Origin: a virus
Length of the DNA: 30,130 nt
IMG/VR virus record: IMGVR_UViG_3300031222_000012
Location: 1 to 30,130 of that record
Strand: one strand, 5' to 3'
The notes below the pieces were generated by a model that was not told the origin of the DNA, searched no databases, and saw only the letters and a program-made list of their open reading frames with translations. The translations under genes were made by a program, and so were the position numbers. Positions 1 to 30,130 of this stretch are shown piece by piece. Position 1 is the first letter of the stretch. Each line of letters opens with the position of its first letter.

Positions 1-623
1 GAGTCGTCAAAATTGAGAAGTTGGCTGATAAGATTGAGGTTGGTACGCTTACCATTGATAAAGATGAGAAGCATCATGACTATCATACATTTGCACTAAG
101 CTGTGGCATCTTTACAAAGAACTCGAACCTCGGCGATATTGAAGACGTCCAATACTTCCAGAAAGAATTGTATAAAGCACTTAACGTACCAGTCTCAAGA
201 TTAGAACCAGAAAATTCAATCATGGGTGGTCGTGGTGCTGAAATAACTAGAGATGAATTGAAATTCTCTAAGTTTGTATCTAAGATTCGTAAGCGCTTCA
301 ATATAGCATTCCTTGATCTACTTAAAACTGAGCTTATCCTATCTAAAGTAATGACTATTCAAGAATGGGATAAGATCAAAAACAAGATTGATTTTGTATA
401 TGCTCAAGACATGCAATTAGAAGAAATGCGTTCGTCCGAGCTAATGAGAGATAGGCTTGACCTTGTTCAGCTATATGAGCCGTATGTTGGAAAGTATGTT
501 TCTAATAAATATATTAGGGAAATGGTCCTGAAGCAGACTGAACAAGATATAGGTAATATGGATAAAGAGATTAAGGAAGAACAATCAAATTCACAATATA
601 AAGAGCCTGACCCTGGCTTCTAA
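1..623 (+). CDS. 20: Portal vertex protein gp20, C-terminal part (partial)
   Basis: The frame is open from the first base (reading from position 3), so the start lies outside the window. The visible ~206 residues match the C-terminal third of T4 gp20: the stretch YFQKELYKALNVPVSRLEPE is the hallmark, followed by the helical IQEWDKIKN segment and a charged tail. Portal subunits form the dodecamer at the unique capsid vertex, through which DNA is packaged and to which the neck attaches. The downstream order 67-68-21-22-23 is the T4 head cluster. There is no internal ATG with a good ribosome site near the window edge, which supports a truncated view and not a short gene. Sure of the family. Confidence 0.95.
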   Translation, partial: VVKIEKLADKIEVGTLTIDKDEKHHDYHTFALSCGIFTKNSNLGDIEDVQYFQKELYKALNVPVSRLEPENSIMGGRGAEITRDELKFSKFVSKIRKRFNIAFLDLLKTELILSKVMTIQEWDKIKNKIDFVYAQDMQLEEMRSSELMRDRLDLVQLYEPYVGKYVSNKYIREMVLKQTEQDIGNMDKEIKEEQSNSQYKEPDPGF

Positions 624-650
624 GTACTATTTAACAGAGAGAGGAAAAGC

Positions 651-917
651 ATGCGAGTAGCAGAGCAGTTTATTAAGCAGCTTCAGGAAAGTAAAACTAC
701 TGAAGCAATCAGAACGCTGAAGTCTTCACTATATGAAAGTACTTCAGAAATGATCGAAGAAACCAAACAAGACGTCATCGCTTCTTATGGCTTTAAAGTC
801 AATGAAGGAAAGAAAAAGAAATATAATGAAGAAGATGAAGAAGACATGGATGACGAAGAAGATGAAGAAGACATGGATGACGAAGAAGACGAAGAAGATG
901 ATAAAGAGGAAGACTAA
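651..917 (+). CDS. 67: Prohead core protein gp67-like (acidic tail)
   Basis: An 88-residue protein with an ordinary helical N-terminal half and a C-terminal half made almost only of E and D. Position between the portal and the protease, size (T4 gp67 is about 80 residues) and the acidic C-terminus identify it as the gp67 prohead core component, which acts in the scaffold core and is destroyed by gp21 during maturation. The acidic tail is encoded by a 27-bp tandem repeat (831-857, 858-884, then a degenerate partial copy), so its length may vary between relatives. AGAGAGGAAA upstream is the ribosome site. It is followed after 2 bases by a very basic partner protein. Confidence 0.8.
   Translation: MRVAEQFIKQLQESKTTEAIRTLKSSLYESTSEMIEETKQDVIASYGFKVNEGKKKKYNEEDEEDMDDEEDEEDMDDEEDEEDDKEED
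831..902 (+). repeat. 27-bp tandem repeat encoding the acidic gp67 tail
   Basis: Two exact 27-bp copies (831-857 and 858-884), starting GAAGATGAAGAAGACATGG, and a partial third copy to about 902. In frame it encodes a nine-residue unit EDEEDMDDE. Such repeats expand or contract by slippage or recombination. Confidence 0.85.
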
Positions 918-919
918 TC

Positions 920-1186
920 ATGTCTGAACAATTAGAAGAAGCACGTAGAGTTGTTCGCGTAAACTCTAAAGGCAAAAAGACACGTAAAACAAAATGTCGT
1001 AAAGGCTTTAAGGTTTCTTCTAACGGTAAGTCATGCGTTCCAATTTCTGGTGCAGACAAAGCTAAGAAAAAGCGCGCAGTAAAGAAAGCCGTTAGAACAA
1101 AGAAATCTAAAGGCGGTGGTGCTAAAACTCGCGCTAATCGCAAGCGTCTTAAGGCTATGCGTAAAAGAAAGAGTATGAATCTATGA
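920..1186 (+). CDS. 68: Basic prohead core protein, gp68 position
   Basis: An 88-residue protein, strongly basic (about a third K/R) after the first ten residues, with KKTRKTKCRKG, KAKKKRAVKKAV and a C-terminal run of K/R. It sits exactly where T4 has gene 68 (prohead core), between 67 and 21, and its stop overlaps the gp21 start. Family assignment is by position and charge: T4 gp68 is longer (about 141 residues) and I cannot show alignment. The charge complementarity with the preceding acidic gp67 suggests that the two associate in the core. Function otherwise inferred. Confidence 0.55.
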   Translation: MSEQLEEARRVVRVNSKGKKTRKTKCRKGFKVSSNGKSCVPISGADKAKKKRAVKKAVRTKKSKGGGAKTRANRKRLKAMRKRKSMNL

Positions 1187-1821
1187 GTAAAAAATTCAAC
1201 TTACTAGTCGAAAACTCTGACCAGATTGAAGTCCTGACAGAACAGACTGAACAAGGCAAGCAACTATACATTGAAGGTATTTTTGCTCAGGCGGAACGTA
1301 AAAATGGTAATGGCCGTATTTATGAAAAGCACATTATGGAAGGTGCTATTGATAAGTACATCAAAGAATACGTTTCAAAACGTCGTGCGTTAGGTGAACT
1401 CAATCATCCAGAGTATCCAACAGTCGATCCAGCTGAAGCTGCTATTCGTATTACTGAACTTAAGTGGAATGGTAACGATGTATACGGTAAAGCACTTGTA
1501 CTGAATACACCAAAAGGTCAGACAGTAAAAGGTTTACTTGAAGGTGGATTCAACATGGGTGTTTCTACTCGTGCACTTGGTTCTCTGAAAGAAAAGAATG
1601 GTGTCAAGTACGTACAAGACGATCTAATGTTCACAGCAGTTGACTGTGTAGATAATCCTTCAGCACCAGATGCTTATGTCAACACTCTCTCAGAATGCAA
1701 GAAGTGGATGATTAATGAGTCCGGTGTTTGGGTTTCAAGTACTGAAGAAGCTCGAGAAGACATTAATCAAGAGCTCTTCATGGAAAAACTAGAACAGTTC
1801 ATCAAAGGATTCAAAAAATGA
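1183..1821 (+). CDS. 21: Prohead core protease gp21
   Basis: A 212-residue serine protease of the T4 gp21/herpesvirus-assemblin type. Visible catalytic elements are His75 in ELNHPEYP and Ser128 in NMGVSTRALG, followed by the conserved VDCVDNPSAPDA segment. In T4 the enzyme sits in the prohead core, is activated by self-cleavage, and cuts capsid, core and internal proteins after [LI]-x-E. Length agrees with T4 (212). The start overlaps the previous stop (ATGA) and the stop overlaps the next ATG, so the genes are translationally coupled. Its expected substrates include gp22, gp23, gp67 and the leader-bearing ORFs at 1818, 6183 and 23950. Confidence 0.95.
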   Translation: MSKKFNLLVENSDQIEVLTEQTEQGKQLYIEGIFAQAERKNGNGRIYEKHIMEGAIDKYIKEYVSKRRALGELNHPEYPTVDPAEAAIRITELKWNGNDVYGKALVLNTPKGQTVKGLLEGGFNMGVSTRALGSLKEKNGVKYVQDDLMFTAVDCVDNPSAPDAYVNTLSECKKWMINESGVWVSSTEEAREDINQELFMEKLEQFIKGFKK

Positions 1822-2033
1822 AATCAATGAAACAGTTTTTAAATGAAGAAAAAGATGAGTATAAAGTCACTGTAACGGTACGTGATGCTCGCAAAGCAAA
1901 CGATATTGCTAAAGATATGTTTCGTGGTTCTTATAAGAATGATGGTTCAAATGTATTCATTTTCAAGTCAGAAGATGACCAATATGAATTCGCAGATGTG
2001 CTTGACAACGCTGGTTTAGAGATAGATCTCTAG
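1818..2033 (+). CDS. Small protein with capsid-targeting-like leader; frame broken near its end
   Basis: A 71-residue product beginning MKSMKQFLNEE, which aligns without gaps to MKNFRQFITEE (6183) and MRTFKEHLNEA (23950), and resembles the T4 internal-protein leader MKTYQEFIAEA. The expected gp21 cut is after LNE (residue 10). The rest is a compact alpha/beta sequence of unknown function. It is coupled to gp21 by an ATGA overlap. The frame ends at TAG 2031-2033, but the -1/+2 frame continues immediately with coding-like sequence to TAA at 2107, so the true protein is probably about 25 residues longer. See the separate entry. Confidence 0.7.
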   Translation: MKSMKQFLNEEKDEYKVTVTVRDARKANDIAKDMFRGSYKNDGSNVFIFKSEDDQYEFADVLDNAGLEIDL

Positions 2034-2107
2034 ATGAAGCACACCGTAAGTCTGCTCCAAGAACTGAACGTGTTTCTCTAAAAGATTTTATTGCTAATGT
2101 AAAATAA
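2033..2107 (+). other. Out-of-frame continuation of the 1818 gene
   Basis: Right after the TAG of the 1818 ORF, the frame starting at 2033 reads DEAHRKSAPRTERVSLKDFI and a few more residues to TAA 2105-2107. Composition is phage-protein-like, there is no start codon or ribosome site of its own, and it fills the gap before gene 22's promoter. It is best explained as the C-terminal end of the 1818 protein reached by a frameshift, or as the mark of a 1-base indel or sequencing error. The junction reads GAT CTC TAG ATG. Confidence 0.55.
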
Positions 2108-2124
2108 CTTTAAATGTATTAAGA

Positions 2125-2132
2125 TATAAATA
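2125..2132 (+). promoter_or_regulatory. T4-type late promoter before gene 22
   Basis: Perfect TATAAATA, the box read by the gp55 late sigma factor with the gp45 clamp and gp33. It lies 33 bases upstream of the gene 22 ATG, with GAGG between. It is followed, 4 bases later, by TAAGTAAATCAA, which is repeated at the same spacing before gene 23. Confidence 0.85.
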
Positions 2133-2164
2133 GTATTAAGTAAATCAACCATGAGGTTAATCAA

Positions 2165-2917
2165 ATGAATGAAAATCTACAAAAAATCTTCGAAGGTATG
2201 GAGCTGAGCGAGGACTTCAAGAAAAAATTTGAAGAAATCTATAATGCTCGTATTGAAGAAGAAACTCAAAAGATTGAAGAATCAGCTAATGAAGCTGCTG
2301 AAGAAAAGTATTCTAAGATTTCTGAAGAATATGCAGAGTATATTGTTGGCGAAATGGAAGACAAGACTGAAGCATACATCAACGAAGAAGTAATTCCTTC
2401 TGTTGAAAAGTATGTCGACTATGTCGCTAAAGAATTCATGAACGAAAACAAGCTTGTTATTGAGTCAGAAACAAAAGTCAGCTTGGCAAACAGGTTCCTT
2501 TCTGGATTCTCTCAGGTCGCTGAGCAATATAATGTAGTAATCCCTGAAGGGCAAGCTAACGATATTGAAGCACTTCAAGCAAAACTTGATGAAGCTAACC
2601 AGCAAGTAGAAAAGCTGATGAGCAAATCTGGTGAACTTGAAGATCAGATCACAGAAAGCAAGAAAGCAAAAATTGCTGAATCTGTATCTGGTGATATGAC
2701 AGAAACACAGCGTGAGCGATTCGTTGAATCAGCTGGTCGTGTTAAGTTCATTGATGAAAGTCAATATGAATCTGCAATGCAGGAACTGAAAGAATCCTTT
2801 TCTCCTGAAAAAGATAAAAGCAAAGAAAGTCTAAATGAGAATCAAAAGGAAGAAGGTACACAAGAACGTGTAACTGAATCCGATTCTTGGATGGATAATC
2901 TTCTGTCTAGAGTTTAA
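2165..2917 (+). CDS. 22: Major prohead scaffold protein gp22
   Basis: A 250-residue, almost wholly helical protein rich in E, K, Q and A, typical of T4 gp22 (269 residues), the main component of the prohead scaffold core. It is consumed by gp21: many [LI]-x-E cut sites are visible (for example LSE, IEE, ITE). Coiled-coil propensity is strong at residues 25-60 and 135-180. The C-terminal end ESDSWMDNLLSRV is conserved in style. A perfect late promoter and GAGG ribosome site precede it. Position between 21 and 23 leaves little doubt. Confidence 0.92.
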   Translation: MNENLQKIFEGMELSEDFKKKFEEIYNARIEEETQKIEESANEAAEEKYSKISEEYAEYIVGEMEDKTEAYINEEVIPSVEKYVDYVAKEFMNENKLVIESETKVSLANRFLSGFSQVAEQYNVVIPEGQANDIEALQAKLDEANQQVEKLMSKSGELEDQITESKKAKIAESVSGDMTETQRERFVESAGRVKFIDESQYESAMQELKESFSPEKDKSKESLNENQKEEGTQERVTESDSWMDNLLSRV

Positions 2918-2928
2918 ATCGCTACTTT

Positions 2929-2936
2929 AATAAATA
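2929..2936 (+). promoter_or_regulatory. Late promoter variant before gene 23
   Basis: AATAAATA followed, after 4 bases, by TAAGTAAATCAA, matching the gene 22 module base for base in spacing. A second overlapping copy lies at 2933-2940. AGAGG precedes the gene 23 ATG at 2968. Confidence 0.65.
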
Positions 2937-2967
2937 AATATAAGTAAATCAATTAAGAGGTTTTACA

Positions 2968-4248
2968 ATGGAACAAATCAACGAAAAGGTCACTCAACTG
3001 ATCGAATCTGATAAGTTTCCAAAAATTGGAAACGATTACAAGAAGTACGTTACTGAACGTTCACTTCACAATCAGATTGAATACATGAAGAGCATTAACG
3101 AAGCATCTGCGGATACTTCTACACAAACTGCTGGTGTAAACAATTGGGACCCGGTTCTAATTCGCATGGTACGTCGTTCTATGCCACAGCTTATGGCATT
3201 TGACCTAGCAGGCGTACAGCCAATGAGTGGACCTACTGGTTCAATCTTCGCTATGCGTTCACGCTACACCAACCAAACTGGTGATGAAGCACTATTTAAT
3301 GAAGCTAAGTCTGGTTACTCAGGTGCTGGTACTCAAGCTGGTGATACTTCTGGTTTCGCTGCTGATGCATTCGGTACAGGTGATCCAACTACTGGTACTG
3401 ATTACGGTTCAGGTATGGATCTTTCAACTGCTGAAGGACTTGGTACTGAAAGTGGTACTCCTTGGCAAGAAATGACATTCAGTATTGAACGTACTGATGT
3501 TTCTGCTAAGTCACGTAAACTGAAAGCATCGTTCACTCGTGAGCTTCAGCACGATCTTCGTCAGATCCACGGTCTTGACGCAGAATCTGAACTTGCGAAC
3601 ATCCTTTCTACTGAAATCACAGCAGAGCAGGATCGTGAACTTCTACGTACTATTAACGTATCTGCACAGATTGGTGCTCAGGACGCAGCTGTTCCTGCAC
3701 TGTTCGACCTTGCAGCTGATTCCGATGGTCGTTGGTTGGTTGAGAAGTTCAAGGGACTATTGTTCCAAATCGAACTTGAAGCTAACGAAATTGCTAAGCA
3801 GACTCGTCGTGGTAAGGCTAACCGTCTGATCTGTAGTTCTAACGTTGCATCTGCTCTGAACATGGCAGGCGTACTTGACTACAACCCAAGCCTACTTGCT
3901 AATCTGAACGTAGATGAAACAAGTACTACATTTGCTGGTGTTCTACTTGGTCGTTACCAGGTACACATCGATCCTTATGCAACTCGTGATTATATCACTG
4001 TTGGTTACAAAGGTTCAAATGCTTGGGACGCGGGTGTTTACTGGTGCCCATACGTACCGCTTGAGATGGTTCGTGCAGTTGGTGAGGATTCATTCCAGCC
4101 ACGTATCGGTTTCCAAACTCGCTACGGTGTACGTGCTAACCCATTCTCTTCTACTCTACCTAACGGTTCTGCTAAGGCAGGAAACGGTCTGGGCCAAGGC
4201 GAGAATGAGTACTTCCGCAAGTTCGCGGTAGCAAATCTTAAGGGTTAA
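2968..4248 (+). CDS. 23: Major capsid protein gp23
   Basis: A 426-residue HK97-fold major capsid protein of the T4 type. Conserved signatures are VNNWDPVLIRMVRRSMPQLM, AFDLAGVQPMSGPTG and the C-terminal PFSSTLPNG region. It is shorter than T4 gp23 (521), as in many exo-T-even relatives. The leader is expected to be removed by gp21: the sequence SINE/ASAD at residues 42-49 fits the [LI]-x-E rule, giving cleavage after Glu45. Codon choice is more regular than in its neighbours, as expected for the most abundant protein. Late promoter upstream; strong terminator 31 bases downstream. Confidence 0.97.
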   Translation: MEQINEKVTQLIESDKFPKIGNDYKKYVTERSLHNQIEYMKSINEASADTSTQTAGVNNWDPVLIRMVRRSMPQLMAFDLAGVQPMSGPTGSIFAMRSRYTNQTGDEALFNEAKSGYSGAGTQAGDTSGFAADAFGTGDPTTGTDYGSGMDLSTAEGLGTESGTPWQEMTFSIERTDVSAKSRKLKASFTRELQHDLRQIHGLDAESELANILSTEITAEQDRELLRTINVSAQIGAQDAAVPALFDLAADSDGRWLVEKFKGLLFQIELEANEIAKQTRRGKANRLICSSNVASALNMAGVLDYNPSLLANLNVDETSTTFAGVLLGRYQVHIDPYATRDYITVGYKGSNAWDAGVYWCPYVPLEMVRAVGEDSFQPRIGFQTRYGVRANPFSSTLPNGSAKAGNGLGQGENEYFRKFAVANLKG

Positions 4249-4278
4249 TTCTTGAGATAATAATAAGAAGAAAAGATT

Positions 4279-4304
4279 GGGGACTCATTGAGTCCCCTTT
4301 TTTT
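4279..4304. terminator. Rho-independent terminator after gene 23
   Basis: GGGGACTC, loop ATT, GAGTCCCC, then seven T: an 8-bp perfect stem with a U tract. It ends the capsid transcript between convergent gene 23 and the minus-strand gene at 4388. The other strand has only a pyrimidine-rich tail, so it may also work weakly in reverse. Confidence 0.9.
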
Positions 4305-4387
4305 ATGGAAAGTTTAAATTATTGGAATGGTTGGTTTCTAACATTTCCAGAGTATTGTATTCAATATTTGGTTTTTATATAGTTTCA

Positions 4388-4672
4388 TCACTTTCCACCC
4401 CAACGTTTTGAACGAATAACTGTATATGTATCCCAATCCAATTTAGGATAGCGCATGATAAAGTAGTTCGGTGAATTTGTATTCTTTGTTCCATACAACT
4501 CCATACGATTCTCTTCTGCTATATGAATCGCAATAAACTTGTCACCTTGCCAAACAAGAGTTGATTTTTCATCAAGCTTTTCTTCAATTGGCTCGCCTGG
4601 CAATTCCATTTTGTTCATTAAAAAGTGACATGAATCAATAGACCTAGTATGTTGATATTTGAATATGATCAT
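4388..4672 (-). CDS. Conserved small protein of unknown function
   Basis: 94 residues, no recognised domain. The sequence looks like a compact beta-rich fold (KSTLVWQGDKFIAIHIAEENRMELYG), with no membrane segment and no cysteine cluster. Its ATG shares a base with the UvsY stop (TAATG), so it is translationally coupled to uvsY and lies last in the minus-strand operon. I do not recognise it. Confidence 0.7.
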   Translation of the reverse strand: MIIFKYQHTRSIDSCHFLMNKMELPGEPIEEKLDEKSTLVWQGDKFIAIHIAEENRMELYGTKNTNSPNYFIMRYPKLDWDTYTVIRSKRWGGK

Positions 4673-5160
4673 TATACTCCTCCACTTGTAAACTTACGCC
4701 AGTCCAAAGCAACTCTACAATGAAAGTTTCTAGATTGAATTTCTTTAATGCATCTTTCAAGATAATCAGTAATTGCTTTCTGAGCACTGACAATATCATT
4801 TACCAAGACAAGTTTTTCATCAGCTGATAAGTAGCGATCAATATCAGACTTAAGTATCTTTTCATGAATTACTCCATTCTGGCTATAGTACTTATCAGTC
4901 TGCTTGCCTTGGTAGTATTTCCAACGCTCAAGCTTAACTTTTTCTTTAAGAGCATAAAGATCTTTCAACTTCAAAGTATGATCTGTAAACACGTCATTGT
5001 ACTTTGTATGGAGCTTTGGTGTTTTCAATACCTCAGTATCCAATTCAAAGTCATCAATAGACAGATCAGAAGCAGCCATCTTTTTGATTCTTTCGAGCTC
5101 TTCGATGATCCCGTCTTTCAACGAAACGAGATCATCTGATACACTTTTACTTAAACCCAT
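4672..5160 (-). CDS. uvsY: UvsY recombination mediator
   Basis: 162 residues. The C-terminal third (AIKSRGF-like IQSRNFHCRVALDWRKFTSGG, residues about 139-160) and the middle segment KLERWKYYQGKQTDKY resemble T4 UvsY (137 residues; KARLDYYSGRGDGDEF and AIKSRGFAIKHIQDMRAF). UvsY loads the UvsX recombinase onto gp32-coated single-stranded DNA, and so supports recombination-dependent replication together with gp46/47 and UvsW, all encoded nearby. The extra ~25 N-terminal residues are variable. It starts 3 bases after the interrupted gene at 5163-5630. Assignment from remembered motifs; fairly sure. Confidence 0.8.
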   Translation of the reverse strand: MGLSKSVSDDLVSLKDGIIEELERIKKMAASDLSIDDFELDTEVLKTPKLHTKYNDVFTDHTLKLKDLYALKEKVKLERWKYYQGKQTDKYYSQNGVIHEKILKSDIDRYLSADEKLVLVNDIVSAQKAITDYLERCIKEIQSRNFHCRVALDWRKFTSGGV

Positions 5161-5162
5161 AA

Positions 5163-5630
5163 TTACTCTTCAATAGTGAATCTGATTTTTTCTTTGAGAT
5201 TGTAAGCTTTACCATTATACCAAACTGATTTAGGAAAGCTATCATCGTACATGCCTTCATCAATATCTTTGTTAATCAATCTTACACCATGATCTATCGT
5301 ATGAACCATGTGTACAACGATGTCTTCAAGATAAGTCTTACCGTCTTTACCGAATTCGTGGGCAGCATTTTCATAAGGAAAGATAATGAATGGTGTAAAT
5401 CCTACAATAGACTTTTCTTTAGACTGCGGTTGCTCAACAAGTTTACGTTGCTCTTAGATAGGAATTTTCTTCAGGCTACGAAAAACATAACTTCTACGCA
5501 TTCCATTAGTATCATCAATTTCTACTGCAGCTTCTTGAAAAAATTTGTCAGCAGACATAATAGTACCTTCGCACCCATTAAACTTAGACCATTTAGATTC
5601 AATTGTTACACGATCACCACTAGTAAACAT
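5163..5630 (-). pseudogene. KOW/SH3-like gene interrupted by an in-frame TAA
   Basis: From ATG at 5630 the frame reads MFTSGDRVTIESKWSKFNGC onwards for 58 codons, meets TAA at 5456-5454, and stays open for 96 more codons to TAA 5165-5163, two bases before uvsY. The first part resembles a KOW/SH3-like domain (GDRVTI, GTIM, AAVEIDD, RRSYVFRSLKKI). The second part (SIVGFTPFIIFPYENAAHEF onwards) has no start codon or ribosome site near its beginning; its first ATG lies 51 codons downstream of the stop. It is therefore most likely one gene of about 155 codons with a nonsense codon, a recoded stop, or a sequence error. Function unknown. Confidence 0.65.
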
Positions 5631-6128
5631 TTACAATTCTCCATTCCAATCTTCATTGATTTCCTCGCCGTTGACATCAATAATTTTGAATTGATTATAG
5701 CGAAGAGTTACACTCGTAGTCAATACTACAGATTGACCGACAGATGTATATTGTAAACCTTCTAGAGAAAGAGGGAAACAATCTAAGTAAATAAATTTTG
5801 TGATTCTTTCTCCATTTGCATTCAATGCCGTAATCTCACAGCTGTTTGTCTGATTTAAATGAGCACCATCATTATTCTTACACTTTAGCATCCACTTGTA
5901 AAAGTAAAGCCATTCACGATGATCATCTGATACTAAGAGCTGAATGTTAAGCGGCTCTGTTTCAATCTTATTGGTTGGAAGAAATAAGTCTTTACGACCA
6001 GAACCGAATGGTGCTTGGCCGAATGTTAAGTCAGCAACATTAGTTCCTTGAACACTATATGATGTATCTTTACTCTCACCAACTGTCATAATGTAATTAA
6101 CTGATCTTGCTAAGTCTCTTTGTTCCAC
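5631..6128 (-). CDS. gp19-like tail tube family protein
   Basis: 165 residues, starting with GTG at 6128 behind TAGGAG. The C-terminal half (FIYLDCFPLSLEGLQYTS, then VVLTTSVTLRYNQFKI) has the layout of T4 gp19-type tail tube proteins, where a W/FP motif is followed by a beta hairpin ending in an aromatic strand. Size agrees (T4 gp19 is 163). The true gp19 normally lies next to gp18 far from here, so this may be a paralogue, for instance a tube cap or baseplate-tube adaptor. Distant similarity judged by eye; the family call is moderate. It leads the minus-strand operon with uvsY. Confidence 0.5.
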   Translation of the reverse strand: MEQRDLARSVNYIMTVGESKDTSYSVQGTNVADLTFGQAPFGSGRKDLFLPTNKIETEPLNIQLLVSDDHREWLYFYKWMLKCKNNDGAHLNQTNSCEITALNANGERITKFIYLDCFPLSLEGLQYTSVGQSVVLTTSVTLRYNQFKIIDVNGEEINEDWNGEL

Positions 6129-6182
6129 AATTTTTCTCCTATTAAATAGAACATATAGAAGAATTTATTAAGAGTCAAACAC

Positions 6183-6587
6183 ATGAAAAATTTTAGACAG
6201 TTTATCACAGAAGAAATGTCGCAGTTTAGTGGCTTTTTGATTTCACGAGATAATATGCCACAAATCAAAAATGTAAAAGACTATGTGAACTTTATAGAGC
6301 GTCAGGGAATCAGAGTTGACTCTGGTAATATGATGGTCTATATGTTTCGTCCTACTCAGATTAACTTTGAGCAAGAAAAAGTCGATCGTATTAAAGCTGA
6401 TGTTGGCGATGACACTTCTACTATGACACCTATCGTTGTATCAGAAGATGGATTTGTATTAGATGGGCATCATAGATATTTTGCAGCACGACAGATGGAT
6501 ATAAGCATTCCCGTCATTACAGTCAATTTACCTATTAATAAATTACTTAAACTCACAAACGAATATCTTGAGTATAGCGATGGTTGA
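6183..6587 (+). CDS. ParB/Srx-fold protein with capsid-targeting-like leader
   Basis: 134 residues. The core contains MTPIVVSEDGFVLDGHHRYFAARQM (residues about 81-105), the DGHHR..A motif of the ParB/sulfiredoxin superfamily that binds nucleotide and in several phage and plasmid members gives nuclease activity. The N-terminus MKNFRQFITEE matches the 11-residue leader shared with ORFs 1818 and 23950 and the T4 internal-protein signal; ITE would be the gp21 cut site. This suggests a protein packed in the head and injected. The start has a weak AAGAG site; a late-like TTAAATA lies upstream. It overlaps uvsW by 8 bases. Activity is inferred. Confidence 0.75.
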   Translation: MKNFRQFITEEMSQFSGFLISRDNMPQIKNVKDYVNFIERQGIRVDSGNMMVYMFRPTQINFEQEKVDRIKADVGDDTSTMTPIVVSEDGFVLDGHHRYFAARQMDISIPVITVNLPINKLLKLTNEYLEYSDG

Positions 6588-8148
6588 TACCGTTACGATT
6601 CAGAAAATAAACGAAGTATGGATGAAAGTTACATGTAACGAACCTTACATGGAGATGGATATCTCTGACCACTTTCAGTTTGAAGTTGCTAATGCTCAGT
6701 ATGATCCACGAGTTAAGTTTGGACATTGGGACGGCATAAAGCGTCTATACAATCGCAAGACAAAACGTATGCATTGCGGGCTATTGTTTGAACTTCTTAA
6801 ACTTGCAGACAAACAAGGATGGAAAACGAACATTGATCCATTGCTTGTTCCAGAACCTGAGCAGATTGAAGATGAAGACTTAGACGAGCTCATCAGGTTT
6901 GTCAATCCACACTCTGATGGAAATCCAATTGATCCTTATGACTATCAGCGTGAAGCTGTAAAGTATATGCTGAACATGGATCGCTCTACTGTACTCGCTG
7001 CAACATCAGCAGGTAAGTCACTCATTATATATATCGCTATACGCATCTATCAGCTTATGGACGAGATGGAAGGCAAGCGTATATTTATTACCGTCCCATC
7101 TAAAGCATTAGTTGAACAGCTTTACAATGACTTTGAAGATTACAGTAATTTTGAAGGGTCAAATTGGAGTCCTAAAAGTTTCGTACAAAAAATCTCTGGT
7201 GATTATAGCAAACGAGTTGATATGCCGATTGTGATTACGACATGGCAGTCAATGCAAAAGCTACCTCACTGGATATTCGAAGACATGGGTGCTATTTTTA
7301 TTGATGAGACTCATACTGCATCTGCATCCGTCTTGACAGGAATTCTTGAGAAAGCGATTAATACAAAACATCGGCACGGACTCACTGGTACACTTGATGA
7401 AGTAGAATGTAATCAGCTCGTCATACAGGGTCTATTAGGTCCAGCTAAAAGAATTGTAACAGCACGTGAACTGATTGATCAAGGACGAGCTGCTGAGATT
7501 ATTGTACGTATGTCGATGATTGATTATCCTGAGTCATTCAAGAAAGAATTGTATGATGTCAAAAAGAACATCAATCCAAAGAAAGGATACACCTACGAAA
7601 TTGAAACGATAAATGAAAACGAGTACAGACGCAAGTTCATTCTGTCAATGGTCAAGTCTATGCCAGGAAATTCACTTGTACTGTTTGATCGAGTTGATAA
7701 GTATGGAGAAGAGCTATACGAAGAATTCAAAAAGTATCATGAGAACACTTTTCTGATCGTAGGTAAAGTCAGTGCTACTGAAAGAGAAAAGATTCGTGTC
7801 AGTATGGAAGAATACGAAGATGCAGTTATCTTTGCATCATTTGGTACAATGCAGCAAGGTATATCAATCAAGAAGCTGAAGAATATGTTTATCATATCAT
7901 CTTCAAAATCGATCGTTCGTATACTTCAGTCAATTGGTCGTATGATGCGAGTTCATAAAGAATATAAAAATGCAATGATCTTTGATATCGTAGACGACTT
8001 ATCTTATGATGGTAAACCAAACTATTGTCTGAAGCATGCTGAAGAACGAGTTCGTTTCTACAATAATGAGCAGTTTATTGTGAAATTTGATAAGTATGAC
8101 ATACGGAAGTTTATGAACGATCTATCAATAGATGACTTCATATCTTAG
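6580..8148 (+). CDS. uvsW: UvsW RNA-DNA / branch-migrating helicase
   Basis: 522 residues from ATG 6580 (a TTG at 6568 gives four more residues but has no ribosome site). SF2 helicase of the T4 UvsW type: N-terminal domain with KFGHWDGIKRLY, motif I ATSAGKS (141-147), DETH box (242-245), motif III LTGTL, motif VI QSIGRMMR near residue 450. T4 UvsW (503) unwinds R-loops and branched intermediates and drives the switch from origin- to recombination-dependent replication. It begins inside the ParB-like gene. No clear terminator follows; convergent rnhA begins its 3' end 64 bases downstream. Confidence 0.95.
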   Translation: MVDTVTIQKINEVWMKVTCNEPYMEMDISDHFQFEVANAQYDPRVKFGHWDGIKRLYNRKTKRMHCGLLFELLKLADKQGWKTNIDPLLVPEPEQIEDEDLDELIRFVNPHSDGNPIDPYDYQREAVKYMLNMDRSTVLAATSAGKSLIIYIAIRIYQLMDEMEGKRIFITVPSKALVEQLYNDFEDYSNFEGSNWSPKSFVQKISGDYSKRVDMPIVITTWQSMQKLPHWIFEDMGAIFIDETHTASASVLTGILEKAINTKHRHGLTGTLDEVECNQLVIQGLLGPAKRIVTARELIDQGRAAEIIVRMSMIDYPESFKKELYDVKKNINPKKGYTYEIETINENEYRRKFILSMVKSMPGNSLVLFDRVDKYGEELYEEFKKYHENTFLIVGKVSATEREKIRVSMEEYEDAVIFASFGTMQQGISIKKLKNMFIISSSKSIVRILQSIGRMMRVHKEYKNAMIFDIVDDLSYDGKPNYCLKHAEERVRFYNNEQFIVKFDKYDIRKFMNDLSIDDFIS

Positions 8149-8211
8149 AGTTTGTCTCGTGGTGTCTAGCTGAACTTTAATTGATAAGATGATATAACCT
8201 ACACCTACTAG

Positions 8212-8685
8212 TTAAAGTTTCTCTCGAAGCTTCTCAGCCTTTGTAGAGGTTATGACACCACAGAGTAAATCACAACGTTCGTTCTCTTCAACTCCTGTAT
8301 GACCACGAACCCATTCAAACTGAATATTAGAAAAACCAGATTTGTAAACAAGCTTATCAAAATATTTCCATAATTCTTTGTTTTTGACATTTTGCCATGC
8401 TTTAGCTTTCCAACTAAAGATCCACTCTGAAATACCTTTCGTACAATATTGAGAATCAGATATTACTGTGATATCAGCATTTTTAACAGTATCATTCAAT
8501 TCTAATAAAAATTCCAATGCCTTAATAATACCAGTCATCTCTGCAACATTAGTAGACAGCTTACCTTCTGTCAATTCAAAATTTTGTTCATGGTAAAATC
8601 CAAAATCTGTCTTGATTACAAATGCACAAGCACATTTATTATTATGACGATTATAAGAACCATCTGTCCAAATATTAATTTTCAT
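8212..8685 (-). CDS. rnhA: Ribonuclease HI (bacterial type)
   Basis: 157 residues from ATG 8685 (a TTG at 8697 would add four). All RNase HI catalytic positions are present: Asp8 in TDGSYN, Glu49 in NVAEMTG, Asp77 in ISDSQY, and the GHTG..ENERCD block with His and the last Asp. It cuts the RNA strand of RNA/DNA hybrids, for primer removal or R-loop clearing. T4's own Rnh is an unrelated FEN-type enzyme, so this phage uses, or additionally carries, the cellular type. It lies convergent to UvsW, the R-loop helicase, a sensible pairing. The AT-rich spacer 8686-8800 separates it from divergent gp55. Confidence 0.93.
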   Translation of the reverse strand: MKINIWTDGSYNRHNNKCACAFVIKTDFGFYHEQNFELTEGKLSTNVAEMTGIIKALEFLLELNDTVKNADITVISDSQYCTKGISEWIFSWKAKAWQNVKNKELWKYFDKLVYKSGFSNIQFEWVRGHTGVEENERCDLLCGVITSTKAEKLREKL

Positions 8686-8801
8686 ATTAATACTCAATTA
8701 GTTTTAAAAACAAATAGTATTATTACTTTAAAATTATTTAATGTAAATTCAATTTAGTTTAAATAATAGTTCTTAATTAATGATTATTTTTTAAACAAAT
8801 A

Positions 8802-8810
8802 TGGTATAAT
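8802..8810 (+). promoter_or_regulatory. Extended -10 promoter for gene 55
   Basis: TGGTATAAT in an AT-rich gap, 36 bases before the gp55 ATG. No convincing -35 or MotA box. Similar TGGTATNAT boxes occur at 20768, 22407, 24550 and 30051, suggesting a promoter class. Confidence 0.5.
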
Positions 8811-8845
8811 TGATATTATTATTTCTAATAGATATAGAGGACTTT

Positions 8846-9487
8846 ATGAAAATAAAAAGTAAGATTAATGATGTTGATGATGTAGAGTTAGAACTGATTA
8901 GAGATGGTAAGATGAGAGATTCTACTTCTAGCTATGGATATGTTAATAATAAAGAGCTATATGAAGAATACAAAAAGTATTATGATAGAAAAATGAAAGC
9001 TGTTGAGAATGATGAGACTATTCCTCCTTTGACAGAAAAGATCGGTGCAGCTATTATTCAGATTGCTACTCGTCGTTGTAATTCTAGACAATTTGTTGGA
9101 TATTCAAATAACTGGAAAGAAGAACTTGTTTCTCATGCAATTATGACAGCAGCTATTCGTGGTCATAATTTCAATCCACATAAATCTGACAATCCTTTTG
9201 CTTATTTAACTCAAGTCTGTAACAATGCAATTATTGAACAGTTGAAAAAAGAAAAGCGTCAACTGTATGTTAGGTACAAAGGTCTTGAAGAAGCAAACGG
9301 TTTTAACGGAGAAGTAGATGAGAATAATCTTAACGAGGCTGATCTTCATAATCATAATAACAATAATAACGGACCTGCAATACAAAGAAGAAAATATATC
9401 GCAGATTATGAAAAAACCTTTTTATCAAAGAAGCAAAAAGATGATACAATAGATTCAGGTTTAATGTGTTTCATTGATGGAGAATAG
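8846..9487 (+). CDS. 55: Late-transcription sigma factor gp55
   Basis: 213 residues from ATG 8846, which has GAGGA 6 bases before it; the longer frame from 8810 overlaps the promoter. Matches T4 gp55 (185): YVNNKELYEEYKKYY, QFVGYSNNWKEELVSHAIM, NFNPHKSDNPFAYLTQVCNN and IIEQLKKEKRQ, the sigma region 2-like core that reads TATAAATA. The C-terminus ends GLMCFIDGE, comparable with the T4 hydrophobic sliding-clamp-binding tail. A low-complexity HNHNNNNN insert (about 180-188) is specific to this phage. With gp45 it should activate the late promoters before genes 22 and 23. Confidence 0.93.
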   Translation: MKIKSKINDVDDVELELIRDGKMRDSTSSYGYVNNKELYEEYKKYYDRKMKAVENDETIPPLTEKIGAAIIQIATRRCNSRQFVGYSNNWKEELVSHAIMTAAIRGHNFNPHKSDNPFAYLTQVCNNAIIEQLKKEKRQLYVRYKGLEEANGFNGEVDENNLNEADLHNHNNNNNGPAIQRRKYIADYEKTFLSKKQKDDTIDSGLMCFIDGE

Positions 9488-9489
9488 TA

Positions 9490-9777
9490 ATGTCTAAGAC
9501 ATTTAAAGACATATGTGGTTTTAAGAAAGGCGAATCATATTGGGAGAATAGCCAAGGTGGTTGCATTCGATTCACAGTAAAAGATGATGCAGAAATTAAT
9601 GATACTTCTGCTGGTAATCAAGTATCGTTTATTGGAGTGACTTCTGAAGGTCAAGAAATTGAATATATGGTTACCGAACACTACGAATATTATTGCCCAA
9701 CAATCTCGGATTACAAGAAATACTATACATGGGAAGAGATTCAAGCAGCCATTGCAAAAGAGAGACAATATGTGTGA
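9490..9777 (+). CDS. Small protein between 55 and 47, unknown
   Basis: 95 residues, soluble, one Cys in the N-terminal ICGF and one in GGCIRF; aromatic-rich C-terminus (YEYYCPTISDYKKYYTWEEI). No recognised domain. It starts 3 bases after the gp55 stop and ends 8 bases inside gp47, so it belongs to the 55-47-46 operon. Role unknown. Confidence 0.7.
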   Translation: MSKTFKDICGFKKGESYWENSQGGCIRFTVKDDAEINDTSAGNQVSFIGVTSEGQEIEYMVTEHYEYYCPTISDYKKYYTWEEIQAAIAKERQYV

Positions 9778-10846
9778 CAAAATAGGAATCGTTGGAGACA
9801 TACATATCGGAGCAAGAAGCGGATCAAAAGTATTTCGTCAATTGTTTCGTGAATATTTTCGTGATGTCTTTTTTCCAATTATAAAGACACGAGGAATTAA
9901 AAAGATCATTCAGCTGGGTGACTTCTTTGATAACCGTAATAGTGTTACGCTGCATGATATTGATTATGTCATCAATGAATTTATTCCTCAGCTTGAAGAC
10001 ACAGGCGCAATAATGTATGTGCTTGCTGGCAATCATGATGTGGCTCACAAGAATACAAATGCGGTCAACTCTCTATCTATGCTCAGAACGTCAAATAACA
10101 TTGTCGTTGTCGATAATGAGATCGAGACAGTAGAGACAGAATCAAAAACATTTGTCCTATGTCCTTGGATCAATGATGAGAATCAAAACGATCTACTTTC
10201 TGAAGTTGCATCCTTTGCAAATAAGAATCATATACTGTGTGGTCATTTTGAATTCGCTGGTATGAAAATGTACAAGAATTCAAAATTGTCTGATCATGGA
10301 CTCGATCCAATAAAATTCAAGAAGTTTTATATGGTCATCTCAGGTCATTTCCACCATCCATCAACATACGGCAACGTATCATATATGGGATCAGTGTTTC
10401 ATCTTAACTGGATGGATGCTAATGATTCTAAGTATGTATATATCTTTGACACGAACACTGATGAATTCGAGCAGATTGAAAATATCTACAATCCGTTTAC
10501 AGAATTCGAGTATCATGAAGATGATCTATTCAACATGTCTGATACCGATCTTAAAGATTTCTGTCATGAACAGTTCATTCGTATTCATATCAATAAAGAG
10601 TATAAGCGAGTCGATCTGAAAGAAGTAATCAGCAGAATTGAAAAACTTAATCCTCTAACTCTCGATGTAATTGATAATACAATAATAGATGTAGATGCTT
10701 CGATTGAAGAGCAGGAAAAAGAAGACTCGAAGACAAAAGAATTTGAAGATTATGCTGAGGACTATATCAAAGGTGACAAAAACTTATATGCAATGTTCAA
10801 AGATATAGAGCAAGAAGCTAGAGATAAAATGAAGGAAATTGAATAA
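9770..10846 (+). CDS. 47: Recombination nuclease subunit gp47 (Mre11-like)
   Basis: 358 residues from ATG 9770 (MCDKIGIVGDIHIG); the frame is open further upstream, but this start gives the family N-terminus directly. Calcineurin-like nuclease motifs: GDIHIG (9-14), GDFFDNR near 54, GNHDV near 86, GHFE near 156 and GHFHHP near 191. With gp46 it forms the Mre11-Rad50 type complex that resects double-strand ends for UvsX/UvsY recombination. T4 gp47 is 339. Stop overlaps the gp46 start (TAATG), which fits equimolar synthesis. Confidence 0.95.
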   Translation: MCDKIGIVGDIHIGARSGSKVFRQLFREYFRDVFFPIIKTRGIKKIIQLGDFFDNRNSVTLHDIDYVINEFIPQLEDTGAIMYVLAGNHDVAHKNTNAVNSLSMLRTSNNIVVVDNEIETVETESKTFVLCPWINDENQNDLLSEVASFANKNHILCGHFEFAGMKMYKNSKLSDHGLDPIKFKKFYMVISGHFHHPSTYGNVSYMGSVFHLNWMDANDSKYVYIFDTNTDEFEQIENIYNPFTEFEYHEDDLFNMSDTDLKDFCHEQFIRIHINKEYKRVDLKEVISRIEKLNPLTLDVIDNTIIDVDASIEEQEKEDSKTKEFEDYAEDYIKGDKNLYAMFKDIEQEARDKMKEIE

Positions 10847-12543
10847 TGCCTAAGTTTACATCTATTAGTTACAAAAATTTAAGTTCTACTGGAAATAATT
10901 TTATTAAGATTCAGTTGGATCGTTCTTCTAGTACTCTTATTGGTGGTGCAAACGGAGCAGGCAAAACAACATTAGGTTTTGCTCTATCATACGCGTTGTT
11001 TGGTAAGTTTCCGTCTGGTGCAAATCTACAAGCTGCTATCAATTCTGTTAATGGTAAGAATCTTCTTGTTAAGCTAGACTTTAGTGAACGAGGTAGTGAC
11101 TATCATGTCGTGCGTGGTGAAAAGCCGAAGAAGTTTGAAATCTATAAAGACGGGAATCTGATAGATCAAAATGCAAATGCTCGTGACTATCAGAAAATTC
11201 TTGAGCTTATCATTGGAATGGATTACAAGGTATTCACTCAAGTAGTCTTGCTTAACAAAGAAAAGTATGTACCTTTTATGGAAATGGGTGCAGCTGATCG
11301 CCGTAAGATTGTTGAGGATATACTTGATATACGAATATTTTCTGAAATGAATGATGTTTGTAAAAAGCGCATCAAAGAAAATGATCGTGAAATGTCAAAC
11401 ACCGAGCATAAGATTGATATCAAGAATGCTGGTATTGCTGGTCAACAAAAATTGATCAATGAAATTCAAGATTCATTGAATGAGTCTCAGGAAAAATCAA
11501 AAGTTGAGATTGAGTCAAATCAAAAGCTTTCTCAGAAATATAAGAACATGAAGTTTAAGCTAATTGATCAAATTAATCAGATTGATATTAGCGGACAAGC
11601 TAAAGCGAAAAAGCGTAAGTCTGATTTTGAAAAGCTAGCAGTTCAATTTGAAAGTCAGATCAATATGGCGAAAAAGAATGCTGCGTTCTTTGAAGACAAT
11701 GATCACTGCCCTACATGCGAGCAGTCGATTTCTGAAGACAAGAAATCTGAAAAGAAAGAAGAGTGTGATCACAAAGTCTCTGAAGTTCAGTCCACTGTAT
11801 CTGAAATGATGGATGAACTGCAGAAAACAATTGCTGAAGTTGAAGAATACGAAAAGCTAGAAGAAAAGCGTCGTAAGCTACGTATCGAAGTTGATCAACT
11901 TGATTTTAAAATTAGAGAAGTAGAGTCAGCAATCAAAAGATTACAGAAAGCTTCTGAGAATGATTCTAGTGCAGATAAATTAGAGACTGCTATATCCTAT
12001 TATAATGATATTGAAAAGGAGATAGAGGGTCTTAGAAATGATCTAGAAAAGTTAATTAAAAAGGATGAAGACCTAAAGAAGCTTCGTGGTATGTTAAAAG
12101 ATGACGGAATCAAAGCTGATATCATTAAAGAGTATATGGCTCTGATGAACAAGAAGATTAACGAATATCTTCAAGCAATGAATCTGTATATCAATATGGT
12201 CCTTGACGAAAATTTTAAAGAATCGTTTAAAGCAATGCACAAAGAGAAGTTCACTATGTCCAATCTGTCAACTGGTCAGAAGACTCGTGTGAACCTCGCA
12301 ATATGGCTCGCTCTGCTGGAAATTTCTTCAATTAAAAATAGTGTTGTGTCAAATGTGTTATTTTTAGATGAGATACTTGAAGCATTGGATGCTGAAGGTG
12401 TTAAAGATACAACGAATTTGTTTAAGGAAAAGCTCAACGATAAAAATATATTCGTTGTGACTCAGAGATTTGATGAATTTCAAGATTTATTTAGAAATCA
12501 GATACAGTTTAAATTAAATCAAGGATTTACGGAGATCGTATAA
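10846..12543 (+). CDS. 46: Recombination ATPase subunit gp46 (Rad50-like)
   Basis: 565 residues (T4: 560). ABC/SMC-type ATPase: Walker A GGANGAGKTT (33-42), Q-loop region, a long coiled coil from about 170 to 430 broken by the zinc hook CPTCEQ (about 288-293), signature LSTGQKTRVNLA (about 473) and Walker B VLFLDEILEALD (about 503). The hook dimerises two heads through zinc. Partner of gp47. One base overlaps the next gene (TAATG). Confidence 0.96.
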   Translation: MPKFTSISYKNLSSTGNNFIKIQLDRSSSTLIGGANGAGKTTLGFALSYALFGKFPSGANLQAAINSVNGKNLLVKLDFSERGSDYHVVRGEKPKKFEIYKDGNLIDQNANARDYQKILELIIGMDYKVFTQVVLLNKEKYVPFMEMGAADRRKIVEDILDIRIFSEMNDVCKKRIKENDREMSNTEHKIDIKNAGIAGQQKLINEIQDSLNESQEKSKVEIESNQKLSQKYKNMKFKLIDQINQIDISGQAKAKKRKSDFEKLAVQFESQINMAKKNAAFFEDNDHCPTCEQSISEDKKSEKKEECDHKVSEVQSTVSEMMDELQKTIAEVEEYEKLEEKRRKLRIEVDQLDFKIREVESAIKRLQKASENDSSADKLETAISYYNDIEKEIEGLRNDLEKLIKKDEDLKKLRGMLKDDGIKADIIKEYMALMNKKINEYLQAMNLYINMVLDENFKESFKAMHKEKFTMSNLSTGQKTRVNLAIWLALLEISSIKNSVVSNVLFLDEILEALDAEGVKDTTNLFKEKLNDKNIFVVTQRFDEFQDLFRNQIQFKLNQGFTEIV

Positions 12544-13823
12544 TGAGCAAAAGTGAATTTAGAAAAGCACTTGCTGAATGTGGTACAGGTAACTTACGAA
12601 TGACAGAAGATAAGCATGGCCATCGATTGTTCTGTTACACTAAGCAGTGCTTCTTTGATCGCAACTCGTGGAATGAGACAACTATATCTCATCGTGGTCG
12701 ACTATACTTTGAAAATGTAAAAGTTAATCATCCATTCAAGAAAATCTTCAATGTTGATGAGGCTGATTCTACACAGTCTGATATTGTCGAGCGTCGTATG
12801 AAAGAAGAGCCGTACGATGTATATGATAAAGCAAACGGGCATCTGTTTATCATGTCCAATTTTGTCGACAGTAAAGGCGAGCAGCATGTTGTTTTTTCAA
12901 CAAAAGGATCACTACCTAATCCAGAAAATGATTTGTTGAATGATGACATCAAGATTTTTGTTTCTCTATATGGAGAGCAGCTTGACAAGTTAGTTAACAT
13001 TATGCCAAATTGCACATTGATGTTTGAGGCTATTGTTGCTCATGATAAGCATTCAATGTATGATCTACAAGTAGAACAGTATGGAAAAGAAAACTGTTTT
13101 GTTCTATTGGGTGCAGCGGTTAATCTTGGATACGACTATGATCAGCTAGGTGAAAAGTTTGTTAAAAGTGCAGTCGTTCATTCGAAGCATAATAACACTA
13201 CACTTGAAGATGAGCCATGGGTAGAGTGTGAATGGGATCAAATGTATAACATTGCTCAATTCATTAGATGCCCTATCATTGAAAAGTATGATGAAATGGA
13301 TGGCACTCCTAAAATGTGGAAAGAACATACTGATCGTGAAGGTTATGTCATTCGATTCTTGACTAACAATGATCGCGTCAAAGTTAAGACTGATGAGTAC
13401 TGGAAGAATCGTTTTAAGAAAGACTTAACACCAGAGAAGATACTTAACATGTATGTTAAAGGTGGTATCAAATTGATGCAAGAAAAGCTACCTGAAGAAA
13501 TGGCGAATGATGCAATCGGTGTTATCACTAATAGACATGAAAACTGGTATCTGTCTGATGTTGTTGATCATAAAGAAGTATATGGATTCATAGCTGATAA
13601 GCAGGATAACTTTACCTCAGAAGATCGTAAGTGGCTATTTACAAAATCTCTATATACAATTCGTCAGAGACAATATATAATTGCTATCATAGAAGGTAAA
13701 GGCATCGATGTTGTTGCTGATAAAACATTAAGAAATGATTTTGTTGAATATGTAAAAGAATCATCTAATATATATGACACAATATCTAAAGAACTAGAGG
13801 AAGTCGTTTATAACGCACTTTAA
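12543..13823 (+). CDS. rnlA: RNA ligase, T4 Rnl1 (RnlA) family
   Basis: 426 residues. Nucleotidyltransferase motif I is DKANGHL with Lys96 as the expected AMP acceptor; motif IV EGYVIRF and motif V RVKVKTDEYW lie at about 267-288, and a helical C-terminal domain follows as in Rnl1 (374 in T4). Rnl1 seals tRNA cleaved in the anticodon loop by host nucleases such as PrrC, after end healing by a kinase-phosphatase. Those healing activities appear to be the next two genes. The window also carries many phage tRNAs that such nucleases could target or that bypass them. Confidence 0.92.
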   Translation: MSKSEFRKALAECGTGNLRMTEDKHGHRLFCYTKQCFFDRNSWNETTISHRGRLYFENVKVNHPFKKIFNVDEADSTQSDIVERRMKEEPYDVYDKANGHLFIMSNFVDSKGEQHVVFSTKGSLPNPENDLLNDDIKIFVSLYGEQLDKLVNIMPNCTLMFEAIVAHDKHSMYDLQVEQYGKENCFVLLGAAVNLGYDYDQLGEKFVKSAVVHSKHNNTTLEDEPWVECEWDQMYNIAQFIRCPIIEKYDEMDGTPKMWKEHTDREGYVIRFLTNNDRVKVKTDEYWKNRFKKDLTPEKILNMYVKGGIKLMQEKLPEEMANDAIGVITNRHENWYLSDVVDHKEVYGFIADKQDNFTSEDRKWLFTKSLYTIRQRQYIIAIIEGKGIDVVADKTLRNDFVEYVKESSNIYDTISKELEEVVYNAL

Positions 13824-13835
13824 AAGGTAAATGTT

Positions 13836-14342
13836 ATGATGTTCATTATGAGAGCTACAACATGTTCAGGGAAGGACACGTTTATTGCTGAGCACTTTGA
13901 AAATCCTAATCATGTATTCTCGTCAGATAACTTTCGAGAAATGTTGTGTGGAACAATGAGTGTTCAACAGTTCAATAAGCAAGTATTTGATACAATGCAC
14001 GGCATCATCGATTTTCGTTTAGCTAACAAAGTAGACTTCACTATTTACAATGCTACAAACTTGCGATTCAAAGACGCTTCTGCTGTTGTTGAAATGTGCA
14101 AAAAGTATCATGTTCCGTATATCTTTATTTCGATTGCTCCTCCTTCGCTTGAAGAGTTGCATCAAAGAAATGAGATTAGACATCTTGAGAAAAAAGTACC
14201 GCTTATTCCAGAAGGTGTTATCAACAAGCATTTTGAGCGGTATGAATCTTGTCGTCCACGCTTTATGGAAGAAGCATTTTATAGTGACCTTTGTAAGTTC
14301 ATTGAGGTCGATCAAAATTATGAGGTGATCTGTGAAATTTAA
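13836..14342 (+). CDS. Polynucleotide 5'-kinase (kinase domain only)
   Basis: 168 residues. P-loop RATTCSGKDTF (6-16) followed by HVFSSDNFREML, the lid region FISIAPPSLEELHQRNEIR and a closing helix: the layout of the T4 Pnkp / PnkP kinase domain. It lacks the HAD-type 3'-phosphatase domain of T4 Pnkp (301 residues). It sits 12 bases after the RNA ligase and overlaps a calcineurin-like phosphatase gene by 11 bases, so kinase, phosphatase and ligase are three separate neighbours. Expected reaction: ATP-dependent 5'-OH phosphorylation of broken RNA. A general P-loop kinase remains possible. Confidence 0.75.
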   Translation: MMFIMRATTCSGKDTFIAEHFENPNHVFSSDNFREMLCGTMSVQQFNKQVFDTMHGIIDFRLANKVDFTIYNATNLRFKDASAVVEMCKKYHVPYIFISIAPPSLEELHQRNEIRHLEKKVPLIPEGVINKHFERYESCRPRFMEEAFYSDLCKFIEVDQNYEVICEI

Positions 14343-15051
14343 AGACAGGATGAAATCAATAATGCCAGGTGCTATGCTCATCAATGGCAATGATCGTCCA
14401 GTTATTGCTATTGGTGATGTACATGGTTGTGCAAAAGAATTTGAAGAGCTATGTGCATTGATCACATTAAAGTACACAAACCCTTTAATTGTACAGGTTG
14501 GTGATCTAATTGATCGTGGACCTTATTTCAAAGAAGTGTTTGATGTCGTAAAGAAGTATGATGTTGTTACTTTAACTGGAAATCATGAGTTGAATTTCTT
14601 GTTAGAATATAGAGGATTAAAGAGATGTAATTCTTTAGCAAGAAGGGAATCACATGATCGTATGGCTAGACTATCTACTGAAGATCAAGAGTCTATCCTT
14701 GAGATTTTGGATAAGTCGTTAAATGCAGTAGAAATAAACTATGATGTTGAAAAGATCTTACTGTCTCATTCTCCAATCAAAGGAGTTGAGTCTTTAAACT
14801 TTACATATAACGCATGGGGCTGCTGTACAAGAAATGAACCTTATGATCGTACTACATTGGGTGCTTATGAATGGAAAGCTGTTCATGGTCACCAGCATTG
14901 GAACTATACCCCAATTGAAGATCAGATCGCAACAAATGTAGCGTTTAACGTTGATGGAGGCGTAGTATATGGTGGAGAGTTAGTTGGTCTTGAAGTTTTT
15001 ACTGAGAAGTCAATTACGGTGAAAGCAAAGAAAGTTTACTTTAATAAATGA
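14332..15051 (+). CDS. Calcineurin-like metallophosphatase (RNA-end healing candidate)
   Basis: 239 residues, GTG start at 14332 behind GAGGT. Binuclear metallophosphoesterase motifs are complete: GDVHG (28-32), GDLIDRG (57-63), GNHE (84-87), a His in LLSHSPI, and HGHQHW near 186. It resembles lambda-type and PnkP-type phosphatases. In bacterial PnkP one polypeptide holds kinase, calcineurin-like 2',3'-phosphatase and ligase; here the same three activities are adjacent, separate genes. An alternative is a protein phosphatase acting on host phosphoproteins. Context favours RNA repair; substrate not shown by sequence. Confidence 0.8.
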   Translation: MKFKDRMKSIMPGAMLINGNDRPVIAIGDVHGCAKEFEELCALITLKYTNPLIVQVGDLIDRGPYFKEVFDVVKKYDVVTLTGNHELNFLLEYRGLKRCNSLARRESHDRMARLSTEDQESILEILDKSLNAVEINYDVEKILLSHSPIKGVESLNFTYNAWGCCTRNEPYDRTTLGAYEWKAVHGHQHWNYTPIEDQIATNVAFNVDGGVVYGGELVGLEVFTEKSITVKAKKVYFNK

Positions 15052-15109
15052 AATACAAATAGATTCATGTTATAATGTATATGAATCGAATTAACTTATG
15101 GAGAAATAT

Positions 15110-15820
15110 ATGTCTGATATGACACTAACCCTTAGCAAAGAAACAACCGATACACTGAAGAAGCTTTATGAAGTCAATCAAGGTGTCAAGTTTGTAAAAA
15201 GTGAGAATACACTGAAAGTTAAGTCTACTGATAATAGCTTGCTTGTGCATGCTAATATCGAAGAAGAGTTTCCTCGTGACTTTTATGTCTATGATCTTCG
15301 CGAATTCCTGTCTGTTGTTAGAATCATTGACAAACCTATCCTTGATTTCTCAAATGACAAATACGTTCAGATCAAATCCGAAGATGGAACTCAGAAGCTT
15401 CGATATATTGATGCTGATCCACAATTTGTAACATCGTATGTTGATAAAGTGCCTAAGCTGCCTTCATCTGACATCGAAGTCGCCGTGACTAAAGATCAGT
15501 TTCAATCTGTTATGAAAGCAGCACAGACAATGAAGCTCGACTTTGTTGGATTCGTATGTGACGGTGAAACGATCACTCTGTCTGCATTCAACAAAAATAA
15601 CGGTGATGACAATCAAACCAATAACTTTTCTATCGAACTGATGGACGGTGACACTGAGTTTGAAATGTTCTACAAGTTGGATCAACAGAATATCCCTGTC
15701 TTGCTTGGCGAAGGTGATCTTGACTTCACCATCTCCGAAAAGAAAATCTCAAATGTAAAAGCTGAGAGCGGTAAAGAATTCTGGATCGCTCTTAATGCGA
15801 ATTCCAAGTACGGTTCTTAA
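15110..15820 (+). CDS. 45: Sliding clamp gp45
   Basis: 236 residues from ATG 15110, chosen over ATG 15098 because GGAG lies 8 bases before it. Begins TLTLSKETTDTLKKLYEVNQG, like T4 gp45 (228; KLSKDTTALLKNFATINSG), and ends FWIALNANSKYGS. The trimer encircles DNA, tethers the polymerase, and activates late transcription by contacting gp55. First gene of the 45-44-62-regA operon. A TATAAT-type -10 lies at about 15072. Confidence 0.93.
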   Translation: MSDMTLTLSKETTDTLKKLYEVNQGVKFVKSENTLKVKSTDNSLLVHANIEEEFPRDFYVYDLREFLSVVRIIDKPILDFSNDKYVQIKSEDGTQKLRYIDADPQFVTSYVDKVPKLPSSDIEVAVTKDQFQSVMKAAQTMKLDFVGFVCDGETITLSAFNKNNGDDNQTNNFSIELMDGDTEFEMFYKLDQQNIPVLLGEGDLDFTISEKKISNVKAESGKEFWIALNANSKYGS

Positions 15821-15835
15821 TACATTATACATGAT

Positions 15836-15868
15836 GGTGCAGAATGGTATATAATGCTGTTCCGCACC
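15836..15868 (+). promoter_or_regulatory. Inverted repeat with -10 box in its loop, between 45 and 44
   Basis: GGTGCAGAA and TTCCGCACC pair over 9 positions with one mismatch; the 15-base loop contains TATAAT (15850-15855). It lies 24 bases before the gp44 start. It could be an RNA hairpin partly separating clamp from loader expression, or a promoter with a symmetric operator. Confidence 0.45.
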
Positions 15869-15891
15869 AAACAAATGACGGAGTATATTAA

Positions 15892-16842
15892 ATGGCTGTA
15901 ACATCGCTACAGAATGAATCACTTTGGGTTGAACGGTATCGCCCGCAGAATCTGAAAGAATGTATTCTCAAAACTTCTACTATGAAAGAAGCTCAGAGTA
16001 TGATCAAAGAAGGTCATATTCAGAATTGTTTGTTTTATGGTGGTCCAGGCACGGGCAAAACAACCCTCGCTCGTGTTCTATGTAAAGAACTTAATCTCGA
16101 CTACATGATCGTAAACGCTTCGAATGAAAGAGGTCTAGATGTTATTCGAGAAAAGATCGCATCATTTGCAAGTACAGTGTCAATGTCAGGAAATGGTAAA
16201 TGCTTTATCCTAGATGAGGCCGACCACCTATTACCTGGTACACAAGCTGCTTTGCGTAATGCTGCTGAGGAATATTCAAAGTCATGTTCAATCGTAATGA
16301 CTGCGAACTATCCGAATCGTATCATTCCTGCTCTCCATTCTCGATTCGTTGGTGTTGACTTCAATGCTGATAAGAAAGAATTGGAACAGATGCAAGCTAA
16401 AATGTTTATGCGAGTAGTTGACATTCTTGACATGGAAAAAGTCGAGTATGAAGAACGTGTCATTGCTAGTGTCGTACAGAAACTGTTCCCAGATAATCGA
16501 AAAATTCTCGGTACTCTTCAACAGTATGCTCGACATGGTAAAATTGATGAAGGCGTTCTGATGACATTAGAAGATGTCTCAATCGAAGCTCTCATCGAAG
16601 CTATTCGTAACAAGAAAGCTAAGCAGGCTCTTCAATGGGCAGAGGATAACAAAGACAACGATACTTCGTCTATGTACGAAAATATCTTTAAGTCTTTAAA
16701 GCAGTGGGTTGATTCATCTTCGATTCCAGATGCTATTATGATCCTAGAAGATTATCAGCGGTACGATTCATCTGTTGCTAGTAAAGAATTGCACTTAGCT
16801 GCAATGTGCACAGAAATGATGACTTCCTTGGAGTTTAAGTAA
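15892..16842 (+). CDS. 44: Clamp loader large subunit gp44
   Basis: 316 residues (T4: 319). AAA+ ATPase: ESLWVERYRPQNLKE N-terminus, Walker A GGPGTGKTT (50-58), Walker B CFILDEADHL (about 104-113), arginine finger region HSRF near 150, then lid and C-terminal collar helices. Four copies join one gp62 to open and load gp45. GGAG lies 12 bases before the start. Confidence 0.96.
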   Translation: MAVTSLQNESLWVERYRPQNLKECILKTSTMKEAQSMIKEGHIQNCLFYGGPGTGKTTLARVLCKELNLDYMIVNASNERGLDVIREKIASFASTVSMSGNGKCFILDEADHLLPGTQAALRNAAEEYSKSCSIVMTANYPNRIIPALHSRFVGVDFNADKKELEQMQAKMFMRVVDILDMEKVEYEERVIASVVQKLFPDNRKILGTLQQYARHGKIDEGVLMTLEDVSIEALIEAIRNKKAKQALQWAEDNKDNDTSSMYENIFKSLKQWVDSSSIPDAIMILEDYQRYDSSVASKELHLAAMCTEMMTSLEFK

Positions 16843-16844
16843 TC

Positions 16845-17270
16845 GTGGCTAAGCAACGAAAGCTAGACGAAAAGCAAGAACGAAAGATTGGTCTGTTTGA
16901 TCTCGTAAACGATATATCGTCAGACAAGAAATATTTGTTTAATGATGATACTGCTGCTGTGTATGCACCGTTTATGATCAATAAAGCATTCAGCCAGCAT
17001 GTTGATACAATTATGTTAGCAAATGAAATGAACAAACGACCATCTCTTAGCAAAGAAATGCATCATGATTTTATGTTCTATTCAATCGATGCAAAGAAGC
17101 GCTATGGAAAGTGGGCAAAGCAAGAAAATCGTAATGTCGATGTTATAAATTACATCAAAGAGCAATACGCTATTGGAAACGAACGTGCTCTTGAATATCT
17201 TGATCTAATGACTGAAGATGAAGTAAAACAAATTGAAGCAACACTTAAAAGTAAAGGTGGTAAAAAATGA
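16845..17270 (+). CDS. 62: Clamp loader small subunit gp62
   Basis: 141 residues, GTG start two bases after the gp44 stop. It is shorter than T4 gp62 (187), but the conserved KKRYGKWAKQ segment, the preceding small helical collar, and the position between 44 and regA support it. It completes the gp44(4)/gp62(1) loader. T4 gp62 is likewise poorly conserved across relatives. The stop overlaps regA (ATGA). Confidence 0.85.
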   Translation: MAKQRKLDEKQERKIGLFDLVNDISSDKKYLFNDDTAAVYAPFMINKAFSQHVDTIMLANEMNKRPSLSKEMHHDFMFYSIDAKKRYGKWAKQENRNVDVINYIKEQYAIGNERALEYLDLMTEDEVKQIEATLKSKGGKK

Positions 17271-17704
17271 AGTATGATACTCGCACTGATCGTCAAGTAG
17301 TTTTGTCTAATATGGTTGAAATCAATTTCGTTGATTCTCCTGAAGATGGGTTTCGTAAAGTAAAAGAAACTCTCGAGCGTATGGGTATACCAAAGCGTGA
17401 CACTAAGTCATTGATTCAGACAGCTCACATCTTGCACAAGCAAAGACGATACTACATTTGCCACTTTAAGGAGCTCTTTGCATTAGACGGTAAGGCTGCT
17501 GAACTTTCGGAAGAAGACGTCGGTCGTCGTAATCTTATTGTAAAATATCTCACTGATTGGAATCTCATCAAGCCAATCACTGATAATGCTGAGCGTCCTA
17601 TTTGTTCTCCACGTCGCTTGAAGGTAGTCAAGTATAAAGAACGTGAGTCATGGGTTTTTGAATCCAAGTACTCAATTGGTAATGTTAAGAATAAAGCAGC
17701 TTAA
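17267..17704 (+). CDS. regA: RegA translational repressor
   Basis: 145 residues. Matches T4 RegA (122): VKETLERMGIPKRDTKSLIQ, AHILHKQRRYYICHFKELF, LDGKAAELSEEDVGRRN and the C-terminal KYSIGN. RegA binds start regions of early mRNAs, including its own and the clamp/loader genes, and blocks initiation. Start chosen for the ATGA overlap; an internal ATG at 17312 would align with the T4 start and give 130 residues. Unlike in T4, gene 43 does not follow. Confidence 0.92.
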   Translation: MKYDTRTDRQVVLSNMVEINFVDSPEDGFRKVKETLERMGIPKRDTKSLIQTAHILHKQRRYYICHFKELFALDGKAAELSEEDVGRRNLIVKYLTDWNLIKPITDNAERPICSPRRLKVVKYKERESWVFESKYSIGNVKNKAA

Positions 17705-17710
17705 TTATAT

Positions 17711-17730
17711 GGGTTGATTAAATTCAACCC
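17711..17730 (+). terminator. Hairpin after regA, terminator-like
   Basis: GGGTTGA, loop TTAAAT, TCAACCC: a 7-bp perfect stem seven bases after the regA stop. Only TATTT follows, so termination may be partial. Confidence 0.5.
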
Positions 17731-17894
17731 TATTTAAGGGCCTTTATATTGAAGTTAAGGGGTATAAAACAGACAGGGATGAGGCGAAATGGTTTTACTT
17801 TAGTGGGGATTTATATATAATAGATTCATCGTTAATTTATAAACTAGATGAAATTGATATAAATGATTTAATGTATAACGGTCCTTTAGTTTAA
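17718..17894 (+). pseudogene. C-terminal remnant of a nuclease-like gene
   Basis: An open frame without any start codon, running from just after a TGA to TAA 17892-17894. It reads KGLYIEVKGYKTDRDEAKWF and continues with FSGDLYIIDSS and a short tail. The IEVKGY...AKW pattern resembles the E-x-K core of PD-(D/E)XK-type phage and homing endonucleases, whose C-terminal strand-helix looks like this. It is therefore a decayed end piece of such a gene, lying where many relatives keep gene 43 or a homing endonuclease. It overlaps the following tRNA by 15 bases. Family call tentative. Confidence 0.45.
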
Positions 17895-17958
17895 ACAGGA
17901 ATAAAACCCCCAACTCATAATTGGAGAAATGTCGGTTCGAGTCCGGCAAGGACCACCA
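17880..17958 (+). tRNA. tRNA with CAT anticodon (Met or Ile2)
   Basis: Full cloverleaf: acceptor GGTCCTT/AAGGACC, D stem GTTT/AAAC, anticodon loop CTCATAA (CAT at 17916-17918), T arm GTCGG TTCGAGT CCGGC, A + CCA encoded. The top anticodon-stem pair is C-A. CAT could be elongator Met or, if the C is lysidinylated, Ile for AUA codons; an initiator-type CAT tRNA is separate at 22938. Confidence 0.85.
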
Positions 17959-17962
17959 AATA

Positions 17963-17998
17963 ACGGGTCTCTGGTTCGAATCCAGGCTGGCCCACCAC
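17963..17998 (+). pseudogene. 3' fragment of a tRNA gene
   Basis: CTGG TTCGAAT CCAG T arm followed by GCTGGCCC + ACCA, with no matching D or anticodon arm: the upstream bases belong to the preceding tRNA's CCA and a 7-base spacer. A deletion relic or recombination scar directly before the dda-like gene. It might still be transcribed with the previous tRNA. Confidence 0.7.
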
Positions 17999-18017
17999 TT
18001 TTATAAATGGAGAAGAC

Positions 18018-19304
18018 ATGCAACTAAATGAAGATCAATTGGCAATTACTAAGAAAGTAATTGAAGGCAAAAATATTTTTATTGATGGTCCAGGTGGTGT
18101 TGGTAAATCTGTAACAGTCAACCATATTCGTAAACATTTTGGTGAATCAACCGTATTCCTAGCTCCTACAGGAATTGCTGCTCTAAATATTGACGGCGCT
18201 ACTATTCACTCAACATTCAAATTTCCTTTCAATGTTCTTTGGAAAAAGGATCACGGCCAGATCAATGAATCGACTCGTGAAGTCTTTGACAAAGACGGTC
18301 CAGTAAAGCGTATTGTCATTGATGAAATTTCGATGGTGCGAGTTGATCTATTTCGAGCAATTGATCAACAGCTTCGCAAGATTCGTCGCTTAAAGCATTC
18401 TCCATTCGGCGGTTTGCAAATCATTGTTGTTGGTGACTTTTATCAACTATCACCAGTTCTAACACCACGAGATAAGAAATTCTTCGACGAACATTTTGAT
18501 TCTCCATTTGCATTTACTGATTCAACATGGTCTGAAGCTCAGTTTGAGCATTGTCCGTTAGACAAGATCATGAGACAAAATGATGTAGACTTTATCAGTA
18601 ATCTCATGAAGATTCGTAATAAAGTTCAAGGCTGGGAACAGTCAGTTAGCTTCTTCAATAATGTTGGTCTGGAAAATAAAGAGCAAGTGCTTGATGAAGA
18701 CCCTGTGTTTCTATGCACAACCAACAAAGCAGCAAATGCAATCAATGAACAGAACTATCAAGAGCTTGACGAAAAAGAAAAAGTCTTTACTGCCGCTAAG
18801 AAAGGTAAGTTCGGTGCTGAGCCATCTCCATTTGATCTGAAGCTGAAGTTCGGTACAAAGATTATCTTTACAGCAAATCATGATGACTTTAAGAATGGCC
18901 AGACTGGATATGTTGTTGGATTCGTCGGAGATAAGATTGAAGTCATTCTTGAACACGATGAGTCTAAGATTCTTGTTGAAAAGTATCGCTGGGAAGAAAA
19001 GGAATATGCAGCAAGCAAAGATAAGGGTTTGTATCAGTATCCTGTTGGCTCGTATACTCAATATCCGCTAAAACACGGATGGGCAGCTACGATTCATAAA
19101 TGTCAAGGGCAATCTTTGGATCACGGAATCATTCATTTAGGTAATGGTGCATTCTGTCATGGCCAGACATACGTTGCTTTGTCTCGCATGAGGACACTTG
19201 AAGGTCTTGCTCTGTTCGATAAAATTCTAAAGAAAGACATTATTGTTGATGAAAGTATTCATGAATTTTATGAGAATGACTGTAAAGGTATCGGTTTGTT
19301 CTAA
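18018..19304 (+). CDS. dda: Dda/PIF1-type SF1B DNA helicase
   Basis: 428 residues (T4 Dda: 439). Motifs in order: LNEDQ Q-motif, Walker A GPGGVGKS (24-31), Ia APTGIAA, II DEISM (about 102-106), III GDFYQLSPV, V/VI TIHKCQGQS and YVALSRM. This 5'-3' helicase helps origin initiation, strand-exchange removal of UvsX and protein displacement. GGAG is 8 bases before ATG. It stands alone between the tRNA relic and a long inverted repeat. Confidence 0.9.
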   Translation: MQLNEDQLAITKKVIEGKNIFIDGPGGVGKSVTVNHIRKHFGESTVFLAPTGIAALNIDGATIHSTFKFPFNVLWKKDHGQINESTREVFDKDGPVKRIVIDEISMVRVDLFRAIDQQLRKIRRLKHSPFGGLQIIVVGDFYQLSPVLTPRDKKFFDEHFDSPFAFTDSTWSEAQFEHCPLDKIMRQNDVDFISNLMKIRNKVQGWEQSVSFFNNVGLENKEQVLDEDPVFLCTTNKAANAINEQNYQELDEKEKVFTAAKKGKFGAEPSPFDLKLKFGTKIIFTANHDDFKNGQTGYVVGFVGDKIEVILEHDESKILVEKYRWEEKEYAASKDKGLYQYPVGSYTQYPLKHGWAATIHKCQGQSLDHGIIHLGNGAFCHGQTYVALSRMRTLEGLALFDKILKKDIIVDESIHEFYENDCKGIGLF

Positions 19305-19312
19305 GGTGTAGC

Positions 19313-19386
19313 AAGCATTCTAACACTACTTAGAGATAATATATGTATGTTCAATCATCTATAAATTCAATGGTGTTAGAATGCTT
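19313..19386 (+). repeat. 14-bp perfect inverted repeat with 46-base loop
   Basis: AAGCATTCTAACAC (19313-19326) and GTGTTAGAATGCTT (19373-19386), extendable by G-U and A-U pairs. It lies after the helicase stop and ends just before the TAGGGA ribosome site of the next gene, so the hairpin could affect its translation. The loop includes a possible -10 (GATAAT). Confidence 0.75.
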
Positions 19387-19399
19387 TATAGGGACTTCT

Positions 19400-19987
19400 A
19401 TGGATAAAAGATTTAAAGACCAGACTGTCATCTGTGTTGCAAGCGGTCCAAGTTTAACAGATGAACAGATTAGAATAGCAGAAGAATCAGAACATCCTAT
19501 CATTGTTGTAAATGACATTGTCTGGTGGTACAATAATTATCTCGATGTCATTGATACAATTGACCCAAAATATACAGAGCTTTGGACAATTAAAGATATA
19601 GGTCAACACTTCAAAAAGAAACGTCCTCACTAATATTCCATTCCTATTAATGAAGTTGGATACTTTCAACAGTCTGGGTTAGGTCTAACAAAAGTTCATC
19701 ATGGTGGAAATTCTGGCTATATTGCGATTAACCTCGCATATCTTTTCGGAGCCAAGAAGATTATTCTGATAGGTTACGATCATCAGCATACGTATGGAAA
19801 AGCTCATTGGTTTGGAGATCATGATAAGACTAAGTACAGAAGAAATGCTGAAGATACTGATCACTGGATAAAGAATTTTTCTTGTTTAGCCAAAGACTTA
19901 AAGATAAATAGTATAGATTTAACTAACTGTTCAATTGAAACATCATTGACATCGTGCCGAAGATCGAGTATAGAGAGTGAAGTATGA
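19400..19987 (+). pseudogene. DUF115/MptE-like gene interrupted by an in-frame TAA
   Basis: Start at ATG 19400 (MDKRFKDQTVICVASGPSL) behind TAGGGA. The frame holds a TAA at codon 78 (19631-19633), then runs on open to TGA 19985-19987, which overlaps the next ATG. The second part contains HHGGNSGYIAINLAYLFGAK and IILIGYDHQ, the motifs of DUF115-type (6-hydroxymethylpterin pyrophosphokinase-like or glycan-associated) phage proteins; VASGPSL in the first part is its usual N-terminal motif. So both halves of one family flank the stop. Nonsense mutation, recoding, or sequence error. The 5' fragment alone would lack the active half. Confidence 0.75.
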
Positions 19988-20247
19988 GTGAAGTAAAAAC
20001 AAGTGCAAATGTTATTATCACGAATGATGATGTTCGTGCTGCAGCAGAAATCATTCTAGGAGAAAATTCAAATACGAGTAAGTATGTTGCTTGGAATGGA
20101 TCACTGACTGCTGTCATCAATATGTGTATGCGTACTCATTTCATGAAAGAAGATAAACCAACCAAATCTTATCGTGCTGCAGTTCATGTCATTCGTACTG
20201 TAGTAAAAAGAATGGATAATACCCAAATGTGGGAAGTTAACATATGA
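19984..20247 (+). CDS. Small protein, unknown
   Basis: 87 residues, helical (NDDVRAAAEIILGEN, AVHVIRTVVKRM), no recognised domain. Starts in an ATGA overlap with the interrupted DUF115-like gene and ends in an ATGA overlap with the phosphatase, so it is part of a coupled three-gene unit. Confidence 0.7.
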   Translation: MSEVKTSANVIITNDDVRAAAEIILGENSNTSKYVAWNGSLTAVINMCMRTHFMKEDKPTKSYRAAVHVIRTVVKRMDNTQMWEVNI

Positions 20248-20738
20248 AAACCACAGTTAACTTTATGGGTCGTCATGAATTTATTCGAATGATTAAAAAT
20301 CAAGGTGAAGACATCGATGATAGTTTTGCTATCATCAGTATTAGTGATTATGATACTGAACGTGTAGATGTTGAAGTTGGAGTAAAATTGTATACGAACT
20401 GCAAAAATGCAATTTTTCTTGAATTTAAAGACACAGAGTTTGAAGATTGTATAAGCAATGAACAAGCAAAAAATTTAACTGACTTTATCATTGAACATGA
20501 AGGTAAGAATTTTATTGTTCACTGTTGGGCTGGTGTTTCTCGCAGTGCTGCTGTTGCTAAGTTTATAGACGAATATTATCATATTCGGTCACCAGCATTA
20601 GAATTTTATAAAATCTACAATAAAAGAGTTAAGAGTAAACTAGATTCTAGTTGTTGTGTAATGAGTATCAGTGATTATTATGAAGAGCTTGAATTAAATG
20701 AAAGAATTCATAACTATGAATCTAAATACTCTAATTGA
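20244..20738 (+). CDS. Dual-specificity (tyrosine) phosphatase-like protein
   Basis: 164 residues. The signature HCWAGVSRS (about 93-101) is the C-x5-R loop of cysteine phosphatases, with Cys94 as nucleophile and Arg100 binding phosphate. Residues SISDYDTERV upstream form the usual first strand. Phage members of this family occur near unknown early genes and may dephosphorylate host proteins or RNA 5' ends. Coupled to the preceding ORF by ATGA. Substrate unknown. Confidence 0.82.
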   Translation: MKTTVNFMGRHEFIRMIKNQGEDIDDSFAIISISDYDTERVDVEVGVKLYTNCKNAIFLEFKDTEFEDCISNEQAKNLTDFIIEHEGKNFIVHCWAGVSRSAAVAKFIDEYYHIRSPALEFYKIYNKRVKSKLDSSCCVMSISDYYEELELNERIHNYESKYSN

Positions 20739-20767
20739 TAAGGTTAATTGAATAAATAATAGACAAT

Positions 20768-20776
20768 GGTATCATT
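20768..20776 (+). promoter_or_regulatory. Extended -10 promoter
   Basis: TGGTATCAT, 15 bases before the small membrane-protein ATG at 20791 and following the phosphatase stop. Same class as 8802 and 30051. No clear -35. Confidence 0.4.
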
Positions 20777-20790
20777 AAAGGATCATAATT

Positions 20791-20940
20791 ATGTTTATTG
20801 TAGAGACATTATACAATAAAGCAGAAGCGGTGATGAGTCATGTTTTTCATCTTCTCTTGTGCATTATCTCAATTTTTATTTTATGGTGTGTAAGAATTGG
20901 ATTTGATGCATGCCAAATTTTAGAGGAACTTTTATTATGA
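20791..20940 (+). CDS. 49-residue small membrane protein
   Basis: MFIVETLYNKAEAVMSHVFH leads into one hydrophobic segment (LLLCIISIFILWCVRIGF, about residues 21-38) and a short acidic tail. AAGGA precedes the ATG, and the TGA overlaps the next ATG. Probably an inner-membrane peptide; function unknown. Confidence 0.65.
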   Translation: MFIVETLYNKAEAVMSHVFHLLLCIISIFILWCVRIGFDACQILEELLL

Positions 20941-21263
20941 AATTGATTTTTTGTTTGAAATGCCAATCAATAGTCACTCTTTCCCAAAAGAAAGTACGAG
21001 TTTGTGAATGTGGCCAAGCTAAAGCGATGTACATTGATGAGCTAAATGCAGTGTTCACAGCAGAAGAAGATCGCTATATCCTAATAGGATTCGCAAACTA
21101 CACTCTGCAGAAAGTTGTGTCTGAGTATTTTCAATACGGATCAGAAAGCAGTTTGGGAATCAACTTTACATCGTTTCTTATTCCTGAGCCGTGTGACACT
21201 TTTCGAAGAGTTTGTGATAAAGAATTTAAACAACTTTCTTTAAAACTGTTTACAGATGAATAA
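20937..21263 (+). CDS. Zinc-ribbon phage protein, unknown function
   Basis: 108 residues from ATG 20937 (AGAGGA before it; the frame extends upstream without a better start). FCLKCQ (5-10) and CECGQ (about 24-28) form a C-x2-C ... C-x-C metal site, followed by a YIDELNA and an IGFAN motif. This resembles a widespread phage family of unknown role that begins with MK..FC..C. No catalytic motif seen. Confidence 0.75.
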   Translation: MKLIFCLKCQSIVTLSQKKVRVCECGQAKAMYIDELNAVFTAEEDRYILIGFANYTLQKVVSEYFQYGSESSLGINFTSFLIPEPCDTFRRVCDKEFKQLSLKLFTDE

Positions 21264-21276
21264 TACTTGATATAAT
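21249..21276 (+). promoter_or_regulatory. Early-type promoter
   Basis: TTTACA (21249-21254), 16-base spacer, TATAAT (21271-21276). Shares TTTACAGAT with the promoters at 26795 and 29268. Drives the 65-residue ORF and probably the tRNA/tmRNA cluster. Confidence 0.75.
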
Positions 21277-21314
21277 AGTATATATCAACTAGTGAAAACT
21301 GAAAGGAATATATT

Positions 21315-21512
21315 ATGAATAACTTTTTTCGCGGAAAGATTGAAGCATGTATTGAACTCAGCGAAGGTGATGCTGAAAAGTTTAAGAAGTGGTCTATTAA
21401 AGTTACTTCATTAACTGATCAAGGATTTCATCAATTACCAATCACTGACACTGCTTATCAAATGCTTAAACGTGGAGAAAGTATTTCAGCTACGATTAAT
21501 GCAACATTGTAA
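21315..21512 (+). CDS. 65-residue protein, unknown
   Basis: Small soluble protein (MNNFFRGKIEACIELSEGDA...), helical first half, no known motif. AAGGA ribosome site; early promoter 39 bases upstream. First gene of the transcript that enters the tRNA cluster. Confidence 0.65.
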   Translation: MNNFFRGKIEACIELSEGDAEKFKKWSIKVTSLTDQGFHQLPITDTAYQMLKRGESISATINATL

Positions 21513-21528
21513 AGATTTGCCTGTGTGG

Positions 21529-21594
21529 GCCAATTGGTAGAGCGTCCGACTCATAATCGGCAGGTTGTCGGATCATACCCGCCCAGGCCCACCA
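21529..21594 (+). tRNA. Degenerate tRNA-like sequence, CAT anticodon
   Basis: GGGCC...GGCCC acceptor part, TTGGTAGAGC D-loop end, anticodon arm CCGA CTCATAA TCGG and CCA are present. About 8 bases are missing where positions 8-13 should be, and the T loop reads ATCATAC instead of TTCRANY. Probably a decaying tRNA; it may be inactive. Confidence 0.5.
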
Positions 21595-21598
21595 AATA

Positions 21599-21675
21599 CG
21601 GGATATAGCACAGCTTGGTAGTGCGTTCGCTTTGGGAGCGAAAGGTCGTAGGTTCGAATCCTACTATCCCGACCA
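21599..21675 (+). tRNA. tRNA-Pro (TGG)
   Basis: Acceptor CGGGATA/TATCCCG with the Pro-typical C1-G72, D arm GCAC/GTGC, anticodon arm TTCGC TTTGGGA GCGAA (TGG at 21633-21635), T arm GTAGG TTCGAAT CCTAC, encoded CCA. Confidence 0.93.
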
Positions 21676-21683
21676 ATTTTAAA

Positions 21684-21782
21684 GAGAGTTATTACTGAGG
21701 CGTTGGCAGAAGTCGCTGCTCATATACGGAAAGCGCGCCGTATTACTGTTAAGGGGAACAGAGCGTCCCAGTAATAGCTTTC
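21684..21782 (+). ncRNA. Unassigned structured RNA in tRNA cluster (A)
   Basis: A gap between two tRNAs enclosed by a long helix: TATTACTG (21690-21697) pairs with CAGTAATA (21769-21776), extended outward by six more pairs including G-U. Inside are ATACGG/CCGTAT (21724-21729/21738-21743, loop with GCGCG) and a GGGA/TCCC hairpin. No CCA, T arm or start codon. T4 carries stable RNAs of unknown role in its tRNA cluster; this could be comparable. Confidence 0.5.
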
Positions 21783-21791
21783 AGATTAAAT

Positions 21792-21869
21792 GCTCGGGTA
21801 ATCCAATTAGGCAGAGATAAGGGATTTAAACTCCCTCCAGTGTGGGTTCGAGTCCCACTCCGAGTACCA
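21792..21869 (+). tRNA. tRNA with TAA anticodon (Leu by code)
   Basis: Acceptor GCTCGGG/TCCGAGT, anticodon arm AGGGA TTTAAAC TCCCT (TAA at 21827-21829), T arm GTGGG TTCGAGT CCCAC, A + CCA. The variable loop is short (CCAGT), whereas tRNA-Leu normally has a long variable arm, so charging identity is uncertain. Confidence 0.8.
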
Positions 21870-21875
21870 TTTTAT

Positions 21876-21961
21876 ACCCCTTGTTCCCGACAGGAGTCTT
21901 CTAAACTCCTACTTAAAACGTTGGGCGGAAGTGGCTGGTTCGACTCCAGCAAGGGGTGCCA
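21876..21961 (+). tRNA. Atypical tRNA, TCT anticodon (Arg by code), no D arm
   Basis: Acceptor ACCCCTT/AAGGGGT, a perfect anticodon hairpin AGGAGT CTTCTAA ACTCCT (TCT), T arm GCTGG TTCGACT CCAGC, G + CCA. Only 9 bases separate the acceptor from the anticodon hairpin, so a D arm is missing, while the variable region is 23 bases with ACTT/AAGT pairing. Either a damaged gene or an unusual tRNA. Confidence 0.6.
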
Positions 21962-22036
21962 ATTAAGTGTATATTGTCAGACTGTATGACATTTGTTTAA
22001 TAAAAAGAATTATATATCAAACAGAGAGCATTTAAT

Positions 22037-22126
22037 ATGAAAAGTTTTCAAAGGAAATTAACAAGCATATCAAAAAAAATAACAGGCAAAAGAAATATAT
22101 ATGATTTTGTTAAGAGTATTGGATAA
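22037..22126 (+). CDS. 29-residue basic peptide in tRNA cluster
   Basis: MKSFQRKLTSISKKITGKRN and nine further residues, strongly basic and amphipathic. Only a weak AGAGAG site precedes ATG. May be a leader peptide or chance; low certainty. Confidence 0.3.
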   Translation: MKSFQRKLTSISKKITGKRNIYDFVKSIG

Positions 22127-22142
22127 ATAGAACTGTAAAAAC

Positions 22143-22218
22143 ACTAGAGTAGCTCAATTGGCAGAGCAGAGGGTCGATAACCCTTTGGTTGTAGGTTCGA
22201 GTCCTTCCTCTAGTACCA
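22143..22218 (+). tRNA. tRNA-Ile (GAT), with C33
   Basis: Acceptor ACTAGAG/CTCTAGT, D stem GCTC/GAGC, anticodon arm GAGGG TCGATAA CCCTT (GAT), T arm GTAGG TTCGAGT CCTTC with one mismatch, A + CCA. Position 33, normally T, is C. A second, regular tRNA-Ile(GAT) lies at 25240. Confidence 0.8.
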
Positions 22219-22221
22219 GTT

Positions 22222-22305
22222 TTGTGTAGCAAACTCGGTAAAGCACAGTTAAACTCCAACAGTGCTAACCACGAGGTATTAGGGGATAGTGGTTCACCCT
22301 TTTTT
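22222..22305 (+). ncRNA. Unassigned structured RNA with own terminator (B)
   Basis: Two hairpins: AGCAC-A-GTT / AAC-A-GTGCT (22242-22250/22258-22266, loop AAACTCC) and AACCAC/GTGGTT (22267-22272/22289-22294), followed by CACCC and six T. No tRNA T arm. Looks like a short stable RNA or tRNA-derived relic. Confidence 0.45.
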
Positions 22306-22311
22306 ATTCAA

Positions 22312-22398
22312 GCGAGAGTGGCGTAATTGGTAGGCGCGCTGGATTTAGATTCCAGTGGGGTAAAACCCGTGAGAGTTCGAGTCTCTCTTCTCGCACCA
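22312..22398 (+). tRNA. tRNA-Leu (TAG)
   Basis: Acceptor GCGAGAG/TTCTCGC, anticodon arm CTGGA TTTAGAT TCCAG (TAG), long variable arm TGGGGTAAAACCCGT as expected for Leu, T loop TTCGAGT, A + CCA. It can read CUN codons, which matters for the Leu-UAG-Leu sites discussed in the findings. Confidence 0.95.
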
Positions 22399-22465
22399 TA
22401 TATAATGGTATGATGTCTAGCAAGATCAGTGTTGGACGTGGGTTCGATTCCCACCGCCTCCACCA

Positions 22466-22558
22466 TATATACTCTGTTGTAAAAACAGTAGATGACGAGA
22501 ATCGCTACTCATTATTTGAGTACTTGGAGAGAGTGATTTCCCGCAGAGTATATTTGAT
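22466..22558 (+). other. Intervening segment of the permuted tmRNA precursor
   Basis: 93 bases between the CCA of the acceptor piece and the 5' end of the coding piece. A 10-bp perfect stem (22467-22476 with 22544-22553) closes it. Expected to be cut out, leaving two RNAs held by the acceptor and P2 helices. Confidence 0.8.
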
Positions 22559-22642
22559 GGGGGCGCATAGGCTTCGACAATGCTAGAGAAGGCAGGCTGA
22601 CCATTGGTGCAGAAAACACCTAAACACATCAATAAAGTAAAT

Positions 22643-22687
22643 GCTGCTAATGATAGCACTTTTGAAGAAGTTCGAGCTGCGGCTTAA
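22643..22687 (+). other. tmRNA tag reading frame
   Basis: GCT GCT AAT GAT ... GCG GCT TAA: AANDSTFEEVRAAA, stop 22685-22687. The AND start and a C-terminal run of Ala are proteolysis-tag features; the exact resume codon (first or second GCT) is uncertain. Confidence 0.85.
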
Positions 22688-22782
22688 TTTCTTCTGAGAA
22701 CTAATCCCACTTGGAAACAGAACGGGATAGTCTCTGGGAATTCGTTCCCAGAGCAACAATTTAAAATCAGTGAGGACATAAA

Positions 22783-22899
22783 ATGAAGAAATTAATTCTT
22801 GCGTCTGTGATTGCTCTGACACCTGTTGTTACTCATGCAGGACTTTGCCTGCACATGCGGACATCGTATAGGGGCTATTACCTCAGCCTTCCAAGCTGA
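22783..22899 (+). CDS. Short signal-peptide ORF running into tRNA-Gly
   Basis: 38 codons: MKKLILASVIALTPVVTHAG is a textbook Sec signal peptide (two Lys, hydrophobic core, THA cut site), with TGAGGA 7 bases before ATG. The remaining 18 codons overlap tRNA-Gly and do not look like protein, so a longer secreted-protein gene was probably truncated here. A TGCAGG/CCTGCA hairpin (22836-22853) sits at the junction. Confidence 0.45.
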   Translation: MKKLILASVIALTPVVTHAGLCLHMRTSYRGYYLSLPS

Positions 22900-22931
22900 T
22901 GACGCGGGTTCGATTCCCGCTGTCCGCTCCA
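22857..22931 (+). tRNA. tRNA-Gly (TCC)
   Basis: Acceptor GCGGACA/TGTCCGC, anticodon arm TCAGC CTTCCAA GCTGA (TCC at 22890-22892), T arm GCGGG TTCGATT CCCGC, T discriminator + CCA. Confidence 0.93.
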
Positions 22932-22937
22932 AATTAT

Positions 22938-23015
22938 CGCGGGGTAGAGAAGTCTGGCCATCTCATTAGGCTCATAACCTGAAGATCGGGGGTTCAAATC
23001 CCTCTCCCGCTACCA
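22938..23015 (+). tRNA. tRNA-Met (CAT), initiator-like
   Basis: CGCGGGG/TCCCGCT with an unpaired first position (C1-T72), D stem GAGA/TCTC, anticodon arm TTAGG CTCATAA CCTGA (CAT at 22973-22975), TTCAAAT T loop, A + CCA. Closely resembles bacterial initiator tRNA, although the three G-C pairs of the anticodon stem are only partly kept. Confidence 0.9.
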
Positions 23016-23031
23016 ACACAAGGGTCTCGAC

Positions 23032-23343
23032 GTGACAGAATCACCTCTTTATAAGGCGCATTGCGAAATTTTCAAAAGATACATTGCCATCCTGAAAGAG
23101 GCAGACCCTGGAGATAGAGGCGACAAAACGTCGCCAGGACATCTAATAAGTCTCTGTGAGCAAGCCATAAAAAGACCGGACGCTCCGGATGACAAAGTTT
23201 CAAGATGGCTTGGGTTTGTCCAAGGCGTAATGGCAGTAAAGGGTTTGATTTCAGTTGATGAAGAAAGAGACCTTACTCGGCCACTGTTTCATAGGGCCTA
23301 TGAAGAAATAGGCATTGAAAACCCACCATCAATTACAGCTTAA
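23032..23343 (+). CDS. Conserved phage protein of unknown function
   Basis: 103 residues, GTG start. HLISLCEQAI, then SRWLGFVQGVM and ERDLTRPLFHRAYEE recall a common small phage protein family without assigned role. Base composition is clearly richer in G+C than the core genes, and it is squeezed between tRNA-Met and a tRNA 5' fragment, so it is a cargo insertion. An alternative start could lie upstream, but the tRNA end blocks it. Confidence 0.75.
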   Translation: MTESPLYKAHCEIFKRYIAILKEADPGDRGDKTSPGHLISLCEQAIKRPDAPDDKVSRWLGFVQGVMAVKGLISVDEERDLTRPLFHRAYEEIGIENPPSITA

Positions 23344-23345
23344 AT

Positions 23346-23385
23346 GGCCCCATAGCTCAGTTGGATAGAGCGTCCGCCCCGCCAC
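23346..23385 (+). pseudogene. 5' half of a tRNA gene
   Basis: GGCCCCA acceptor strand, TA, D arm GCTC AGTTGGATA GAGC, G, then TCCGCCCCGCCAC, where sequence leaves the tRNA pattern in the anticodon arm. No 3' half follows; the next gene's ribosome site begins at once. Marks a deletion or insertion breakpoint. Confidence 0.75.
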
Positions 23386-23401
23386 TTTAAAAGGAATAAA
23401 C

Positions 23402-23767
23402 ATGTATAAAATGTACGCCGTGATGTCCATGGAAGCCGTTAAGAAAATGAACGGCATTCGAGGAAAGATGATTACTCAAGGCGGTCATGCTTATGTGCAC
23501 GCCGGATGGGATGCCGATAAAAGGTTTCCAGAAGCCATGCAGGCCTACAAAGACAGCGACCATGCAAGAAAGATCACGGTACGTGTTGATACAGATGCCG
23601 AGCTTTTTGAACTTCTGGAAGCGTACAAAAAAGTATGCGGAGTCAGCCTGGTCAAAGATTCTGGCTTTACAGTTTTTAGTGAGCCAACCATAACTTGCCT
23701 GGGGATTGGTCCCATTCATGAAAGTGATATTGGTGAAGATCTCAAAGCTCTAAAGCTTTTTAGTTAA
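23402..23767 (+). CDS. Peptidyl-tRNA hydrolase, PTH2 family
   Basis: 121 residues. Family pattern: GKMITQGGHAYVHA (about 21-34), KITVRVDTDAELFELLEAYK (about 57-76), LVKDSGFTVFSEPTITCLGI (about 83-102) and the closing GP...IGEDLKALKLF. PTH2 is typical of archaea, eukaryotes and scattered bacteria and phages, and is unrelated to bacterial Pth. It frees tRNA from peptides dropped off stalled ribosomes. Its place between a tRNA fragment and tRNA-Thr, 650 bases from a tmRNA, supports a tRNA-recycling role. Higher G+C than the core genes: acquired. Confidence 0.85.
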   Translation: MYKMYAVMSMEAVKKMNGIRGKMITQGGHAYVHAGWDADKRFPEAMQAYKDSDHARKITVRVDTDAELFELLEAYKKVCGVSLVKDSGFTVFSEPTITCLGIGPIHESDIGEDLKALKLFS

Positions 23768-23770
23768 AGA

Positions 23771-23846
23771 GTCCCGTAGCTCAGCTGGCTAGAGCAGCTC
23801 ACTTGTAATGAGAAGGTCGTAGGTTCGAGTCCTACTCTGGGCACCA
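23771..23846 (+). tRNA. tRNA-Thr (TGT)
   Basis: D stem GCTC/GAGC, anticodon arm CTCA CTTGTAA TGAG (TGT), T arm GTAGG TTCGAGT CCTAC, A + CCA. The acceptor GTCCCGT/TCTGGGC has two mismatches, so activity may be reduced. Confidence 0.8.
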
Positions 23847-23949
23847 ATAAATAATCATGTGCTTAACAGCACAGGATAAAAATAATCAAAACCTCTTGCA
23901 ATCTATCTCAAATGATGTATAGGTAAATAAGAGAAATCGGAGAAAAATA

Positions 23950-24297
23950 ATGAGAACATTTAAAGAACATCTTAACGAAGCTAAGAAGCTAAAAAAAGGC
24001 CGCAATCCTTTTAAAAAGAACGAGTTATTTTCTTTTTATAAAAATGCAGGATATACTGATAATCTTGCAAAAAATACGATTTTTATTGATTATGCTGGAT
24101 ATGACCAACAAAAAAATGAACATGTATATATCTTTGTTGTTTATAATGATAACGAAGAAACATATATGATTGCTAGATTATATGTGCTGCTTGGTTCAGA
24201 AGGAAAGATTACTTTGGAACCAGATGGCATGCCACTTGCTGATGATTATGAAAATAGTTCTGATGCAATTGCAGATGTTTCAAAATATAGAAAATAA
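23950..24297 (+). CDS. Protein with capsid-targeting-like leader, unknown
   Basis: 115 residues. Starts MRTFKEHLNEAKKLKKG, matching the leader of ORFs 1818 and 6183; LNE/A is a good gp21 cut site after residue 10. A basic stretch (KKLKKGRNPFKKN) follows the cut, as expected for a DNA-associated head protein. The body (HVYIFVVYNDNEETYMIARL) is a beta-rich domain I do not recognise. A GGTAAATAAG sequence 22 bases upstream is a poor late-promoter match. Confidence 0.7.
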   Translation: MRTFKEHLNEAKKLKKGRNPFKKNELFSFYKNAGYTDNLAKNTIFIDYAGYDQQKNEHVYIFVVYNDNEETYMIARLYVLLGSEGKITLEPDGMPLADDYENSSDAIADVSKYRK

Positions 24298-24365
24298 AAG
24301 TTCTTAATTCTCTAGTAAGATAGATAAATAGATTTTATAAAGAAATTCATTTAGGATATAAAGAA

Positions 24366-24491
24366 ATGTTTACGCACAACTCAATCGAAAAATTTGCAGT
24401 AGAGCCTGGGATGCATAATAGCAACCCTTGGTTGAGTTGTGCATATCCAAAGAAAGCAGATGATCGCTTTTCGGAGGTTAAAGGCTTTTAA
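24366..24491 (+). CDS. 41-residue ORF overlapping an inverted repeat
   Basis: MFTHNSIEKFAVEPGMHNSN and 21 more residues, TAA at 24491. AGGA lies 9 bases upstream. The 11-bp inverted repeat falls inside it, so this may be a coding gene, a leader peptide, or only a structured RNA. Followed by a clear terminator. Confidence 0.4.
   Translation: MFTHNSIEKFAVEPGMHNSNPWLSCAYPKKADDRFSEVKGF
24374..24442 (+). repeat. 11-bp perfect inverted repeat with 47-base loop
   Basis: GCACAACTCAA (24374-24384) and TTGAGTTGTGC (24432-24442). The loop itself contains TGGGATGCATAATAGCAACCC, which may pair through GGG/CCC. Possible structured RNA between the leader-protein gene and the terminator at 24522. Confidence 0.7.
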
Positions 24492-24521
24492 CTAGATGAA
24501 CGTGTAATTTAATATCTACTT

Positions 24522-24549
24522 AAAAGCCTGTTACTAAACAGGCTTTTTT
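24522..24549 (+). terminator. Rho-independent terminator
   Basis: AAGCCTGTT, loop ACTA, AACAGGCTT, then TTTT: a 9-bp stem with U tract. Closes the small unit from 23950. A TTGGTATTAT box follows at once and could start the next tRNA transcript. Confidence 0.88.
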
Positions 24550-24572
24550 GGTATTATAGTTTAATAATTTAA

Positions 24573-24658
24573 GGACGTCCACTAACCACGTGGCGAGGAT
24601 ATCTGGCTGTAACCCAGAGGCGAAAGCTGTGTAGGTTCGACTCCTACGGCGTCCACCA
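24573..24658 (+). tRNA. tRNA-Tyr (GTA)
   Basis: Acceptor GGACGTC/GGCGTCC, anticodon arm TCTGG CTGTAAC CCAGA (GTA at 24609-24611), long variable arm GGCGAAAGCTGT as usual for bacterial Tyr, T arm GTAGG TTCGACT CCTAC, A + CCA. Confidence 0.93.
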
Positions 24659-24852
24659 AATTGTTGATTTTACGGGCAGCTGTCTGTAAAAGGACAGGGT
24701 GACACCTGTTCAGTGTACTTAAGGTTTCGCTCAGGAAAATGGCACAAACTCTTCCGGCAAAACCACAAGACAATAGCGATGTAGCATGGTGAGAGTCCAA
24801 ACGGCGTGTGTTACTGGCATCGTGGCGGAATCTTAATGCACAATTTTTAAAG
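24659..24852 (+). other. 194-base tRNA-cluster gap, possibly a structured RNA
   Basis: No plausible gene. Visible pairings: TTTTAC/GTAAAA (around 24668-24691), ACAGG/CCTGT, GCGATG/CATCGT, and a final TTTTT at 24844-24848. Too long for a tRNA; no T arm or CCA. It could be a further unassigned RNA or a decayed tRNA pair. Nothing recognised. Confidence 0.3.
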
Positions 24853-24928
24853 GCCCTAGGGACCATCTGGGAATGGTATCTGCCTGTCTAGCAGAATGTT
24901 GCGAGTTCGAATCTCGTTTAGGGCGCCA
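24853..24928 (+). tRNA. tRNA-Asp (GTC)
   Basis: Acceptor GCCCTAG/TTAGGGC, D stem ACCA/TGGT, anticodon arm TCTGC CTGTCTA GCAGA (GTC), T arm GCGAG TTCGAAT CTCGT, G discriminator typical of Asp, CCA. Confidence 0.93.
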
Positions 24929-24933
24929 ATAAT

Positions 24934-25009
24934 CAGGGCGTAGCGCAGATGGTAGCGCACTAGCTTTGGAAGCTTGTGGTCGTAGGTTCGAGTCCTACCG
25001 TCCTGACCA
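24934..25009 (+). tRNA. tRNA-Pro (TGG), second copy
   Basis: Acceptor CAGGGCG/CGTCCTG with C1-G72, D stem GCGC/GCGC, anticodon arm CTAGC TTTGGAA GCTTG (TGG) with one mismatch, T arm GTAGG TTCGAGT CCTAC, A + CCA. Clearly diverged from the 21599 copy. Confidence 0.9.
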
Positions 25010-25033
25010 ATTTAATAAAGAAAATTATATTAT

Positions 25034-25120
25034 AGAGAGTAATTTTAGCTGGTGCTAAAGATCGCCTGCTAAGCGATTCGTCTGGAAACGGGTGTGGTTC
25101 AATTCCACCGATCTCTGCCA
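25034..25120 (+). tRNA. tRNA-Ser (GCT)
   Basis: Anticodon arm ATCGC CTGCTAA GCGAT (GCT at 25068-25070), D stem TTTAGC/GCTAAA, long Ser-type variable arm TCGTCTGGAAACGGG, T loop TTCAATT, G discriminator + CCA. The acceptor AGAGAGT/GATCTCT pairs at five positions. Confidence 0.9.
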
Positions 25121-25121
25121 G

Positions 25122-25185
25122 ATTGTAACAATATACTTTACATTTTGCTAAATTTTATGTGAAATGTAAAGTATATTGTTACAAT
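25122..25185. repeat. 24-bp perfect inverted repeat
   Basis: Left arm 25122-25145 begins ATTGTAACAATATACTT; right arm 25162-25185 is its exact reverse complement; 16-base loop. It starts two bases after the tRNA-Ser CCA, with TTTTAA after the right arm. Very A+T-rich. As RNA it would be a strong hairpin: terminator-like in both directions, or a processing signal in the tRNA precursor. Confidence 0.9.
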
Positions 25186-25239
25186 TTTAATGCCTGACCT
25201 CTGAGAGGAGACGAGATTCCAAACTTTGTCAGCCATTCT

Positions 25240-25314
25240 GGTAGGGTAGTACAACGGTCAGTACAGTCGGCTGATAACCGACAGATGAAAGTTCAATTCT
25301 TTCCCCTACTACCA
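25240..25314 (+). tRNA. tRNA-Ile (GAT)
   Basis: Acceptor GGTAGGG/CCCTACT, D stem GTAC/GTAC, anticodon arm GTCGG CTGATAA CCGAC (GAT at 25273-25275), T arm GAAAG TTCAATT CTTTC, A + CCA. Confidence 0.93.
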
Positions 25315-25358
25315 TTTTACGTGTTCATTAATAATGGACAGAGCAGTTTTGTGAACAA

Positions 25359-25434
25359 GGGTGCGTAGCTCAATTGGCAGAGCAGCTGGCTTTTAACCAG
25401 CAGGTTGAAGGTTCGAGTCCTTCCGCACCCACCA
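25359..25434 (+). tRNA. tRNA-Lys (TTT)
   Basis: Acceptor GGGTGCG/CGCACCC, D stem GCTC/GAGC, anticodon arm GCTGG CTTTTAA CCAGC (TTT), T arm GAAGG TTCGAGT CCTTC, A + CCA. A regular cloverleaf. Last tRNA of the cluster. Confidence 0.95.
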
Positions 25435-25457
25435 TATAACCAACTGAGGATTTTGAT

Positions 25458-25520
25458 ATGAATTCTAGGAAAAAAGACCTACAAGAAGAATTGGCTAAAA
25501 TTGAAAAGGAAGAGGAATGA
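25458..25520 (+). CDS. 20-residue coupled leader ORF
   Basis: MNSRKKDLQEELAKIEKEEE, highly charged helix. GAGGA 8 bases before ATG and an ATGA overlap with the next gene support real translation, perhaps to couple ribosomes into the 25517 gene. Confidence 0.5.
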   Translation: MNSRKKDLQEELAKIEKEEE

Positions 25521-25777
25521 GCTTACAGCATCGCAAGGGAAAGTTGGAACAGCGTATGCGCAGGGAGCGCAAACGGTTGAATGCGAAATACCGTGCGCTG
25601 ATCCGACGTGTAGAAGAAGAGTGCGAACAGCACGAGTTCGGTGACTGGTATAAACAGCACGACGCTCGCACCGGCTTTTATGTTTCAAACTTTCTAGGCG
25701 AACCGTTTGTTTATAAAAAATGTGTTCACTGTGGCAAAATCGAATCGAAGATTAGAAAGAACGAGAAAAATGTCTAA
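25517..25777 (+). CDS. Basic CxxC protein, unknown
   Basis: 86 residues, a long basic helix (HRKGKLEQRMRRERKRLNAK) followed by FVYKKCVHCGKIESKI, a single C-x2-C knuckle, so half of a zinc ribbon unless it dimerises. More G+C-rich than the phage core, part of an acquired cassette. Not recognised. Confidence 0.65.
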   Translation: MSLQHRKGKLEQRMRRERKRLNAKYRALIRRVEEECEQHEFGDWYKQHDARTGFYVSNFLGEPFVYKKCVHCGKIESKIRKNEKNV

Positions 25778-25812
25778 CACTAATAACAAGCTGCCAGGCG
25801 CAGCTAAGGAGG

Positions 25813-25847
25813 AAGGTCTGATGCGTACATTTGTAACATCAGACCTT
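25813..25847 (+). promoter_or_regulatory. 11-bp hairpin over the metallophosphoesterase start
   Basis: AAGGTCTGATG (25813-25823) pairs perfectly with CATCAGACCTT (25837-25847). The stem contains the ATG 25821 and ends exactly on the CTT codon before TAG 25848, so it may control initiation, or act on a ribosome at the stop. Confidence 0.65.
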
Positions 25848-26501
25848 TAGCTACATTTTGGACATAAGAACATTATGAAGTTCTGTCCTAAGACACGCCG
25901 TCACTTAGTTGATGCTGACCGACTGGACAAGGCTTTAGCCGTTGATTCTTTGACTGTTGAAGAGATTCATGCTGCTTATTCAGAGTACCAGAACTTGGAC
26001 GAAAAGCAGCTAAAGAAGGCTAATCAGGGCGAGTGGGAATTCCTTACTAACCAGATGAACGAGAATATGGTTAAGGCATGGAATGCCACTGTTAACCCAG
26101 AGGACCTTGTTTATATCCTAGGCGATATTGCGTTTATGCCAGGTGACAAGGCTGCAAAGTTCCTTCATAGAATGAACAGCCGCAAGATACTTGTCGAAGG
26201 CAACCACGACGTAAAGCAGCTCAAGGACAAGAATTTTCGTGAGTGCTTTGAAGAAGTTCACAAGTACCTTGAGATACAGTGGGATAAGCGCAAGCTAGTG
26301 ATGTTTCACTATCCTATAATGGAGTGGAACCAGATGTACCGCGGCGCACTTCACTTTCACGGACACTTACACGGTTCACCAAGTGGGCTAGAAGAGTACC
26401 GTGCACGTGACATGGGATACGATGCTACTGGACAGATCGTAATGCTCATGGAAGACGCGATCGAAGACGCTCGCAAGGGAGAGATCAAAGGCCATCACTG
26501 A
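25821..26501 (+). CDS. Calcineurin-like metallophosphoesterase split by an in-frame TAG
   Basis: From ATG 25821 (AAGGAGG 8 bases upstream) the frame reads MRTFVTSDL, TAG (25848-25850), then LHFGHKNIMKFCPKTRRHLV onward to TGA 26501. Usual family members begin with ...TSDLHFGH, where D-x-H binds metal; here six extra bases (TAG plus one Leu codon) sit between D and H. The remaining motifs are intact: GDIAF near residue 88, GNHD near 113, FHYP, GHLHG near 165. Starting at ATG 25875 gives 208 residues lacking the first metal motif. The frame is also open upstream to ATG 25770. Acquired, more G+C-rich cassette; substrate unknown. Confidence 0.8.
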
Positions 26502-26779
26502 TGACAGATGAGAAAACTGCAAAGGACGTGATAGGACGTCCTATCAAGCAAGGTGACTACGTCTTTTACTATCAGAATATCGATATTATTAAGATAGACG
26601 TTGAAGGACATGAATTAGAAGTTCTACAAGGAATGTCTAAAATGTTAAAAAGAGATAAGCCTAAAATTATTATTGAACTTTTATCAGAAAAAGATATTCT
26701 TAAATCTGATAAATTCTTAAAAGAATTAGGTTACAAATTTAAAATGAGATGCGACGATAGAAATTACATATATGAATAA
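26501..26779 (+). CDS. Chimeric ORF: phage N-terminus fused to an FkbM methyltransferase tail
   Basis: 92 residues. The first ~27 (MTDEKTAKDVIGRPIKQGDY then VFYYQN) look like the start of a small phage protein and share the higher G+C of the cassette. From residue 28 (IDIIKIDVEGHELEVLQGMS onward) it is the C-terminal segment of an FkbM-type S-adenosylmethionine methyltransferase, with low G+C. The methyltransferase's SAM-binding part is missing, so no activity is expected. It marks a recombination junction near 26577. Coupled to the phosphoesterase gene by an ATGA overlap. Confidence 0.7.
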   Translation: MTDEKTAKDVIGRPIKQGDYVFYYQNIDIIKIDVEGHELEVLQGMSKMLKRDKPKIIIELLSEKDILKSDKFLKELGYKFKMRCDDRNYIYE

Positions 26780-26794
26780 AAATTCTCAATAAAA

Positions 26795-26823
26795 TTTACA
26801 GATTAGAAAATTACTGTTATAAT
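26795..26823 (+). promoter_or_regulatory. Strong early-type promoter
   Basis: TTTACA (26795-26800), 17-base spacer, TATAAT (26818-26823), 37 bases before the ATG at 26861. Shares TTTACAGAT with 21249 and 29268. Confidence 0.85.
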
Positions 26824-26860
26824 AGATTTTGTCATGAATCATGAAAGGAAATAATAGAAC

Positions 26861-27295
26861 ATGTTTAATTACGGTGATATTGTAAAAGTAAATAATGAAA
26901 CTCTTGAGACTAATCAATCCAAAGGTCGTGTTATTAATATTAGAGATGATGGACTGATTAGTGTCAAGCTTAATACTAATTTTGTCATTCATCGAAGCGG
27001 ATATGCCACTCATATTGTTCGATACAATCCAAAGAATTTAGAACTCATTAAAACTCAAGCTGAAGAGGAGAGTGTATTAGCTCATCTTTATGGAGCAAGA
27101 GAAAACGACTTTGATAAAGTATGTTACAACGATTATGTCGTTTGTCTTAATATCCAAGATGCTCGTGAAGAAATTGCCAAAATGATTGAATGGGAAAAGA
27201 AAACTGGTATGCAATATTTCTGGGTTACAATTAATCATATGCCTAGACAGGTAGATATTGAAAAGCAGCAACCAAGACTTGTAAAAGTCCATTAA
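26861..27295 (+). CDS. KOW/SH3-like N-terminal protein, unknown
   Basis: 144 residues. NYGDIVKVNNETLETNQSKG and GRVINIRDDGLISVKL resemble a KOW/SH3-type beta barrel; the rest (AREEIAKMIEWEKKTGMQYF) is helical. AAGGAAAT precedes the start. First gene behind a strong early promoter. Function not recognised. Confidence 0.65.
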   Translation: MFNYGDIVKVNNETLETNQSKGRVINIRDDGLISVKLNTNFVIHRSGYATHIVRYNPKNLELIKTQAEEESVLAHLYGARENDFDKVCYNDYVVCLNIQDAREEIAKMIEWEKKTGMQYFWVTINHMPRQVDIEKQQPRLVKVH

Positions 27296-27306
27296 GGAGA
27301 AAGTGA

Positions 27307-27684
27307 ATGTCTAATCAGAAAGGTCGTGACGGTAAAGCTCAAAAGCAATATTATGCAAGCTACAACTATGAAGCAAATCGCAAGAAGCGTTTAAATCGAC
27401 ATCTTGCTAGACAGCCTAATGATGAGCATGCTAAAAAAGCTCTGAAGAATATTCATCATCGTGGTCCACGTAAGTCTGAGAATCGTCTCGGTTGGATCAA
27501 TCGTTTTGAGACTATCGAAGGATTTGTTACAGAGAAGAAAGATGACAAAGGGTTTCTGTACGAAAACATTGGTGGTCCGGAAGATGCATTCCAGCGTGCA
27601 TGGATGGCAAAACATGTTCGTGATGTTAATCGTCGCCATCGCCACGAAATAGAATTCAACTCAAAGAAAAAATCTAAAAGGTAA
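27307..27684 (+). CDS. Basic small protein, unknown
   Basis: 125 residues, very basic, with many His (KNIHHRGPRKSENRL, VRDVNRRHRHEIEF) and a KKKSKR end. Possibly nucleic-acid binding. AAGGAGA before ATG; terminator follows. No family recognised. Confidence 0.65.
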   Translation: MSNQKGRDGKAQKQYYASYNYEANRKKRLNRHLARQPNDEHAKKALKNIHHRGPRKSENRLGWINRFETIEGFVTEKKDDKGFLYENIGGPEDAFQRAWMAKHVRDVNRRHRHEIEFNSKKKSKR

Positions 27685-27688
27685 ATTG

Positions 27689-27722
27689 AAGAAGGAGGAG
27701 GATTAACGTTCTCCTCCTTCTT
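27689..27722 (+). terminator. 12-bp hairpin, terminator or ribosome-site decoy
   Basis: AAGAAGGAGGAG, loop GATTAACGTT, CTCCTCCTTCTT. Perfect stem four bases after the 27307 gene; only TTATATT follows, so termination may be partial. The stem strand is itself a ribosome-binding-like purine run. Confidence 0.7.
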
Positions 27723-27737
27723 ATATTGGAGATTCAA

Positions 27738-27974
27738 ATGCCAATAGTTAGAGCCATTAGCGGATTGATTATCTATATCGCTTCTGTTGTAGCATTGACT
27801 GCAATTATATTGCTAGTAATTCATTGCGGTTATTTTGTTATTGAAGGATCATGGACTTGGTTGTGGCAAGAAAACAGAACTCATTTTGCAATTCTTGTTT
27901 TGGTCTCAGGAGCTCTTGCTAACTGGATCATTGAAGATGAATGTAATGAAGAATGCAAGAAGGATAAATCATGA
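27738..27974 (+). CDS. Small membrane protein with two helices
   Basis: 78 residues from ATG 27738 (GGAG before it). Two hydrophobic segments, about 9-32 (IIYIASVVALTAIILLVIHC) and 48-64 (THFAILVLVSGALANWI), then an acidic/Cys tail. Coupled to dexA by an ATGA overlap. Unknown role. Confidence 0.7.
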   Translation: MPIVRAISGLIIYIASVVALTAIILLVIHCGYFVIEGSWTWLWQENRTHFAILVLVSGALANWIIEDECNEECKKDKS

Positions 27975-28639
27975 AAGATTTTTCGTTTGACTTTGAAACC
28001 GTTGCTCAATCACCAGATGCAGTCGTACTATCATGTGCATTGATTGTTTACGACAGAGATAAGCTTGAAGATTTTCAGACTTATCGTGAAAAAGCATACT
28101 ACTGGAAATTTGAGTTGAATCATCAGCTCGAAAGAGGTCGTATCATTGATCCACGTACATTGGACTGGTGGGATAAACAAGACCCAGAAGTTCGTAAGTC
28201 TCAGTTTGAACCAACAAAAGATGATATTGAATTAGGACAGTTTATTACAGATTTTAAACATGCTCTGATTCGAGAAAGTGTCACTAAAGGTACTAAAGGA
28301 TATGTTCGAGGTCAGTCATTTGATTTTCCTATTCTGGGTAATATCCTTTTGATGTTCAAAGATGATTCTGATCTAGATGATTGGTCTAAGAATCAAGCTT
28401 TCTACCCAATTCCATTCTGGGATCAGCGAGACATTCGTTCTTATATCTCTGGTCTAATGGTATCACATGATGTAACAAAAGTTCCATTGCCTAAAGGAAC
28501 ACTAAACGGATTCAAGCATCACGATCCTATTGACGATGTTGCTCGAGCAATCATGCATATCAAGCACGCTGAACTGTATGCAGCCGACGAAATGGATATG
28601 CCTGAAGAATCTGACATGGATGAATTTTCATATAAGTGA
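27971..28639 (+). CDS. dexA: Exonuclease A (DexA)
   Basis: 222 residues (T4: 227). DEDD 3'-5' exonuclease: DFET (6-10 region) for ExoI, RGQSFDFPIL (about 116-125) for ExoII, HHDPIDDVARAIM (about 190-202) for ExoIII. FWDQRDIRSYI and PLPKGTLNGF match T4 DexA nearly word for word. Degrades single-stranded DNA, helping host DNA breakdown or repair. Confidence 0.95.
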   Translation: MKDFSFDFETVAQSPDAVVLSCALIVYDRDKLEDFQTYREKAYYWKFELNHQLERGRIIDPRTLDWWDKQDPEVRKSQFEPTKDDIELGQFITDFKHALIRESVTKGTKGYVRGQSFDFPILGNILLMFKDDSDLDDWSKNQAFYPIPFWDQRDIRSYISGLMVSHDVTKVPLPKGTLNGFKHHDPIDDVARAIMHIKHAELYAADEMDMPEESDMDEFSYK

Positions 28640-28647
28640 GGTGAAGA

Positions 28648-28866
28648 ATGGGTTATTGGCACTTGTGTCCAAACTGTAATGAAGCAATTTTTGATAGCCC
28701 GACAGAAGTTGAGATTCTGTCGGGCGTTTACAAATGTCCTAATTGTAGTGAAGATCTTCGGGGATTCATTGACGAATATGAGAAGATTGAAAAAGTTGAA
28801 GCGTTTCTAAAACGAATATCGGATATTGAAGAAGCTCTGAAACAAATGAATATGAAGTATATATAA
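28648..28866 (+). CDS. Zinc-ribbon protein with an internal hairpin
   Basis: 72 residues. Two C-x2-C knuckles (CPNC at 7-10 and at 30-33) make a full zinc ribbon; a helical tail follows. The DNA between the knuckles holds an 11-bp perfect GC-rich inverted repeat. Function unknown. Confidence 0.7.
   Translation: MGYWHLCPNCNEAIFDSPTEVEILSGVYKCPNCSEDLRGFIDEYEKIEKVEAFLKRISDIEEALKQMNMKYI
28697..28725 (+). repeat. 11-bp GC-rich hairpin inside a coding sequence
   Basis: GCCCGACAGAA, loop GTTGAGA, TTCTGTCGGGC. Perfect stem, unusual in an A+T-rich gene. GTTTA follows, no U tract. Confidence 0.85.
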
Positions 28867-28883
28867 ATAAAGGAGTTGATATT

Positions 28884-28952
28884 ATGAAATCAAAAGCTCA
28901 CAGGCAAACACAATTTAGAACAATATCTAAACTCAGCAGGATAAGACAATGA
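28884..28952 (+). CDS. 22-residue basic peptide
   Basis: MKSKAHRQTQFRTISKLSRI then RQ, TGA overlapping the next ATG. AGGAG 8 bases upstream is a strong ribosome site, supporting translation and coupling to the 28949 gene. Confidence 0.5.
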   Translation: MKSKAHRQTQFRTISKLSRIRQ

Positions 28953-29251
28953 CTATTACAATTAAAGAACACCAAGAGATCAACGAAGCAATTCAATCAA
29001 TCGATGCTCAGTTTACAGACGACCTAATTGATAAAGCTGAGTACTACGATATTGAAGAAGACGAAGTTACTCTGATGACAACTGTTACGATCTATGATGT
29101 CAACGGTGGTGTACTCACAACAGCGAATGTTGAAGATTACGATACTGCTTATGCATACATGGAAGATATGTTTGATCTTGAGCCGCTTGACGATGAAGAA
29201 GTTGACCCTGATGCAGCTGCGATTAATAGTCGTTACGGTCACAACGCATAA
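28949..29251 (+). CDS. Acidic protein, unknown
   Basis: 100 residues, strongly acidic (EEDEVTLMT, FDLEPLDDEEVDPDA). No recognised domain. Starts within an ATGA overlap with the 22-residue ORF. Acidic early phage proteins sometimes act as DNA mimics, but nothing here proves that. Confidence 0.65.
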   Translation: MTITIKEHQEINEAIQSIDAQFTDDLIDKAEYYDIEEDEVTLMTTVTIYDVNGGVLTTANVEDYDTAYAYMEDMFDLEPLDDEEVDPDAAAINSRYGHNA

Positions 29252-29267
29252 AAATTCTTATATTCCA

Positions 29268-29296
29268 TTTACAGATTTTGAAAACTGTAGTATGAT
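29268..29296 (+). promoter_or_regulatory. Early-type promoter
   Basis: TTTACA (29268-29273), 17-base spacer, TATGAT (29291-29296). Third copy of the TTTACAGAT type. Confidence 0.75.
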
Positions 29297-29302
29297 TGAT
29301 TT

Positions 29303-29322
29303 ACAGGTTGAGAAAAACCTGT
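29303..29322 (+). promoter_or_regulatory. Leader hairpin
   Basis: ACAGGTT, loop GAGAAA, AACCTGT, located at the expected 5' end of the mRNA from the 29268 promoter, 24 bases before the ATG. May stabilise the message. Confidence 0.55.
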
Positions 29323-29345
29323 CTATTAAACAACTACGAGGTAAT

Positions 29346-29945
29346 ATGTTTATGAGAAAAGCTACAATTGATTATGATGGAATTGGGATTGTGAATAACC
29401 GTGGTAACTCTAATTATTGGGGTGTCTCCACTGACCCGTACTATGATCATAAGTTTCGTGTGATCGTTAATTTGAATGATAGGATTTACACCTTCCTTTT
29501 ATCTAGAGAATTTACTGAGAAAGATGCAGCACATATCGCAAAGCATCTGTATAAGTATCGTCTTAAGCATATTAATCTCCCTACTCGGATTTACATCCAA
29601 GCAAGAAAATTTAAGAATCTGGTTTACATTGTCGATTTTATAAATCAAAAGATTGAAGCATTTAGCAATTCTTTTGGACTTTACGACGATAGTTTGGAAG
29701 AGTTTTATTGGGAAGAGCTTTGGCTCTCCCTTTGTGGCGATGTTCCCGTAGTTAAACCAACTCCTGTTGCAATGTCAAAACAGAATTCGTTTCTTAAAGA
29801 CCTCACTGACATGGCTGATCCATTCGATCTTCCAGCGTCTGACAAGGAATTGATTCGTGAGTTTGTATCAAATGTCATGTCAGACAAGATGTCTATAAAA
29901 GGAAGGCAGGTTCTGAATACATTTGCAAAAGTTCTCACTGAATGA
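29346..29945 (+). CDS. Protein of unknown function
   Basis: 199 residues from ATG 29346 behind GAGGT (the frame is open further upstream but covers the promoter). N-terminal half beta-rich (YWGVSTDPYYDHKFRVIVNL), C-terminal half helical (KDLTDMADPFDLPASDKELI). No known motif. Own promoter and terminator make it a one-gene unit. Confidence 0.7.
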   Translation: MFMRKATIDYDGIGIVNNRGNSNYWGVSTDPYYDHKFRVIVNLNDRIYTFLLSREFTEKDAAHIAKHLYKYRLKHINLPTRIYIQARKFKNLVYIVDFINQKIEAFSNSFGLYDDSLEEFYWEELWLSLCGDVPVVKPTPVAMSKQNSFLKDLTDMADPFDLPASDKELIREFVSNVMSDKMSIKGRQVLNTFAKVLTE

Positions 29946-29962
29946 GAGAATGAGAAATATCT

Positions 29963-29987
29963 GGGAAGCTTCGGCTTCCCTTTTTTT
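29963..29987 (+). terminator. Rho-independent terminator with TTCG loop
   Basis: GGGAAGC, loop TTCG, GCTTCCC, then seven T. Textbook strong terminator, 18 bases after the 29346 gene. Confidence 0.95.
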
Positions 29988-30050
29988 CTCTATAAAAAAT
30001 TTTGAAAAAAATGAAAAAAACTATATACAGAACCTAATTTGTTTGATAAA

Positions 30051-30059
30051 ATGGTATCA
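30051..30059 (+). promoter_or_regulatory. Extended -10 promoter for the next gene
   Basis: TGGTATCAT, matching the box at 20768; a start codon follows at 30128 after AGAAGG. The leader contains an AGAGG/CCTCT hairpin. Confidence 0.45.
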
Positions 30060-30127
30060 TCAAATAGAGGAAACCACAAAAACCTCTGATTTGAAAAACC
30101 GAAACTAAAATGAGAAGGTACTATATC

Positions 30128-30130
30128 ATG
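30128..30130 (+). CDS. Start of a gene that leaves the window
   Basis: The last three bases are ATG, 8-9 bases after the AGAAGG ribosome site at about 30113-30118 and behind a promoter box and leader. Only the start codon is visible, so nothing can be said about the product. Confidence 0.4.

Follow-up and report, generated by a model that had tools for sequence, protein, structure and literature searches.

A divergent circularly permuted tmRNA gene within the tRNA array of a T4-type phage

The tmRNA locus and its genomic setting

The window studied here is a 30,130-base virus record (IMG/VR IMGVR_UViG_3300031222_000012), taken over its whole length, which carries T4-type head and replication genes. 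We identified a head protease, scaffold, major head protein and late sigma factor of T4 type, alongside the replication genes for SbcCD-like subunits, a sliding clamp and clamp loaders; the major head protein shares 70% identity with its counterpart in Pseudomonas phage pf16. An array of 11 tRNA genes extends from 21599 to 25434, and a permuted tmRNA gene is located inside this cluster.

All the parts of the tmRNA lie on the plus strand, as do the tRNA-Leu(UAG) with encoded CCA situated directly 5' of it (22312–22398) and a hydrolase gene further downstream. The acceptor piece (22403–22465) contains the 5' strands of the P2 helices, a canonical T arm, the 3' strand of the acceptor stem and the CCA, and is followed by a putatively removable middle segment (22466–22558). 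The coding piece (22559–22754) contains the 5' acceptor strand GGGGGCG, the TTCGAC motif, the 3' strands of the P2 helices, the tag reading frame and downstream stems, and finishes in a 3' terminal hairpin (about 22732–22754). We infer the 3' end of the tmRNA from the beta_tmRNA model, whose match stops at 22755. The start given by ARAGORN (22373) overlaps the tRNA-Leu (22312–22398), which rules it out as the true 5' end. The outer P2 strand (22403) begins 0–5 bases past the CCA end of the tRNA-Leu (22398), and the cut that matures the 3' end of this tRNA would define, exactly or almost so, where the tmRNA precursor begins.

A Pth2-type peptidyl-tRNA hydrolase (23402–23767; Pfam PF01981, 6e-17; matching solved Pth2 structures) sits 0.6 kb downstream of the coding piece. 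Peptidyl-tRNA hydrolase is another enzyme that clears failed translation. The protein is of the archaeal/eukaryotic type and retains the G-K-M and K-D-S-G motifs; among phage proteins, those closest to it come from 200–320 kb phages of Brevundimonas and Caulobacter. A general link between tmRNA and Pth2 was considered and rejected, as Pth2 scored above the cut-off in none of 16 other phage records, with DLP6 matching weakly.

Several smaller features were noted around the array. A short open frame immediately 3' of the tmRNA (22783–22899) has a signal-peptide-like start (MKKLILASVIALTPVVTHAG) and terminates within tRNA-Gly (22857–22931), and is perhaps the remnant of an inserted gene. The stretch between tRNA-Ile and tRNA-Leu (22219–22311) resembles, by eye, a degenerate tRNA ending in six T, and was called by neither ARAGORN nor Rfam. 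Another short frame (26501–26779) matches the FkbM methyltransferase domain (PF05050, 2.6e-13) and seems to cover just its C-terminal part. Four assemblies from other samples that are more than 99% identical (L356, L357, L358 and L359) have indels relative to the window in the tRNA region at 21547–22219, and also differ from it near 17679–17738. One of these, L358, is from the same phage population and stops at window position 22219, so that the tmRNA gene is seen in one assembly only.

Identity and secondary structure of the permuted tmRNA

The Rfam family tmRNA_permuted (RF04321) matches the window at 22404–22687 with 113.2 bits (E 1.2e-21), well above its gathering score of 47, and the model is covered end to end (positions 1–213 of 213) in a single collinear alignment. 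Independently, ARAGORN calls a permuted tmRNA (tmRNA*) at this locus, with the same tag, AANDSTFEEVRAAA, that the initial annotation had read from the sequence. The proposal made there of a phage-borne permuted tmRNA is borne out by both programs: this T4-type phage has a circularly permuted (two-piece) tmRNA gene at window positions 22404–22687. The weight of this identification comes from agreement with the family model, and not from the helices alone.

The acceptor piece lies upstream of the coding piece, and the acceptor stem forms between the two, with 22559–22565 (GGGGGCG) pairing with 22455–22461 (CGCCTCC) at seven of seven positions, including the G3-U70 pair, just as initially described. 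The discriminator A (22462) and the CCA (22463–22465) are encoded in the DNA. G3-U70 is near-universal in the permuted genes compared (128 of 129). P2 is formed by 22416–22422 (TCTAGCA) and 22581–22587 (TGCTAGA), and a second, outer helix absent from the initial annotation pairs 22403–22409 (TAATGGT) with 22600–22606 (ACCATTG), with one G-U. The seven Watson-Crick pairs of P2 had been taken as confirming the pairing of the two pieces; the helix is exactly where it was placed, but does not by itself constitute significant confirmation, since a 7-bp Watson-Crick run is found in 3% of shuffled sequences and is only mildly unusual. The nested pair of helices was likewise not unusual by shuffling, being equally long in 10% of shuffles.

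The stem previously noted as closing the middle segment (22467–22476 with 22544–22553) consists of ten Watson-Crick pairs, and when the precursor is folded to minimum energy (z -4.0) it forms together with the acceptor stem. Most of 113 permuted genes compared have a stem in this position, the mean run over the set being 8.6 pairs versus 5.2 in shuffles, and the equivalents in DLP6 and Yut2 are of different sequence. This recurrence at one site with different sequence is consistent with the stem helping to present the precursor to enzymes of tRNA processing. In one viral contig (L013, 1560–1720) we observed a second T-arm-like sequence (GGGTTCGATTCCCACCGTATGCCA) in the middle segment of the tmRNA, as though a tRNA fragment had been inserted there.

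The tag reading frame

The tag frame (22643–22687) comprises 14 codons and is intact and closed by a TAA stop codon. Translation probably resumes at the first GCT (22643), which fits the consensus UAAAU-GCA, with the second GCT (22646) a possible alternative. The tag begins AAND, as is typical of tmRNA tags, and ends AAA, where the usual ends are LAA (the commonest), VAA, IAA or MAA. The AAA end is uncommon yet occurs elsewhere, in one of 61 other viral and two of 55 bacterial permuted calls, a few of the viral calls looking like misread tags. It may weaken proteolysis of the tagged protein.

Distribution of permuted tmRNAs in phages

The initial annotation knew of no well-studied T4-type example, a view that is overturned by our searches and by published work. 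Of eight T4-type relatives searched with RF04321, five have a permuted tmRNA (DLP6, Yut2, Melnitz, Mosig and HTVC008M), whereas no match was found in pf16, XG4 or C48C1. The Menderavirus group also carries one: the Yut2 gene was found at 94–100% over the whole query in 16 Stenotrophomonas phage records, Yut2 included. A pattern scan of IMG/VR identified at least about 60 contigs with a permuted tmRNA, and three scan contigs of 159–169 kb among the matches listed have T4-type major head proteins. In a previous survey, 53 two-piece genes were counted among 133 unique phage tmRNA structures (PMC9004378), and the tmRNA of phage Marzo, of the betaproteobacterial class, was reported in 2022 (PMC8928761). 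Permuted tmRNA genes are thus fairly common in phages, and the window copy is a new, divergent example rather than a surprising one.

Exact searches with the acceptor piece plus closing stem, with the tag motif and with the start of the coding piece matched no other viral contig. Searches with neighbouring proteins recovered near-identical contigs of the same population, none of which reaches the tmRNA, and distant relatives without a tmRNA in the 10 kb read. The DLP6 gene (KU682439.2, 102838–103059; 136.8 bits) is unannotated in its GenBank record, and several Menderavirus records likewise have no tmRNA annotation.

Type, phylogeny and host

The window gene has a canonical T loop (GGGTTCGATTCCC) and motif (GGCTTCGAC), and the altered T loop (GGGGGCGGTACCC type) and GGATCGAC motif of the alphaproteobacterial two-piece subtype are absent from the window. 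The bacterial two-piece family beta_tmRNA (RF01850) is the best of three older models and aligns from end to end, 3' hairpin included, with a score (74.3 bits, E 1.5e-22) under its cut-off of 84; "beta-type", applied to the window gene, therefore denotes no more than a resemblance. In a tree of 120 genes, two sides are separated with support of 99/94, with the "alpha" and "beta" labels of bacterial genes resting on T-loop and tag type rather than on taxonomy. Melnitz, Mosig and HTVC008M fall on the alpha side, with most of the sampled bacterial genes; the non-alpha side contains two beta-type bacterial genes, viral genes, DLP6, Yut2 and the window, a viral placement that is partly by design as the viral sample was picked by its canonical T arm. 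By its T loop, its GGCTTCGAC motif and the best older model, the window tmRNA falls on the non-alpha, beta-like side. It forms a long end branch, and none of the genes compared is more than 61% identical to it. Placement with a particular host failed, on account of this long branch and of there being no well-supported group within the non-alpha side.

The gene had also been thought to hint at the host clade. It is indeed of beta rather than alpha type; however, this is a weak guide to the host, given that the tmRNA of Melnitz differs in type from that of its host (PMC9004378) and that Menderavirus phages with beta-class genes infect Stenotrophomonas (PMC8928761). Thus, the host cannot be read from the window tmRNA. 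A scan of genome contigs, tried as a guide to the host, met among the matches listed mainly one-piece tmRNAs that share the T arm, nearly all without a downstream coding piece, and therefore gave no host. Among 369 genomes of one class reached through a gammaproteobacterium, one was clearly permuted (141 bits) and three others just passed the cut-off; 168 of 397 were over the cut-off in a phylum-wide comparison.

Proposed function and alternative explanations

The architecture of the gene is read directly from the DNA; processing, charging, SmpB binding and tagging are proposed by analogy with bacterial two-piece tmRNA. The locus would be transcribed together with the tRNA array, and tRNA-processing enzymes would release the precursor from tRNA-Leu and excise the middle segment by cutting at the encoded CCA and before G22559. 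The two resulting RNAs would be held together by the acceptor stem and P2, and could be charged by the host alanyl-tRNA synthetase via G3-U70. Host SmpB would then deliver the RNA to ribosomes that have stalled on broken messages. Translation would switch to the tag frame and end at TAA, releasing the ribosome, and the tagged fragment would pass to host proteases. The phage would likely benefit by keeping ribosomes available while messages are destroyed during infection. We found no smpB in the 30-kb window, in eight complete phage relatives or in 42 viral contigs, many of them fragments, and reliance on host SmpB is presumed for this reason. Most likely, then, the tmRNA would be processed like its bacterial two-piece counterparts, use host SmpB and alanyl-tRNA synthetase, and free stalled ribosomes, and we judge it probable that this is a working two-piece tmRNA gene.

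The gene could instead be a captured passenger, moving with the tRNA array and decaying without present function, which we regard as unlikely. The indels that distinguish the tRNA regions of near-identical phage assemblies would fit such an origin, as would the long branch of the window gene and the lack of a permuted tmRNA in pf16, the closest phage by capsid. However, the acceptor pairs, CCA, G-U pair, tag frame and stop are all intact, and at this level of divergence a sequence free of constraint would be expected to lack some of these features. We consider it somewhat more improbable that the RNA is a decoy, binding SmpB or alanyl-tRNA synthetase and mainly interfering with the host tmRNA, for example sparing phage proteins from tagging. 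Mycobacteriophage DS6A is reported to have an RNA of little beyond the tRNA-like domain, and strong inhibition of tmRNA is reported for a similar molecule, perhaps through titration of SmpB (PMC4131195); the window tag, moreover, ends AAA and not LAA. A decoy would nonetheless need no intact tag frame with a stop, no complete acceptor stem and no downstream stems, all of which are kept.

That the resemblance arose by chance, or that assembly joined pieces with no relation to each other, is scarcely credible even with the locus covered by one assembly only, as the family is matched at E 1e-21 in one collinear alignment and the same order and tRNA-Leu neighbour occur in isolate phages. A further elaboration, in which the tmRNA and tRNA-Leu would form one transcript near Pth2 as a phage translation-rescue island, the AAA-ending tag freeing ribosomes while the tagged protein is degraded inefficiently, is unlikely.

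The gene adds a divergent beta-type case to the T4-type phages that repeatedly carry such genes, in at least two lineages and without smpB in every record searched here. It makes testable whether a phage tmRNA serves the phage's own ribosome rescue or disturbs that of the host, and it calls for caution when the form of a phage tmRNA is used to infer the clade of the host.

Comparison with known systems

Methylophilales phage Melnitz and the pelagiphages Mosig and HTVC008M are, like the window, of T4 type with a permuted tmRNA. They differ in their altered T loop, and group with the alphaproteobacterial type. The Melnitz gene is in addition reported under a glutamine riboswitch (PMC9004378), in contrast to the window, where no such riboswitch was found.

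Stenotrophomonas phage DLP6 shares with the window a T4-type capsid (52% to that of the window), a canonical T loop and a match to RF04321 (136.8 bits), and its tmRNA heads a tRNA array. It is distinguished by its tag (ANDDSFAPMAIAA) and acceptor stem (GGGGATG/CATCTCC).

The Menderavirus phages (Yut2, Marzo, Mendera, IME-SM1 and BUCT608) are far from the window in sequence, the window tmRNA alone giving no blastn match, and differ in their tag (VAANDDSYTVRIAA) and in a middle segment of 57 bases versus 94 in the window (counting the final A of CCA). Like the window, however, they are T4-like and have a canonical T loop and a permuted tmRNA directly after tRNA-Leu(UAG), with the closing stem followed by TTGAT and then by the coding piece, and they match the window DNA at 70.6% across the tRNA-Leu plus acceptor piece.
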